Below, piece by piece: positions 1-64,000 of a stretch of DNA of 64,000 bases. The translations under genes were made by a program, and so were the position numbers. The first letter of the stretch is position 1. Every line of letters begins with the position of its first letter. The notes under the pieces are model-generated. The model was given only the letters and a program-made list of their open reading frames with translations. It searched no databases and was not told where the DNA came from. Source of the stretch: Chiridota heheva (lineage: Eukaryota > Echinodermata > Holothuroidea > Apodida > Chiridotidae); the NCBI GenBank assembly GCA_020152595.1, contig JAIGNY010001477.1, forward strand, positions 819,001 through 883,000, written 5' to 3'.

Positions 1-724
1 TCTTGAAGAGCAGGAATCCCAGTTGTCTAGAAATCCTGGTTTATCTAGTTATCCTGGTTTTCTAGATATCTTGGTTAATCCAATTATCTTGGTTTTCTAG
101 ATATCCTGGTTAATTCAGTTATCCTGGTTTTCTAGAAATCTTGAAGAGCAGGAATCCCAGTTGTCTAGAAATTCTGGTTTATCCAGTTATCCTGGTTTTC
201 TAGAAATCCTGCTTAATCCAGTTATCCTGGTTTTCTAGATATCCTGGTTAATCCAGTTATCCTGTTTTTTTAGAAATCAGTGTTTAATCCAGTTATTCTG
301 GTTTGAGAATCCTTGTTAATCCAGGTTTTTCACTTAATATGGTTAATTCAATTATTCCGGTTTTCTATAAATTCTGGTTAATACAGGAATCCCAGTTTTT
401 TAGAAATCCTGGGTAATCCAGTTATCCCTGTATTCCAGAAATCCTAGTTAAATCCAGTTATCTTGGTTTTCTAGAAATCAGTGTTTAATCCAGTTATTCT
501 AATTTGCTAGAAATCCTGGTTAATCCAGGTATTCCTTTGTTCTAGAAATCACTGTTTAATCCAGTTATCCCGTTTTTTCCGATATCCTGGTTAATCCAGT
601 TATCCTGGTTAATCCAGTTATCCTGGTTAATCCAGTTATCCTGGGTTTTCTATCAATCACTGTCTAATCCAGTTATCCCAGTTTTCTAGAAATCACTCTC
701 TAATCCAGTTACCCTGGTTTTCCA
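1..724. repeat. Degenerate tandem array, unit about 35 bp
   Basis: Many diverged copies of a unit built from the phrases AATCCAGTTATCCTGG and TTTTCTAGAAATCCTGG. Spacing varies because copies gain or lose the TTTTCTAGAAATC half. The array is cut by the left window edge and stops about 54 nt before the first MED14 exon. No open frame is maintained and no function is visible. It occupies the 3' end of the intron that precedes exon A. Confidence 0.9.
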
Positions 725-778
725 TGATCCGTGTTCAATATCTGTCATCACGTAACTTTTTCTTTCTTCATCCTAAAG

Positions 779-857
779 GTGAACTACATCCATCAGTTGG
801 TCCAGTCTCAGCTGTTTGGAGAGGAGAAGCCTCTGCGTGACATGTACACCTGCTTAC
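779..857 (+). CDS. MED14: MED14 exon A (first in window)
   Basis: Internal exon of Mediator subunit 14, the backbone subunit that bridges the head, middle and tail modules of the Mediator coactivator in the nucleus. It reads VNYIHQLVQSQLFGEEKPLR, then DMYTCL, close to the vertebrate segment IHQLVQSRLFADEKPLQDMY (recalled from the family). The acceptor is TTCTTCATCCTAAAG and the donor is C/GTATCC. It has 79 nt and ends in phase 1, completed by AT of the next exon to give His. It starts at a splice acceptor, so this is not the gene start: the N-terminal part lies to the left of the window. Confidence 0.95.
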
Positions 858-1439
858 GTATCCTTTAATTAAACTGACGTATACTGAACAGGAGTCAGAT
901 TTCTCACTGTTCTGCTGTTCCGAGAACAGTGCTTTTATGCAGGAACAGTGAATTTTCAAACATTACTGTTCCAGTGCAACATGGTTCGTTTTAAAAGCAT
1001 GTGGCATCAATGAACACTAACTTCATTTCTATTAAAAAAATTGCATGTTTTTATCAAGATTATCATAAAAACAAAATCTTCCAGTTAAAAAAGTTTTTCC
1101 CACCTTGCCTGCAATTGTTAGCACTTTAATCATGAATACACATATGCAAGGCTGCTTGCACGTATAGGCAAGTGGATTGTATACATCATGTACGTGTAAT
1201 ACTACTAACTGACATACATATTTGCACGTATTGAACAGTAAAGTAGTTGTAAATTAAGCCTATTTTGAAGAAAGGAATTTTTCCTGTTGTCTGCAAAAAG
1301 TTGAAGAGTGAAATCTGATATGGAACAGTATTATTTGAGAAAGTACTGTCCCATGGAGCAGTGGCGAAAAACTTAAATTTTGACCCCTCCTGGGATTTTG
1401 ACATTCATTCTGCCAACAAGAGCTTGTGATTAAAGTCTT

Positions 1440-1900
1440 TATTTATTCAGAAATTTGTTTTTTTGTGTTTCTTGGAAGTTACAAAGGGAGGGTTTTAAGC
1501 CTTCCATACAACCCCACCCCCTTGCAAACTGAAGGGGAGTAAGTATGTTAATCCTGTGACCTTTGAAATGCAAACCACCCTCATCCATATTCATGGAATT
1601 ATAGTTTCATGATTTGATGTGTCAGTCATGAAATATATATTCAGATATTTGATTATCTTAGTTTTCTTAAAGTTACAAAGGGAGGGATTTGATTGTTTTA
1701 TGGCAGGGAAGGTATGAACTATCTGAATGCATACACCCCCTCCCTTGCAAACCCTGACTGGAGTGAAGGGGTTGATATGTTAAACCTGTGACCTTGGCAA
1801 CTGCAAACCACTCACATGCATTCAAGCAAAGTATTCAATGTATTACAGCTTTGTGATTTATTGACAGTCTTGTTTGGACATCTGATTTCTACATTCTCCT
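1440..1900. repeat. Two-copy duplication, about 200 bp
   Basis: Two diverged copies, about 1470-1630 and 1660-1862, share GTTACAAAGGGAGGG, CACCCCCTTGCAAAC, a GGAGTGAAGGGG-like stretch and CCTGTGACCTT. They lie head to tail in the intron between exons A and B. The flanking intron (858-1440) shows nothing I recognise. Confidence 0.7.
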
Positions 1901-1918
1901 TAATTTTTGTGATCCCAG

Positions 1919-1962
1919 ATACTTTTTGCCAATCTCTACAGCTGGAAGTTCTACATTCTCAG
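1919..1962 (+). CDS. MED14: MED14 exon B
   Basis: A 44-nt exon that completes the split His codon and reads TFCQSLQLEVLHSQ, nearly identical to vertebrate SFCLSLQLEVLHSQ. The acceptor is GTGATCCCAG and the donor is CAG/GTTTCTTG. It enters in phase 1 and leaves in phase 0, which fits both neighbours. It belongs to the helical N-terminal (MED14-type) region that packs against the middle module. Confidence 0.94.
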
Positions 1963-1981
1963 GTTTCTTGATATTTTATTG

Positions 1982-2318
1982 AGGGGCTGTTGTTATGGGG
2001 CTCTTGTTTGGGGGCTGTTGTTATGGAGTTCTTGTTATGGGGCTCTTGTTATGGGGTTCTTGTTATGGGGCTCTTGTTTTGGGGCTCTTGTTATTGAATC
2101 TTGAAACAGGGTTCTTGTTTGGGGGCTGATGTTATGAGCTCTTGTTATGGGCTCTTGATACAGGGCCCATAATTGTGGGCTGTTGTTATGGAGCTCTTGT
2201 TATGGGGCTCTTGTTTTGGGGGTTTTGTTTTGGGGCTCTTGTTATGGGCTCTTGATACAGTGCTCTTGTTTGGGGCTGATGTTATGGAGCTCTTGTTATG
2301 GGGCTCTTGTTTTGGCTC
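1982..2318. repeat. Minisatellite, unit about 16 bp (TTGTTATGGGGCTC)
   Basis: Copies of GGGGCTCTTGTTATG with frequent T/G variants begin about 20 nt after the donor of exon B. Short open frames rich in Leu, Trp and Gly across it are repeat artefacts with no similarity to known proteins. Confidence 0.9.
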
Positions 2319-2604
2319 TTGTTCATCAATACTTAATAAATGCCTTTTACATGTTTCATGTCTTTTGCTGGGCTGAAAACCTGTTATTGCAAGGAGTCAA
2401 ATTGAAGACATAATATAGGCCCCAACTCAAGTTTTGTGACTGATATTAGTTCTTTATTTTTGGGCCGACCATTAGATGGTTTTGTAGTAGTTATTGTATA
2501 GCTAGAACCTGTTCCCTTAATATGTACAGTGCTAATGCAATTCGAACAGTACTGTACATGACTTGAAGAGCATTGACTCTAAATATAGGAAAAACTGTGG
2601 CAGT

Positions 2605-2668
2605 GAAAAGCGACAATTTTTTTTTTTTGTAAGCGCCCTGGGTGCTTATCACGTAGAATACGGTAGCT
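2605..2668 (-). mobile_element. Terminal fragment of TA-flanked MITE
   Basis: The stretch GCGCCCTGGGTGCTTATCACGTAGAATACGG matches the terminal part of the element annotated at 9513-9778 and 31345-31683 (GGGTGCTTAT then a diverged AATAC end). Only one end is recognisable here. Confidence 0.55.
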
Positions 2669-3247
2669 TGAAAGTGGAGTAGCTCAGCTGAGTTATGCTT
2701 CTATGTGAATGGTACCATGTTGGACTCATGCCACGAGTACTGCATTTTGTCTATGAACAAAACAATTTACTCTACTTGCTCCAGTCCACTCAGCTTACAT
2801 TAGAAATGGCTGTGCTGAAAACCAGAAACATCTCAACCTGCCCTCGAATGGAGCAGGGACGGTCGAAGATAAAGTTATATATGTCTTTGTTTTCCAAACC
2901 ACAAAACTTTATACAGTTTCACCTCTCCAAGGCTCCTTCAAGATAACAACGACTCCTACTGGTGTTACATGGTATTTTTAGTCACACACATCTGAATATA
3001 ATGGCAATCCTTTGTAATAAAAGTAGTACCTGTAATCAATGCTGGCATTGTTTGTCTTTGCTGCTGGGACTATGAGCATAGACCTATTTGTACCTCAATG
3101 TTATGATGCAAAGTTAATCTTGTGAAATGATGTGGTTAATTTGTTGCTTCAAAATTGCATGCCAAATTTTTAAGCAGTGACTTTACTAACGTAATAGACA
3201 GAAGATGAGCACCAATCTGACAGGTCTTTATGGCCAGCTTATGGATT
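2669..3247. other. Intron sequence with no recognised feature
   Basis: Intron between exons B and C. It contains an 83-codon open frame at 2695-2946 with no recognisable similarity. Part of it (about 2750-2790, with CTCCAGTCCACTCAGCTT) weakly resembles the body of the SINE annotated at 43925, but I do not claim a copy. Confidence 0.5.
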
Positions 3248-3625
3248 TAAAGGATTAGTTCAGGGGTCAAGCAAATCCATCTAATACGAAAGAGGGTTTC
3301 AGAAGAAACAAAATGGAGAAGAAAACATTGCAAAATCTTATTCCGTTAAGGAGATATTTAAGTTTGGTGTCATTTGTGTAGAAATGACTGAGATCAGACT
3401 AGTTGTGATATCACAGCCTCAAATTCCTCAAAGCCTTAATAAGTTCTATCATATTTTGTCCTTTAATTTTGTGGCTTAAAAACTATTGGATATGTCAGGA
3501 AAGTAGTAAAACAGAATCTACTAAGAATAATTATAATTTAACACCTGAAGAAAGTTTGAGGAAAAATATTTGAAATAGGAAAAAAGTTAAATATATTTTC
3601 TTTAAAATACATTAAAGAGGGAGGG
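3248..3625 (+). mobile_element. TTAA-flanked MITE family T, left part
   Basis: Begins TTTAAAGGATTAGTTCAGG and continues GGTCAAGC, AACAAAATGGAGAAG, ATTCCGTTAAGGAGAT and CACCTGAAGAAAGTTTGAGG, parallel to the full copy at 41478-42023. The right end is missing; a purine-rich stretch GAGGGAGGGAAGGG follows. This is the most abundant dispersed family in the window (about nine partial or full copies). The TTAA borders suggest piggyBac-type mobilisation; no transposase is present. Confidence 0.8.
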
Positions 3626-4118
3626 AAGGGAGAGGGGCTTACTGTCTAGTACATTCAAACAACATTTTCCAAAATTGTGTATGGAATTTGCTAGACAATA
3701 GAAATGAAGTGAATCTACTGCTGTGCCACCTAATGGTTGTATATGTCCTGCAGTTTCAGGCATAAGAATAAGCAAGTTGATAGAGGAGATAAGGTTTTGG
3801 TCATTTGAGCATATGACTGAGATGATGGGAGTTCCAGGTTCAAGTCAGCAACGAATTTACTCGTGATTATTCAACAGGTATGCAAGAAGATACACTGACA
3901 TCAAGCGTAAATGTTGGACATCTACATTTCACCTTCTCCCTACACTGCCTTTGTGAAAAGTGGCAAATAGCGGGGTGGTGCTCACCATCCATCGAATAAG
4001 GACGTTAAACGGTGTTTCCGATGGTAGGGTTCCTCACCACCTACCTGGTCCTCTCATCACTTCTCAAAAAAGCTGGGTGAAATCCACATGTTCATCCTCT
4101 TCTGATCGAAATTCAGTA

Positions 4119-4474
4119 ACTGGCATTGTCAGCTTGGCATTGTCAGCTTGGCATTGTCAGCTTGGCATTGTCAGCTTGGCATTGTCAGCTTGGCATTGTC
4201 AGCTTGGCATTGTCAGCTTGGCATTGTCAGCTTGGCATTGTCAGCTTGGCATTGTCAGCTTGGCATTGTCAGCTTGGCATTGTCAGTTTTGGCATTGTCA
4301 GCTTGGCATTGTCAGCTTGGCATTGTCAGCTTGGCAGTTTGGCATTGGCAGTTTGGCATTGTCAGCCTGGCATTGTCAGCCTGGCATTGTCAGCTTGGCA
4401 TTGTCAGCTTGACATTGTCAGCTTGGCATAATCAGCTTGGCATTGTCAGCTGGGCATTGTCAGCTTGACATTGC
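4119..4474. repeat. Minisatellite, 14-bp unit (CTTGGCATTGTCAG)
   Basis: About 25 copies, nearly identical in the left two thirds and more diverged on the right (TTTTGG, CAGTTTGGCATTGG variants). Because 14 is not a multiple of three, all three + frames stay open over long stretches and give overlapping Ala/Leu/Ser/Trp/Cys-rich phantom ORFs. The preceding 3626-4118 is unannotated intron. Confidence 0.95.
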
Positions 4475-4678
4475 AAAACTAGTATTGATGTTGTTGCAGA
4501 GTTCCCAATCGCAGAAGGATCATCACATACAAACAAGTTGTAAATGTTCTGATTTGATGGGATTTGTGTATTTTTCCCGATAGAAATCACCTAAAAGAAA
4601 ATCTGGAAAGAAAGTTCATTCTAAGTATCTATATTATTTTATCCAAATTAAAGATATTAAACTGTTTTGTTTTTCTAG

Positions 4679-4767
4679 GTAATGAGATTAATTAAGGATA
4701 GATGGAGTGAACACATCACTGTGGAGAAGTACCTTGTGGGCCAATCACTGACTCTCCTATATTGGAG
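4679..4767 (+). CDS. MED14: MED14 exon C
   Basis: An 89-nt exon reading VMRLIKDRWSEHITVEKYLV, then GQSLTLLYW, aligned to vertebrate LMLIRERWGDLVQVERYHAGKCLSLSVW. The acceptor is TTTTGTTTTTCTAG and the donor is GAG/GTAAGG. It enters in phase 0 and exits in phase 2, and the next exon supplies the last base of an Arg codon. It is part of the repeated beta/helical backbone of MED14. Confidence 0.94.
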
Positions 4768-6024
4768 GTAAGGCGGAACAGGGTTATATTCATGAATAAC
4801 TCCCTTTAAGTTAGTGTGGGATATGTGCCAAACGAGATAATGTTTGAAATATCTCCATCGGGATATGATATCTTAAACGAGATATCAAAACTCATCATTC
4901 CATTCAGGCCTCAAGTTGTGCTTTCTCTTTGCATAATTTATGCATGATTGATAAAAGTCAAATTTCAATTTTAAACTAAAATTTGTTTTACAGAAACTTG
5001 ATCTATCAATATTCACATTTTTAGTTACAGACCCTCCACTTGCTTTCACCAGTTTTGCCACACTTTGATGGATATCGCTAACCCCTGGTGAAATGAAATA
5101 AAACTACTAGGCCTTTAATGAATATTCATAACTTGATGCAGAAATTTTCCTATTTGTGCGCAAATTTATTTGAATAATTCATTTTGGAACACTGAAATAT
5201 TCAGGTTGTTATCCCAATGGGGATATATTTGATATTCCCAATGGGATATTATAGCCCATTCTGGATATCAATGTAAACTAAGATGCAGCTTTACTCAATT
5301 GGGATATAATATCCTGATTGGAGGTTATGTCACACTGTAAGTATCACATGGGAGGAGAATAGGTCATAGGCCTCTGGCATGGTGAGGGGTAGGTATATAA
5401 CCCTAATCACACAAGAGGCATGTAGACCACAGGTGCCAACAAGCCTCCATGTATGGGAGTAGACCATTGGCATAAGGCTGTAATTCTCATGCATAAAGGA
5501 GGAAAGGGGGGGGGGGGGGTACATGACTTCTTATCCAAAAAGTGTGTGTGGGGGGGGAAGAGGCAGAGTCCCCCCAAATTTACTGAAAATTGGATATTCT
5601 ACTGAAAAAAGAGGAGACATGTCCCCCAGGATATATGGCCCTACCCTGGGGTAGACAGAGATTTAATCAACAGGAAGTATAATCATATTGGAATGTGTGT
5701 TATGAGCCTATTCGTTCCTAATTAGTATAGCTAATGAAAAAATTGAGGAAATTTGAAGGAGTCAAAAAAGAGTAGTTTGTTAGAACCACCTGGATTCACC
5801 TCGTGCAACCTCTAAAAGGCAATGATAAATATAATTATATATTTATATACAACCAAAGATACAAAGTGAAGTATTAGCAATGGTTGAAAGGAAAAATGTT
5901 TATGCATTTAAAATTCCCCAATAATGCTTGTAAAACGATTATGTTATATAGACATTATGATCAAGAAGGCACATTAAAATTGTGTCCTAAACACCCGATC
6001 ATTAATATAAAACTGGTCGGGTGA
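4768..6024. other. Intron with ATATC palindromes, otherwise unrecognised
   Basis: At 4855-4890 and 5205-5325 there are several GGGATAT/ATATCCC and GATATC motifs that form local palindromes. At 4780-4805 a hairpin GTTATATTCATGAATAAC lies just after the donor of exon C. At 5508-5519 there is an uninterrupted G run and at 5550 a second one. Possibly an old MITE, but I see no defined ends. Confidence 0.4.
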
Positions 6025-6244
6025 TCAAATTACGTATCGCCAGTGCACCACAACTGGTTATCAAAGGCCGTGGACATTGACTTGGTTGTCGATGTTATGT
6101 CTGTCCGTACGTCGTACCTGTGTTCTCGCCCGGGTCGTATTAAGCGTTTCGTGATAGCATTTGTACTATCATAACCGAATACGCAGGCGACGACCCCGTC
6201 ATTGTAATTGTGTGTTCAACTCTCTCTCTCTCTCAAATTACGTA
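6025..6244 (+). mobile_element. SINE-1, 5'-truncated, with 12-bp target duplication
   Basis: The body begins in CAGTGCACCACAACTGG and runs through GTTGTCGATGTTATGTCTGT, CGTATTAAGCGTTTCGTGAT and GCAGGCGACGACCCCGTCAT to a CT-rich tail. It is flanked by perfect direct repeats TCAAATTACGTA at 6025-6036 and 6233-6244. The tRNA-like head present in the 59508 copy is missing here, so this is a truncated retroposition product. The intact duplication shows a fairly recent insertion. Confidence 0.92.
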
Positions 6245-6614
6245 CCCCCGCTTCCGATTTGCATTGCTTGCTTACTCGCTCGTTAAATCATAGGATACAA
6301 GTTTTCATGCTCCGCGACGTGATTCATGCATGAGTGATTAAGTTTTTATGCATGCAATCGTGTCCAGAAATTACCCGGCTATGCTTGAAAGGCGATATTA
6401 CTTATGCGGGTTTTTCCAATTAGTGGAGGTGGGATGCTGCATGCATTATTAGACAGGTATACCCCCAGTTTGGACAAGTTTTCAATGCGGTGGCTTGATT
6501 ATCGTGGATGAGAATAAAAGAACCAAAACACTTAGCATGCAAACCATACAGAGGAAAGGATTGTGGGTGTTGTAGTTATTGGAAGATGGAGCTACTTTTT
6601 GTTATTTCTTTATG

Positions 6615-6892
6615 GAAATATCTCTGCCCACAACTCAGTAGCCGAACTCTTCCAAAAAAATCCTCCGGATAAAATTATCTCCTTCCTTTATCATGCTTCC
6701 CTTTATAACCATATTTAGTCCTTCTTCCCCACCCCCCCTCTCTTTACATTATTTTTTCACCCATACACCTCTCTCGATCCCAGCTTTCTGGCTTTTAGTT
6801 CTCGTGTTTCTCTCAATCTCCCCCTGTTTACCCTCCTTCCTACCTCTGGAATGATCTAACCTCTCAGGCACAATTTGACTCTTGCTGTTGTG
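6615..6892 (+). mobile_element. LINE family R, 3' end fragment
   Basis: Matches the end of the RNase H-bearing LINE at 45070-45800: CACAACTCAGTAGCCGA, ACTCTTCCAAAAAAATCCTC, CCATATTTAGTCCTTCTTCC, CTTTCTGGCTTTTAG and the terminal ATCTAACCTCTCAGGCACAA. It ends within GCTGTTGTGG, losing the last bases of the family's 3' end, and stops only about 24 nt before the acceptor of exon D. Sense orientation to MED14. Confidence 0.88.
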
Positions 6893-6916
6893 GAAATATT
6901 ATTATTTTTTTTTAAG

Positions 6917-7067
6917 GGCTCAAAACTTCAACAGTATGCCTAAGAAACAGAGTCAATACAAGATTACAGTGAGCATCAACAACTCTGACGTAGCCAAGCC
7001 TTTACACGTGGTGCACACACCCCCGCTGGAACCAGAAGATGCCAAGAGGGTCGGCCAAGCTATCAGG
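6917..7067 (+). CDS. MED14: MED14 exon D
   Basis: A 151-nt exon. After completing Arg it reads AQNFNSMPKKQSQYKITVSI, then NNSDVAKPLHVVHTPPLEPE and DAKRVGQAIR. This matches vertebrate [26 protein letters not shown]. The acceptor lies after a T-rich run ending TTTTTAAG and the donor is AGG/GTAAGA. It enters in phase 2 and exits in phase 0. The coding strand is conserved, while the sequence immediately upstream is LINE-derived. Confidence 0.95.
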
Positions 7068-8333
7068 GTAAGACTACGTATTATATCAAATCCTTTGTGC
7101 TCTGACTTTAGCGTTCTGACGTGATTATTATTAATATTTTAGATAACAATAACTGTACAGTTTGATTTCATACTTGAAGATTTTAAAGATATCAAAATGT
7201 TGTATTAAGATTTTTGAATGCTTTCACTTATTTTTTTCTTTTAAAGTCCTCTTTCGTATAAGATAGACATGCATGACCACTGAACTAATCCTTTAAGGAC
7301 AATATTATGATTTCATTGACGCCGCCAGTATCCTCCTCCCCACCTCACTATCTTAATCATCCTCCCCTCCCACTCCCCATTCAATGTTGAAATGACGTTA
7401 AAACATAAAGAAATCAATCATTGAAAAGGGGGTAGAGAGTTACAATTCTCGGGAAAAATATTCAAGAAACCTAAAACTATAACATATGTAGTTCTCATAA
7501 CGCTGAATTGTTCCTTCAGTTTTGTCCAAGGTTGTAGATGCACCTGATTATTTCGCAGCATTCCTTAAAAGTCCGTGGACATGGAAAAATTCCTATATTG
7601 GTTAAAAGAATATGAAAATTGAGAACACAATCAGTTTTTGAATTTTTGAAAATAGCACTTTTAGGTTTTCAGTTATGGTTGGTCAAAAATTGATTAATGG
7701 TATATTTGTGACTGGGCAGAGAGCTTGAAATCTTCATGTATTTATTCAAATTTGGTTCCTAAATTGTGAATTTTTCTTCACCATTTTTTTTCTTTTCCCA
7801 AACTTCTTGTATATAAAAATAAACTTGCTTGAGCACTGAAATAATCCTTTTAACCCAGGGGTTCTAAACGTGACAAAAAAATTATCAGAAAGTTTTTTTT
7901 CCTCAAAATTATTTTTCACAACTTTTCTTTCGTTTTCTACCACTACAAGTTTAGTTTATATGAATGTTAAGACAATAAACATTTCAATAATAAAGTCAAA
8001 ATGAATAAATTTGACAAAAATATGCAAATGATACCAAGATCACTGCTGTGGGTCTATTTGACAAAGAAATATATTTTTTGAAAAAGTATGTCCCCAATTG
8101 AGCGTGACACACTTGGTCTGGATATTTAAGGGTTAAGGGAGTTTTCATTTTCATATATATGACAGAGAACTATTAAAAAAACAATTTGGTGTAAAAATAA
8201 ACTTGTTTTGTTTTGGAGTTATTATGTTGTAAAGATTTCACCAGTGTAACCTTGCAATGTAAAATGTGATGGCATAAAAGCAGAACCAAGACAAATCTGA
8301 TGTATTTGTATAAAACAGAAAAAAATGTTCTCT
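7068..8333. other. Intron; one MITE-T end, otherwise unrecognised
   Basis: At about 7235-7297 the string AAAGTCCTCTTTCGTATAAG, then AGATAGACATGC, ending ACTGAACTAATCCTTTAA, is a right end of the TTAA-flanked family T. About 7620-8110 is AT-rich and shares phrases (for example AACTTTCTTTTCGTTTTCTACC complement) with 36720-36910, so an old dispersed repeat is likely. No exon or RNA gene seen. Confidence 0.5.
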
Positions 8334-8600
8334 TAAAGGAATATTCCCATGGATTTTCATTTTTTTATATATAATAGAGCCCAATTTTAGAGTCAAAGTG
8401 GTGAAAAAACTATGTTAATAATATCTTATTCCGTTTAGAAGTTACAAAATTTTAAAGTAGTTTTGAATTTGGACAAAAGTGACTGATTGGCAACATCTGT
8501 GATGTCATAGATACAATTTCAACAAAACTTTTTGTATTTCTTTAAAAATGATTTGGATATTTTTTATCATTGTAAATGTGATGTACACCAAGAAAAAACA
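8334..8600 (+). mobile_element. Dispersed element family G, left end
   Basis: Begins TTAAAGGAATATTCCCATGG and continues into a body ending CTGATTGGCAACATCTG, GATGTCATAGATACAATTTC and TTTTGTATTTCTTTAAAAATG. The same body occurs at about 13980-14745, 38210-38730 and 39200-39420. The copy is interrupted on the right by the 21-bp minisatellite. Confidence 0.65.
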
Positions 8601-8604
8601 AAAA

Positions 8605-9353
8605 ACTGAATTGCCCTGTTTTACCACTGAATTGCCCTGTTTTACCACTGAATTGCCCTGTTTTACCACTGAAATTCCCTGTTTTACCACTAAATTTCCC
8701 TGTTTTACCACTGAATTTTGCTGTTTTACCACTGAATTACCCTGTTTTACTAGTAATCTATCCTGTTTTACCACTGAATTGCCCTGTTTTACCACTGAAT
8801 TGCCCTGTTTTACCACTGAATTGCCCTGTTTTACCACTGAATTGCCCTGTTTTACCACTGAATTGCCCTGTTTTACCACTGAATTGCCGTTTTACCACTG
8901 AATTTCCCTGTTTTGCCACTGAATTGCCCTGTTTTACCACTGATTTACCCTGTTTTATTACTGAATTTCCCTGTTTTACCACTGAATTGCCCTGTTTTAC
9001 CACTGACTTTCCCTGTTTTACCACTAAATTTACCTGTTTTACCACTAAATTTCGCTGTTTTACCACTGAATTACCCTGTTTTACTAGTAATTTACCCTGT
9101 TTTACCACTGAATTGCCCTGTTTTACCACTGAATTGCCCTGTTTTACCACTGAATTGCCCTGTTTTACCACTGAATTGCCCTGTTTTACCACTGAATTGC
9201 CCTGTTTTACCACTGAATTGCCCTGTTTTACCACTGAATTGCCCTGTTTTACCACTGAATTGCCCTGTTCTACCACTGGATTGCCCTGTTTTACCACTGA
9301 ATTGCCCTGTTTTACCACTGATTTACCCTTTTCACTACTGAATTACCCTTTTT
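8605..9353. repeat. Minisatellite, 21-bp unit (TGAATTGCCCTGTTTTACCAC)
   Basis: About 35 copies. Variant units (TTTACTAGTAATCTACC, TTCGCTGTTTTACC) recur at two places, near 8748 and 9083, in the same order, which points to internal segmental duplication. The unit is a multiple of three, so long phantom frames exist on both strands (periodic LPCFTTE on +, KQGNSVV on -). The array ends about 66 nt before the acceptor of exon E. Confidence 0.95.
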
Positions 9354-9419
9354 AAGGTCAGATATCTGAATATCATTGAGAGATGCTTCTTCAGCTGTTT
9401 TTTATATTTGTCTTTCTAG

Positions 9420-9488
9420 TGTGAAAGACTGTCTATTGAAAGGCTGTTGGTAGAAACTATCTTGGTCCGATCAAAAATGAAATTACAG
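9420..9488 (+). CDS. MED14: MED14 exon E
   Basis: A 69-nt exon, 23 codons, phase 0 at both ends. It reads CERLSIERLLVETILVRSKM, then KLQ, aligned to vertebrate DHLSIEKLLIDSVHARAHQKLQ. The acceptor is TTGTCTTTCTAG and the donor is CAG/GTAAGT. It lies between a 21-bp minisatellite and a MITE, both within 70 nt. Confidence 0.94.
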
Positions 9489-9512
9489 GTAAGTTGTAAA
9501 TTAATAATTGAA

Positions 9513-9778
9513 TATACTGTATTCAACATAATAAGCACCCAGGGCACTTGAAAAAATATAATTGCACCAATTTTTAGGCTTGAAGTTTCTTCCTAATAAG
9601 TGCCTAGTCTCGATAGTTCTATTCATTTTAACATATATAAGTGAACTGGTTCTATACTACCATTAGCCCAATGGCATTCATTATTTATTGATGTTGGGAA
9701 TCTGATATGTTATTGGTCAAAAAATCTTGGGTGGGCGCTTATTAGAGCATGGGGTCTTATTGCATTGAATACAGTATA
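9513..9778 (+). mobile_element. MITE family M with about 35-bp inverted ends (TA borders)
   Basis: The left end TATACTGTATTCAACATAAT and right end ATTGCATTGAATACAGTATA are inverted repeats, extended by AAGCACCC on the left and GGGCGCTTATT on the right. The outermost TA could be a TA target duplication, as in Tc1/mariner-type elements. It is non-autonomous: no transposase frame. It lies 24 nt after the donor of exon E. A reverse-oriented copy is at 31345-31683. Confidence 0.75.
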
Positions 9779-9894
9779 TGCTGTTTATAAAAGAGTACAG
9801 CATTGCACAAGATAACATTTACTTGCTTCATCGCCTGGTACTCAAGATACATGGCTAAGAAAATTTGTGGGACCACCATGGAAATCGGTTTGTC

Positions 9895-10135
9895 ATCGAC
9901 TTTGATATGCTATATATTTAGTCCTCTTCTCCCACCCCCTCTACCTACTTTTGCCTTTTTTTAGCACCCCTGCAACTTCCTCTCTTGATCCCAGCTTCCT
10001 GGCTTTTAGCTTTTAGTCCCCGTACTTCTCTCAGACTCATCCTATTTTCTTTTCTTCCTACCTCTGGAATGATCTAACCTCTCAGGCACAATTTGACCCT
10101 TGCTGTTGTGGTGCCGTTGGGCCTTCATTAAACAA
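9895..10135 (+). mobile_element. LINE family R, 3' end fragment
   Basis: Shares with the copies at 6615 and 45070: ATATTTAGTCCTCTTCTCCC, CTTCCTGGCTTTTAG, CTACCTCTGGAATGATCTAA, CCTCTCAGGCACAATTTGAC and the tail GGTGCCGTTGGGCCTTCATT, then AAACAAAC. Sense orientation, 5'-truncated as expected for target-primed reverse transcription. Confidence 0.88.
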
Positions 10136-10287
10136 ACTATGTTACCAATGAAGAAAAATATTTTCTGGATATAGATTTCATTAACAAATATTTAGCAGAT
10201 TTATTCCATTTGTTTAAACTATATGATATAGAATACAATTATTTTGTGAAGATGCTTTATTAGGGCACAAATTTCTGCAAATGACAT

Positions 10288-10352
10288 CATAATAGAGTGG
10301 TTATGTAGAGTGGTTATGTAGAGTGGTTATGTACAGTGATTATGTAGAGTGA
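10288..10352. repeat. Short tandem repeat, 15-bp unit (AGAGTGGTTATGTAG)
   Basis: About four copies, the last with A/G changes (ACAGTGATTATGTAG). Confidence 0.85.
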
Positions 10353-10394
10353 GAAATACAGCACCATTGGTACCAGACATTTCTCAGGTCACCA

Positions 10395-10990
10395 GACAGA
10401 AAAAGAGGAGGAAAAGAAAGTTAAAAGGAAAAAGGGGAAGAAAATGGAGAAAAACAGAAGGAAAGAGGTAAAAATGGAAGGAAAGGGGAAGAAAAGGGGC
10501 AAATGGGAGGAAAGGGAGAAAAATGGAAGAAAAGGGGAAGAAAAGGGGGAAATGGAAGGAAATGGGATAAAAGGGCAAAAATGGAAGGAAATGGGAACAA
10601 AAGAGGAAAATGGAAGGAAAGAGGGAAAGAAAGGGGAAGAAAAAGGGGAAATTGGAAGGAAAGGGGAAGAAAAGGGGGAAATTAAAAGAAAAAGAGGGGA
10701 AGAAAATGGGGGAAATGGAAAGAAATTTGGAAGAAAATTTGAAAATGGAAGAAAAGGAGAAAATGGAAGGAAAGGGGAAGAAAAAGGAGAAGAAAGGGGG
10801 AAATGGAAGGAAAAGAGGAAGAAAATGGAAAGGAGGTAGAAAACGGACGGGAGGAAGGAAAGGATAAGAAAAAGGAGAAAATGAAAGGGGGAAGAAAAGG
10901 GGGGGGGGGAAATGGAAAGAAAAGGGGGACAAAATGGAAGGAAAAGCCAGAAGAAAAGGTGTGAAAGAATGAAATAAGAAAAAACAGAAA
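10395..10990. repeat. Polypurine tract (GGAAGGAAAGGGGAAGAAAA), about 600 bp
   Basis: Almost pure A/G on the + strand, with only scattered T in AAATGG. The period is irregular (about 12-22 bp). Sequences of this type can adopt intramolecular triplex (H-DNA) structures and hinder polymerases; that is known for such tracts, not shown here. The apparent Lys/Glu/Gly-rich and Phe/Pro/Ser-rich ORFs on the two strands are composition artefacts. Confidence 0.95.
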
Positions 10991-12040
10991 TACAGTTTTG
11001 TTACCAGTCTTGTTCGTACTCCCAATCGGGAGAACAGTTTTGGTCTTCCGATCAGGAGAGACCTTACGGAAGTATCCCACAATGCACCTATCCAAATTCA
11101 AGTTTTGCATAGGAATCATATAAGAATCTGACAAATTTTGAGCACAGGGAACTCAACCACAGCGCAGGGTTCAAATTTGTCTTCACGATATAAAATAATG
11201 GTATGTGAATCATGTTTTCACTGTGCGCTTTTGAAATTTACCATAAAATATTCAAGAAATGTAAAGAAAAGTGTTGACCTATTATCTGTAACCGTTAGGC
11301 AGTCACGCTTTAACAGGATTTTGATGTTCTGTTCGAATTATTTTTTGACTTTGACATTGCAATAAACATTATAAGTCAAATCACACTTTTGTATCTTCAA
11401 AATGGAGTATGGAGTATTAAGAAATAATACTCACATAAAGCTGCTCCTATGGCGAAGCATTGTTATTGAACTTATACTGCACATGTCCCAATATCCCAAA
11501 TATGTGAATTATGAGATCTCCCCATCTGGAGTGTGAGTTGGACTGGTTACTTGCAGAATTTTTTGTTACTTTCCATGGCCTAGACAGTTACATATTTTTT
11601 CCACTCCTGTGTAGAACAGTGACTTTGTTGGTTCTGATGCGATTTCTGTTTTTTTGGTGGTGATGTCATGCATATTAATGAGTAGGCGGGGCTTAATATT
11701 AAAATCTTAAAATGTTCATATTTTAACAGCCGCATGTCTGTTTTGTTTTTAGCAAGTGTGTACATGTTAATGGGATAAAACGGTAATTAATTGTTATTCT
11801 TGTGAGTACTGTGAGTTATTTTGTTATCATTGTTATTTTGAGCCCATCGGGTAATTAAACCTAAAAACTTAAAAATCTATATTATATTGCGCATCGGAAC
11901 CTCAAAACCTTTGATTTCTGGTCGTGTCAATTGAGCCTTTTGATTGTTACCTAATTCATAAACATAACAACAAAGAAGTAAATGCACTGACATTGATAAT
12001 CTGATTTACTGATTTGACTGCAGTTTCTGTTTACTTTCAG
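10991..12040. other. Intron stretch with no recognised feature
   Basis: Intron between exons E and F. A short palindrome region at 11025-11065 (CCAATCGGGAGAACAG then TTCCGATCAGGAGAG) and an AT-rich remainder. No homology to the MED14 exons or to the repeats named elsewhere. Confidence 0.4.
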
Positions 12041-12083
12041 CACCTCCAAGAAAGTCTGGCCAAGTCCATGGAGCCGGTGAAAG
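12041..12083 (+). CDS. MED14: MED14 exon F (43 nt)
   Basis: A small exon reading HLQESLAKSMEPVK and ending in phase 1 with G. It aligns to the linker after QKLQELKAIL in vertebrate MED14. The acceptor is TTTACTTTCAG and the donor is AAG/GTATGT. Phases fit both neighbours, which is the main support because the peptide is short. Confidence 0.88.
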
Positions 12084-12159
12084 GTATGTGCCAGTTAGAA
12101 TTTAATTTGATGAAAAGATAATATTTTCTAGGATGGATTTTGTACTACAGGTCTTTAAG

Positions 12160-12576
12160 ACTTAAAAGATAAGTTTATTGGTTGAACATCGTTATGTTAC
12201 AAAACAAAATAGTGAGGAAAGAGCGCAAATTTTTTCTGTTTAGTTTTGGGACAAAGATTCAATCTTGAGTGAACTCCGTAACGGAATGAGCATTGTGAAT
12301 GCTTTCCTCACCAGTTTGTTATGTTTTCTGACATATCCAATGATATTTAGGCCACAAATCTCAGAAAACTATAATTGAATACATGAAATTTTTGAGAATT
12401 GTAAGGATGTAACGATTTCAATCTTTTCTACACAAATGAGAATGTCTGGCATATCTGAAAAGTTGAATATCTCCTTAATGGAATAAGCTTTTTGAATGCT
12501 TTCTTCATCATTTTGTTTCTTTTTAAGTCCTCTTTTATATAAGATGGACTTGCTTGACCCCTGAACTTACCCTTTT
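12160..12576 (-). mobile_element. TTAA-flanked MITE family T, diverged copy
   Basis: The right end carries ATCTCCTTAATGGAATAAGC, TTTGAATGCTTTCTTCATC, ATTTTGTTTCTTTTTAAGTC and ATAAGATGGACTTGCTTGAC; the left part has AACAAAATAGTGAGGAAAG and GTAACGGAATGAG. The arrangement matches inverted ends of the 41478-42023 copy. Confidence 0.7.
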
Positions 12577-12599
12577 ATTCCCACTGATTTCACCATGAT

Positions 12600-13060
12600 G
12601 ATAATAATAATAATACATTTTCATATACGTGCATTATACGTGCATTATACCGGTCTCAATGCGCTTTACATAAACAAATATAACATGAGAAAACCTTAAG
12701 ATACAAACAGTAAGGAAATAAAAAACCATACTTAAAAAGATACAAGCAGGATAAAGTTACAAGGTCCAATGAGGGTAACTCATGAAAAGATGTGTTTTCA
12801 ATACACTCTTAAAAATATTTAAAGTAGGGGAATTTCTGATGTAGATTGGGAGAATGTTCCAGAGTTTGGGGGCTGCAGATTGAAAAGAACATTCACCATA
12901 AGTCTTGGTGTTAATTTTTGGCATCTTTGGGAGAATAGCACTGTTAGATCTGAGTGAGCGAGTTGGTAATTGTAAGGTGAGTAAGTTGGAAATATGATTT
13001 GGAGCAAGACCATGGATGGTTTTGTATGTGAGACTATTTTAGATCCCAATCTTCCAAATT
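12600..13060 (-). mobile_element. CR1/L2-like LINE, 3' end (RT C-terminus and tail)
   Basis: Read on the minus strand, about 13040 down to 12790 encodes YKTIHGLAPNHISNLLTLQL, TKTYGECSFQSAAPKLWNIL and IRNSPTLNIFKSVLKTHLF, the standard C-terminal end of CR1/L2-type reverse transcriptases (APxLWNxLP, then FKxxLKTHLF). It is followed by GTAAAGCGCATTGAGACCGG and an ATT-repeat tail at 12600-12613, as these LINEs usually have. It is 5'-truncated and antisense to MED14. Confidence 0.92.
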
Positions 13061-13455
13061 TCCGGAGGACTAATTTGAATAGTTTTATATGTCAATAGTG
13101 AACCAATAGTATAATGAGGGAATCTTATCAACCAATCAAATACTGGGAGATTCTTGGTTGCATGTACAATTCATGCAGGGTATGGGGTCGGGCGTATGGA
13201 TATAATGCTTTATATATGCTAATCTTATGTGCTTTATACATAAACGTGTGAATTGTTGTTTACAACTTTACCTGCAGGAATTGCAGCTGATTGGTTGAGT
13301 AACAAAGGGAAAATCCCTCCAGCAGTTGAATGGGGGCGACATACCCTGAAGTAATCATGTTCGGCTAAGATTGGTTTGAAATGGACAATTATACATGTAT
13401 GTTGCAGGAAGCCAAAGAGTAAAATTGTGTAATTTTTTTTTCTATTAAATTTTAG

Positions 13456-13660
13456 CAACTGTGAAAGGTGTTCCTTCCCTCCTTTACATTCCTGTGTTGG
13501 ACTCTGGTAACAAAACGGAAAACATCACAGTGTCAATCGACCTACAGACAGGAATGTTTGAGCCGTTTGGTAAATACTGCGATGACGCTATGCTGGACGA
13601 CATAGAGATGAGTCTACAGTCGGACCTTTCCAAATTGCCAAATCTTCTGACCAAAATCAG
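13456..13660 (+). CDS. MED14: MED14 exon G
   Basis: A 205-nt exon. After a split Ala it reads TVKGVPSLLYIPVLDSGNKT, ENITVSIDLQTGMFEPFGKY and CDDAMLDDIEMSLQSDL, matching vertebrate [30 protein letters not shown] and TLDDMEKSVNDDM. The acceptor is TTAAATTTTAG and the donor is CAG/GTGAGG. It enters in phase 1 and exits in phase 2. This is one of the best-conserved exons of the window. Confidence 0.97.
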
Positions 13661-13979
13661 GTGAGGTTGTGAGCAGGTCCATAATTCATGAGGGGGAGTG
13701 GGGTTTTGGCAGGGGAACCCCACTTTCTGGGAAAAATTAAAAAAAGAAATACATCAGGTTTTGAAAAACTGTCCCCCTACTATTTCCCCCTACTATGTCC
13801 CCCTACAATGTCTCCCCTACTATGCAAAAGTATGAAAATTTTCATTCCTGTATGATTTGACCTGAAATTCTAAATGCTTATATAACAATAATATTATGTA
13901 GAAATAAAAATATTATTTGACCCATGCAGGGAAAAATAATACCTTATAAGCTATCAAATTTGGACAAGATTATAAAGAC
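13661..13979. other. Intron with short CCCCCTACTAT repeats
   Basis: At 13771-13826 there are four copies of a CCCCCTACTATGT-like unit. The rest is AT-rich with no recognised feature. Confidence 0.6.
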
Positions 13980-14745
13980 ATACGTTGTGTTGATAATGTT
14001 ATCTTAAAGGGCAGTATGAATAAAATGGCTGCTCCCATGTAAGTTATTTTTGGCAGAGTAAATGTCTTAATTAGTTGGAAAATGTATGTTAGATTGCTTT
14101 GGAAGATGTGAAATTTGGGCAAATTAATGACTTGTAGTTATTGCTTCTATCATAACAAAGGATAAAAAAGCCTGATTTTTATCTCTCCCTCAAAAAGATA
14201 TTCTAATGGTTTTTTGTAAAATTTTGTTTGAAAGAGCATACTTTTAGAACCAATTTGGTACAAAAATCAGGTTGATATCATATTCCATTCAGGAGATATG
14301 GATTTTTAAAGATTTCCCAATTGCATTTAAAAGATTTTGTATAGTATTATGAATTCGTGTTTGATGATGTCATAGAGACAATTCCATTGCAAATGTTTAT
14401 GTATTTCTTTTAATCTTAATTGGTTGTTTCTGTATGATTAGAAACAATTTTCCAAAAGTTATTGAAGTAGGGTATATTTGGTAATGTATATAAATATCTA
14501 ACTTTCATCAATATATTTTTGTAGCAGATTTACTAATAAAAAAAGGGTGATAGATTTTAATGAAATACATCAACTTTGTGGGAGAATGTGTTGCTGTGAT
14601 GTTATACTGAGCATTTTCCTATTTATTTGTTTACATTTTATTATGTTATTCCTGGTAGGAATAACATATCAACATGATTTTTGTACCAAATTGTTAGTAA
14701 GTTTTTTCTCTTTTTTATGAAAAAAACCCATGGGAATATTCCTTC
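13980..14745 (-). mobile_element. Dispersed element family G, nearly complete
   Basis: Left arm about 14180-14410 (GATATTCTAATGGTTTTTTG, then GATGATGTCATAGAGACAAT and TTATGTATTTCTTTTAATC). Right end ACCCATGGGAATATTCCTTC near 14728-14745 is the inverted counterpart of TTAAAGGAATATTCCCATGG at 8334. No coding capacity. Ends and inverted arms suggest a MITE. Confidence 0.6.
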
Positions 14746-15075
14746 AAGATGAAGCTTAAAAGAATTTATGCTAGTGGCTGACTTGATGTGAGTTGGAAGG
14801 CGGTTGAAAAGAAATGGAGCAGCATAAGTAAATTAAAGTGCACTATATGTAGCAAGATTAAAGCAGGATTTGTGCAATAAGATTTGATGGCATGACTGTA
14901 AATTAGGAATGCGTATTTGTTTTGTTATTTTATCATAAAGGAAAGTTGGAGAGACGTCATGGTTTTAAAACATTGAAAATGGATAATAACAGTTTGGATT
15001 CAGTTGTAGACAAAACTAGTGGAAGCCAGTACAATTCTCATAATATCGGAGTGATATGGTCGTGCTTTCTGCCAA
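14746..15075 (-). mobile_element. CR1/L2-like LINE fragment (RT C-terminus)
   Basis: On the minus strand, segments read HDHITPIL near 15060 (compare the family pattern DHITPVLxxLHWLP) and, near 14820-14750, AAPFLFNRLPTHIKSATSIN, then SFK, corresponding to the APxLWNxLPxxIKxxxSxxxFK motif. Frames are broken between them. Antisense to MED14. Confidence 0.75.
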
Positions 15076-15089
15076 GCTCTACAATTACG

Positions 15090-15334
15090 AGCTCAACCCC
15101 TGGCTTGATCCAGAAAGGGGCAGGGTGTCATTAACCAAAAGGGGCATTTATAAGGCATCAAGGGTGTTTTAATAGCAGGTTTGAGGACACTTGATATGTA
15201 AATAAGGAAGTAATCAATACAACATGTAAGTGTTCCTGCATCTTTCTGTATTTGGGAATTTTAATCAGGTCGAAAAGAAGGCAAAATAGTTCTCAATAGT
15301 ATGTTTTTGTGACCTAAATGTAGAGTGAAAGGGG
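15090..15334 (+). mobile_element. Dispersed element family S, left of minisatellite
   Basis: Shares with 30893-31165: CCAGAAAGGGGCAGGGTGTC, GGGCATTTATAAGGCATCA, GTAAATAAGGAAGTAATCAA, TACAAC and AAAATAGTTCTCAATAG. The element's terminal GGGGCAGG..GGAGGCAATGAGGG is the unit of the adjoining 21-bp array. Confidence 0.8.
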
Positions 15335-15690
15335 GCAGGTTAAAGGCAATGAGGGGCTGGGTGGAGGCAATGAGGGACCGGGTGGAGGCAGTGAGGGACC
15401 GGGTAGAGGCAATAAGAGGCAGGGTGGAGGCAATGAGGGACCGGGTGGAGGCAGTGAGGGACCGGGTAGAGGCAATGAGGGGCAGGGTGGAGGCAATGAG
15501 GGGCAGGGTGGAGGCAGTGAGGGACAGGGTGCAGGCAATGAGGGGCAGGGTGGAGGCAATGAGGGGCAGGGTGGAGGCAGTGAGGGACAGGGTGGAGGCA
15601 GTGAGGGACAGGGTGGAGGCAATGAGGGACAGAGTGGAGGTAATGAGGAACAGGGTGGAGGCAATGAGGGACAGGGTGGAGGCAATGATA
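15335..15690. repeat. Minisatellite, 21-bp unit (GAGGGACAGGGTGGAGGCAAT)
   Basis: About 17 copies with ACCGGGTAGAGGCAAT and GGCAGGGTGGAGGC variants. Open frames on both strands (VEAMRDR and CPSLPPP periodicity) come from the multiple-of-three unit. G-rich on the sense strand. It ends about 74 nt before the acceptor of exon H. Confidence 0.95.
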
Positions 15691-15764
15691 TGCAGGTTGA
15701 AGCATCCTGGTACTAGAGGCCTGGAGCTGCAGTGTTCTGAATTGTTTGATGACTTTGTTTTCAG

Positions 15765-15927
15765 GTTGGTCCACTGTATGGAGGTCTGTAAGAAAAGCCT
15801 GCAGACTGTACCAGTCACTTGCTCCGACAGCATCCCGCTCATACCCCTGGAACCGGAGCACCCTTTGGCCAAGCTGTCACAAACAAAGTTGTTTGTCGCC
15901 CTCAGAAAGCACAAGTCGTACTATGTG
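15765..15927 (+). CDS. MED14: MED14 exon H
   Basis: A 163-nt exon reading RLVHCMEVCKKSLQTVPVTC (with the split Arg), SDSIPLIPLEPEHPLAKLSQ and TKLFVALRKHKSYYV. It matches vertebrate [42 protein letters not shown]. The acceptor is TTGTTTTCAG and the donor is GTG/GTACGT. It enters in phase 2 and exits in phase 0. A 74-codon open frame running past the donor is intronic. Confidence 0.96.
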
Positions 15928-16329
15928 GTACGTATAATTCAACGTTTTATTTTTCTGCTTTGTTAATCTACCATTTTTATTTAATCATAATTTTTTTCAC
16001 AGTTCATGTCTTTCTCAAAGTCATAGTTGTGTACAGTACTTAAACGTTTTGTGCATAGATTGATCAAATCTTGAAAAATGACGGCAAAACAATTTTAGTA
16101 ATGTAATGAAAACATACATACATAAACAGAACTGCTATTAATTAAGTCATAATTATGATGACCATTTGTGACATTTTCAATGTCATAGAAGTTTGTTGCC
16201 TTGCATGGTTTGCACGTAATTATTAAATAGAGAACAAAGCATTGATATAATAAAATCATATAAGAATTGAAGCTTCTTAAGGAGTCAAAATGGATTGCAA
16301 TCCAGGTACTTTCTCAGTCAAGTATGGCA

Positions 16330-16765
16330 TAGACAGAGGCATAGGAAGTGGGGGCACGGGGGAAAGCTGCCCCCTCTGAGAGGATTTCACATGCCCAGTT
16401 ACATGCTTTCTGTCCGGTTGGAGAGAAAATATTAACATAAAATTTAACAAAATTGTGGTAAATTTATTGGACATTTTTGTTAAATACGGTAAGACAATTA
16501 TCTCCAAAATTGAAGAAAATGTTCCAAACATATTCCGAAAATGAGGGAAATTTCCTAAAAATGAAAAAATAAAAATCCGAAAAAGAAGAAAATTGAAGAA
16601 AGCTTTCCCGAAAATGAAGGAAAATTGTATAAGATTTTCTGAAAAATGAAATCTTCTGATTATCAACAACATTTCATGGAAACTTAATTTACCAGTGCAA
16701 TTTTCCGCTTGTAATGGGGAAATTTTGGGAGCTCTTTCCATCTGAGATGTCACTCATCCTACGCC
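16330..16765 (-). mobile_element. Dispersed repeat family K (inverted relative to 19270-19655)
   Basis: Shares GGCATAGGAAGTGGGGGC, a CTGCCCCCTCTGAGAGG-like edge, AACTTAATTTACCAGTG and many AAATTTTCC/GGAAATTT phrases with 19270-19655, where they occur on the other strand (CTTCCTATGCCACTGATC). Ends with CCTACGCCCCTGGGCATAG. Type unknown; possibly a MITE. Confidence 0.65.
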
Positions 16766-17046
16766 CCTGGGCATAGATTGTCTCAACTGGAATACTTTGG
16801 TTTTCAGAAGTGGATATTCACTGAAAAAAATACAACAAACGAAGCCCCAAGCTAAGTGATAATAAAAATATGTCATTGAATTAAAGGCTAGTTATTGTGT
16901 TAACGTGAAGAGAAATATACAATACAATTTAACGCTTTTGATTGGTCTAAATATTTTGCACACATACTCACCAGCCAATCAATAACCGCCGCGGAAGTGA
17001 CGTTAATAGTATCTTACACAATTACTGGCAGAGGTCAAGCAATATT

Positions 17047-17300
17047 GAAGGATTAGTTCAGGGGTCAAGCAAGTCCGTCTTGTATGAAGGACGACTTCAA
17101 ATAAAACAAAATGCTGCTGAGAGCGTTCAAAATTATCATTCCGTTAAAGCGTTAGTTTAGTGGTCAAGCATGTCCATCATGTATGAAAGACGACTTCAAA
17201 AGAAACAAAATAGTGAACAAAGCATAATTATCCATTTTACGGATTAGTTTTGGGGTCAAGCAGGTTCATCTTGAGTTTAATCCAAATCCAATTATCGGTT
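17047..17300 (+). mobile_element. TTAA-flanked MITE family T, two or three left ends
   Basis: Successive copies of GGATTAGTTCAGGGGTCAAG, TCCGTCTTGTATGAAGGACG and AACAAAATG at 17049, 17154 and 17239. They overlap, as from nested insertions or rearrangement. A CAAA/CAGA microsatellite follows (17324-17363). Confidence 0.7.
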
Positions 17301-17387
17301 CTTGAGATATTTTGATGGCAAGCAGACAAACAAACAAACAAACAGACAAACGCAGGCAAAAACATAACCTGTCTCTTTCATTTACAG

Positions 17388-17616
17388 GTTGTTGAATTCA
17401 GCGCTAACAAAGAAGATACAGAAAAACTGATCAAAATCCGCTACTTTCTCTTACGGGTCAGAAAAGCCTTTTCGCACGAAATATCAGCACTGCCACAGCC
17501 ATCATCAGACAGGGCAGGGCTTGACACACAGGAAGTGGCGTCGTTCCTGTCTCCAACTAGTTTGGTTCAGCTGGATAAAGATGCAATATTGTATGGACCC
17601 GGTACCCCAGTTGATG
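17388..17616 (+). CDS. MED14: MED14 exon I
   Basis: A 229-nt exon reading VVEFSANKEDTEKLIKIRYF, LLRVRKAFSHEISALPQPSS, DRAGLDTQEVASFLSPTSLV and QLDKDAILYGPGTPVD, ending in phase 1. The start corresponds to vertebrate YIVVEMLEVPNKPTQLSYKYYFMSV. The rest is a poorly conserved loop that vertebrates fill with different sequence. The acceptor is TCATTTACAG and the donor is ATG/GTGAGA. A CAAA-repeat tail lies only 25 nt upstream. Confidence 0.93.
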
Positions 17617-18125
17617 GTGAGATACAGGTTTTGATCATTATACGTTTAATCCACCTATCTTGATAACTTATACTAACATTCTTAAATTTTCCTTTTCATG
17701 TATATTGTTGTAAAGCTCCCCTAAGGTCATCGACTTGTCCATGTATAGAGAGAGCTGGGTCATAGCTTTTCTGTACTGTGATTTGTATGCTTACCATTAG
17801 GATCTACTTTTACAATTTCCTTACAGTGAGAGCTGGGAGTCGAAGTAGAATTCTATAGTAAGATGTTAATCCCCTTATACCAGGTGGCCATCCTGCCTTA
17901 GTTGAAAGCAAGATTTAATAAAGAGTTTTATAAAAGTGTTATTATTGATTAGATGGTAGAGGTTGTGGAGATTAAAAAACTGAGGCAGTGTGCAAGAAGG
18001 AACTGGAGAGTGAAGGTTGTACGAGAGAGGTATAAGCGTTGTGAGATAATTTGAAATAGATTTTTGAGAGGAAATTGTAACATTGTCAGGTGTGCTTTCT
18101 AGAGAACTTTTTTGTGTACAGCAGA
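17617..18125. other. Intron with possible antisense LINE remnant
   Basis: On the minus strand about 17890-18090 and 18540-18670 read like worn ends of a retroelement ORF (for example [20 protein letters not shown]), interrupted by the AT and GGGACAG repeats. The similarity is too weak for a family name. Confidence 0.3.
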
Positions 18126-18149
18126 CTTTATATATTATATATATTATAC

Positions 18150-18222
<73 letters not shown>

Positions 18223-18225
18223 TTT

Positions 18226-18256
<31 letters not shown>

Positions 18257-18261
18257 TATAA

Positions 18262-18340
<79 letters not shown>
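18126..18340. repeat. TA dinucleotide microsatellite
   Basis: Over 200 bp of (TA)n with a few G, TT and AAA interruptions; strongly self-complementary and a likely cruciform or slippage site. It directly adjoins the GGGACAGGATG array. Confidence 0.97.
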
Positions 18341-18341
<1 letters not shown>

Positions 18342-18342
18342 G

Positions 18343-18540
18343 TGGCATGTGGGACAGGATGCCATGTGGGACAGGATGTAATGACATGTATGACAGGGTG
18401 GAATGGTATGTGGGACAGGGTGGCATGTAATGGAAATTCATCTGGATTTCAGGTGGGATAGCGTGTGGGACAGGGTGAGATAGCATGGTATGGCATGTGG
18501 AACAGAGGGTGGGATGGCAGGTGTGACAGAGGGTGGAAAG
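18343..18540. repeat. Minisatellite with unit like GGTGGCATGTGGGACAGG
   Basis: About nine variable copies (20-24 bp): GGGACAGGATGCCATGT, GGGACAGGGTGGCATG, GTGACAGAGGGTGG. The same sequence type forms the larger array at 46565-47305. Confidence 0.9.
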
Positions 18541-19042
18541 CATGTTATTAGCGGCGAGGGGATTTGTATCGTTTGCGATGTTTGGTTTACAATATAAAAG
18601 AGAGGGTTCATGGAAGGCATCACATATTTTCACTAAGTGTTTCAACAAGTTTTGTCCAAGATTATAGGTGGCCACACTGGCAAATTGTTAAAAACAAAGG
18701 AAAATAATTGCGAAGTAGTGAGTGCACTTTGCTTCTTTTAGGTCATTTATCGTGATTAAAATGTGGCAGCCTATATGATACTGGTTGGCCTATCAATGTA
18801 AGGGCACATTGTGCCATTGCATTTTGACCAATCAAAACACATCAATTGAAACCTAATAACGTCTACGATAACTGACCTTTAAAGGTGGTTGCTGGTTCAG
18901 AGGAATTGGATATGAAATGCATTGTGGGAAAGCCATGGATTCATATCCCGATGACTTTTACCCCAAACTTCAGAAACAAATTTTGCAGTCTGGTAAAAAT
19001 GATGAAATTTTCAAACATTTTATTCTTTGTTTCTTATTTCAG

Positions 19043-19074
19043 ATTCATTAAGTTGTGGAGGGAAGAAAAGAAGG
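19043..19074 (+). CDS. MED14: MED14 exon J (32 nt)
   Basis: A small exon giving (D)SLSCGGKKRR; phase 1 to phase 0. It matches the basic, nuclear-localisation-like stretch of vertebrate MED14 (SDDPCPVESKKTKR). The acceptor is TTTCTTATTTCAG and the donor is AGG/GTAAGT. Phases fit exons I and K exactly. Confidence 0.88.
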
Positions 19075-19164
19075 GTAAGTTCATTTTATTCGTCACAAGT
19101 TGACACAGATGTACAATTTCATTAGGAACTACTTATAAAGGAAAGCGTTAGTTCCAAAATAGCA

Positions 19165-19275
19165 GTGGCTCAGTGGTGAAGGAGTCATGCTCATATGCAA
19201 AGCTCAGCTGTAAACTAAGTATCAGCACTGCTGGGGAGTTACCATGTGATTGACTGGCATCCTTTCTAGGGAAGG
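19165..19275 (+). mobile_element. SINE-2 fragment
   Basis: Contains CAGCTGTAAACTAAGTATCA, GCACTGCTGGGGAGTTACC and GACTGGCATCC, parallel to the SINE at 43925-44190, but with most of the head deleted. Confidence 0.6.
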
Positions 19276-19655
19276 GGTGTAGGAAGGTTTACCTCTCTGA
19301 GGGCAGGGGGGGGGGGGCAACAACAACAAAAATCCCTGTGACAAGTGGAAAACTTCACTGGTAAATTAGGTTTCCATAAAAAGTTGCAGCTATTCCGGAA
19401 ATTCCCTTCAATTTCAGAGAGATTTCCTTCATTTTGGGAAAATTTCCTTAATTTTGGAGAATTTCTGGAAATTTGGGCAAATTTTGTCCAGTTTTTGGGA
19501 CAATTTGGCAGTTTTGGGGTCATGTTGGCCAGTTTTCTTGAAATTTTGGCCAGTTTGGCCAGACCGGGAAAGAGATGGGTAGACCGGGAAAGCAAAACTC
19601 TGTCGGGGGACAGCTTGACCCCCCTGCCTCACTGCTTCCTATGCCACTGATCTAG
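19276..19655 (+). mobile_element. Dispersed repeat family K
   Basis: Inverted relative to 16330-16765. Contains GGTAAATTAGGTTTCC and many GGAAATTT/AATTTTGG phrases, then GACAGCTTGACCCCCCTGCC and CTTCCTATGCCACTGATC. Repeated GGCCAGTTT units inside (19500-19560) give phantom frames. Confidence 0.65.
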
Positions 19656-19703
19656 GGGAATCATGTGCTCTCATTTGCTTATGCCAAGGTAATCAGGGAT
19701 AAG

Positions 19704-19972
19704 CATGGTCCTGATGGGCCATCATGGGCCATCATGGTCCTGATGGGCCATCATGGTCCTGATGGGCCATCATGGTCCTGATGAGCCATCATGGTCCTGA
19801 TGGGCCATCATGGTCTTGATGGGCCATCATGGGCCATCATGGTCCTGATGGGCCATCATGGTCCTGATGGGCCATCACTGTCCTATGGGCCATTACGGTC
19901 CTATGGGCCACCATGGTCCTATGGGCCATCATGGTCGTGATGGGCCATCATGGTTTTGATGGGCCATCATGG
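19704..19972. repeat. Minisatellite, 19-bp unit (TGATGGGCCATCATGGTCC)
   Basis: About 14 copies. Each contains the palindrome ATGGGCCAT or GATGGGCCATC, so single strands can fold at every unit. Confidence 0.95.
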
Positions 19973-20600
19973 CTCGAGTATGGATTGTGCTTTTTTCTAA
20001 CTTTGAGGTCCAAAATTGTAGAAATAAAACTTGATGTAGTAAAAATAATTTATGTTTTTTTTCTTTCTGATTGACCAAAAAAATAGATTTAATACCTTTT
20101 TGTTCCATTAATTAACATTGACTATATGTTGATAAATTGAAATGAAATATAGCAAATTGTACACTAGTTTGATTTCTTAAAACAGTGATTTTTATAGTAA
20201 AAAAAAAAGAAGAAAATAGATTACATGAAAAGTGCTTGTAGTTTCTGATTATGGCTAATCAAAGTTTGAAGAATTATTAATGTATGTGAAAGTTGTGATG
20301 TATGAAAGAGAAGACGGCTCAGAATCCTTTATGTAATTATTTAAATTTCTGTCCTAAATTTTTGCCACTAAAAATCATGGGCTGTTATCCCCTGCTTAGT
20401 TTTGTTGGAGACTATGGTGGATATTAAGAACCTCTTGATCATACTCAACCACTCCGATTCAAATATTGGTGAAGAATTGTAAAACATAACATAACATGAC
20501 AAAATGACGGGCTAAGAAGGGTAAGTCACCCCAAAAAAAGATCCAAACTAGCACTACTACCACCACCACAAAACAAAAAACAAAACAAAAAAATCAAAGA
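19973..20600. other. Intron stretch with no recognised feature
   Basis: AT-rich; the phrases GATTTTTATAGTAAAAAAAA and TAAAGTTTGAAGAATTATTA give no family match. No exon candidates. Confidence 0.4.
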
Positions 20601-20604
20601 CACC

Positions 20605-21075
20605 CACAGTTAGTAAAGAACTTATCAATATTGACTTTGAAATTGTGAACAGAATTGGAGCTAACCACCCACTCAGGCAAACCATTCCAGGCATTAATAA
20701 CTCTGGGAAAATCTAAACTGCCAAATATCAATCCGTGAGAACTCTTTGACCAACTTCAAACTGTTTTCACATGTCACATAAGGATTAGCTGAAACATGCA
20801 ATAAATTACACGAAGTCAAAGCATCACTACCAGATAGGAATTTAAAACCTGGATCATATCACCACATACTCTTCTCAACTCAAGCGTGGTCAAACCAAGA
20901 ATTCGCAACTTAGATTCATAAGAGAGATTCCTTAGTTTGGGAATAAGTCTAGTGGTTCTTTGCTGAACCTGCTCTAAAATGAACTTATCATTCACATAAA
21001 AGGAACTCCAAGCCTGAATAGCATACTCAAGGTGAGGCCTGACTAACAGTTTATACAAATTAAGAACAACCCCTC
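20605..21075 (-). mobile_element. CR1/L2-like LINE fragment (RT C-terminus)
   Basis: The minus-strand frame at 21058-20816 reads MYKLLVRPHLEYAIQAWSSF, then ILEQVQQRTTRLIPKLRNLS, ESKLRILGLTTLELRRVCGD and MIQV. A frameshifted continuation near 20710-20630 reads VINAWNGLPEWVVSSNSVHN, then FKVNIDK. These are diagnostic of CR1/L2-type reverse transcriptase C-termini. Broken and truncated; antisense to MED14. Confidence 0.94.
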
Positions 21076-22647
21076 TACCAAGAAAACAATTTTATCTTAT
21101 TTTTAGCAGTAAGTTAACATAAGGAAAACTCATACATTTTCTCTTTTGTCTGAGAATTTCAATAGGATTGATAAAATAATTTTTATGATAAGGCCTTAGA
21201 ATAAAAAAATAAATGGTTAATTGTTATTTCTGATTTTGTTGAGCCTTTTTTCTATTTTCATAGTGTGTAGCATATCATATTTACTTTTAGTTATGCCTTA
21301 CCTTTCATGCTATAAATATGCAATCTGGTCACATGACCTGATTCTAATGCACTTCTAACCGACCTTCAAAACGTAGTTACCAGCCAGCCCTGACCTCCAT
21401 TTACCCTCTACTAACCCTCAATTCTTTTCAGCGCATTGTTTTCACAACATCGCTGGAACTGGTTAAATTCTTTTATAAATCTAGCCTTTTTCTAAGAATT
21501 TTCTCCCTTGCAGCTTCTACCAGGCAGGTTTTTACGCTGCTCGGTCTTATACGGTTCACCTTTTCAAGTCTTTTGAGATTAGACAAGGTAGCCATGGGCC
21601 TGGGATTTCTTCGGTCCAATTAACAGGACTTTCCCGTTTAGCCTACACTTTAGGATAGAGTGTTTTTGTCTCCATCCATACAAAGGGGTTGGCTAGTTCG
21701 AGAGAGTCCCACTCTCGCGGCGGGTGTTTTTAGGCCCTAGAGCACCAAGTGTGCCTGTCTAGTGGACCTCGTGCCCCTGGGTTTAAGTGTTTTCTATCCT
21801 CGGCCCGCCTTTGCACAAGGAGAGCCTAGCGTTATACTATGCATTGTATTAACATGTTAGAATATGTTCAGTACAGGTTCTCTATGCATTAGGCCAATTT
21901 CTTCAATAGATGTTGTTGCATGCGTATTGGGTCTACGTCACCACAGGGTGTTCGAGGAGTCAAATTTTTACAGCTGCAAGGAGCTACAGTTGTTACAAGA
22001 GAGCCTATATTTTATTTAACGTTACCAGTACATATTGTGCATTTGTTTTTCTCGCATTTGATTAAGACAAAGTTTGTAATTTTCAAGCTTGAATTTTGGG
22101 GTGTTGGAGAGACCTTGAGGGGGTCTCTCCGACATCCTTTTCACAGGAGATCTAATCTTTTCTTTTTATTTCCACAGACGCCAAGTCACTCAGTGGTTAC
22201 TGTTTCTCATGCTATCCACATGCTTTTAAAAAATTTACATTCGGTGCATTTTCTCGGGTTTAAGAAAAAATTCCGTTAGTAATTTTTCCGATTTTGTTTT
22301 GTTTTGGATGTACTAAATTGCTGTGGCTTGCCTCTCTATGTTTGATGTCTTCCGCAGACCCGTCTCACCTGCATAAGGATCATAGGTACATCCCCAGTTG
22401 AGGCGTCTTGGTGTAAGTTTATATGTATGCATTTATATATAAATATTTTTACTTTTCAGATAAACGCCAAGAGGCTACATAAATCAATTAATCTCAGAGT
22501 TATAAGTTATAGTTAGACGTAAGTTACCCGAGTCTATATTGATAAGCTAAGTGGCGTCCTAGACGTCACTTACAATAAACCACTATAAAGAAGTGCCCCC
22601 TTCTCGATAAAATTACTGAGTTGTGAGAGGTGGGTATTTTTAGTGGG

Positions 22648-22730
22648 TTAACCCTTTGTACTCTGCTGTGGTCCACGGTTCCGCGATAGGGACCGGTAGG
22701 GCCACATAAAGGCGGTGCCCAAAGGGTTAT
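22648..22730. mobile_element. Short TTAA-type MITE-like unit inside the large element
   Basis: Starts TTAACCCTTTGTACTCTGC and ends GTGCCCAAAGGGTTAT, so AACCCTTTG and CAAAGGGTT are inverted. The core GGGACCGGTAGGGCCACA recurs at 23437-23458 (GGGACCGGTAGGCCCACA), followed by a diverged GGGGTTATACGTAAGT. It could also be just part of the duplicated host element. Confidence 0.45.
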
Positions 22731-22774
22731 ACGTGAGTCACAAGTGATTTCAGAGAGTCTTTTTGGTCCGTACG

Positions 22775-23065
22775 GTTCTGGTGATTAGATCCATTTCACG
22801 GCCCGTGTTCACGGCTCCGTGTCGGGTCTATTGGAAGGCTCCATACGGCTCCATTCGGGTCTATTGGACGGCTCCATACGGCTCCACAGTCCGTGTTTAC
22901 GGCTCCGTATGGGTCCATTGGACGGCTCCACAGCCCGTGTTTATGGGTCCGTACGGGTCCATTGGACGGCTGTATACGGCTCCATGGCCCGTGTTTACGG
23001 GTCTATTGGAAGGCCAGATGGCTACATAAGGTTCCGGTGAACGGGTCCGTACGGCTCCAGAGTTT
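22775..23065. repeat. GGCTCCATACGG short-motif repeats
   Basis: Repeated GGGTCCATTGGACGGCTCC, GGCTCCATACGGCTCC and GCCCGTGTTTACGG; a related set is at 23540-23740 and 24410-24620. It is CpG-rich with many CGTACG-like sites. Short Arg/Gly/Ser frames here are not supported as genes. Confidence 0.8.
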
Positions 23066-23069
23066 TGTA

Positions 23070-24370
23070 ACGGGATAATGTATACGTACGATAAACCCGG
23101 AAATAGACCTGTTAGCTACGAAGCTACGTGGTCAGGTGATAAGTGACAATCTTCGCAAAAAGTATAGCATCTGAGAGCTATTTTCTTCTTGGTCCTGTAG
23201 CCATTAGCTACGCAGTTCCATGGCCCTGTGAACTGCATTGATAAGATTGTCCGCCTTGAACGTTACAGTTCTGCAATATTTTTCATCAATATCATGGACA
23301 CGGAGGATAGGTTCCCGGGTGTCGGTGCGTTACGCGCCCAAGATGTCCTGCGATGCATGTAAACGCTTTTTTTTAGTTACGCTTCGGTGATATTTAAAAG
23401 AAAAAACCTGTGTACATCGCTGTGGATCACGATTCCATGAAGGGACCGGTAGGCCCACAAGAGGCAGCGCCCTAAGGGGTTATACGTAAGTTACAAACTT
23501 TTTTACGGCTTGTTGTAGAGCCATTAGACTACTTTCACTGGTTCATATGGGTCCGTACGTCTCCAGTGATTGGTTCCGTGCGGCCCCACGGCTTGTTTTT
23601 ATGGCCCTGTAAGGGTCCGTGACATGGCCCTACGGCTCCGTACGGACCATGGGACGGCTCCATATGGGTCCGTACAGTTTCATAGCCAACAGCTTTTGGT
23701 TCTGTACGGCTCTGCCGTATGGGTCCATTCCGCTCCATAGTTCTTTCGCGGGGTAACGTACAACAAACCCAAAATAGACCCTTTAGCTATGAAGCTACAT
23801 GGTCTGGTAGTAAGTAACAATCTTAACAAGGAGTAAAGCTTCATGAGAGCTATTTTCTTCTTGTTACCGTAGCCACCAGCTACGCAGTTCTAAGTGTGAG
23901 CTACCGTAGTAAGATTTCCATGTTGAACGTCACGGTTCCGCAAAAATTGGTGATGAGTAACAATCTTCACATGGATTATAGCGTCACTAGAGCTATTTTC
24001 TTCTTGTTACCGTAGCCATCAGCTATGCAACTCCAAGTCCGTGTGAGCTACCTTAGTAAGATTTCCACGTTGAACGTCACGGTTCCGCAAAAAATTTCAC
24101 CAGCATCATGGACACGGAGGACAAGTCCCCGAATGTTGTTGCGTTACACACCCAGGATGCCCCGCGATGGGTCGTGTGTAAGCGCTTCCTAAGCTTACGA
24201 AGCTTGGTGGTCGGTGATGAGAAAACCATCTCCACGAGAGGCATAGCATCACGAGAGCTATTTTCTCCGTGTTACGTAGTTCCACGACCGTTGGAACTAC
24301 ACTGAAGATAATTTTCGCGTTGAACGTGACGTTACGCTCAAACTATAAAGAGATTAGCGCGGTTTTATGT
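23070..24370. repeat. Internal duplications of the large element (AGAGCTATTTTCTTC block)
   Basis: The block AGAGCTATTTTCTTCTTG with GTAGCCAxxAGCTACGCAGT and GTTGAACGTxACGGTTCCGC occurs near 23174, 23848, 23989 and (diverged) 24253. Two of the copies are followed by CATCATGGACACGGAGGA-like sequence (23290-23310, 24101-24120), which starts short MDTED open frames of 65 codons or fewer with no known homology. Confidence 0.75.
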
Positions 24371-25364
24371 ACAGTGTATGGTAACTCTGGGAGTACCACA
24401 ACCTTATGGGCCCTCTGAACGGCTCCGTACCAGTCCTTACGGCTCCGTACTGGTCCCTACAGCTCCAAGACATGAGTTTACGAGTCCAGGACACAGCTTT
24501 AAAAATCTATACAGTTCCGTAGCTACATTCTACAAGCCATTACGGCTACATTGTGCGGTCCCGTACGGGCCCTTATGCTTTATGCTTTCAGACCCTAGCC
24601 TTACACGGTTCTGGTGAACGGGCCGTTACGGCCCCCACAGGACCTACACGGGATAACGTACAACGTATGGTTAACCCGGATAATACAATTTCAGGATAAT
24701 GCGACGGATGCGACAGAAGCAATCTCTTAAAGTAGTCGACACTGTTCGTGGAACAACCGAGGTATGCACTCGGGTTCGAGGCATAGCCCTTTTACGGGAT
24801 TTCTCATGCTGTGTTCGGGAAAATGCATATCGCGTTTTTTTCCCTTGTTCTTTTGCCTGACTTACTTTGCGAAGTTTGTGTTACCCCGCTAACTTTTTCT
24901 TTTATGCAGTTACGCCCTAACAAATTTTTCCCCTGTCCGAGAATTCTTCAATTCGTTTTAGCTAGTACACGCTTCGTTCCCAATCGTATTTTACTAGCCG
25001 GTTTCGTCTCGTAGACGAACTCAGTGCGTTTTTGGCGTTATTGTAGCCACTACTATGATATTCATATCGTGTCCAAACGCTTTTCCGGTTGGCATGTTTT
25101 CCGAGTTTCTAACTCGGGTTTATGCGACGTTTGCCTCAGTTACTGTTAACGAATAGTGCCTTGTTCGGTTTGACTGTAACTAGAAGTGGTTTACTATGTT
25201 TAAATACTTCCCACTCTGAGGTCTTTCATCCTTAAAAGGAGAAGGAATTTCGTCCTTTAAGCAGGATAAGACTAGTGCGAGTTTTAGTACCAGCCTTTAG
25301 AAAATTGTATTGCGACCTGAACTCCCTTCCTTTCTATCCTCGGTTGCAATCTGATTGCATATTT

Positions 25365-25450
25365 ATAGCATGGAAGGTAAGGTATAACTAGAAGTGAATT
25401 TACCCTGCTAAGCGTAGCGGGGACATTTACGAGAGTTATACTTACCTTCC
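25365..25450. repeat. Internal palindrome with CTAAGCGTAG hairpin
   Basis: GCATGGAAGGTAAGGTATAA on the left and TTATACTTACCTTCCATGC on the right are inverted, with a central CCCTGCTAAGCGTAGCGGGG. The same centre in the opposite sense (CCCCGCTACGCTTAGCGGGG) is at 25650-25669. Confidence 0.85.
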
Positions 25451-25789
25451 ATGCATCCCGTCCCGCCTCTCCTCTCGTTCAGGCCTTGGTGGAATGTTAA
25501 GTGAAGGTTAGTAGAGGTTATATGGAGGTCAGGACTGGGCTGGTAACTACGTTTTTAAGGTCCTTTAGAAGTGCGTTAGAATTTAGGTCATGTGACCAGA
25601 TTGCATATTCATAGCATAGAAGGTAAGTATAACTCTCGTAAATATCCCCGCTACGCTTAGCGGGGTAAATTTTGTTCTAGTTATGCTTAAGTTGATGCTA
25701 CCTGCCCATACATATCTAGATTGAATCAAAGTTTGTATATATGGACATCAGTCAATGGCCAAACATTACAAATGACAAAATATACAGAA

Positions 25790-26082
25790 AAAACAGAACT
25801 GCAATCCATAAGTGAAACAAATTTTGAAAGAAGATGGAAAAAATAGGACACATACTACGAAGAGATATTACACCACAGCGGCTTTGGCATGGACCCAGAC
25901 GGCAGAAGAAAGCGAGGAAGATTGAAAACAACCTGGAGACGGACGGTCGAAAAAGAGAAGGGAAATGCTGGGATGGAGTAGCTGAAACGAAGTCAAAGAG
26001 GTGGCCCGAGATAGAGGAAAGTGGAATTCTGTGATCAAAGCCCCAATCTCCACAAGACGGAGAAGGGAGCAGTAAGGTAAGG
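25790..26082 (+). mobile_element. Non-LTR retrotransposon 3' end (RT C-terminal tail)
   Basis: Across broken frames it reads KIGHILRRD and then MDPDGRRKRGRLKTTWRRTV, EKE, near 25830-25960. This matches the widespread retrotransposon C-terminal pattern W.GHVLR...W.P.GKRKRGRPK.TWRRT. It ends about 47 nt before the acceptor of exon K. Sense orientation; clearly decayed. Confidence 0.85.
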
Positions 26083-26128
26083 TGATATATCGGTATCATC
26101 AATTAATTTTATTACTTGTTATTTGCAG

Positions 26129-26257
26129 CTCTCTCATGAAGATGGTCCCACAAAACGAAGCAAACATTCAACCCCAGAGGACCACACAGAAAGAGATCTG
26201 CTCCACATCATTGCCCTGTGTGGGTCAAGAATTCCATTTATCCTACTCTGTGAAAAG
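26129..26257 (+). CDS. MED14: MED14 exon K
   Basis: A 129-nt exon, 43 codons in phase 0. It reads LSHEDGPTKRSKHSTPEDHT, ERDLLHIIALCGSRIPFILL and CEK. The second part aligns to vertebrate [25 protein letters not shown]; the KRSK cluster continues the basic stretch begun in exon J. The acceptor is GTTATTTGCAG and the donor is AAG/GTAACT. Confidence 0.93.
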
Positions 26258-26261
26258 GTAA

Positions 26262-26602
26262 CTGATAAACCATTGGATATGTCTGTAAAGTAGTAAAACA
26301 ATCTAGCAAAAGTTATTATATTTTACCACCTGAAGAAAGTCAAGGAAATTTCAAAGTAAAAAAGGTTTAATGAATTTTCCCTAAAAATACATTAATGATT
26401 GTTAAGAATAAGGATGTGGGTGCCAACCTTCCATAGTAGACTTACTACACTAGTTATTTCTACACAGATAAGATAGAGCCTAAAACTTGAGTATCTTCTT
26501 AATGGAATGAGATTTTGAAAAGCTCTTTCTTCATCATTTTGTTTCTTTTGAAGTCCTCTTTCATATAAGATGAACTGACTTGACCCCCCTGAACTAATCC
26601 TT
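26262..26602 (+). mobile_element. TTAA-flanked MITE family T, right part
   Basis: Contains ACCATTGGATATGTCTGTAA, CACCTGAAGAAAGTC, AATGGAATGAGATTTTG, TCATTTTGTTTCTTTTGAAG and the terminus CCCTGAACTAATCCTTTAA. The left terminus is absent, replaced by sequence next to the donor of exon K. Confidence 0.8.
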
Positions 26603-26943
26603 TAACTCTTACTCTACTTATCACCATTTTGGGTGCCCTTTCTTTGACTCCGCCTCCCAGGCGCATTTAAAAAAAAGTGCTGGTAGAGTAAGGGTTAATT
26701 AAGCCGCGACAAGTATGCCAACTCAAAAATATATGCAGCATGGTCCAGGTGAGTGGCCCACTGGGTCACTTAAGCAGAACGAGCTTGACTTTGCTGCTTG
26801 GAAGACAGAGGACCCTTCAATAATTAGCCTGTGCTTAAACCTTACTCTACCACGTATCAATATTATTGCAGTTTTGGGTGCCTCGCCCTTGGCCGCACCT
26901 CCCAGGCGCATTTTCAAAAAAGTGCAGGTAGAGTAAGGGTTAA
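26602..26943 (+). mobile_element. Composite of two TTAA MITEs (family P) with spacer
   Basis: First unit 26602-26698: TTAACTCTTACTCTACTTAT to GTGCTGGTAGAGTAAGGGTT, AA. Second unit 26835-26943: TTAAACCTTACTCTACCACG to GTGCAGGTAGAGTAAGGGTT, AA. Both share the core TTTTGGGTGCC and CGCCTCCCAGGCGCATTT and have about 16-bp inverted ends inside TTAA. The spacer AGCCGCGACAAGTATGCC to AGCCTGTGCTT recurs, with the same two units, at 40305-40593. Termini and TTAA are piggyBac-like. Confidence 0.8.
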
Positions 26944-27187
26944 ATGTCCACAGAAAAATAAAGTTTAATCCTGAGCCATGAAAAGGATCACTGTCTATTG
27001 AAGAAAATTACCCGAAAAATTTTTTGAAAATTAAAAATTTACTAGGGGCAAATCATCACCAAATTATTTGGGCGATATAAATACCTTATAAATTTATTAT
27101 TATGTTTTATTTCCTGAATATGTATACTGGTATATTCTGCTACTAACATTTCACTGATGGAATTTTTCCAGAGGGGGCAAGTTAATC

Positions 27188-28168
27188 CTGAACAGAACAC
27201 CAGTTAATGTAGGTTAACTCATCACCTGACTCCTTACTGAATACACTACTAGATCTATACGCCACTGGATCTATACTCCTGAACAGAACACCAGTCGATG
27301 TAGGTTAACTCATCACCTGACCCCCACTGAATACACCACTAGATCTATACTCCACTGAACAGAACACCAGTCAATGTAGGTTAACTCATCACCTGACCCC
27401 CACTGAATACACCACTAGATCTATACTCCACTGAACAGAACACCAGTCAATGTAGGTTAACTCATCACCTGACCCCCACTGAATACACCACTAGATCTAT
27501 ACTCCACTGAACAGAACACCAATCAATGTAGCTTAACTCATCACCTGACCCCCACTGAATACACCACTAGATCTATACGCCACTGAACAGAACACCAGTC
27601 AATGTGGGTTAACTCATTTACTGACCCTTTACTGAATACGCCACTAGATCTATACTCCACTGAACAGAACACCAATCAATGTAGGTTAACTCATCACCTG
27701 ACCCCCACTGAATACACCACTAGATCTATACTCCACTGAACAGAACACCAGTCAATGTAGGTTAACTCATCACCTGACCCCCACTGAATAAACCACTAGA
27801 TCTATACGCCACTGAACAGAACACCAGTCAATGTAGGTTAACTCATTACCTGACCCTTTACTGAATACGCCACTAGATCTATACTCCACTGAACAGAACA
27901 CCAATCAATGTAGGTTAACTCATTACCTGACCCCCACTGAATACGCTACTAGATCTATACTCTACTGAACAGAACACCAGTCAATGTAGGTTAACTCATT
28001 TACTGACCCCCTACTGAATATGCCACTAGATCTACACTCCACTGAACAGAACACCAGTCAATGTAGGTTAACTCATCACTTGACCCCCCCCCCTCCCCCC
28101 TACTGAATACACCACTAGATCTATACGCCACTGAACAGAACACCAGTCAATGTAGATTAACTCATCAG
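27188..28168. repeat. Satellite-like array, 76-bp unit
   Basis: About 13 copies of a 76-bp unit with CTGAACAGAACACCAGTCAA, TGTAGGTTAACTCATCACCT, GACCCCCACTGAATACACCA and CTAGATCTATACTCCA. Variants CCTTTACTG/CATTTACTG and ACGCCACTG recur in patterned order, suggesting higher-order duplication. One copy (28083) has an expanded C/T run. No open frame. Confidence 0.96.
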
Positions 28169-28429
28169 CAACATTAATGCTCATTTTTAAATGTATAGTT
28201 TGAAGAAAGTGCAGCGTAGTGTTTTGCTCAAGGACACATGATGTAAATTGAGTACAATAAGTTCTTAGATCGAGTTTGATGCTCTAATCTTCTGAGTGAC
28301 TTCGTTTCTTAAAGGCTTCCATCAATAAAAGATTTAAAAGCATTCATTTTACAACGTGTGAATTTAGTTGCTGTGAATTTTTTTAACGTCGTCTATTGTT
28401 CGAGGTCAAGGAATTTTATGAGCATATCA

Positions 28430-28535
28430 ATCTCCTCTTGTTTTCTTTCCTTTCTACCTCTAAAATAATCTAACCTCTCAGGCACAATTTGACCCTGGTT
28501 GTCATGGTGCCATTAAGCCCTCATCAAACAAAAAA
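28430..28535 (+). mobile_element. LINE family R, extreme 3' end
   Basis: CTACCTCTAAAATAATCTAA, CCTCTCAGGCACAATTTGAC, CATGGTGCCATTAAGCCCTC and ATCAAACAAA. Severely 5'-truncated, sense orientation. The rest of the intron 28536-29353 shows no recognised feature; a 75-codon open frame at 28668-28895 has no known similarity. Confidence 0.82.
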
Positions 28536-29353
28536 ACATATAAGCACACAAAATGGTTATTTAAATCCATAGCAGCATTTACCATGTATGTCAATGGACA
28601 TTTAGTTCTAGTTGGCAATATTTACATACTTTCAGCCATAGTTTTGTGATCCAGAGCTGTCTGAGGTTTGTATCATCCAGGGTCATCTTTGGGATTTGTT
28701 AAGTCCTTTAGTGTATATTGTTACATTTTGGCTGGTTCCCGGGTGTGCAATTATTACTTTATTTATCTCCTTCTAGCACAGGTTTTCTCCCAGTGTTTGC
28801 ACCTTTTTGGCTTAAGCTGCGTGCGTACCTGGTGCTTACTGCTATTGCCTTTTACATCCACAAATATCTTATATAAAGCAAGCCTCCCCCCCTAACAGGC
28901 ATCATTTTGCAATCCTTTGTCATACAAATTCGTTTCTTTTTTTGTTGCAAATATTATTTTCAATAAAGGTTGCGACAAATGTCAAAATAAATCTGTGTCT
29001 TCTCATGCTGTTGTGTGTTTGAGTAAAGCTTTGAAATATCCAAACCTTCACTAGAAATGGTTTACAATTGTGATTTCAATCTGTATTCTCAGATAAATCT
29101 GTTTATAACAAATATGGATTGTGATTTGATCAGAGACTGCTTGAGATTATGCGGAATATTTCAAATCTATGGACAGACATTTTCCTGATATAAAGTGCAG
29201 CCAGAAGTATTTAGGTAATGAAATGACGCAAATATGTATTGCAAAAGTGAGCATTGGCGTAGTAGAAAAATACACTTCTAAATTTTTCATTTGTACCTTA
29301 AATTTTGCAGAATTTCTGTGAATTTTACCTCGGTTATGTTTTTTTGTTTGCAG

Positions 29354-29545
29354 TTCAGTAAGGAGCAAATACCTCACCAAGGCGTGCAGCCGGATGTGGG
29401 CAACACGGGCCTTGTCGTAAAACTTTGCCAACTCCCACCATGCCCCTCTGTTTCCAAGGAAACAAATGATGCATTGTCCTCTGCGCTTCTCAGCTGCTCG
29501 ATCCGTCTCTTGCACAAAAAGTCGACCAGTTTTTGGCAGGTCCAG
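29354..29545 (+). CDS. MED14: MED14 exon L
   Basis: A 192-nt exon, 64 codons in phase 0. It reads FSKEQIPHQGVQPDVGNTGL, VVKLCQLPPCPSVSKETNDA, LSSALLSCSIRLLHKKSTSF and WQVQ. The hallmark IPHQGVQ and LxxPPC match vertebrate [27 protein letters not shown] and ALDRSLLDCTFRLQ. The acceptor is TTTGTTTGCAG and the donor is CAG/GTATGT (a weaker GTCCAG donor 6 nt upstream is less likely). Confidence 0.97.
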
Positions 29546-29802
29546 GTATGTCATCTTTTGGGTGTGAGACGTGAAATGTTCTCTATGTGTTACTTTTGTT
29601 TGATGGTTTGAAGGGTCTAACATTGTTGGAACCCATGTAGTATTTATACACACAGATGTACGAGTGGAAATTTTGTTGATTAAGGATCAGGATTAATAGA
29701 TCACTAGTACAAATCTGCCCATATTGGTTGAAAGGTTTATAGCACCACGAAAAGAGCCAGGGATCCCATAAAAACGGGCAAAAAATGGGCATTTTGCATT
29801 AC

Positions 29803-30040
29803 TACCGACTGTGGTGTAGTGGTTATCACACGTGTCTACAGACCACGAGGCCCTGGGTTGGGTAGACACGCCAGAACTTCTTATCAAAGGCTGTAGACAT
29901 CGACTTGGTTGTCGATGTCATGTCTGTCCGTACGTTGTACATGTGTTTTCGTCCGGGTCATATTAAACGTTTCCTGATAGCATTGTTACTATCATAACCG
30001 AATATGCAGGCGACGACTCTGTCATTGTAATTGTGTGTTC
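29803..30040 (+). mobile_element. SINE-1 copy lacking the B box
   Basis: The head GACTGTGGTGTAGTGGTTAT (A box TGGTGTAGTGG) is intact. CCCTGGGTTGGGTAGAC lacks the 12-nt CAAGCCTGGGTT segment that carries the B box in the 59508 copy, a deletion between CTGGGTT direct repeats. The body continues GTTGTCGATGTCATGTCTGT to CGACGACTCTGTCATTG. Confidence 0.9.
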
Positions 30041-30230
30041 ATTTGTCAAGCATTTTTTTGTAGCTTTGAATTTTCAGGCCTTAACCATTTAAAAAAAAAT
30101 CACTTTTATGATGACATACTTGGTTATTGGTATAAAACAAACGAGTTTGTCTAACAATTGATGTTAATCCCTCAATAGGGTTACATGCCATGCGAACCGT
30201 ATGTACACACAGGACCTGGAATAAATCTAC

Positions 30231-30591
30231 GGTTCTGGGATTATAACCACAGGAAAAGACAGGAATTTTGGGGTTATAACCACGGGAGAAGACAAGAATT
30301 GTGGGGTTACAACCACGGAAAAAGACAGGAATTCTGGGGTTATAACTACGGAAAAAGACAGGAATTCTGGGGTTATAACTGCGGGGAAAAGACAGGAATT
30401 AACCATGGGAAAAGACAGGAATTCTGGGGTTATAACCACGGGAAAAGACAGGAATTCTGGGGTTATAACTACGGGGAAAAGACAGGAATTCTGGGGTTAT
30501 AACTACAGGGAAAAGACAGGAATTCTGGGGTTATAACCGCGGGAAAAGACAGGAATTCTGGGGTTATAACCGCGGGAAAAAACAGGAATTT
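30231..30591. repeat. Minisatellite, 33-bp unit
   Basis: About 11 copies of GGGGTTATAACCACGGGAAA, then AGACAGGAATTCT; one copy is shortened (30390-30412). As 33 is a multiple of three it gives a periodic RQEFWGYNHGK frame on +, which I regard as an artefact. Confidence 0.95.
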
Positions 30592-30634
30592 GCAGGAAGA
30601 AGTATTTTTTGGATTGATTGAATTAGCAACAGCT

Positions 30635-30840
30635 AGTATATGTGGTAAATATGTGCTCTAAAACACCCCATCAACGTGTGATGAATAGTACATAACAAAA
30701 GAGGGCAGCATATAAGATGTATTCACTACAATGATATTATTTCTGTCATGATATTTGGTGGGTAGATTTTCGACATCTTTTTTCAGAACCATGGGAAATT
30801 TTATAATTAATTCTAGCTCTGTGTATACATATTGCGATCA
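30635..30840 (+). mobile_element. Dispersed repeat family Q (pair with 49650-49860)
   Basis: Shares GTGTGATGAATAG, ATATAAGATGTATTCAC, GATTTTCGACA and GAACCATGGGAAATTT with the second copy in the same order and orientation. Ends and type not defined. Confidence 0.6.
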
Positions 30841-30892
30841 TGTCTTTGATTTCAGTCTTTGCATATATATTTCAAAGTAACATGAGTAAACC

Positions 30893-31165
30893 CCTAGCTT
30901 GAGTCCAGAAAGAGGCAGGGTATCACTGACCACAAAGGGCATTTATAAGGCATTAGGGGACTGAGAGAAGGCATCAAGGGCACTTTGAGGGCACCTGAAT
31001 GTAAATAAGGAAGTAATCAATACAACGGGTAGTGTACCTGCATCTTATTATATTGGGGACTGGAATCAGCATGAATTGACAAAATAGTTCTTAAAAGAAT
31101 ATTTGTGTGAACAAAATGTGAAAAGGGGCAGAGTGGAGGCAATGAGGGACTGGATGGAGCACCCC
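30893..31165 (+). mobile_element. Dispersed element family S, unexpanded copy
   Basis: Parallel to 15090-15370: AACCCCTAGCTTGAGTCCAG, GGGCATTTATAAGGCATTAG, GTAAATAAGGAAGTAATCAA and AAAATAGTTCTTAAAAGAAT. At its end (31128-31160) GGGGCAGAGTGGAGGCAATG, AGGGACTGG is present about once, whereas at 15335 the same sequence is a 17-copy array. Confidence 0.82.
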
Positions 31166-31344
31166 TCTGAAAAAGTGAACTAGGGGCCTGATGAATGGAG
31201 GACATTTTGGTTTGTAGGCAGGCATTTATCTTTGACTTTTCCATTGTAAACAATTTTGTTGTTGCATTTTATATAAAGAGTTCGTATCGGGACACAAAGC
31301 AGGCTATGTATTTTATTTTGTTGCATTGTGATATGAGCTGGAGA

Positions 31345-31683
31345 TTTTTAATTACTGTTTTCGATGGATTAAGCGCACCTGCTCTAATAAGCGCCCACCC
31401 AACATTTTTTTACTGATAACCTAATTTATTGGATTGATTTGAAGATGCAAAATACTCCAATTTTGCTACATTATTTGCTTATTTTGTGTCTAAAGCTCAC
31501 AATGTTTTCGTGGTGGTTATTGTGAGACTAGTATAGAACCAGTTTACACAATGTAGTTCAAAAGCACACTGTACATGCCCACCAGAGCATGGATGCTTAT
31601 CAGGAAGAAACTTTGGGCCTGAAAGGTGGTGCATTTCTATTTTTGGAAAAGCCGCGGGTGCTTATTATGTAAAATATGGTATT
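31345..31683 (-). mobile_element. MITE family M, reverse copy
   Basis: Starts around TTACTGTTTTCGATGGATTA with AATAAGCGCCCACCCAACAT and ends CGCGGGTGCTTATTATGTAA, AATATGGTA: the reverse of 9513-9778, more diverged at the tips. Confidence 0.65.
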
Positions 31684-31689
31684 TTAAGA

Positions 31690-32065
31690 GATAGCATCAC
31701 CCAGTCAACTTAACCATCTCTTTGAATACACCTTTTGTTCTTTTTAATTAGTGTGATATAATTCAACCTCTGTGGCACAATATGAAGTCGATATGCTGTC
31801 TCATTGATCAATTGATTGATTGTAACTTAACCTTCTCTTTAAATACACATATTGTTCTCTTTAATTAGTGTGATATAATTCAACCTCTGTGGCACAATAT
31901 GAAGTCGTTATGCTGTCTCATTGATCAATCGATCAATCGATCGATTGTAACTTAACCTTCTTTTTAAATTCACATATTGTTCTCTTTAATTAGTGTGATA
32001 TAATTTAAGCTCTGTGGCACAATACAAAGTCGATATGTTGTCTTACCAATCAAGTACTTGTTCAA
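31690..32065 (+). repeat. Three tandem copies, about 123 bp, of a retroelement-like tail
   Basis: Copies begin at about 31707, 31828 and 31951 and share CTTTAATTAGTGTGATATAA, TTCAACCTCTGTGGCACAAT, ATGAAGTCG and GCTGTCTCATTGATCAAT, with GATT/GATC runs between them. CAACCTCTGTGGCACAATAT resembles TAACCTCTCAGGCACAATTT of LINE family R, so these may be tails of a related element. Confidence 0.75.
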
Positions 32066-32165
32066 TCCTTTAATCAATCAAATCAATCATTTTTTATGAA
32101 ATATATTGTTAAGGATTTTAGATGCTCTTGGGCCTGAAAGCAAATTACAGTACAGTTAACTTAGT

Positions 32166-32458
32166 TAACTCCCATCAAGCCTCAAGGGCTTATAAAGCCG
32201 TTGCTTATACCCGGTGTCTATGTTGCTAAGTGTACGAGAGTACATGACTCCCCTGGATGGGACACTAGTCCATAGCAGGTTAACTTCCCAGCCGAAACTG
32301 GTATTCATTTCAAGTCTGAGTGAACTGGAGCTAATGGTATATTTTATAATAAAATTTCTCACTTAAGGACACAGTACAGCACCCTGGCTGGTTTCGATCC
32401 TGGTACCTTTTGAGTACGAGACCGAATTCCTAAATACTGGGCTACTGTACTCCCAGAT
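32166..32458 (-). mobile_element. SINE-2 relative, antisense
   Basis: On the minus strand it starts GGAGTACAGTAGCCCAGTAT, has a B-box-like GGATCGAAACC, then CTGTGTCCTTAAGTGAGAAA, CCAGTTCACTCAGACTTGAA, GGGAAGTTAACCTGC and CATCCAGGGGAGTCATGTAC. Same architecture as 43925-44190: tRNA-like head, GTGTCCTTAAG core, GGGGAGTTAA block. Confidence 0.82.
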
Positions 32459-32688
32459 CAATGCAGTACCCCATGTGTTTGTGTTGCGTACTAAGAACAA
32501 ATATTTTGCCTACTTGGAGGAATGAAAAAAGATTCGCTGTTTGTTACGTAAGGCTAATTATTGTTTTGGTAATGATGATTTTGTAATAAAAACAAGATAA
32601 AGAAGTCAAAAAATATTGCTTTTTAATGAAATATTTACCTCATATTAATTAAGGTAAAACCAAACATTGATAATTTGGGTTTAATATC

Positions 32689-32937
32689 TGGATAGTTAGT
32701 TAACAAATAAGTGAAGCTTTTTATCTGATAGTTAGTTAACAAATAAGTGAAGCTTTTATCTGGACAGTTAGTTAACAAATATGTGAAGATTTTTCTGGAT
32801 AGTTAGTTAACAAATAAGTAAAGCTTTTATATGGATAGTTAGTTAACAAATAAGTGAAGCTTTTATATGGATAGTTAGTTAACAAATAAGTGAAGCTTTT
32901 ATCTGGATGATTAGTTAACAAATAAGTAAAGCTTTTG
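32689..32937. repeat. Minisatellite, 36-bp unit
   Basis: About seven copies of GGATAGTTAGTTAACAAATA, AGTGAAGCTTTTATCT, with indels in the left copies. It ends about 56 nt before exon M. Minus-strand periodic frame YLLTNYPYKSFT is a repeat artefact. Confidence 0.95.
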
Positions 32938-32993
32938 CAAATACGCATCTTAGATAAAACTAATATTTTGCATGGTATTTTATCTTTTGTCAG

Positions 32994-33042
32994 CTGATAC
33001 TTTGCCAATGCCCTGTCATGAGTTCTGCTGTCAAGGAGCAAG
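32994..33042 (+). CDS. MED14: MED14 exon M (49 nt)
   Basis: Reads LILCQCPVMSSAVKEQ and ends in phase 1 with G. It aligns to vertebrate ELVFANCPLNGTSTREQG. The acceptor is ATCTTTTGTCAG and the donor is AAG/GTAATT. Phases fit exons L and N. Confidence 0.9.
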
Positions 33043-33534
33043 GTAATTTGAATGTTTGTTTGTTGGTTACAGTCAGTTTTCATTGTGTATGGACATCTAC
33101 ATTCTTGGACAAAACTGTCAGAACAGTTCAGCATCGCAAAGAGCTAAATATTGAATGTTTAAATTCTGTATTATTTCCTTCCTAGATTTTTTTAACTCCC
33201 TACTCCTCCCACGATTTTAACTCCCCACCCCTCCCTTGATTTTTATCTCCCCACCCCCTCTCTTGATTTTTTAAATCCCCACTCCTCCCTCCTTTCCAAT
33301 CTTGGATATTTTGTGTTTAGCATAATTTCAAGAATAAGAAACAAACATTTACAATGGTCAACATTGAATGGTGTTGATAGGGGAGGGGTTAAGTTGTTGA
33401 GGTATGGTAGGAGACATTGGGGACATTAAGGAAATTATGGAAATGTCCTTAGAATAAAAGGATAGTATTTAAAAATGATGCAATACATATCAAAGAACCA
33501 CCAAGAAAAATTGCCATAATTTATGATGTATGGA

Positions 33535-33727
33535 TGTTGAATAATCAAGAGTAGAAAAGCATGCTGCATAATGGAGAATAGAAAAGCATGTTGAATAATC
33601 AAGAATAGAAAAGCATGTTGAATATTCAAAAATAAAAAAGCATGTTGAATAATCAAGAAAAGAAAAGCATGTAAAATAATAAAGAATAGAAAAGCATGTT
33701 GAATAATTAAGAGTAGAATTGCATGTT
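33535..33727. repeat. Minisatellite, 27-bp unit
   Basis: About seven copies of AAGCATGTTGAATAATCAAG, AATAGAA. The preceding intron 33180-33300 has CTCCCCACTCCTCCC-type pyrimidine repeats. Confidence 0.93.
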
Positions 33728-33883
33728 CACAAAAGCAATACAATATGGAACGCCAATTTGGCATAATAATTAATAGCATCAGACTTTTTTCAATTGCATC
33801 TGAGTATAACTGATTGCATTTTTTCAACACATAACACTCACTGATGTCCATTGCTTATTACTTTTGTTCATGGTATTTTTGTC

Positions 33884-34210
33884 ATGCACTTGTCAATTAT
33901 GTGACTCACCCCTACACCCCCGAACAAGACGAGTCATTGCACCAAAGTGGGTGACCAAAACATATATATTGACATACAACTCAGTCACTTAGGTGACTGA
34001 TACTTTTTGTGAAATGACTTACCCCAAATCACTCACCTCTGTACAAAGTCAATGGGTCTGAAGTTAATTGACTCACCCCAGAGTCACTCTGGTGACTGAC
34101 AAGTTGGTACAATGACACACATGTAAGTCACTGTTTCATATGTCATTGACTGACCTTTGACTGACATTGCCAGGGGTAGTAGGGGTGAGTTATACAACTG
34201 ACAAGTGCAT
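33884..34210 (+). mobile_element. MITE family C with about 33-bp inverted ends
   Basis: Left end ATGCACTTGTCAATTATGTG, ACTCACCCCTAC; right end GTAGGGGTGAGTTATACAAC, TGACAAGTGCAT. Internal palindromes include CAGTCACTTAGGTGACTGA and GAGTCACTCTGGTGACTGA. No coding capacity. A second copy, left end deleted, lies at 49269-49568. Confidence 0.85.
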
Positions 34211-34380
34211 TAAGCGCATCGTACGAAAGTCAATCACACTTTGTTAAATGTATCTGACGCATTGCAAACCTATTTCATTTGGTGTTTGTTGCTGGTGCAT
34301 AGGCTAGGCCCCTGTATGTTGTGCAAAAACAAATTTAAGACTACGTAGGCTTGTTAGCGAGGGTGTGCATTTGACAAAAG

Positions 34381-36339
34381 TGTGATGTGTTGAACAGAAG
34401 GCGATGTGATATTCAAAAGTGTGATGTGTTGAACGGAAGGCGATTTGATGTTCAAAAGTGTGATGTGTTGAACGGAAGGCGATTTGATGTTCAAAAGTGT
34501 GATGTGTTGAACGGAAGGCGATGTGATATTCAAAAGTGTGATGTGTTGAACGGAAGGCGATTTGATGTTCAAAAGTGTGATGTGTTGAACGGAAGGCGAT
34601 GTGATGTTCAAAAGTGTGATGTGTTGAACGGAAGGCGATTTGATGTTCAAAAGTGTGATGTGTTGAACGGAAGGCGATATGATGTTTAAAAGTGTGATGT
34701 GTTGAACGGAAGGCGATGTGATGTTCAAAAGTGTGATGTGTTGAACGGAAGGCGATTTGATGTTTAAAAGTGTGATGTGTTGAACGGAAGGCGATGTGAT
34801 ATTCAAAAGTGTGATGTGTTGAACGGAAGGCGATTTGATGTTCAAAAGTGTGATGTGTTGAAGGGAAGGGGATGTGATGTTAAAAAGTGTGATGTGTTGA
34901 ACGGAAGGCGATTTGATGTTAAAAAGTGTGATGTGTTGAACGGAAGGCGATTTGATGTTCAAAAGTGTGATGTGTTGAACGGAAGGCGATGTGATATTCA
35001 AAAGTGTGATGTGTTGAACGGAAGGCGATTTGATGTTCAAAAGTGTGATGTGTTGAACGGAAGGCGATTTGATGTTCAAAAGTGTGATGTGTTGAACGGA
35101 AGGCGATATGATGTTTAAAAGTGTGATGTGTTGAACGGAAGGCGTGTGATGTTCAAAAGTGTGATGTGTTGAACGGAAGGCGATTTGATGTTTAAAAGTG
35201 TGATGTGTTGAACGGAAGGCGTGTGATTTTCAAAAGTGTGATGTGTTGAACGGAAGGCGATTTGATGTTCAAAGTGTGAGTGTTGAAGGGAAGGGGATGA
35301 TGTTAAAAGTGTAATGTGTTGAACGGAAGGCGATTTGATGTTAAAAAGTGATGTGTAGAACGGAAGGCGATTTGATGTTCAAAAGTGTGATGTGTTGAAC
35401 GGAAGGCGATGTGATATTCAAAAGTGTGATGTGTTGAACGGAAGGCGATGTGATATTCAAAAGTGTGATGTGTTGAACGGAAGGCGATTTGATGTTCAAA
35501 AGTGTGATGTGTTGAACGGAAGGCGATGTGATATTCCAAAGTGTGATGTGTTGAGCGGAAGGCGTGTGATATTCCAAAGTGTGATGTGTTGAGCGGAAGG
35601 CGTGTGATATTCAAAAGTGTGATGTGTTGAACGGAAGGCGATGTGATATTCAAAAGTGTGATGTGTTGAACGGAAGGCGATGTGATGTTCAAAAGTGTGA
35701 TGTGTTGAACGGAAGGCGATGTGATATTCCAAAGTGTGATGTGTTGAACGGAAGGCGATGTGATATTCCAAAGTGTGATGTGTTGAACGGAAGGCGATGT
35801 GATATTCGAAAGTGTGATGTGTTGAACGGAAGGCGATGTGATATTCAAAAGTGTGATGTGTTGAACGGAAGGCGATGTGATATTCAAAAGTGTGATGTGT
35901 TGAACGGAAGGCGATGTGATATTCAAAAGTGTGATGTGTTGAACGGAAGGCGTGTGATATTCAAAAGTGTGATGTGTTGAACGGAAGGCGTGTGATATTG
36001 AAAGTGTGATGTGTTGAACGGAAGGCGATGTGATATTCAAAAGTGTAATGTGTTGAACGGAAGGCGATGTGATGTTCATAAGTGTGATGTGTTGAACGGA
36101 AGGCGATGTGATGTTCAAAAGTGTGACGTGTTAAATGGAAGGCGATGTGATGTTTAAAAGTGTGACGTGTTGAATGGAAGGCGATGTGATATTCAAAAGT
36201 GTGATGTGTTGAACGGAAGGCGATGTGATATTCAAAAGTGTGACGTGTTGAATGGAAGGCGATGTGATATTCAAAAGTGTGACGTGTTGAATGGAAGGCG
36301 ATGTGATGTTTAAAAGTGTGACGTGTTGAATGGAAGGCA
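34381..36339. repeat. Minisatellite, 39-bp unit, about 50 copies
   Basis: Unit TGTGATGTGTTGAACGGAAG, GCGATGTGATATTCAAAAG. Variants at three positions (GATTTGATGTTC, GATGTGATATTC, GATGTGATGTTT) form blocks: mixed variants at 34.4-35.3 kb, mostly GATGTGATATTC at 35.4-36.0 kb, and AATGGAAGG/GACGTG variants at the right end. Several units lack 2-3 nt (GGCGTGTGAT), so the 13-residue periodic frames on both strands break and shift. Not coding. Confidence 0.97.
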
Positions 36340-36441
36340 TAATATCACAAAACTTATTTCATCTATTTTCAATTAAAAACACAAAGAGGAACTGCCTCTG
36401 CAATTTAAGTATGAAAACAAAGCCACACACTACGACACACC

Positions 36442-36518
36442 CAGTCCTGTGCAGCGGTTAGCGTTCGGGAAGTTCATGTGAATGGCTCGGGTTCGAAACC
36501 GAGCTGGATGCGCGGCTT
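36442..36518 (+). mobile_element. tRNA-like sequence, probably SINE head or tRNA pseudogene
   Basis: Contains GTGCAGCGGTTAGCGTTC (A-box-like) and CTCGGGTTCGAAACCGAG (B box with a perfect CTCGG/CCGAG stem, but an 8-nt loop). The acceptor arms I can propose do not pair. Recognisable internal polymerase III promoter sequences, but not a convincing functional tRNA. Confidence 0.5.
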
Positions 36519-36519
36519 T

Positions 36520-37606
36520 GTTTTTCCACGAGTAATTACAGCAGTGATTATTAATTGTTTTCATTGTTTTTGCATGTTTTGCTTTGAGGAAAAAATTTAG
36601 ACTGGTATCAGTGGAAAAGAATTTTCACAAACAATTTAAATATGTAAAAAAAATCCTCCATTTTCATTATACACAAGAAATAATACAAGCTCCAAAAAAG
36701 AGAACAATTTTTACCTAATTTTGCCTAAAATTTACAAATTTTCATATTTGTGCCCAAATTTTCTTTAATTTGAATCTTTTATTGAAAAGTTTATTGTCTT
36801 AGCATTCATATAAACCTAACTTGTAGTGGTAGAAAACGAAAAGAAAGTTGTAAAAATAAATTTTGAAAAAAAAAAGTTGGGAAAAATTGCCGTCACATTT
36901 TGAATACGCTGAGCATTTAAGGGTTAAGCCACAAAATCGTACAAGAAAAATACATAAAGACTGAGGAATCTGAGGCTATGACATCACAACTAGTCTGATT
37001 TTAGTCATAACTTTAAACTTTAATATCTCCTTAACAGAATAAGATTTTTGAATGCTTTCTCCACCATTTCATTTCTTTTGAATTCCTCTTTCGCATGAGA
37101 TGGACTTACCTGAACTAATCATTTGATTATTTTCTTCTCAAAACTTGATGACTGTCTTGGGAGTTGTGCTATGAAATGATGTAAAATAGTTACTTACTCC
37201 GAAGTTAGATTTTGATCTGTAAAGTACCATTATGAGGTCATCTGATATACCAGGCCTCGAAATAAGTACTGTTCCAAAAAAGAATTACGTGTCATCTATG
37301 CTGTCTTGGTCTCTGTAAAATTTAAAATTCTGGTCAAAATTTCTTTGCCTCTAATTACATTGGAAACAACATAATATGATCCTAGTAATTCAAGCAATTA
37401 AAATTCACTGATCTGAGAACATATCTGGCACGAATACCACAATTAGAAAAAAAAGTTAATGAAATACACAAACTTATTTTGGAATGTGAGTCAGTACCAC
37501 ACATATCTCTTACAAATGTTTCATATCCCATGGACAGAGAAAGATTTTTAATGCTTGATCACGAAACTTATCCTTTATAATTTTGTCTCTCACCATCTTG
37601 TCCTAG
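36520..37606. other. Intron; MITE-T right end at 36925-37130
   Basis: 36925-37130 has CTGAGGCTATGACATCACAA, TCTCCTTAACAGAATAAGAT, CACCATTTCATTTCTTTTGA and CTGAACTAATCATTTG, a right half of family T. The remainder, 36520-36920 and 37130-37600, is AT-rich; 36720-36910 resembles 7620-8110. Confidence 0.55.
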
Positions 37607-37872
37607 AACCAGCCCATGAAGTATACTTCACCTATGAGGTTCCAAGCCAAGACTCTGTCGTGGATCTATTTTTACAAGACTGGGAAGCTATTGCCCATCT
37701 ATATCAGCTTGTCATGGGATTACCCGATGTGCTCCCATATGTCACTCTACCCTCGGCGTCACGAGGGAGCTGGCTGCAAGAACATTCTCTAGCCTACAGT
37801 ATTTTGATCGATATTGTGTCCTACACCTACAAGAAAATCACCATTGCGTATAATAAGGACAAGAGTCATGTG
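37607..37872 (+). CDS. MED14: MED14 exon N
   Basis: A 266-nt exon reading (E)PAHEVYFTYEVPSQDSVVD, LFLQDWEAIAHLYQLVMGLP, DVLPYVTLPSASRGSWLQEH and SLAYSILIDIVSYTYKKITI, then AYNKDKSHV. Matches vertebrate [41 protein letters not shown] and VRVYNYRKLILCYG. The acceptor is CATCTTGTCCTAG and the donor is GTG/GTATGT. It enters in phase 1 and exits in phase 0. Confidence 0.97.
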
Positions 37873-38209
37873 GTATGTCAAGGTTTTTCGAACCAATTTT
37901 TTTGAAGCGATTAGTATCACTTAGGGCAAAAATAGATAAGAGTGGTTTAAAAAATTCTTAAAAACCTGGAAGTTGAAAAATAGATAGATTGGTTAAAAAG
38001 TTCTTACAAATCTTGAAGTTAGTGAAATAATTCATTCCTTTCCAGGCCACAACGCCCACAAGTCTGGCGCTTTTCACTAGTTTTTGTGATTAACCCTTGA
38101 CAATTGCGTTTGGTTTGTGGTCGCAACTCAAAAAAACTTTTGATCATGTTCCCTCATTTCTAAAATTTTGATTGATTAAATTGTTATGTTACTTGCCAGT
38201 AGTACAAAA

Positions 38210-38730
38210 ACCTGTTTTTAATTATAATTTTAAATTAAAAAATTAATTTTATGAAAATTTTAATTTTTTATTCAAAAGCACAAAAAAGTATTGAAAGTAA
38301 AGAAAAATAAATTAATGAAATATTGCATAATTTTTTTCAAATATACCCTACTTTAATAACTTTTGGATAATTATTTTAAAAGCCAGTAATTTTAGGGCAG
38401 AAAGGAATCAACCAATTATTTCCAGTTAATTTCTTATTCAAAGAAACTTTTACATAAACATTTGCAATGGTGTTTTGTCAGGTCTAAAGTGTTTTGACAT
38501 CATAAAGTGTTTATTTCTCTTAAGATTAAGATTTATCATATTTGTAAAAAAGTTTTAAAATGACCATTGGGACAGGAATTGAAATGTTTGAAAATCCATA
38601 TTTAATCAATCAATCAATCAATGATCAATCAACAATCAGTGATTTATTTGCCAAACACCAAAACAGTTTTGTACTAACCTTGGCTCTAAAAGTATGCTCT
38701 TTTAAATGAAAAAAAAGTTTTACAAAAAAA
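38210..38730 (+). mobile_element. Dispersed element family G (inverted to 13980-14745)
   Basis: Shares CCTACTTTAATAACTTTTGG, CATAAACATTTGCAATGGTG, GACATCATAAAG and TAAAAGTATGCTCTTTTAAA with the other copies. Its terminal GATGGGAATATTAC passes directly into the 38730-39930 array. Another partial copy is at 39200-39420. Confidence 0.6.
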
Positions 38731-39912
38731 GATGGGAATATTACAAAGGAAAAAACCATGGTCAGGCATAGGTTACAAAAAACATGAAAATATTACAAAA
38801 AACATGTTGAATACTACAACAATAAAAAAATGTAGGAATAGTAGAAACAGTTTGAAAACCATGGGAATATTATCAAAAAAAACAAGGATTTTAAAATATT
38901 CGTTGCGAATGGGAAAACCATGGGAATTATTACATTTTAAAAAACCATGTTTTTTGAACCTTTATAGAAAAAAACATAACAATAGTACAAAAACCATGTT
39001 GATATGTTATTACCAGGAGATAAAAACATAAGAAAAGTACAAAAAAGAATAAGAAAACATTACAAAAAACAACACATTCTGGGAATATTACAAAAAAATC
39101 ATTGGGAATATTACAAAAACTTTGTTAGGAATATTAAAAAAACCATGAGAATATTAAAAAACATGCCAAATATTAAAAACGTTTGGAATATTGTTTGAAT
39201 GCTTTAAAACAACCAATTACCGTTCAAAGAAATACATAAACATTTGCAATGGAATTGTCTTTATGACATCAAACACGAATTCATCATACTGTAAAAAACT
39301 TTAAAATGCAATTGGGAAATCTTTAAAATCCATATTTTCTGAATGGAATATGATATTAATCTGATTTTATATTAACCTGGCTCTAAAAGTATGCTCTTTT
39401 AAATGAAATTTCACAAAAAACCATGGGAGTATTACAAAAAACCATGGCAATATTGCAAAAAACATGTAATTTTTTAAAAAAACATGGAATATTACACACA
39501 AAAACACGGGAAAAAAAACATGGGAATATTACAAAAAACATGGAATATTACACAAAAAACATGGGAATATGGGTACAAAAACCATGAGAATATTACAAAA
39601 AACCATGGGAACATAAGAATAGTACAAAAACCATGGAATATTACAAAAAACCATGGGAATATAACAAAAAATCATGGGAATATTACAAAAAAAAATGGGA
39701 ATATTACAAAAACCATGGAATATTACAAAAACCATGGAAATATTACAAAAAACATGGGAATATTACAAAACACCATGGGAATATTACAAAAAACCATGGA
39801 ATATTACAAAAAACATGGGAATATTACAAAAAAACATGGGAATATTACAAAAAAACCATGGGAATATTACAAAAAACCATGGGAATATTACAAAAAACCA
39901 TGGAATATTTCT
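38730..39912. repeat. Minisatellite, 19-21-bp unit (CCATGGGAATATTACAAAAA)
   Basis: A loose array at 38730-39200 and a dense one at 39410-39912, with the family G fragment between. Each unit carries CCATGG and AATATT palindromes. Poly-A length differs between units, so frames shift; the Asn/Thr/Lys-rich open frames are artefacts. Confidence 0.95.
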
Positions 39913-39987
39913 TGAATACTTTAAAAACTAGAAGCCAGAAATCCCATCAAAATTTGGTCAAAACTGGACTATTTTATAGCTCTTCAA

Positions 39988-40085
39988 AATTTCAAGCCTA
40001 CCTCTGGAATGATCTAACCTCTCAGGCATAATTTGACCCTCACTCTTGTGGTGACATTAAGCCCTCATCAAACAAACAAACAAGC
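39988..40085 (+). mobile_element. LINE family R, extreme 3' end
   Basis: CTACCTCTGGAATGATCTAA, CCTCTCAGGCATAATTTGAC, GACATTAAGCCCTCATCAAA and a CAAA tail. Sense orientation. Confidence 0.85.
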
Positions 40086-40304
40086 CTAACCATTAAACCA
40101 AATTGTAGTTTTATGATGACATGAGTTCATTTCTCATGTTGGTTTAGATCACTTTTATCTGTCTGTCCTAATAGGTTGAAGGAGTGCGGCTGACACTCGA
40201 CTATGACCTACTTAAACTTGGTCTCAACTTATTTTATGGGAGAGGTTGTTCTCAAAGTCACCACTGTATGAATTTGAATAACATCCGTAAATGCCTTGGG
40301 ACAT

Positions 40305-40593
40305 TTTAAGCGCGTTTTCAAAAAAGTGCTGGTAGAGTAAGGGTTAAGCAGCCCGCGACAAGTGTGCCAAATCAAATATATATGCAGCATGATCCCGGTG
40401 GGCAGCCCACCGGATCACTGAAGCGGAACGAGCCCAACTCTGCTGCTTGGAAGACAAGAGGACCCTTCAATAATCAGCCTGTGCTTAACCCTTACTCCAC
40501 CACGCAGTGATATTATTGCCATTTTGGGTGCCCCATCTTTGATCCCGCCTCCCAAGCGCGTTTTCAAAGAAGTGCTCGTAGAGTAAGAGTTAA
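40305..40593 (+). mobile_element. Composite TTAA MITE family P, second copy
   Basis: Truncated first unit ending GTGCTGGTAGAGTAAGGGTT, AA (40347); spacer AGCCCGCGACAAGTGTGCC to AGCCTGTGCTT; second unit TTAACCCTTACTCCACCACG to GTAGAGTAAGAGTTAA (40485-40593). Same order and orientation as 26602-26943. It ends 32 nt before exon O. Confidence 0.85.
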
Positions 40594-40625
40594 ACAAACA
40601 TGGATGTTGCTTTAACTTTTTGCAG

Positions 40626-40857
40626 GTTACCATTTGGTGGGACACCGCAAGAAAGGAGTTCAAACTGGCTTTTAGCGCCCTCGGATCGCACGCCACGACC
40701 AACTGCCACGGGCTGCTCGCACACAACCTTCAGCAAGAGCTGAACGAGCACAAGATGTTGGCGCGTCTGATGATGATCCTGTGTATCACGCAAGCACCTC
40801 TTCCAAGCAATCTGCAAGTTGCCACTCATGCCTGTGTTGAGATCAGTAACCAATGGG
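40626..40857 (+). CDS. MED14: MED14 exon O
   Basis: A 232-nt exon reading VTIWWDTARKEFKLAFSALG, SHATTNCHGLLAHNLQQELN, EHKMLARLMMILCITQAPLP and SNLQVATHACVEISNQW, ending in phase 1. Matches vertebrate [41 protein letters not shown] and LLQVLFDTQAPLNAI. The acceptor is TTTTTGCAG and the donor is GGG/GTGAGA. Confidence 0.96.
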
Positions 40858-41477
40858 GTGAGAGTTTTTGTGGTTAATTTTTTGCTTTCCTTTTTTTGAA
40901 TGTACATCCATAAAGTGTTTGAAGAATGATGGACAGGTAGCAACATTGTGAGCTTTGGACAAAAATATGATGTAAACCATGAAAATAGCAAATGGTTCAT
41001 CAAATTTGGTTTAAAATCGAGCATTTGTAACATTTTGCATTTTAAGGCCTGAGTGTAATTAATGTCTGAAAATATTAGCATTATGACCAGACATTTTAAA
41101 GTGCATGATACAGGAAAATAAGAGAAACATATAACTGTAATGAACTATTTACAATGAAATTCAGAAATATGGTTGCAAAATGTTTTTTGAATTTACATAA
41201 GTTAAGTAAACTGCTGCAAATTTGCATATTAGTTAAAAGCCACAGAGTTTTACCACTATGTTGATTGAAGAAGTCTGGATTTGTTAGCAAAATGACAAGA
41301 CATGTTTACATTGCATGATAAAAGGACAATATTAGAAAAACAAAAATTTGAAGAAAACAATGTCATATCTTGTTCTGTTCAGGACATATTGAAAAAGTTA
41401 AAAGAGTTCCTAAGGTTTGCTTAAAATGACTGGTATAGAAGTCTCTTTACATTATGTTCAAAATATATAGGGCTCCT

Positions 41478-42023
41478 TTAAGGGATTAGTTCAGGGGTCA
41501 AACAAGTTCAACTTATATGAAAGAGGACTTCAAACAAAACAAAATGGTGCCAGAAAGCATTCAAAAATCTTATTCCGTTAAGGAGATAATCAAGTTAAAA
41601 GTTCTGTATCATTTGTGGAGAAATGACTGGAAACAGACTAGTTGTGATGTTACATTCTCATATTCCTCGAAGGCTTTATGTATTCTTTCATATATTTTCA
41701 TGCAATTCTCTGGTTTAAAAACCAATGGATATGTTGGGAAAGATTTAAAACAGAATCTAGTAAACATAATTATAATTTACCACCTGAAGAAAGTTTGAGG
41801 GTAAATCAAAGTTTTTAAAACCAATTTTCTTTAAAATGCATTAACAATTGTAAAGAAAGTGAAGAAGAGGGGGACAACCTTGCATAGTAGAATAATACAC
41901 CATTTGTTTCTACTTAGATAAGACATGGGGATGTTGAAGCAGTTTTTTTGTCACCATTTTGTTTCTATTACAGTCCTCTTTAACATAGGATAAATTTGCT
42001 TGGCCACTGAACTAATGATTTAA
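41478..42023 (+). mobile_element. TTAA-flanked MITE family T, full-length reference copy
   Basis: Left TTAAGGGATTAGTTCAGGGG, then CTTATATGAAAGAGGACTTC, AACAAAATGGTG. Right CACCATTTTGTTTCTATTAC, AGTCCTCTTTAACATAGGAT, then CCACTGAACTAATGATTTAA. The two ends are inverted over about 70 bp and bounded by TTAA. About 545 bp; no transposase. It ends 27 nt before the candidate micro-exon. Confidence 0.88.
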
Positions 42024-42049
42024 TGCAATCTAATGATCATTACTTATAG

Positions 42050-42076
42050 GTTTCTGTATCAAATGCTATAACAAAA
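42050..42076 (+). CDS. MED14: Candidate MED14 micro-exon P, out of phase by one base
   Basis: A 27-nt stretch between TTACTTATAG and GTAAGTTC. Read from exon O in phase 1 it gives GFCIKCYNK, in the place where vertebrates have LGLTQRTNTAYQC. It would exit in phase 1, but exon Q must be entered in phase 0. One A fewer in ACAAAA would restore the frame. It may be a sequencing or assembly error, a polymorphism, or a wrong exon call. Confidence 0.4.
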
Positions 42077-42148
42077 GTAAGTTCATTTTTTTCAACTTTT
42101 AATTTCTCCACCAATTTGCGACATATGCCATCCTCTTTTCTCGTGCAG

Positions 42149-42272
42149 CCTGCCTCCTCCACCTTCTCGTTCGTGCACCTGGCCCAGTCTAGCACCCACT
42201 TCCGACTGGTATTCAGGAATCATTACTGTTTGGACATCTTGTGTAAAGGCAAGAAAGCCATCTCCATTCGAG
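42149..42272 (+). CDS. MED14: MED14 exon Q
   Basis: A 124-nt exon reading PASSTFSFVHLAQSSTHFRL, VFRNHYCLDILCKGKKAISI and R, ending in phase 1. Matches vertebrate [36 protein letters not shown]. The acceptor is CTTTTCTCGTGCAG and the donor is GAG/GTATGC. The internal frame is certain from similarity; only its junction with upstream sequence is unresolved (see micro-exon P). Confidence 0.96.
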
Positions 42273-42554
42273 GTATGCTTTTTCATCAAATTGTTCATTT
42301 TTTTTTTGTCTTTTAGGTTTTGGGGTTTCAAACTGAGTTGAACCAAACGTGAGTGTACGCCGACCAATCTTCTGCTACAGGGATATATTTTCTTTGTAAC
42401 CCAATCAGTCAGCTGCAGTTGCTTGAGGAAAAGTTGTAAACGAAAATGTTCCTATGTATTAGGCCGAAAGAAAATGATTTGTTTGCCCTTTTTTGTAGAA
42501 AATTGTAAGGGAGGGGTGGGCAGATTTTTTTGTGTGTATTGTTTCTTTATCTTT

Positions 42555-42960
42555 GGCTCCACCTGCCCCACCTGCAACACCGAACTCTCCATCAAGCATA
42601 TCCTCTTAACCTGTCCCCTATACCTGAACTCCAGGTCTCTTCTCTCCTCACCCACCACAATCTTGAATCTCTTTAAAAACAATCCTTCTTCCAACATTAT
42701 CAACTTCCTCTGCAACAACAACCTATTCCACCATATCTAATCTTCCTTTCTCTTTCCTTGTACACCTAACCTTACACACCCCTTTTTTTTTTTACCTTAA
42801 TTTTTCTCCCAAATTCACCCTATTTTCTCACTTTTCTCCCTCTCAATCCTCCCATCCCCTCTCTGCTCTAACTCTTACACCTTAGTTTTTTAACACCCTC
42901 TTGGCACATTTGACTCTGACTGTCGCGGTGTCATTAAACATCAAGAAACCAAACCAAACT
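42555..42960 (+). mobile_element. LINE family R, 3' end with zinc-knuckle-like C-terminus
   Basis: The open part reads GSTCPTCNTELSIKHILLTC, PLYLNSRSLL, the CxxC...HxxxxC end typical of RNase H-bearing non-LTR elements, followed by LINE 3' sequence and the tail ACCCTCTTGGCACATTTGAC, CGCGGTGTCATTAAACATCA. Sense orientation. Confidence 0.88.
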
Positions 42961-43924
42961 ATTCATCTTTTTCCCTACGTAAGGATACTGTCTTCATTAA
43001 CAAGCAAGTGAAGAAGTTGATAGCATTAGCTTGATACAAGAGTGTCGCTTTTTCTGGTTTTTAAAGACCGTTATCACACTGATAACCAACATCTTTTCTC
43101 TTTGATTAAAATCCGATCAAAGGCGCGTTGAAAAGTGTGAAGCACACGGAGCAGCGTGAGGAACACAGCGATCACGTGATCAACAAATTGTATCACATGG
43201 CTTGTGTTTGCCAGAACAAAATTCCTACACGTACGCGAGGGTATTAATTTGTGATCTGGCAATGCAAAGATGGTTGACACACCATTTTGAAGGGTTTTGT
43301 AGGAATTTTTACAAAGAGTAGAGATTTTTAAAGAAAAAACTTGGTTTACAAAAACGCCTTTTCTATTTTCCGGCAAGTTAGAAGCGGCGAAGGAGGGCAA
43401 ACACACCAATGTTAAGCTGTATCTTCATGTGTAATGCATTAGCATTGAAAAGCATTCATTCATTTGCTTTATCCCATATCCTGTGTGAATTGTGCAGCTG
43501 ACCAAGAATCCCCCAGTATTTGTTTGGTCGATAAGATTCCCCCTTGATACGATTGGCACATTATGGACACCTGAATTTTGACCATGTGGCATTATTTAAA
43601 TTAGTTTTCTGGAAAATGGCTATACTGACTTAAAATGGTCTATAGCCATTGTTTTCACTTGAGCAAAGACCTGCAATAGGTAGCATTATACTATTAGAGG
43701 TTGGATGTGATTTGCAACAATTTCAAAAATTGATAAATGTTTCTGTAAAGGCAAGAAAGCTTATTAATTCATCTCACACCTTTTTCATTTCATTTCAAAA
43801 GTGTATACATATATTACTTGACCCTGCAGTACAAAGCAGGTCTGTTTTCAGAATTATTTGCTTGAACGTTTTTTGATTTCATGGAAGGGACTGCTTATAT
43901 CGTGAATGAGTAGGCTTGAAATCA
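42961..43924. other. Intron stretch with no recognised feature
   Basis: Two open frames (43074-43409 minus, 43649-43876 plus) have no similarity I can name. Somewhat CpG-containing at 43110-43270. Confidence 0.4.
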
Positions 43925-44190
43925 GAGGTTCAGTGGTTAAGGAGGTGTGCTCAAATAGATGCTGTGTTCGAATCCCATGGCGAGCGCTGCATTGTGTCCT
44001 TAAGTAAGACACTTTACTTAATTCAGTCCACTCAGCTGTAAAATGAGTACCAGCACTGATGGGGAGTTAATCTACGGTGGACTGACGTCCTGTCCAAGGG
44101 GGAATCATGTGCTCTCATCCGTTGCGGCATTGGAACCGGGGTAAAGCACCGGCTCTATGAGCCTAATGGCTCTGATGGATTTAGATTTTT
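43925..44190 (+). mobile_element. SINE-2, tRNA-derived
   Basis: The head contains A-box-like TTCAGTGGTTAAGGAGG and B-box GTGTTCGAATCCC, followed by TTGTGTCCTTAAGTAAGACA, CTTTACTTAATTCAGTCCAC, TCAGCTGTAAAATGAGTACC and GATGGGGAGTTAATC. This is the classic plan of tRNA-derived SINEs with a conserved GTGTCCTTAAG core. Confidence 0.9.
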
Positions 44191-44233
44191 CATATTGTAA
44201 ATGGCTAGGTTTGAAATTTACTTCAAATGATAT

Positions 44234-44345
44234 CTTACCTTCCATACTTTAAATATGCAATCTGGTCCATACCCAGATTCTATCGCACTTCCAACCGAAC
44301 TTAAAACGTAGTTACTAACCCAGCCCTAAGCTCCAATATACCTCT
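44234..44345 (+). mobile_element. Solo end of the 4.4-kb TIR element
   Basis: CTTACCTTCCATACTTTAAA, TATGCAATCTGGTCCATACC, AAACGTAGTTACTAACCCAG and CCTCTAACAATCC parallel 21294-21420. A family T right end (44346-44470) joins it directly. Confidence 0.8.
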
Positions 44346-44470
44346 AACAATCCTTTAATATCTCCTTAGTGGAATAAGATTTTTGAATGGTTTCTTCACC
44401 ATTTTGTTTCTGCTGAAGTCCTCTTTTATATAAGATGGACTTGCTTGACCACTCAACTAATTTTTTTAAA
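44346..44470 (+). mobile_element. TTAA-flanked MITE family T, right end
   Basis: ATCTCCTTAGTGGAATAAGA, TTCACCATTTTGTTTC, GAAGTCCTCTTTTATATAAG and GACTTGCTTGACCACTCAAC. It ends about 55 nt before the acceptor of exon R. Confidence 0.75.
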
Positions 44471-44525
44471 ATAAGTTTACTTGTCTTAAATTTTTCTATT
44501 AACTCCTTTTATTATTTGCTTTCAG

Positions 44526-44590
44526 ATGGAGCTCATAGTTTGTTTGATATGTGGAAATCAGTTGGATATCAGCCTGCCGTGGACTTAAAG
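44526..44590 (+). CDS. MED14: MED14 exon R (65 nt)
   Basis: Completes Asp and reads DGAHSLFDMWKSVGYQPAVD, LK, matching vertebrate [24 protein letters not shown]. The acceptor is TTTGCTTTCAG and the donor is AAG/GTATGT. Phase 1 to phase 0. Confidence 0.96.
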
Positions 44591-45069
44591 GTATGTGTCA
44601 TAGTTTGATTGGCAGGGTGATTTAATCGAAAACCTGGAGTAAATATTGCCGTTGTCACTTTCTATGTTTCTTGAAAGAAAAGAATGAGTTACATGTCGCA
44701 ATGACGAGTGGAGGATATAAGATCTGACGTGTAGGGTCCAAAATTTACGCTATTCTGCTATTCCGAGAAAAGTAGAATCTTCTTTTTCAGTATTTCACTG
44801 TAAAAGTGCACCAAACTCTGATGCAAATGGCTTCTATCGCGGCTGCCAGATTGTTGTGACAGTATGCAGCCAAATTTTGGGTGGTTCACGGCCAAATTTT
44901 CTCAATCTGCACAATCGTCTGTGACAGTATACAGGTATATGGCCAATTGTTAGGAGTTTTACAGCTAAATTTGTTCGATCTGCACAATGTTTATTGGCCC
45001 AATAACGCTAAATAAAAATGATAATTGTTGTACAGTACATGTTAAAATCGGCACGACACCGCTTGTGAA

Positions 45070-45800
45070 AAAACTAATACAGTGTTCTTTTCTTCTGGAT
45101 ACCCAGCCATGTTGGCATCCCTGGCAATGACAGGGCTGATACAGCCGCTAAGCTTGCCCTTAACCTCCTCCCTTCCCCTTTTCCCAAAACCCTCTCTGAC
45201 ATCAAACCGCTTATCGCTTCTCTTGTTCGTGACCGCTGGCAAACCTTATGGAACTTCCAAATTGATAACAAACTCCATGTTATCCAGCCCACAATCCGAT
45301 CAAATCCACCATCAACAACCTTTCTCGTATCGACAACGTTCATATTACCCGTCTTAGAATTGGTCACACCCACCTCACTCCTCCCACCTCCTTATTGGTT
45401 CCCCCAACCCCTCTGTAACAATTGCCACTGCATCCTTACAATCCAACACGTTCTCCTTGCTTGCCCCTGTACAACCTTCCCAGAGCTTCTCTCGCTCCCA
45501 CAACTCAATTGCTGAGTTCTTCCAAAAATCCTCCAGATAAAATAGTCTCCTTCCTTCAGCATGCATCCCTCTACAACCATATTTAATCCTCCTCTTCCAC
45601 CCCCTCTCTACTCTGTTTTTAGTTTTACCCATGCACCTCCTCTCTCGATCACAGCTTTCTGGCTTTTGTTCTTGAATTTCTCTCATTCTTCCCCTGGTCT
45701 CTTTCCTTACTACCTCTAAAATGATCTGACCTCTCAGGCACAATTTGACCTTCGTTGTCGTGGTGCCGTTAAGACCTCATCAAACAAACAAACAAACAAA
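45070..45800 (+). mobile_element. LINE family R with RNase H domain, decayed
   Basis: The longest copy in the window. Broken frames read FWIPSHVGIPGNDRADTAAK and LALNLLPSPFPKTLSDIKPL (end of an RNase H domain, HVGxxGNxxAD), then NVHITRLRIGHTHLTPPTSL and CNNCHCILTIQHVLLACP (CxxC...HxxxxC). The 3' end has CTTTCTGGCTTTTG, CCTCTCAGGCACAATTTGAC, GTGGTGCCGTTAAGACCTCA and a (CAAA)n tail. This plan is typical of I/Jockey-supergroup elements. Sense orientation; frameshifts make it non-functional. Confidence 0.93.
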
Positions 45801-46564
45801 CAAAAAAAGTATATTATACTACATGTTATATGGTCAAATGAATCGGGATCGATTCTTTCCGTAACTTTTTTCTCCTCAAAATGATGCTTTTACAGTTGGT
45901 AAATCAGTGTTCCCTTTACTTTTGAGTGGTTGGTAACATCCCTTTAAGTATTCTTTTGGTGGTTCCATGTGTGGTCCTCAAAAAAAAAAATAATAGCGAA
46001 TGGTGGCCATTTTTAAATGGTTTTGCTACAAATAAAGTTAGGCACATAGTGTTGATGTTCTTCTGTCGTACATGATTAAACTCAATATCTGTTTTTTATT
46101 GGTGAGCATGCGAAGCATAGTGTAAACCTATGTAATGGTGATTTCGTCTGTCCAGCCAGCCGTCTGTCCAGCCAGCCGTCTGTCCACAGTTTTTCCTGAA
46201 ATTTCCTCAGAAATGTTAGTTTGTTGAGAATTCCTGAGAAAATGTTAAAGTTTCTTCAGAGTTCCTCAGAAAAAGTCAAAGTTTCTTCAGTTATCCTTAT
46301 GGAAGGTTAGAATTTCCTCACAAAATGTTAAAGTTTTTTCAGAGACACTTAAGACAGATTGAAGACTAGTTTTCTTAAAAAGTCTTCAAAACATTTGATA
46401 TTTTCTTGGAAGATAACTGTAAAATGATATGATTTTTCAATATTCTTTTAGAGATCCTCAAGTGTCTCTCTTGTACGTAGCACTAGAGATTTAAAATTCT
46501 TTAAAATATTTGGGCATTAACGGTTGTATCAGGCATAATTATTCAACTCCGCCTTTATTATTGT
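45801..46564. other. Intron; short GTCCAGCCAGCC and TTTCCTCAGA repeats
   Basis: 46150-46185 has CGTCTGTCCAGCCAGC repeated; 46190-46345 has TTCCTCAGAAA/AAGTTTCTTCAG repeats. No gene found. Confidence 0.5.
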
Positions 46565-47305
46565 GAAATGCCATGTAGGATATATGGTGGAATGCCATGC
46601 GGGACATAGGGTGGAAAGCCATGAGATTGGATGTCATGTGGGACATGGGATGTCCTGTGGGACATGGGGTGGGATACCATGTGGGACAAGGGGTGGGATG
46701 TCACAAGTAACAGAGAGTGACATAGGTTGGGATGCCATGTGTGACATAGGTTAGGAGGCTGTGTGGGACATAGTGTAGGAGGCCATAGGGACATGGGATG
46801 TGATGCCATGTGGGACATAAAGTAGGATGTCATTGGGACATTGAGAGGGTACCATGTGGAACATATTGTGGGATCCAATGTGGGACATCAGATGGGAAGC
46901 CACTGATGTGGGACATAAGGTGGGATGCCATAGGGGATATAGGGAGAGATGCCATGTAGGACACAGGGAGGGATGCCATGTGGGACATGGGATGGGATGT
47001 CATGTGGGACATGGGATGGGATGTCATGTGGGATTAATGTGGGACATACATGTAGGATGGGATCCATGTGGGACATATGATGGGATGCCATGTGGGTCAT
47101 AGGTTGGGATGCCATGTGGGTCATGTGGTGGAATGCCACGTGGGACACGGGATGGGATGTCATGTGGGACATGGGATGGGATGTCATGTGGGACATGGGA
47201 TGGGATGTCATGTGGGACATGGGATGGGATGTCATGTGGGAGATGGGGTGGGATGCCATATTCGACATGGGATGCCATGTGGGACTTAGTGTGAAATGCC
47301 ATTTT
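46565..47305. repeat. Minisatellite, 19-24-bp unit (GGGATGCCATGTGGGACAT)
   Basis: More than 30 copies with unequal spacing; a homogeneous 24-bp block GGGATGGGATGTCATGTGGG, ACAT lies at 46985-47235. Related to 18343-18540. His/Cys/Gly- and Pro/His/Ser-rich open frames on both strands are artefacts. Confidence 0.96.
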
Positions 47306-47737
47306 GATAATTGGCTAGATCATATGATATGGGTGTCATTTTGCATAGGCATGCAAACCATGACGGTATTTACCGTTCTAGTTGTTGGTTTTCAGAATAA
47401 AAATAAAAGGAATAGTAAAATAGGAGTCGGGAGTAGTAAATTTAAAAATCTACTATTCCATTGGAATAGTGGCAAATGTTTCAAATTTGAACCCCTGGAT
47501 ATGTGGTATACCACAAAATGGCGGTCTTACATCCGGATTATCCTATATATTCCCTACCTATTGTACTCCCTGCTCACCACACTATCTCCCCAACCTCTTC
47601 CTCTTTCATTTCAGATGGACTTGCTTGACCCTCAACACTATGCTATCATATATATGAAAATGAAAATTCACAGACATATTTCCCTAAAAAGACAAAGAAT
47701 TTCCTTCCAAGAATCTATTACTTTGTGTCCTTTTCAG

Positions 47738-47992
47738 GCTTTCCTTGAAATGTTTGTGGACGACATGAGTCTTATGCGGAGACGGACAATTACCGATGAC
47801 GACCCATCCTCTCCTATGTCGATGGAAACCATGTCGGACCAGGGGTACCATTCAGGGCAGCAGCCCAATGCCTCCCCGATGCCTGGCTCCAGAATGACGG
47901 GACAGCAGGGTAATGCAGCAGGTTTTATTCATCCGGTGCCTAGTCCAGCAAAGCCTGCTTCACCACATACCTCTATGTTGTCTCAAGCCCAG
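47738..47992 (+). CDS. MED14: MED14 exon S
   Basis: A 255-nt exon, 85 codons in phase 0. It reads AFLEMFVDDMSLMRRRTITD, DDPSSPMSMETMSDQGYHSG, then a Gln/Ser/Pro-rich tail including GQQGNAAGFIHPVPSPAKPA. Matches vertebrate [34 protein letters not shown]. It marks the passage from the folded region into the Ser/Pro-rich linker. The acceptor is TTGTGTCCTTTTCAG and the donor is CAG/GTATCT. An open frame continuing upstream to 47090 is intronic and partly minisatellite. Confidence 0.96.
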
Positions 47993-48029
47993 GTATCTGA
48001 CTTTCATCTATCTGTTAATGGTTTATGGA

Positions 48030-48245
48030 CTGGTAGAGGCATGGGTTGGATTTGGCTTACAAAAGATGGGGAGGGGGGGGTCAGTCAAAAATGGAGGGGG
48101 AAAACCACAAAATTATGCTAAGATGCAAAAAATTATTGTACAAAAGATACAAATTCTGAAGACAAAAAGTGGGGAGAGGGCAAGTGCCCCCTTCCTCCCC
48201 CCAAATCTCGCCTATGGGTGGGGGCAGACTTAGCTGAATAATCAA
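48030..48245 (+). mobile_element. Dispersed repeat family V (pair with 50795-50950)
   Basis: Shares AAAATTATGCTAAGATGCAA, AAAATT and TACAAAAGATACAAAT and flanking G-rich tracts with the second copy, same orientation. Type unknown. Confidence 0.6.
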
Positions 48246-49268
48246 GGTATATAGAAGATGAAAGAGCATTAAAGTCTGAACAGAAAAATCTTCAAATGGT
48301 CACAATAGCACTTAACATGTTTAAGTTATGACAAATCAGTTTGTCAAATGTGTAAAAGTGATGATGTATGAACAGGAATACAGCTAAAATTCTTTAATTC
48401 TTGATATCTCTTTCCCAAATTTCAAACATCAAATGTTCTCAAAGTGCTTCCTATGTTGAAATCTGGTTGAAAGTCATAATAATATTCAATTTCCTGTTAT
48501 TGGAGCCAACTTTTCCCATTCAAAATATTGTGGGATGGACTTAAATCAATAAGGTGACGAGCAATTTTCTAGGTGTCCTATCCTGAGGACACATTATTGC
48601 ACAATTTATGCTAATTAGGTATCTAAGTTTTAAAATGGTCAAATTTTAACCGATTGTGATGGGACTTTTTGCTGTTTGCATGGTTTATAGTTTATTTTAA
48701 ACCAGCAATTATGAAAAGTCAGTCCAAGGGCCGAATCTGGCCTGCGAACAACAGTCATTATATAATGCAATTCAGTGCATTGCATGTAAGATCAATCTGA
48801 ATGAGATCCATAAAATTTGCAAAATACTCATTTAATTTTGTTTTTTTCCCAGGCAGATCAGCTTACTAAAACATTGCGGCTTATCAAATAAAATGTTATC
48901 TTTAGTTCCGCTATAAATTGGGCTTGCAGTTTGTCAACGGAAGGTTGATAAGTGAACTGCCGACATCTGGCATGCATTCTTCTAATCGCGCACGCTCTCA
49001 AATTGTTTGTATTCAGGGATTTTTTGACGGGTTTTGTTTGTCACGTGATGCTGGCTTTGCCACGTGATTGGCCCATGGCCTAAAGCTGTTTTGAAATGAT
49101 GGCCCTTCGAAAAATTTGATTAAGAACCCTTGTTTTAAATCATGTAAGCTCATGTTGTTGCTACCATGTTCATATACCTACCTTTAAACCTAAATCACAA
49201 AAATAGTATATGGACATTGCCTATGCACTGCTACAGAGGTAGAATTTTTTTAAGGTTCTGGCGGTTAT
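48246..49268. other. Intron stretch with no recognised feature
   Basis: No exon, RNA or repeat identified. Mildly richer in CpG at 48980-49070 (GCGCACGCTC, TCACGTGATG). Confidence 0.4.
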
Positions 49269-49568
49269 AATGCACCCCCAGACAAGGTGAGTCATTGCAT
49301 CAAAGTGGGTGTACAAAACATGTACATTGACACACCCCTCAGTCACTTAGGTGAGTGGCATTTTTTGTGAAATGACTTACCCCAAATCAATCACCTCTGT
49401 ACAAAGTCAATGGGTCTGAATTTAATTGACCCACCCCAGAGTCACTCTGGTGACTGACAATTTGGTACAATGACACAGATGTGAGTCACTATTTCATATG
49501 TCAATGACTCACCTTTGACTGACATTGCTGGGGGTAGTAGGGGTGAGTCAAACAACTAAGAAGTGCAT
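49269..49568 (+). mobile_element. MITE family C, second copy, left end deleted
   Basis: Parallel to 33884-34210 through GAGTCATTGCATCAAAGTGG, GTGAAATGACTTACCCCAAA, GAGTCACTCTGGTGACTGAC and GGGGTAGTAGGGGTGAGTCA, ending AGAAGTGCAT. The left inverted end is mostly missing (ATGCACCCCCAGAC). Confidence 0.85.
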
Positions 49569-49649
49569 AACTGCTGGAAACAACGGAATTTATTAGAATA
49601 TTTTTTAAATTATTTCTTTTTTTTTTTGGGGATGATTTCTTGAGTAAGC

Positions 49650-49860
49650 AAACAGTGTATATTGTAAAAATGTGCCCTAAAAGCCTCCCCTTGTAAGTGT
49701 GTGATGAATAGGATAGAAATTGCGAACATATAAAGATGTATTTACCACATTAATATTATTGCTGTCGCAATGTTTTTGTGGGAAGATTTTCGACACCTTG
49801 ATTTAGAACCGTGGGAAATTTGATAATAATAATTCCAACTCTGCACTGCTATAGAGACGA
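49650..49860 (+). mobile_element. Dispersed repeat family Q, second copy
   Basis: Parallel to 30635-30840 (GTGTGATGAATAGGATAG, ATAAAGATGTATTTACCAC, GATTTTCGACACC, AACCGTGGGAAATTTGATAA). The following intron to 50790 shows no other feature. Confidence 0.6.
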
Positions 49861-50794
49861 GAATTGCTATGTTTGGAAATATAAATTCCTCAAACCATAA
49901 AAAAATAACCATCTTTATAAAGAATGGTCCATGAATCATTTATGGGTTTTGCACAAATTCCTCCTAAGCATATAATGTATATTTATATTTAGGCTCAGCC
50001 AAGGACTAGTCTGATTCGCATCACTAAACAGCAGTTATGTAGCTTGTGCCCCAGATGAATGACCTATTATGTACAGTGTAACAGTAGCTGGTTGCTAACA
50101 AGTGAACTGTGAATAGACTATGAAGATGCTGTAAGTTAAGAAGGTATAGATTACCCCTGTGTTGTGTATGGTGTAATAATAGATGATTGCTAGTCAATGA
50201 CTTGTAAAGAGTCTCTTGGGCTGAATGGTGTTGATACCCCTGATTTTGAGAAAATCGAGGGTGTTGGGTTGGAGGGGTCTAAGGGCCAAAAATTCTTAAT
50301 GCAACCACAAAACTAACTTAATCTCCCGTACTTGAGATCTAAAGCCACAAATTTGTGTTTTGAGATATGTTACATCTTGCAAACTCACTGTAAAGTTTAC
50401 CACACAGAGGTTGTCAGAGTGTGGGATTAAGTTATGTGTTGTGTAGGAGTGAAAGGCCTGTGGGAAATTATTTATAGCACAGAAATTTAGTGACCTGGGT
50501 GCGAGTTCATGTTGATATTAAATTGAGTTTAGCTAATGTCCATATAATGGAGTCCTTCCAAAATTGGCTTAAGATTGCCAATTTTACAACTTTTCTGGAT
50601 TTCCATTTTCAAATATGCAAATTTTCATGTGCATTCAGAGGTAAGAATTGGCAGACTCTTTATAATGAAATTTATCTTTTTGCTGTAGTTTTGTAAAAGA
50701 AAAATACTGACATCAGATTCTGGATTCCAGATTTTAACCAATCAAAATGATATTTGAAAAGATAAAAATTATGATTTGGTGCAAGACGTTATTG

Positions 50795-50950
50795 GCTTTG
50801 ACCATGGGCTAGATTTGCCTACCAAAAAAAGGAGGAGGGAGGGGGTAGGGGGGGGAGGAAAGTCAAAAGAGGGGTGTCAAAATTATGCTAAGATGCAAAA
50901 AATCACCATACAAAAGATACAAATTTCAGAAAAGTGTGAATCCCACCTTT
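50795..50950 (+). mobile_element. Dispersed repeat family V, second copy
   Basis: ATGGGCTAGATTTGCCTACC, the G-rich tract GGGTAGGGGGGGGAGG, AAAATTATGCTAAGATGCAA and TACAAAAGATACAAATT match 48045-48155. Confidence 0.6.
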
Positions 50951-51229
50951 GGCTGTAACCCTGTTTAGTAGGCCACTAGTCATTACTAAACAATTTGTTG
51001 TGTAACCAGGTAGTGGTCTCTTTGTAGAATACATTTTGACTGATTTCTCCGACAAAGTGAAAATCCCATCCCAATTTTTAAAAGGATTAGAATTTTCAAA
51101 ATTGCTGGTTTCATTGTAAAGCATAGTTGAATCATGACGACACATAAACCTTAACCTTAATCTCATAAAGTGATGAAATATCATATTCACAAATTGATTG
51201 ACTTTCGTTCATCTTTGTTTCATTTTCAG

Positions 51230-51326
51230 CAGTACAGTATGTCTCCTGGTGCCTACCCATTAGCTTCACCACCCAACATGCCAGCACCATCACCTGGTGT
51301 GATTAGAGGAGGGGTACCATCCCCAG
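51230..51326 (+). CDS. MED14: MED14 exon T (linker)
   Basis: A 97-nt exon reading QYSMSPGAYPLASPPNMPAP, SPGVIRGGVPSP, ending in phase 1. Corresponds to vertebrate GAYPLTSPPTSYH and the following Ser/Pro-rich linker. The acceptor is TTTCATTTTCAG with a second CAG directly after, so a NAGNAG choice could drop one Gln. The donor CAG/GTTGGT is weak, but it is the one that gives the correct phase. Confidence 0.9.
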
Positions 51327-51779
51327 GTTGGTACCAACTTGCGTTATATATCAGATTTGATTTGGAATAGAAGCCATCAATGTAACTTGGCTTTCCAAAA
51401 ATTCACACTTGTAATGACAAAATTGTAACCCAAATAAATCAAATTGCTAATATTTTAGAACATACAGCAAAACTTACTTTGATCAAAAGCCACCATCGGA
51501 CTTTAAATGGTTTATTGGCATTCAGCATATTGTATGCAAGCACCATCACTATTTGTTCATCCATTCTTTTTTCTGTCCGTCTGTTTGGTCACTCCTTTGT
51601 TCGTCCATCTATCTTTCCATCTATCCTTTCATCTATCTGTTCACACAATAAGATTGTTGTGTGTTCTGAAACCTATGAATTTCTGCTCTTGTACAATTTG
51701 CCTTCAGTCATTACAAGTAGATATAAAATTTACAACTATTTTTGCATTTAGGGAATGGAGAGTAACTCTGATGGAAACA

Positions 51780-54035
51780 GTATATTTGTCACTGTTTATA
51801 TCAGTATATATGTCAGTCAAAGGGTTCTTTCATATATCAGTCATTGGTTGCACAGTCTTATATATCAATCACGGTTATATCAGTCTATACGTCAGTCAAA
51901 GGGTTCTTTCATATATCAGTCACATTGTTGCACAGTCTCTCATATCAGTCACAGGTTTCTTTCCTGATATTTCAGTCACTGGGTTGCACAGTTTTATATA
52001 TCAGTCACTGGGTTGCACAGTTTTATATATCAGTCATTGGGTTATGTCAGTCTATATGTCAGTCAAAGGGCTCTTTTATATGTAAGTCACTGGGTTGCAG
52101 TCTCATATATGAGCCACAAGTTTCTTTCAGTCTCGTATAACAGTCACTGGGTAGCACAGTCATATATCAGTCCAAGGGTTTCACATCTCATATATTGCAG
52201 GGTTATGTCAGTCAAAGGGCTCTTTTATATATATATCAGTTATTGGGTTATGTCAGTCTATATTTCAGTCAAAGTGTTCTTTCATATATAAGTCACTGGG
52301 TTGCACAGTCTCATATATCAGTCATTGGTTGCACAGTCTCATATATCACTCACAGGGTTATATCAGTCTATATGTTAGTCAAAGGCTTCTTTCATATAAA
52401 TATATCAGTCACATTGTTGCACAGTCTCTCATATCAGTCACAGGTTTCTTTCCTGATATTTCAGTCACTGGGTTGCACAGTTTTATATATCAGTCATTGG
52501 GCTATGTCAGTCTATATGTCAATCAAAAGGTTCTTCCATATGTAAGTCACCGAGTTGTGCAGTCTCTCGTTTCTTTCAGTCTTGTATAACAGTCACTGGG
52601 TAGCACAGTCATATATCAGTCCCCGGGTGACACATCTCATATATTGCAGGGTTATGTCAGTCTATATGTCAGTCAAAGGGTTCTTTCATATATCAGTCAT
52701 TGGGTTGCACAGTCTCATATATCAATCACAGGGTTATATCAGTCTATATGTCAGTCAAAGGGTTCTTTTATATATCAGTCACATTGTTGCACAGTCTCTC
52801 ATATCAGTCACAGGTTTCTTTCCTTCTGATATATCAGTCACTGGGTTGCACAGTTTTATATATCAGTCATTGGGTTATGTCAGTCTATATGTCAATCAAA
52901 AGGTTCTTTCATATGTAAGTCACTGAGTTATGCAGTCTCTCATATGAGCCACAAGTTTCTTTCCGTCTTGTATAACAGTCACTGGGTAGCACAGTCATAT
53001 ATCAGCCCCTGGGTTGTACAGTCCCATATATTAATCACAGGTTACGTCAGTCTATATGTCAGTCAAAGGGTTCTTTTATATATATCAGTCATTGGGTTAT
53101 ATCAATATATATGTCAGTCAGAGGGTTCTTTTATATAAGTCACTGGGTTGCAGTCTCATATATCAGTCATTGGGTTGCACAGTCTCATACATCAGTCATT
53201 GGGTTCCACAGACTCATATATCAATCACAGGGTTATATCAGTCTATATGTCAGTCAAAGGGTTCTTTCATATATAAGTCGCTGGATTGCACAGTCTCATA
53301 TATGAGTCATTGCTTGCACAGTATCATATATCAGTCATTGGTTGCACAATCTCATATATTAATCACAAGGTTATATCAGTCTATATGTCAGTCAAACGGT
53401 TTTTTTATATACTAGTCACATTGTTGCAGTCTTTTATATCAGTCATTTGTTGCACAGTTTCATATATTAATCACAGGGTTATATCAGTCTATATGTAAGT
53501 CAAAGGGTTCTTTTATATATCAGTCACATTGTTGCACAGTCTCTTATATCAGTCATTGGTTGCACAGTCTCATATATTAATCACAGGGTTATATCAGTCT
53601 ATATGTCAGTCAAAGGGTTCTTTCATATATCAGTCACATTGTTGCACAGTCTCTTGTATCAGTCATTGGTTGCACAGTCTCATATATCAATCACAGGGTT
53701 ATATCAGTCTATACGTCAGTCAAAGGGTTCTTTCATATATCAGTCACATTGTTGCACAGTTTCTCATATCAGTCACAGGTTTCTTTCCTGATATTTCAGT
53801 CACTGGGTTGCACAGTTTTATATATCAGTCATTGTGTTATGTCAGTCTATATGTCAGTCAAAGGATTCTTTCATATATCAGTCATTGGATTGCACAGTCT
53901 CATATATTAATCACAGGGTTATATCAGTCTATATGTCAGTCAAAGGGTTCTTTCATATATAAGTCACATGGTTGCACAGTCTCTTATATATCAGTTACAG
54001 GATTCTGTCAGTTTCATATGTCATTCAAATTCTGA
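51780..54035. repeat. Mosaic tandem array, about 2.25 kb (TATATCAGTCA type)
   Basis: Built from blocks TATATCAGTCTATATGTCAG, TCAAAGGGTTCTTTCATATA, TCAGTCATTGGGTTGCACAG and TCTCATATATCAATCACAGG in recurring but shuffled order, giving higher-order units of roughly 75-200 bp, with larger duplications (for example 51.84-52.07, 52.32-52.54, 52.68-52.92, 53.65-53.86 kb). All open frames (Ser/Ile/Tyr/Gln-rich) are artefacts of the repeats. Confidence 0.95.
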
Positions 54036-54642
54036 GAAATATTTTTGTAACCTAACCATACTTTAAACCAATTTCTAAAGGGAAAAGACTTTAATTACTT
54101 AAAATTGATGTGGAGTGTCTGTTTTTGCATGCATAACTTTGAGCACATATGAAAAGGTCCTACCAGGTATTTATTGCCTTACCTGATCGAATATTCTGTT
54201 TTAGAAATTGAAAGACTATTCTATCCATAATTTGATAATCTTCCTGGTGGGTGATGAAACCTGAGATTTTATTGCATGAACATTACGTTTTCACCAAAGT
54301 TCTACTTTAATTGCATGCGGATTTAAAAGAATTTGTTTATTATGTGCACCTGCATATTTATTCAATATTAATATTTGCTGAACATTCTAAGTTGAATTTT
54401 ATAAAACATGCTTAAGTTTGCACTAACATTTATTTACATGTTTATTTGAAAAAAAAGCCTGTTTAAAAAAAAAAAAAAAAAAAGGCTTATTTCAAGAATG
54501 CTAACTTCACTTCACCATTTATATTCATTGCTGCTTATACCAGTTCCACTAAATCTTAACCTGGTATGGGTATTTAAATCTTTATGGTGATCATAATTTC
54601 CTTCCCTTTTCTCTGACCCATTCTCAACCCCTGCTATGACAG

Positions 54643-54759
54643 CTATTGCCACAGGTTCCCCAGGGCACCTTGTACCATCTCCCGGCTCCTTTGTGCATAC
54701 ACCATCTCCAAGTATACAGATGCCGTCCCCTGCAACGGGACCTTTTATCAGTCCACAAG
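54643..54759 (+). CDS. MED14: MED14 exon U (last in window)
   Basis: A 117-nt exon reading AIATGSPGHLVPSPGSFVHT, PSPSIQMPSPATGPFISPQ, ending in phase 1. Matches vertebrate [29 protein letters not shown] and GPGASFASPHG. The acceptor is CTGCTATGACAG and the donor is AAG/GTAAGG. No further MED14 exon is visible before 64000, so the next intron exceeds 9.2 kb; the rest of the linker and the C-terminal domain lie beyond. Confidence 0.95.
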
Positions 54760-55474
54760 GTAAGGGGTGTGAAGATACATTAATTGTTTATGGACATTCA
54801 TTTCTCTATATGGTACGAACGCTAGAATTTGATTGGTCGACAAACATCAGCTGAGAATCAAAATAGCTGGAAATTATTGCCAGCCTTAGAGGCAACAAAT
54901 GATCTTTAAAAAAAAACTTAGAGGCACATTATTATATATTATACCCTGTATGATAGACCCTTTGCATGGATTTAATGAGTAAAGGCCGTAACACACCGAA
55001 CGCGACACGGCGAGCGATTTTTTAAACAAAATTGAATAAAATAAAGGAAAAGAAATATTTTGACCTCTCGTTTTTAGAGAAGCATGGTCATCGCATGGCT
55101 ATCCAGATGATAACTGAAAAATGATTGAAAGGGTCTTTCTACGCCCATTAAAGCAAAATTTGCATCGCGACAGAAAATCGCGCCCCACTTAAGCGAATTT
55201 CTCCACTGTTTGAACAAAAAAGCATTTCTAATTATTTTCTAGTATCATCAGAAAGCCTCAATTGTAAACTTCATCGTGTGTAAGCAAAAAGTCAAAGCAT
55301 CTTATAATATTTGTTTTCTGTATGATTATCTAAAAAATTGCTCACCACGTCGCGTTCGGTGTATTATGGCCTTAAGGGTGCAGCTAATCACACAAGGCAC
55401 CTACACACAAGCAAACAAAGGTCACGCTCAATGCTCTTTGGGTCTTTTTATCAGTAGGGGAAAATGATCAAAAA
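54760..55474. other. Intron stretch; inverted ends suggest an old MITE
   Basis: GGCCGTAACACACCGAACGC at 54984 and its counterpart CGCGTTCGGTGTATTATGGC, C at 55352-55372 are inverted repeats about 385 bp apart, with AATTTGCATCGCGACAGAAA and AAAAAGTCAAAG between them. No coding potential. Confidence 0.65.
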
Positions 55475-56300
55475 GGTATGGGTGGATGGGAAAGGTGATG
55501 ATGGGTGGGGAAAGGGGGATGATTGGTGGGGAAAGGGGGATGATGGGTGGGGAAAGGGGATGATTGGTGGGGAAAGGGGGATGATTGGTGGGGAAAGGGG
55601 GATGATGGGTGGGGAAAGGGGATGATTGGTGGGGAAAGGGGATGATTGGTGGGGAAAGGGGATGATTGGTGGGGAAAGGGGATGATTGGGGGAAAGGGGA
55701 TGATTGGTGGGGAAAGGGGATGATTGGTGGGGAAAGGGGATGATTGGTGGGGAAAGGGGATGATTGGTGGGGAAAGGGGATGATTGGTGGGGAAAGGGGG
55801 ATGATTGGTGGGGAAAGGGGATGATTGGTGGGGAAAGGGGATGATTGGTGGGGGGAAAGGGGGATGATTGGTGGGGGGGGGATGATTGGTGGGGCAAAGG
55901 GGATGATGGGTGGGGAAAAGGGGATGATGGGTGGGGAAAGGGGATGATGGGTGGGGGAAAGGGGGATGATGGGTGGGGAAAGGGGATGGTGGGTGGGGAA
56001 AGGGGATGATGGGTGGGGAAATGGGATGATGGGTGGGGAAAGGGGATGATGGGTGGGGGGAAAGGGGATGATGGGTGGGGAAAGGGGATGATGGGTGGGG
56101 AAGGGGATGATGGGTGGGGAAAGGGGATGATGGGTGGGGAAAGGGGATGATGGGTGGGGGAAAGGGGATGATGGGTGGGGAAAGGGGATGATGGGTGGGG
56201 GAAAGGGGATGATGGGTGGGGGAAAGGGGGATGATGGGTGAGGGAAAGGGGGATGATGGGTGGGGAAAGGGGGATGATGGGTGGGGGAAAGGGTAGGGGT
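55475..56300. repeat. G-rich minisatellite, 20-bp unit (GGGGATGATTGGTGGGGAAA)
   Basis: About 40 copies. The left half is mainly GATTGGTGGGG and the right half GATGGGTGGGG. Each unit has several G runs on the sense strand, so DNA or nascent RNA could form G-quadruplexes. Minus-strand Pro/His/Ser/Phe frames are artefacts. Confidence 0.97.
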
Positions 56301-56589
56301 GGAACAAAAAGAGGTTAGAGTGGAAGAAAAGGATAAGTATGGAAGGAGAAGGTCCAGGGTGAAGGGGAAAAGCCCAGGATGAAGAGGACAGGTGTAGGTT
56401 GGGAAAAATCTTGTTGCTTTGCTAACTGAGATTCCATGCATGACCATTTATTGTACACCAATCACCATTAGCAACTGCTAAACAGTTGTGATTGCTTAGA
56501 CATATACTAACCTAACCTTTGAATGACTAGCGTCACTAGCGTAGGGCCAACATTTGTTACAATTGTGGCCAAAAGTGTTGGGACAAAAT

Positions 56590-56940
56590 TGCTCAAAATG
56601 TTGAAAACTGCATTTTGTTGGGTACAAATGAAAACCTGAATCTGTTATGCTTGGACCGTGGTGTACGAAGTCTTTTCCGTGAACGGCAGAAAAAATATAG
56701 TGGGAAGAGCGGATGTGTATTGTTATTCAATATTTTAGTTATTTTTCGGTGCATCATGTAATTGTAGAGATCAGAGACGGACTTCAGACAATTGTCATCA
56801 CCAACAACACGGCTTGCGGCCCTTACGATTTTCTCCAATTTACTACTTGAATCTTTTGTAAGCAGCCCGAATATACAGATAATACTGAAAGTCAAGATGC
56901 TTTCTATAACTACTGACTGGTAAAAGAGCTTAAGAATAAT
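56590..56940 (-). mobile_element. Non-LTR retrotransposon, RT C-terminus
   Basis: The minus frame reads MTFSIICIFGLLTKDSSSKL, EKIVRAASRVVGDDNCLKSV, DLYNYMMHRKITKILNNNTH and PLFPLYFF, then KRLRTPRSKHNRFRFSFVP. This is the pattern of reverse transcriptase C-termini in which NNxxHPL...GRRxRxPxxKxNRxxxSFVP closes the ORF. A frameshift lies near 56690-56700. Antisense to MED14. Confidence 0.88.
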
Positions 56941-57825
56941 ATTGTCAACTTTGATTTATTTCACTTTTTATAAAAAAATTATACAACCTTTGGTACGCCT
57001 TGGTTCTAGTTGCATCATTGTTTCAAGCATTTCAGACAAGATTATAACTTTAGGCCTATAGACACACTTAAAATGGCAACCATAGGTGTGCTTAATGTAC
57101 CATTGGAAAAACCTCAAATTATGTTGAATTTTGATATTGAAAAACTTTTGCATCCTTAGTCATGAAACTCTTAAAAATTGAACGACAAATCAGGACAATT
57201 TTGAAGCTATTCTGAAAGCCTTGTTAGACAAAAAAAATAGTCATGATATGGCTGTATTACATATTAATTTTCATGGAGAAAAATATTGCGATATATTGGT
57301 ATATCACAATATTTTGAAAGAAAACTGATTCACACATCGTTAATATCACTACTTCTATGCTCCTTTTCACAAGTATGTAATGTATCGACAAGCATTAATA
57401 ATGAACGCAAGAAAAAATCAAAGAAAGAACAAACAAAAAAAATTAAAATATGATGTACATGTGTATTTTCTTTGACCAACGCAAACATTTGTCTGCAAAT
57501 TTTGACCTCGCATTGATTTCCCATACAGTAAACCATGAGTGAAGGGCTTAGTGTTAATTTTGTCACTAGAAACAAACGTTAGGCGACAAAAAATGAAGGA
57601 ATGATACTTCTGGGGCAAAATTATCTCATGGAGAGCTTTAAAAAGATCGTTGTTTTTGAGTAATAATTAAATTATCTTTTTACTTTATACACATCTGGTG
57701 ATAGTAGTGAAAATTTGGAAGAAAGAACCCTTGAACTTCTCGCCGCAACATATTTCTCCAACATACTCGTCACTGGGAGTTATCATACACAATCATCATG
57801 CTATACTGCACTTTCCTGATGTAAC
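56941..57825. other. Intron stretch with no recognised feature
   Basis: AT-rich. The 81-codon minus frame at 57330-57575 has no similarity I recognise. Confidence 0.4.
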
Positions 57826-58436
57826 ATGTACGCAACACAGATGCAACACATGTATGCAACACAGATGTAACATTAATGCAAGACATGTATGCAACACAGA
57901 TGCAACACATGTTTGTAACACTTGTATGCAACACTTGTATGCAACACAGATGCAACACATGTATGCAACACAGATGCAACACGGATGCAACACGGATGCA
58001 ACACATGTATGCAACACATGTATGCAACACATGTATGCAAACACATGTATGCAACACATGTATGCAACACATGTATGCAACACATGTATGCAACACATGT
58101 ATGCAACACATGTATGCAACACATGTATGCAACACATGTATGCAACACATGTATGCAACACATGTATGCAACACATGTATGCAACACATGTATGCAACAC
58201 ATGTATGCAACACATGTATGCAACACATGTATGCAACACATGTATGCAACACATGTATGCAACACATGTATGCAACACATGTATGCAACACATGTATGCA
58301 ACACATGTATGCAACACATGTATGCAACACATGTATGCAACACATGTATGCAACACATGTATGCAACACATGTATGCAACACATGTATGCAACACATGTA
58401 TGCAACACATGTATGCAACACATGTATGCAACACAG
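57826..58436. repeat. Minisatellite, 13-bp unit (ACATGTATGCAAC)
   Basis: About 47 copies. 57826-58042 is variable (CAGATGCAACAC, TTGTATGCAACAC, CGGATGCAACAC and one inserted A at about 58040). 58043-58432 is about 30 identical copies. Since 13 is not a multiple of three and the unit lacks stops, all six frames are affected, giving 176-274 codon phantom ORFs rich in Cys, His and Met. Confidence 0.98.
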
Positions 58437-58444
58437 TATTGTCC

Positions 58445-59479
58445 ACATATAGTATATACGTACACGTACAGTAAAGGATCGATACTGAGTGTACTCAAAT
58501 GTGTGCGGCTGGATTTCGGGATATCGATGGAATATTTTTTATCAGAACTTCTGTTAATAACTTGGATTATGAGAAAGAAACACAACATAGTCATTGTAAT
58601 TTATTTCACTTTTTGTTCATCCAAATGGTAATTAATAACAACCAATTTCTGAATAAAACCAAATGTTTTTAAAACTGATACATTAGAATTAGGACAAATC
58701 GCGATAAGTGTTAAGAGGCCTATTTAATGTTGTTCGACATATCATGACAGCACTACTTAAAAACAGTCGTTTGTTTTCAGCCTCTATTAAAATTCATTAA
58801 GAAAATCAATTAATAAATGACTAAATAGCAGTTAACATATTTTTGGAAGGGTGTTTTAACCTCAAAATTGGAATTTGTTTACGATCAAGTTAAATAGTGT
58901 GATTTGAACTTGATTTTGCTATTTAAAATACAACTGGAATTTCATTTTTAAGGGTCACAAGAGTCCTCAAATTTTCTCTGATTTTGCACCTGAGGAATGT
59001 TTTTGAATACATTTTGCAAGGAATGGATTGTTTAGGAATTTGTGAGAGTTTCATGACTTAGAGACACGTGTGGTTTTGAAATAAGAATAAAAAATCAAGA
59101 AAGGCTTAGGTTTTTACTATGCAGCCTATCACACTAAGTACCCCTATGATTGTTATTTCAAGTGGGGCTTATCTAATTTGATGTATCCAAATCACATGAT
59201 CTGCATAGAAAATTATATTATAGTTAATGATTAATTATTAATAATTAATTATTTATTTCTATAGGTTAGAGTTAGGTTTGGTTAGGCTATACATGGACCA
59301 ATACACTTGCAGAAAACTTATGGACCTAATTACATAAGGATTTGTGATCTGCCCTTTTGTGCGTTATAAATTATGCATATATTTTGATTTCTACAAACTT
59401 TGTTTAGTTCTATCTCGAATACTAAGAATGCAAAAATTTGGAAGACTTGTTGTTCCACGTCGTGAATTTGAAGCTGTTT
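58445..59479. other. Intron stretch with no recognised feature
   Basis: AT-rich; TTAATTATTAATAATTAATT at 59229-59249 is a small palindromic run. No exon of MED14 or RNA gene. Confidence 0.4.
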
Positions 59480-59815
59480 GTAAAGGATTAGTTTAGGGGT
59501 CAAGCAACCAACTGTGGTGTAGCGGTTATCATACATGTCTACAGACCACGAGGCCCTGGGTTCAAGCCTGGGTTGGGTAGACATGCCAGTGCACCACAAC
59601 TGGTCATCAAAGGCCGTGGACATTGACTTGGTTGTCGATGTTATGTCTGTCCGTACGTCGTACCTGTGTTCTCGTCCATGTCGTATTAAGCGTTTCGTGA
59701 TAGCGTTGTTACTATCTTAACCGAATACGCAGGTGACGACCCCGTCATTGTAATTGTGTGTTCACACACTCACTCACTCGTCGTCGTCGGTCAAGCAATT
59801 CTATTTTATATGAGG
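59480..59815 (+). mobile_element. Family T MITE end interrupted by a full SINE-1
   Basis: 59480-59507 reads TAAAGGATTAGTTTAGGGGT, CAAGCAA; 59789-59815 continues GGTCAAGCAATTCTATTTTA, TATGAGG. Between them lies SINE-1 (59508-59788), with target duplication GGTCAAGCAA at 59498-59507 and 59789-59798. The SINE has a complete tRNA-like head: A box TGGTGTAGCGG, B box GGTTCAAGCC, then the body shared with 6037 and 29803. Confidence 0.93.
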
Positions 59816-59924
59816 TTGCAAATCTCAAAAAAGTGACACCCACAGGCTTTTTGGGGAAAAGTCGACAGACCATCTATTATGTATAATTTTAGGGTGCTGA
59901 ATCCAAATTTTTAGTTTGTCACCC

Positions 59925-60590
59925 TCTCAGATGGCTGCAACTCATTCAAAATGGCAGGAAAAACAAAATGGCCACCAAAATAAGGACAATTTTAAAAAGT
60001 AATCTGTAAAATTAAAAATGAAACCATAATACCTCATGTCTGCATGTAATTAAAAAATAGAGTTTATGGAGGGCAATTTTAAAAACCAAATCTGCCAAAA
60101 TAAAAATGAAATGTGTAAAATTAAAAATCAAAGCATAACATTTCATGTCTGCATGTAATTAAATGTAAATTAAGCAGAGTTTATGTTGGATACTTAGGGC
60201 ATGGATAACAGTAAACCCAAGATGTCGGGAAAAACCAAATGGCTGCCAAAATAAGAAAAATAACAACAAATAATGTGTAAAATTAAAAATCAAAGCATAA
60301 CATCTCATGTCTGCATGAAATTAAATGTAATACAAGTAGAGTGTATGTTGGATACTTAGGGCATGGATAACAGTAAACCAAGATGTCGGAAAAAAACAAA
60401 ATGGCTGCCAAAATAACAAAAAATAATGTGTAAAATTAAAAATGAAAGCATAACATTTCATGTCTGCATGAAATTAAATGTAAATTAAGCAGAGTTTATG
60501 TTGGATACTTACGGCATGGATTACAGTAAACCAAGATGGCAGAAAAAATCAAATGGCTGCCAAAAAGAAGGAAAGTAATGAAAAAACATT
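59925..60590. repeat. About four tandem units of 150-165 bp
   Basis: Units share AACAAAATGGCTGCCAAAAT, GTGTAAAATTAAAAATCAAA, GCATAACATTTCATGTCTGC, ATGAAATTAAATG, GTTTATGTTGGATACTTAGG and GCATGGATAACAGTAAACC. The CAAGATGGC and AAAATGGC motifs resemble YY1 sites. Confidence 0.85.
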
Positions 60591-60927
60591 AGAAAATCTT
60601 TTTGAGATGAAACCATTTCTCTGTCGTTTATTTGTATGTTCCATCAATAAATACATTTTGTAAATGTGCTTTTTGATTGCTTTTATGTTACCCAAGATGG
60701 CGACTGAAACAAAATGGTCACCACTGTCAGCTTTTCCATGTTGGAACTACATATATTCAAGCTGAAAATTTTGAATGATGAAATTCTACTTCTGAAAGAG
60801 TTTGGGATATCAACTGACCTTTCTCTCCCAAGAAACAATATCTGTTCCATCTGAAAGTTCCAATATATGACCTTGGTCAGCATAAATCTTTGTTATATTT
60901 TAAAGACTTGATGATATCCTTACTCAC

Positions 60928-61195
60928 CTTCAATGTTGTTACTGATGAAAGTTTGTTGCTGGCAAAACATGCATGCATTCCAATTGAATGGCTGTACTGA
61001 GCTTCTTCACCGAGGTGTTGCTGCTCTGGATAACTCTGGGGGCTCATCAGACAAGTCGCATGTTGACATTTGTTTACTTCTTTGTATGTTAGTCTTGCTT
61101 GTGAAACTGCTATAGCAATATTTGTGCCAATGTAAAACTGGTGGATCATCTATTTCATATATATCTGATATTCTGTCTATCACTGCTCTGGTTTT
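60928..61195 (-). pseudogene. Antisense exon-like segment, Cys/His-containing, unknown family
   Basis: On the minus strand the frame leaving the 87-bp array continues TRAVIDRISDIYEIDDPPVL, HWHKYCYSSFTSKTNIQRSK, QMSTCDLSDEPPELSRAATP, R, then one TGA (61007-61009), then RSSVQPFNWNACMFCQQQTF, ISNNIE, and stops at a strong donor GAAG/GTGAGTAAG. The H-x2-C-Y-x3-F-T and C-x2-C motifs look like a zinc-binding segment known to me from uncharacterised invertebrate proteins, but I cannot name the family. The stop suggests a decayed gene. A possible further exon lies at lower coordinates. Confidence 0.6.
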
Positions 61196-64000
61196 GCTGT
61201 CCCTGTGTTTTTGGCGGGTATTTGCTGATTCTTTTAGTTTATAAAGTCCCTGATCACTTGCAATGAAGAGCCTTTCATGTTTGCTGTCCCTGTGTTTGTG
61301 GCGGGTATTTGCTGATTCTCTTAGTTTACATAGTCCCTGATGACTTGCAATGAAGAGCCTTTCATGTTTGCTGTCCCTGTGTTTGTGGCGGTTATTTGCT
61401 GATTCTCTTAGTTTACATAGTCCCTGATCACTTGCAATGAAGAGCCTTTCATGTTTGCTGTCCCTGTGTTTGTGGCGGGTATTTGCTGATTCTCTTAGTT
61501 TACATAGTCCCTGATCACTTAAAATGAAGAGCCTTTCATGTTTGCTGTCCCTGTGTTTGTGGCGGGTATTTGCTGATTCTCTTAGTTTGTATAGTCCCTG
61601 ATCACTTGCAATGGAGAGCCTTTCATGTTTACTGTCCCTGTGTTTGTGGCGGGTACTTGCTTATTCTCTTAGTTTGCATAGTCCCTGATCACTTGCAATG
61701 AAGAGCCTTTCATGTTTGCTGTCCCTGTGTTTCTGGCGGTTATTTGCTGATTCTCTTAGTTTACATAGTCCCTGATCACTTCCAATGAAGAGCCTTTCAT
61801 GTTTGCTGTCCCTGTGTTTGTGGCGGGTATTTGCTGATTCTCTTAGTTTACATAGTCCCTGATCACTTGCAATGAAGAGCCTTTCATGTTTGCTGTCCCT
61901 GTGTTTGTGGCGGGTATTTGCTGATTCTCTTACTTTACATAGTCCCTGATCACTTGCAATGAAGAGCCTTTCATGTTTGCTGTCCCTGTGTTTGTGGCGG
62001 GTATTTGCTGATTCTCTTAGTTTGTATAGTCCCTGATCACTTGCAATGGAGAGCCTTTCATGTTTACTGTCCCTGTGTTTGTGGCGGGTACTTGCTTATT
62101 CTCTTAGTTTGCATAGTCCCTGATCACTTGCAATGAAGAGCCTTTCATGTTTGCTGTCCCTGTGTTTGTGGCGGTTATTTGCTGATTCTCTTAGTTTGTA
62201 TAGTCCCTGATCACTTGCAATGGAGAGCCTTTCATGTTTACTGTCCCTGTGTTTGTATGGTACTTGCTTATTCTCTTAGTTTGCATAGTCCCTGTTGACT
62301 TGCAATGAAGAGCCTTTCATGTTTGCTGTCCCTGTGTTTGTGGCGGTTATTTGCTGATTCTCTTAGTTTGTATAGTCCCTGATCACTTGCAATGGAGAGC
62401 CTTTCATGTTTGCTGTCCCTGTGTTTGTGGCGGTTATTTGCTGATTCTCTTAGTTTGTATAGTCCCTGATCACTTGCAATGGAGAGCCTTTCATGTTTAC
62501 TGTCCCTGTGTTTGTATGGTACTTGCTGATTCTCTTAGTTTGTATAGTCCCTGATCACTTGCAATGAAGAGCCTTTCATGTTTGCTGTCCCTGTGTTTGT
62601 GGCGGTTATTTGCTGATTCTCTTAGTTTGTATAGTCCCTGATCACTTGCAATGGAGAGCCTTTCATGTTTACTGTCCCTGTGTTTGTGGCGGGTACTTGC
62701 TGATTCTCTTAGTTTGTATAGTCCCTGATCACTTGCAATGAAGAGCCTTTCATGTTTGCTGTCCCTGTGTTTGTGGCGGTTATTTGCTGATTCTCTTAGT
62801 TTACATAGTCCCTGATCACCTAAAATGAAGAGCCTTTCATGTTTGCTGTCCCTGTGTTTGTGGCGGGTACTTGCTGATTCTCTTAGTTTGTATAGTCCCT
62901 GATCACTTGCAATGGAGAGCCTTTCATGTTTACTGTCCCTGTGTTTGTGGCGGGTACTTGCTTATTCTCTTAGTTTGCATAGTCCCTGATCACTTGCAAT
63001 GAAGAGCCTTTCATGTTTGCTGTCCCTGTGTTTGTGGCGGATATTTGCTGATTCTCTTAGTTTACATAGTCTCTGATCACTTGCAATGAAGAGCCTTTCA
63101 TGTTTGCTGTCCCTGTGTTTGTGGCGGTTATTTGCTGATTCTCTTAGTTTGTATAGTCCCTGATCACTTGCAATGGAGAGCCTTTCATGTTTGCTGTCCC
63201 TGTGTTTGTGGCGGGTATTTGCTGATTCTCTTAGTTTACGTAGTCTCTGATCACTTGCAATGAAGAGCCTTTCATGTTTGCTGTCCCTGTGTTTGTGGCG
63301 GTTATTTGCTGATTCTCTTAGTTTGTATAGTCCCTGATCACTTGCAATGAAGAGCCTTTCATGTTTGCTGTCCCTGTGTTTGTGGCGGTTATTTGCTGAT
63401 TCTCTTAGTTTGTATAGTCCCTGATCACTTGCAATGGAGAGCCTTTCATGTTTGCTGTCCCTGTGTTTGTGGCGGGTATTTGCTGATTCTCTTAGTTTAC
63501 GTAGTCTCTGATCACTTGCAATGAAGAGCCTTTCATGTTTGCTGTCCCTGTGTTTGTGGCGGGTATTTGCTGATTCTCTTAGTTTACATAGTCCCTGATC
63601 ACTTGCAATGAAGAGCCGTTCATGTTTGCTGTCCTTGTGTTTGTGGCGGGGATTTGCTGATTCTCTTAGTTTACATAGTCTCTGATCACTTGAAATGAAG
63701 AGCCTTTCATGTTTGCTATCCCTGTGTTTGTGGCGGGTATTTGCTGATTCTCTTAGTTTACATAGTCCCTGATCACTTGCAATGAAGAGCCTTTCATGTT
63801 TGCTGTCCCTGTGTTTGTGGTGGGTATTTGCTGATTCTCTTAGTTTACATAGTCCCTGATCACTTGCAATGAAGAGCCTTTCATGTTTGCTGTCCCTGTG
63901 TTTGTGGCGGTTATTTGCTGATTCTCTTAGTTTACATAGTCCCTGATCACTTGCAATGAAGAGCCTTTCATGTTTGCTGTCCCTGTGTTTGTGGCGGATA
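61196..64000 (-). repeat. 87-bp tandem array with one open minus-strand frame (29-residue unit)
   Basis: Successive GCTGTCCCTG markers from 61196 to 63976 give 33 units, all spaced exactly 87 nt except two 85-nt units (ending 62325 and 62584, where TTTGTGGCGGGTAC became TTTGTATGGTAC). The array runs off the window. Only one of six frames is open in the consensus: minus strand, containing RLFIASDQGLCKLRESAN and RHKHRDSK. Four variant units (near 61671, 62093, 62265, 62960) change a Ser codon to TAA. Variant blocks recur in the same order, indicating multi-unit duplications. The frame joins the unique segment at 60928-61195 without interruption. Confidence 0.93.

Follow-up and report, generated by a model that had tools for sequence, protein, structure and literature searches.

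The window, i.e. the whole stretch of DNA that we analysed, comprises 64,000 nt (C1473:819001-883000) of a 1.1-Gb genome, which we take from MED14 and the transposons to be that of an animal. An exon with the RM2 domain of MED14 lies on one side, and an exon with the RM8 domain lies on the other side, of a decayed transposable element that occupies the right end of the window and runs beyond it (Table 1). Because of these two flanking exons, we place the element, by its sequence context, antisense in MED14 intronic sequence, which agrees with the location given by a sequence-only reading of the window. MED14 was identified from RM2 and RM8 only; three other open frames, in our reading also MED14 exons, gave no match in PDB. 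The 5′ end of the element was recognised by a 30-nt match to the terminus of a second copy, C1966 (score 45, against a maximum of 29 in 500 shuffles), and a 39-nt homologous patch was found near this end (score 63, against a maximum of 35 in 200 shuffles). In our reading, no target-site duplication is recognisable at either the window copy or C1966.

Table 1. Features of the locus; positions are those of the window unless a contig is given, and window-equivalent positions continue its numbering to the right.
Feature	Position	Strand	Evidence
Open frame with MED14 RM2 domain	6879..7124	+	Pfam RM2_Med14 1e-11, PDB MED14 3.7e-5
Decayed antisense DNA transposon copy (putatively Academ-like), 3′ part	59809..64000, on to window-equivalent 68587, ~8.8 kb in total	-	Homology to C1966 and C796, common 3′ terminus
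3′ terminal and subterminal repeat region, with a 153-bp tandem subrepeat (60110-60566)	59809..60600	-	C1966 shows an inverted counterpart at its 5′ end
Internal deletion point: 158 nt gone, present in C796, with a counterpart in C1966	60879..60880	-	
Donor-like GAAGGTGAGTAAGG around 60928, present in the window copy only; GATGAG in both sisters	60922..60937	-	
Unique exon part that follows the array, with the latter half of Cys/His module 1 (WHKYC at 61129) and the CxxC of module 2 (CMFC at 60977); TGA once in frame	60929..61201	-	
87-bp array (29 codons per unit; majority unit DSKHERLFIASDQGLCKLRESANTRHKHR), in-window part of a 60-unit array	61202..64000, array ending at window-equivalent 66427	-	TRF and unit-by-unit phasing
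MED14 RM8 exon, past the element	C1473:900837	+	RM8_Med14 1.3e-7

Several other repeats were observed around the element. An inverted repeat pair (C1473:887587-888131 vs 889795-890262, 78-82% identity) abuts its 5′ end. On the other side it adjoins a tRNA-like sequence at 59500-59620 with the box-B-like GGTTCAAGCC, in which ARAGORN found no tRNA; it is probably a SINE. In addition, we read protein fragments resembling those of non-LTR retrotransposons at 56593-56955 (-), 45046-45515 (+), and 12757-13091 (-), and the fragment at 56593-56955 had a Pfam match only below the cut-off.

Within the element, TRF reported an 87-bp array at 61193-63997 (32.3 copies, 94% matches), with the top score among the 91 TRF rows of the window. 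Phased unit by unit, the window contains 32 complete units, of which 30 have 87 nt and 2 have 85 nt, as well as partial ones; the two shorter units reflect the two 2-nt deletions noted before. Thus, the strict 87-nt array described earlier next to an open exon-like segment is real. It does not stop at 64000, and the sequence to the right of the window shows that the full array has 60 units (56 of 87 nt, 2 of 85 nt, and 2 of 92 nt). The mean pairwise identity of its 56 units of 87 nt is 94.8%, and the units, similar and not identical, stand head to tail with a length in the range of roughly 10-100 bp, as in a minisatellite. Tandem repeats make up 26% of positions 1-64000, in 19 merged arrays (at least 5 copies, units of at least 10 bp), and therefore minisatellite expansion seems to be easy in this genome. 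By our reading, the period is a multiple of three in 9 or 10 of the 19, depending on the period chosen for the array at 27257, and such periods are thus common in the window. Other arrays in the window include 51 copies of a 39-bp unit (34375-36338) and 11 copies of a 76-bp unit (27257-28088).

Only one of the six frames of the unit consensus is open. It lies on the minus strand and, through the array, runs in phase into the segment with HWHKYCYSSFT and CMFC. TAA occurs in 4 of the 30 full-length window units in one phasing; in the other phasing, the fourth sits in an 85-nt unit. These stops, the TGA of the unique segment, and the two 2-nt deletions bear out the earlier view that the window copy is now a pseudogene. 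The lone open frame of an 87-nt unit says little by itself, because 84% of dinucleotide shuffles of the unit also have at least one open frame. For the unique segment, there was 1 stop in 96 codons, compared with a shuffle mean of 5.3 (P = 0.027). As judged from sequence comparison, the coding origin is settled not by the open frame but by homology to long open frames elsewhere, which we consider decisive.

Upstream of the array, there is a start codon common to three copies of the element, just past a likely splice acceptor. In the window copy, the translation from this point starts MEPVLSLKRETTADVSECIIC, and the exon is likely the first coding exon of the element. Its order is CxxC, linker, WHxxC, and then a second CxxC; thus, the exon encodes two Cys/His modules of the form C-x2-C ... 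W/Y-H-x2-C. The 87-bp unit corresponds to the linker that, in the first module, separates CxxC from WHxxC, and the spacing between these two motifs in the window copy is 58 residues after removal of 59 of the 60 units. The sequence-only reading had also placed a strong splice donor, GGTGAGT, at 60928. This proposal had to be given up: on comparison of the copies, the site is not the splice site of the element, because both sister copies have GATGAG at this place.

Searches of the exon against Pfam, PHROGs, NCBIfam, and PDB sequences revealed no family above the cut-off. A prion N-terminal Pfam model on three majority units (0.0017, 18.4 bits vs a cut-off of 24) was the best of six weak matches and was taken as chance, and so was a holin model on a piece of the exon (0.24, below the cut-off). 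A protein scan of viral and bacterial/archaeal contigs gave 12 stretches and no confirmed relative. The WHxxCY pattern occurred in 4, 7, and 13 stretches of these contigs, which we judged from their translations to be chance, and a motif that belongs to an uncharacterised family of invertebrate proteins occurred in 0 stretches. Further exons of the element were searched for in the rest of the window by motif and tblastn, with nothing significant (best E 5.1). Rfam and ARAGORN searches found nothing.

A DNA search of the same genome revealed two more copies of the segment, C796 at 84% identity and C1966 at 83% identity. These counts are lower bounds, i.e. there are at least two sister copies and at least two arrays. 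C1966 carries an array of 26 units, and C796 has one unit. The homology reaches well past the exon on both sides (C1966:65529-71575 and C796:448692-455655). C1966 has inverted ends (65529-65861 vs 71067-71575 inverted, 72-82% identity). It was at first read as a full element, and this was dropped, as C1966 is without most of the protein. For C796, a tblastn alignment to an intact relative covers 166 residues (29.5% identity, 3.4e-17, stops included) and spans the WHxxC region through the second module, with YHLKCY in the relative and YQPNCY in C796. This alignment passes straight through the place equivalent to the donor at 60928. Further along, C796 keeps a decayed piece of the central (DUF6589) domain (6.6e-23). 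Med24_N on a piece of C796 was below the cut-off (0.072), and a downstream piece of C796 gave 3 stretches and no relative in viral and bacterial/archaeal contigs. By our reading, the C796 copy has been entered (~449106-453253) by a non-LTR retrotransposon, in which some stretches resemble a PHD, an endonuclease, and a reverse transcriptase.

A protein search of the genome, in which 150 of 164 candidates were scored, reported 156 matches, and 27 loci were fetched from the matches listed, with weaker matches left out. These 27 more distant loci, none of them one of the three copies above, show open frames of 110-651 aa, with the best match to the exon at 1.4e-10. Thus, the earlier proposal that a coding exon of an antisense element was amplified is confirmed. 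By pattern, the linker is single-copy in the open frame of all 27, although they are mostly close kin, largely one young family, and should not be counted as 27 independent cases. The CxxC pattern was found in the open frame of 14 of them, always 62 residues from WHxxC (14/14); in the remaining 13, CxxC lies before the start of the open frame or before a shift of it.

Six of these 27 loci were fetched with their flanks (L068-L073). They share an element of ~6.85 kb with 96.6-99.0% identity, one of them matching over 6.5 kb only. The 27 loci, labelled L041-L067, and these six longer pieces largely represent one young transposon family of ~6.85 kb. The sequence TAGTCTGGTTGCAAAT stands at both ends of L068, L071, and L072, and L069 has one change at the right end. 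All four of these relatives, the ones with both ends, have 3-bp target-site duplications (L068, ATA; L069, TAA; L071, TAA; L072, TGT). For L070 and L073, two of the six, the right end was not found. Among three open frames scanned, DUF6589 (PF20231) was the only domain above the cut-off, in the open frame of an intact relative (3.6e-8, 33.0 bits vs a cut-off of 27).

The question of whether the array ever served as a protein domain was addressed with the 80 units of 87 nt of both arrays, leaving out 6 units of other lengths. There were 65 distinct variants, of which 12 were synonymous, 49 non-synonymous, and 4 stop, compared with 18, 45, and 2 expected. No protein-level constraint on the units was detected in this count. 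In-frame stops occurred in 9 of the 80 units, 3 of 56 in the window array and 6 of 24 in the C1966 array. The variation of the units looks neutral, and there is no sign of a repeat protein having been kept. Furthermore, no intact relative with two or more units was present among the fetched loci, which are largely one young family. The sequence-only reading had suggested that an intact relative with a repeat domain may exist elsewhere, and had named as evidence against it near-neutral units and the lack of any intact protein with several in-frame copies. Both were found here, the lack of such a protein among the fetched loci. Thus, one half of the suggestion holds, since relatives with long open frames do exist, and the repeat domain, seen in none of the 27, does not.

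How the array arose can be approached from C796. The same 9 bp, GACAGCAAA, are located at the start of its single unit and directly after it, 86 bp apart, which is one 87 period minus a one-base deletion in C796; the bases next to the two words do not match. Short repeats that bound the single unit are what slippage or unequal exchange would need, and the GACAGCAAA pair is therefore the likely seed. From the single copy in the relatives, we infer that C796 represents the unexpanded state and not a collapsed array.

The following history is the one we favour. A putatively Academ-like DNA transposon with inverted-repeat ends inserted antisense into the MED14 intron. In an ancestor of the window copy, the 29-codon linker within module 1 was tandemly duplicated, and slippage or unequal exchange involving the two 9-bp words is the most likely cause of the first duplication. 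Later unequal exchange may then have produced 60 units here and 26 in C1966. The element is dead, and the array has drifted neutrally since. Its frame looks like a coding one because the unit was taken out of coding DNA and its 87 nt are divisible by three, and nothing in it calls for a present function. In short, we are confident that an exon of a now dead transposon in the MED14 intron was amplified and that the array has drifted neutrally, with no need of a present function.

The time of the expansion can be estimated from the two arrays. Their majority units are identical (0/87 differences), and the mean unit identity is 94.8% and 94.7% within the window and C1966 arrays and 94.2% between them. 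Units thus differ by 5.8% between the loci, and the remainder of the exon shows 30 differences in 330 sites (9%). Because of these values, the expansion would have started about when the window and C1966 copies parted, most simply in a common progenitor. Both arrays may also have expanded independently from the same seed. Six variants are common to both arrays, compared with 5.2 expected (P = 0.42), and shared sub-variants thus give no evidence either way on one ancestral array. The identical majority unit, together with a between-array difference lower than that of the rest of the exon, speaks against our explanation. Sampling error can account for it, and exchange between the loci or some constraint may also lie behind it. 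Two negative results count against our explanation as well: the window copy shows no recognisable target-site duplication, and Pfam and PDB sequence searches did not recognise the nuclease that an AcademX element should have.

The same observations bear on other explanations. The array might have nothing to do with any coding exon and be a usual intronic minisatellite in which a frame is open by chance. The many tandem repeats of the window agree with this, and so does the high share of shuffled units with an open frame. However, both the unit and the unique segment have matches in long open frames at the 27 fetched loci, and the one-unit sister copy C796 places the unit inside the exon. In our view, the homologous open frames refute this explanation, and we consider it highly improbable. 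An antisense host gene could run along MED14 on the minus strand and splice a repeat-bearing exon at 60928, in line with the donor-like sequence and the open frame. Nevertheless, the frame is broken by stops and indels, the donor is absent from both sister copies, and the element is repeated elsewhere with inverted-repeat ends, which leaves such a gene a practically negligible chance.

An explanation of another kind accepts the transposon and puts the amplification in a mobile progenitor, whose working transposase had a 29-residue repeat domain and of which both arrays are daughters. Two of the three close copies have arrays, with the same majority unit and ~0.5% net divergence, and part of the window-copy array is a 625-codon open frame. 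Because two of three close copies carry the array, it could have been spread by transposition in a mobile lineage. In its widest form, a mobile, protein-making lineage would have spread an expanding 29-residue repeat in the zinc-finger-like module of its transposase, and intact array-bearing copies would be expected in other individuals or species; we regard this as quite unlikely. Against an active array-bearing progenitor stand the neutral appearance of the unit variation, the absence of more than one unit in every relative examined (0/27), and the chance level of variants common to the arrays. In addition, with the array in between, the distance from CxxC to WHxxC within one module grows by ~1,700 residues. 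A progenitor of this kind is very unlikely, and amplification of a transposon exon that is now dead is the reading that we keep.

The locus is a clear example of a minisatellite that originated in the coding sequence of a transposon. Copies with 60 units, with 26 units, and with a single unit flanked by the 9-bp repeat have all been preserved in the same genome, and the relatives with long open frames reveal what the amplified sequence belonged to. It also gives a warning: a period that is a multiple of three, with an open frame in phase with a real coding segment, need not mean a repeat protein. The case is ordinary in kind and unusually complete, with a readable history, and it is a fossil rather than a new gene.

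With respect to known transposons, the element has several features in common with AcademX, including inverted-repeat ends, 3-bp duplications in 4 of 4 relatives, a length of ~6.85 kb, and long open frames that are Cys-rich in places. AcademX elements encode a nuclease, which is of the XPG type. By contrast, no XPG nuclease was recognised by Pfam or PDB sequence search of the proteins of the relatives. Their stretch EADTR...DTDVLVL...ALTGSDT resembles, as we take it, XPG nucleases, and the C-terminal part is presumably nuclease-like. As to a DDE transposase of the Academ type, the scan of three open frames gave DUF6589 and no other domain above its cut-off. For AcademX, the target-site duplication is 3 or 4 bp according to the passages concerned of one report (PMC10045372). 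We use the term Academ-like only, because the 3-bp duplication fits AcademX but no nuclease was seen by Pfam or PDB sequence; on these sequence features, an assignment to AcademX or Academ fits and is not proven. Among molluscs, Academ is almost limited to bivalves in the relevant part of another study (PMC10294476). DUF6589 proteins are similar in that the open frame of the intact relative matches the domain, and different in that the match lies in the central part of the protein and not in the amplified Cys/His exon. A literature search for DUF6589 by name found no paper.

The closest parallels to the array are TIR-220 of Tetris in Drosophila virilis and Galileo, in which, as described in part of a published account (PMC4079207), a stretch of a DNA transposon has come to serve as the repeat unit in a longer tandem array. 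The turning of a transposon part into a tandem-array unit is the same here. However, the repeats of Tetris and Galileo are located in terminal inverted repeats, whereas 29 codons of a coding exon make up the present unit, and in the present case a one-unit copy with the 9-bp repeat at the unit edges still survives.
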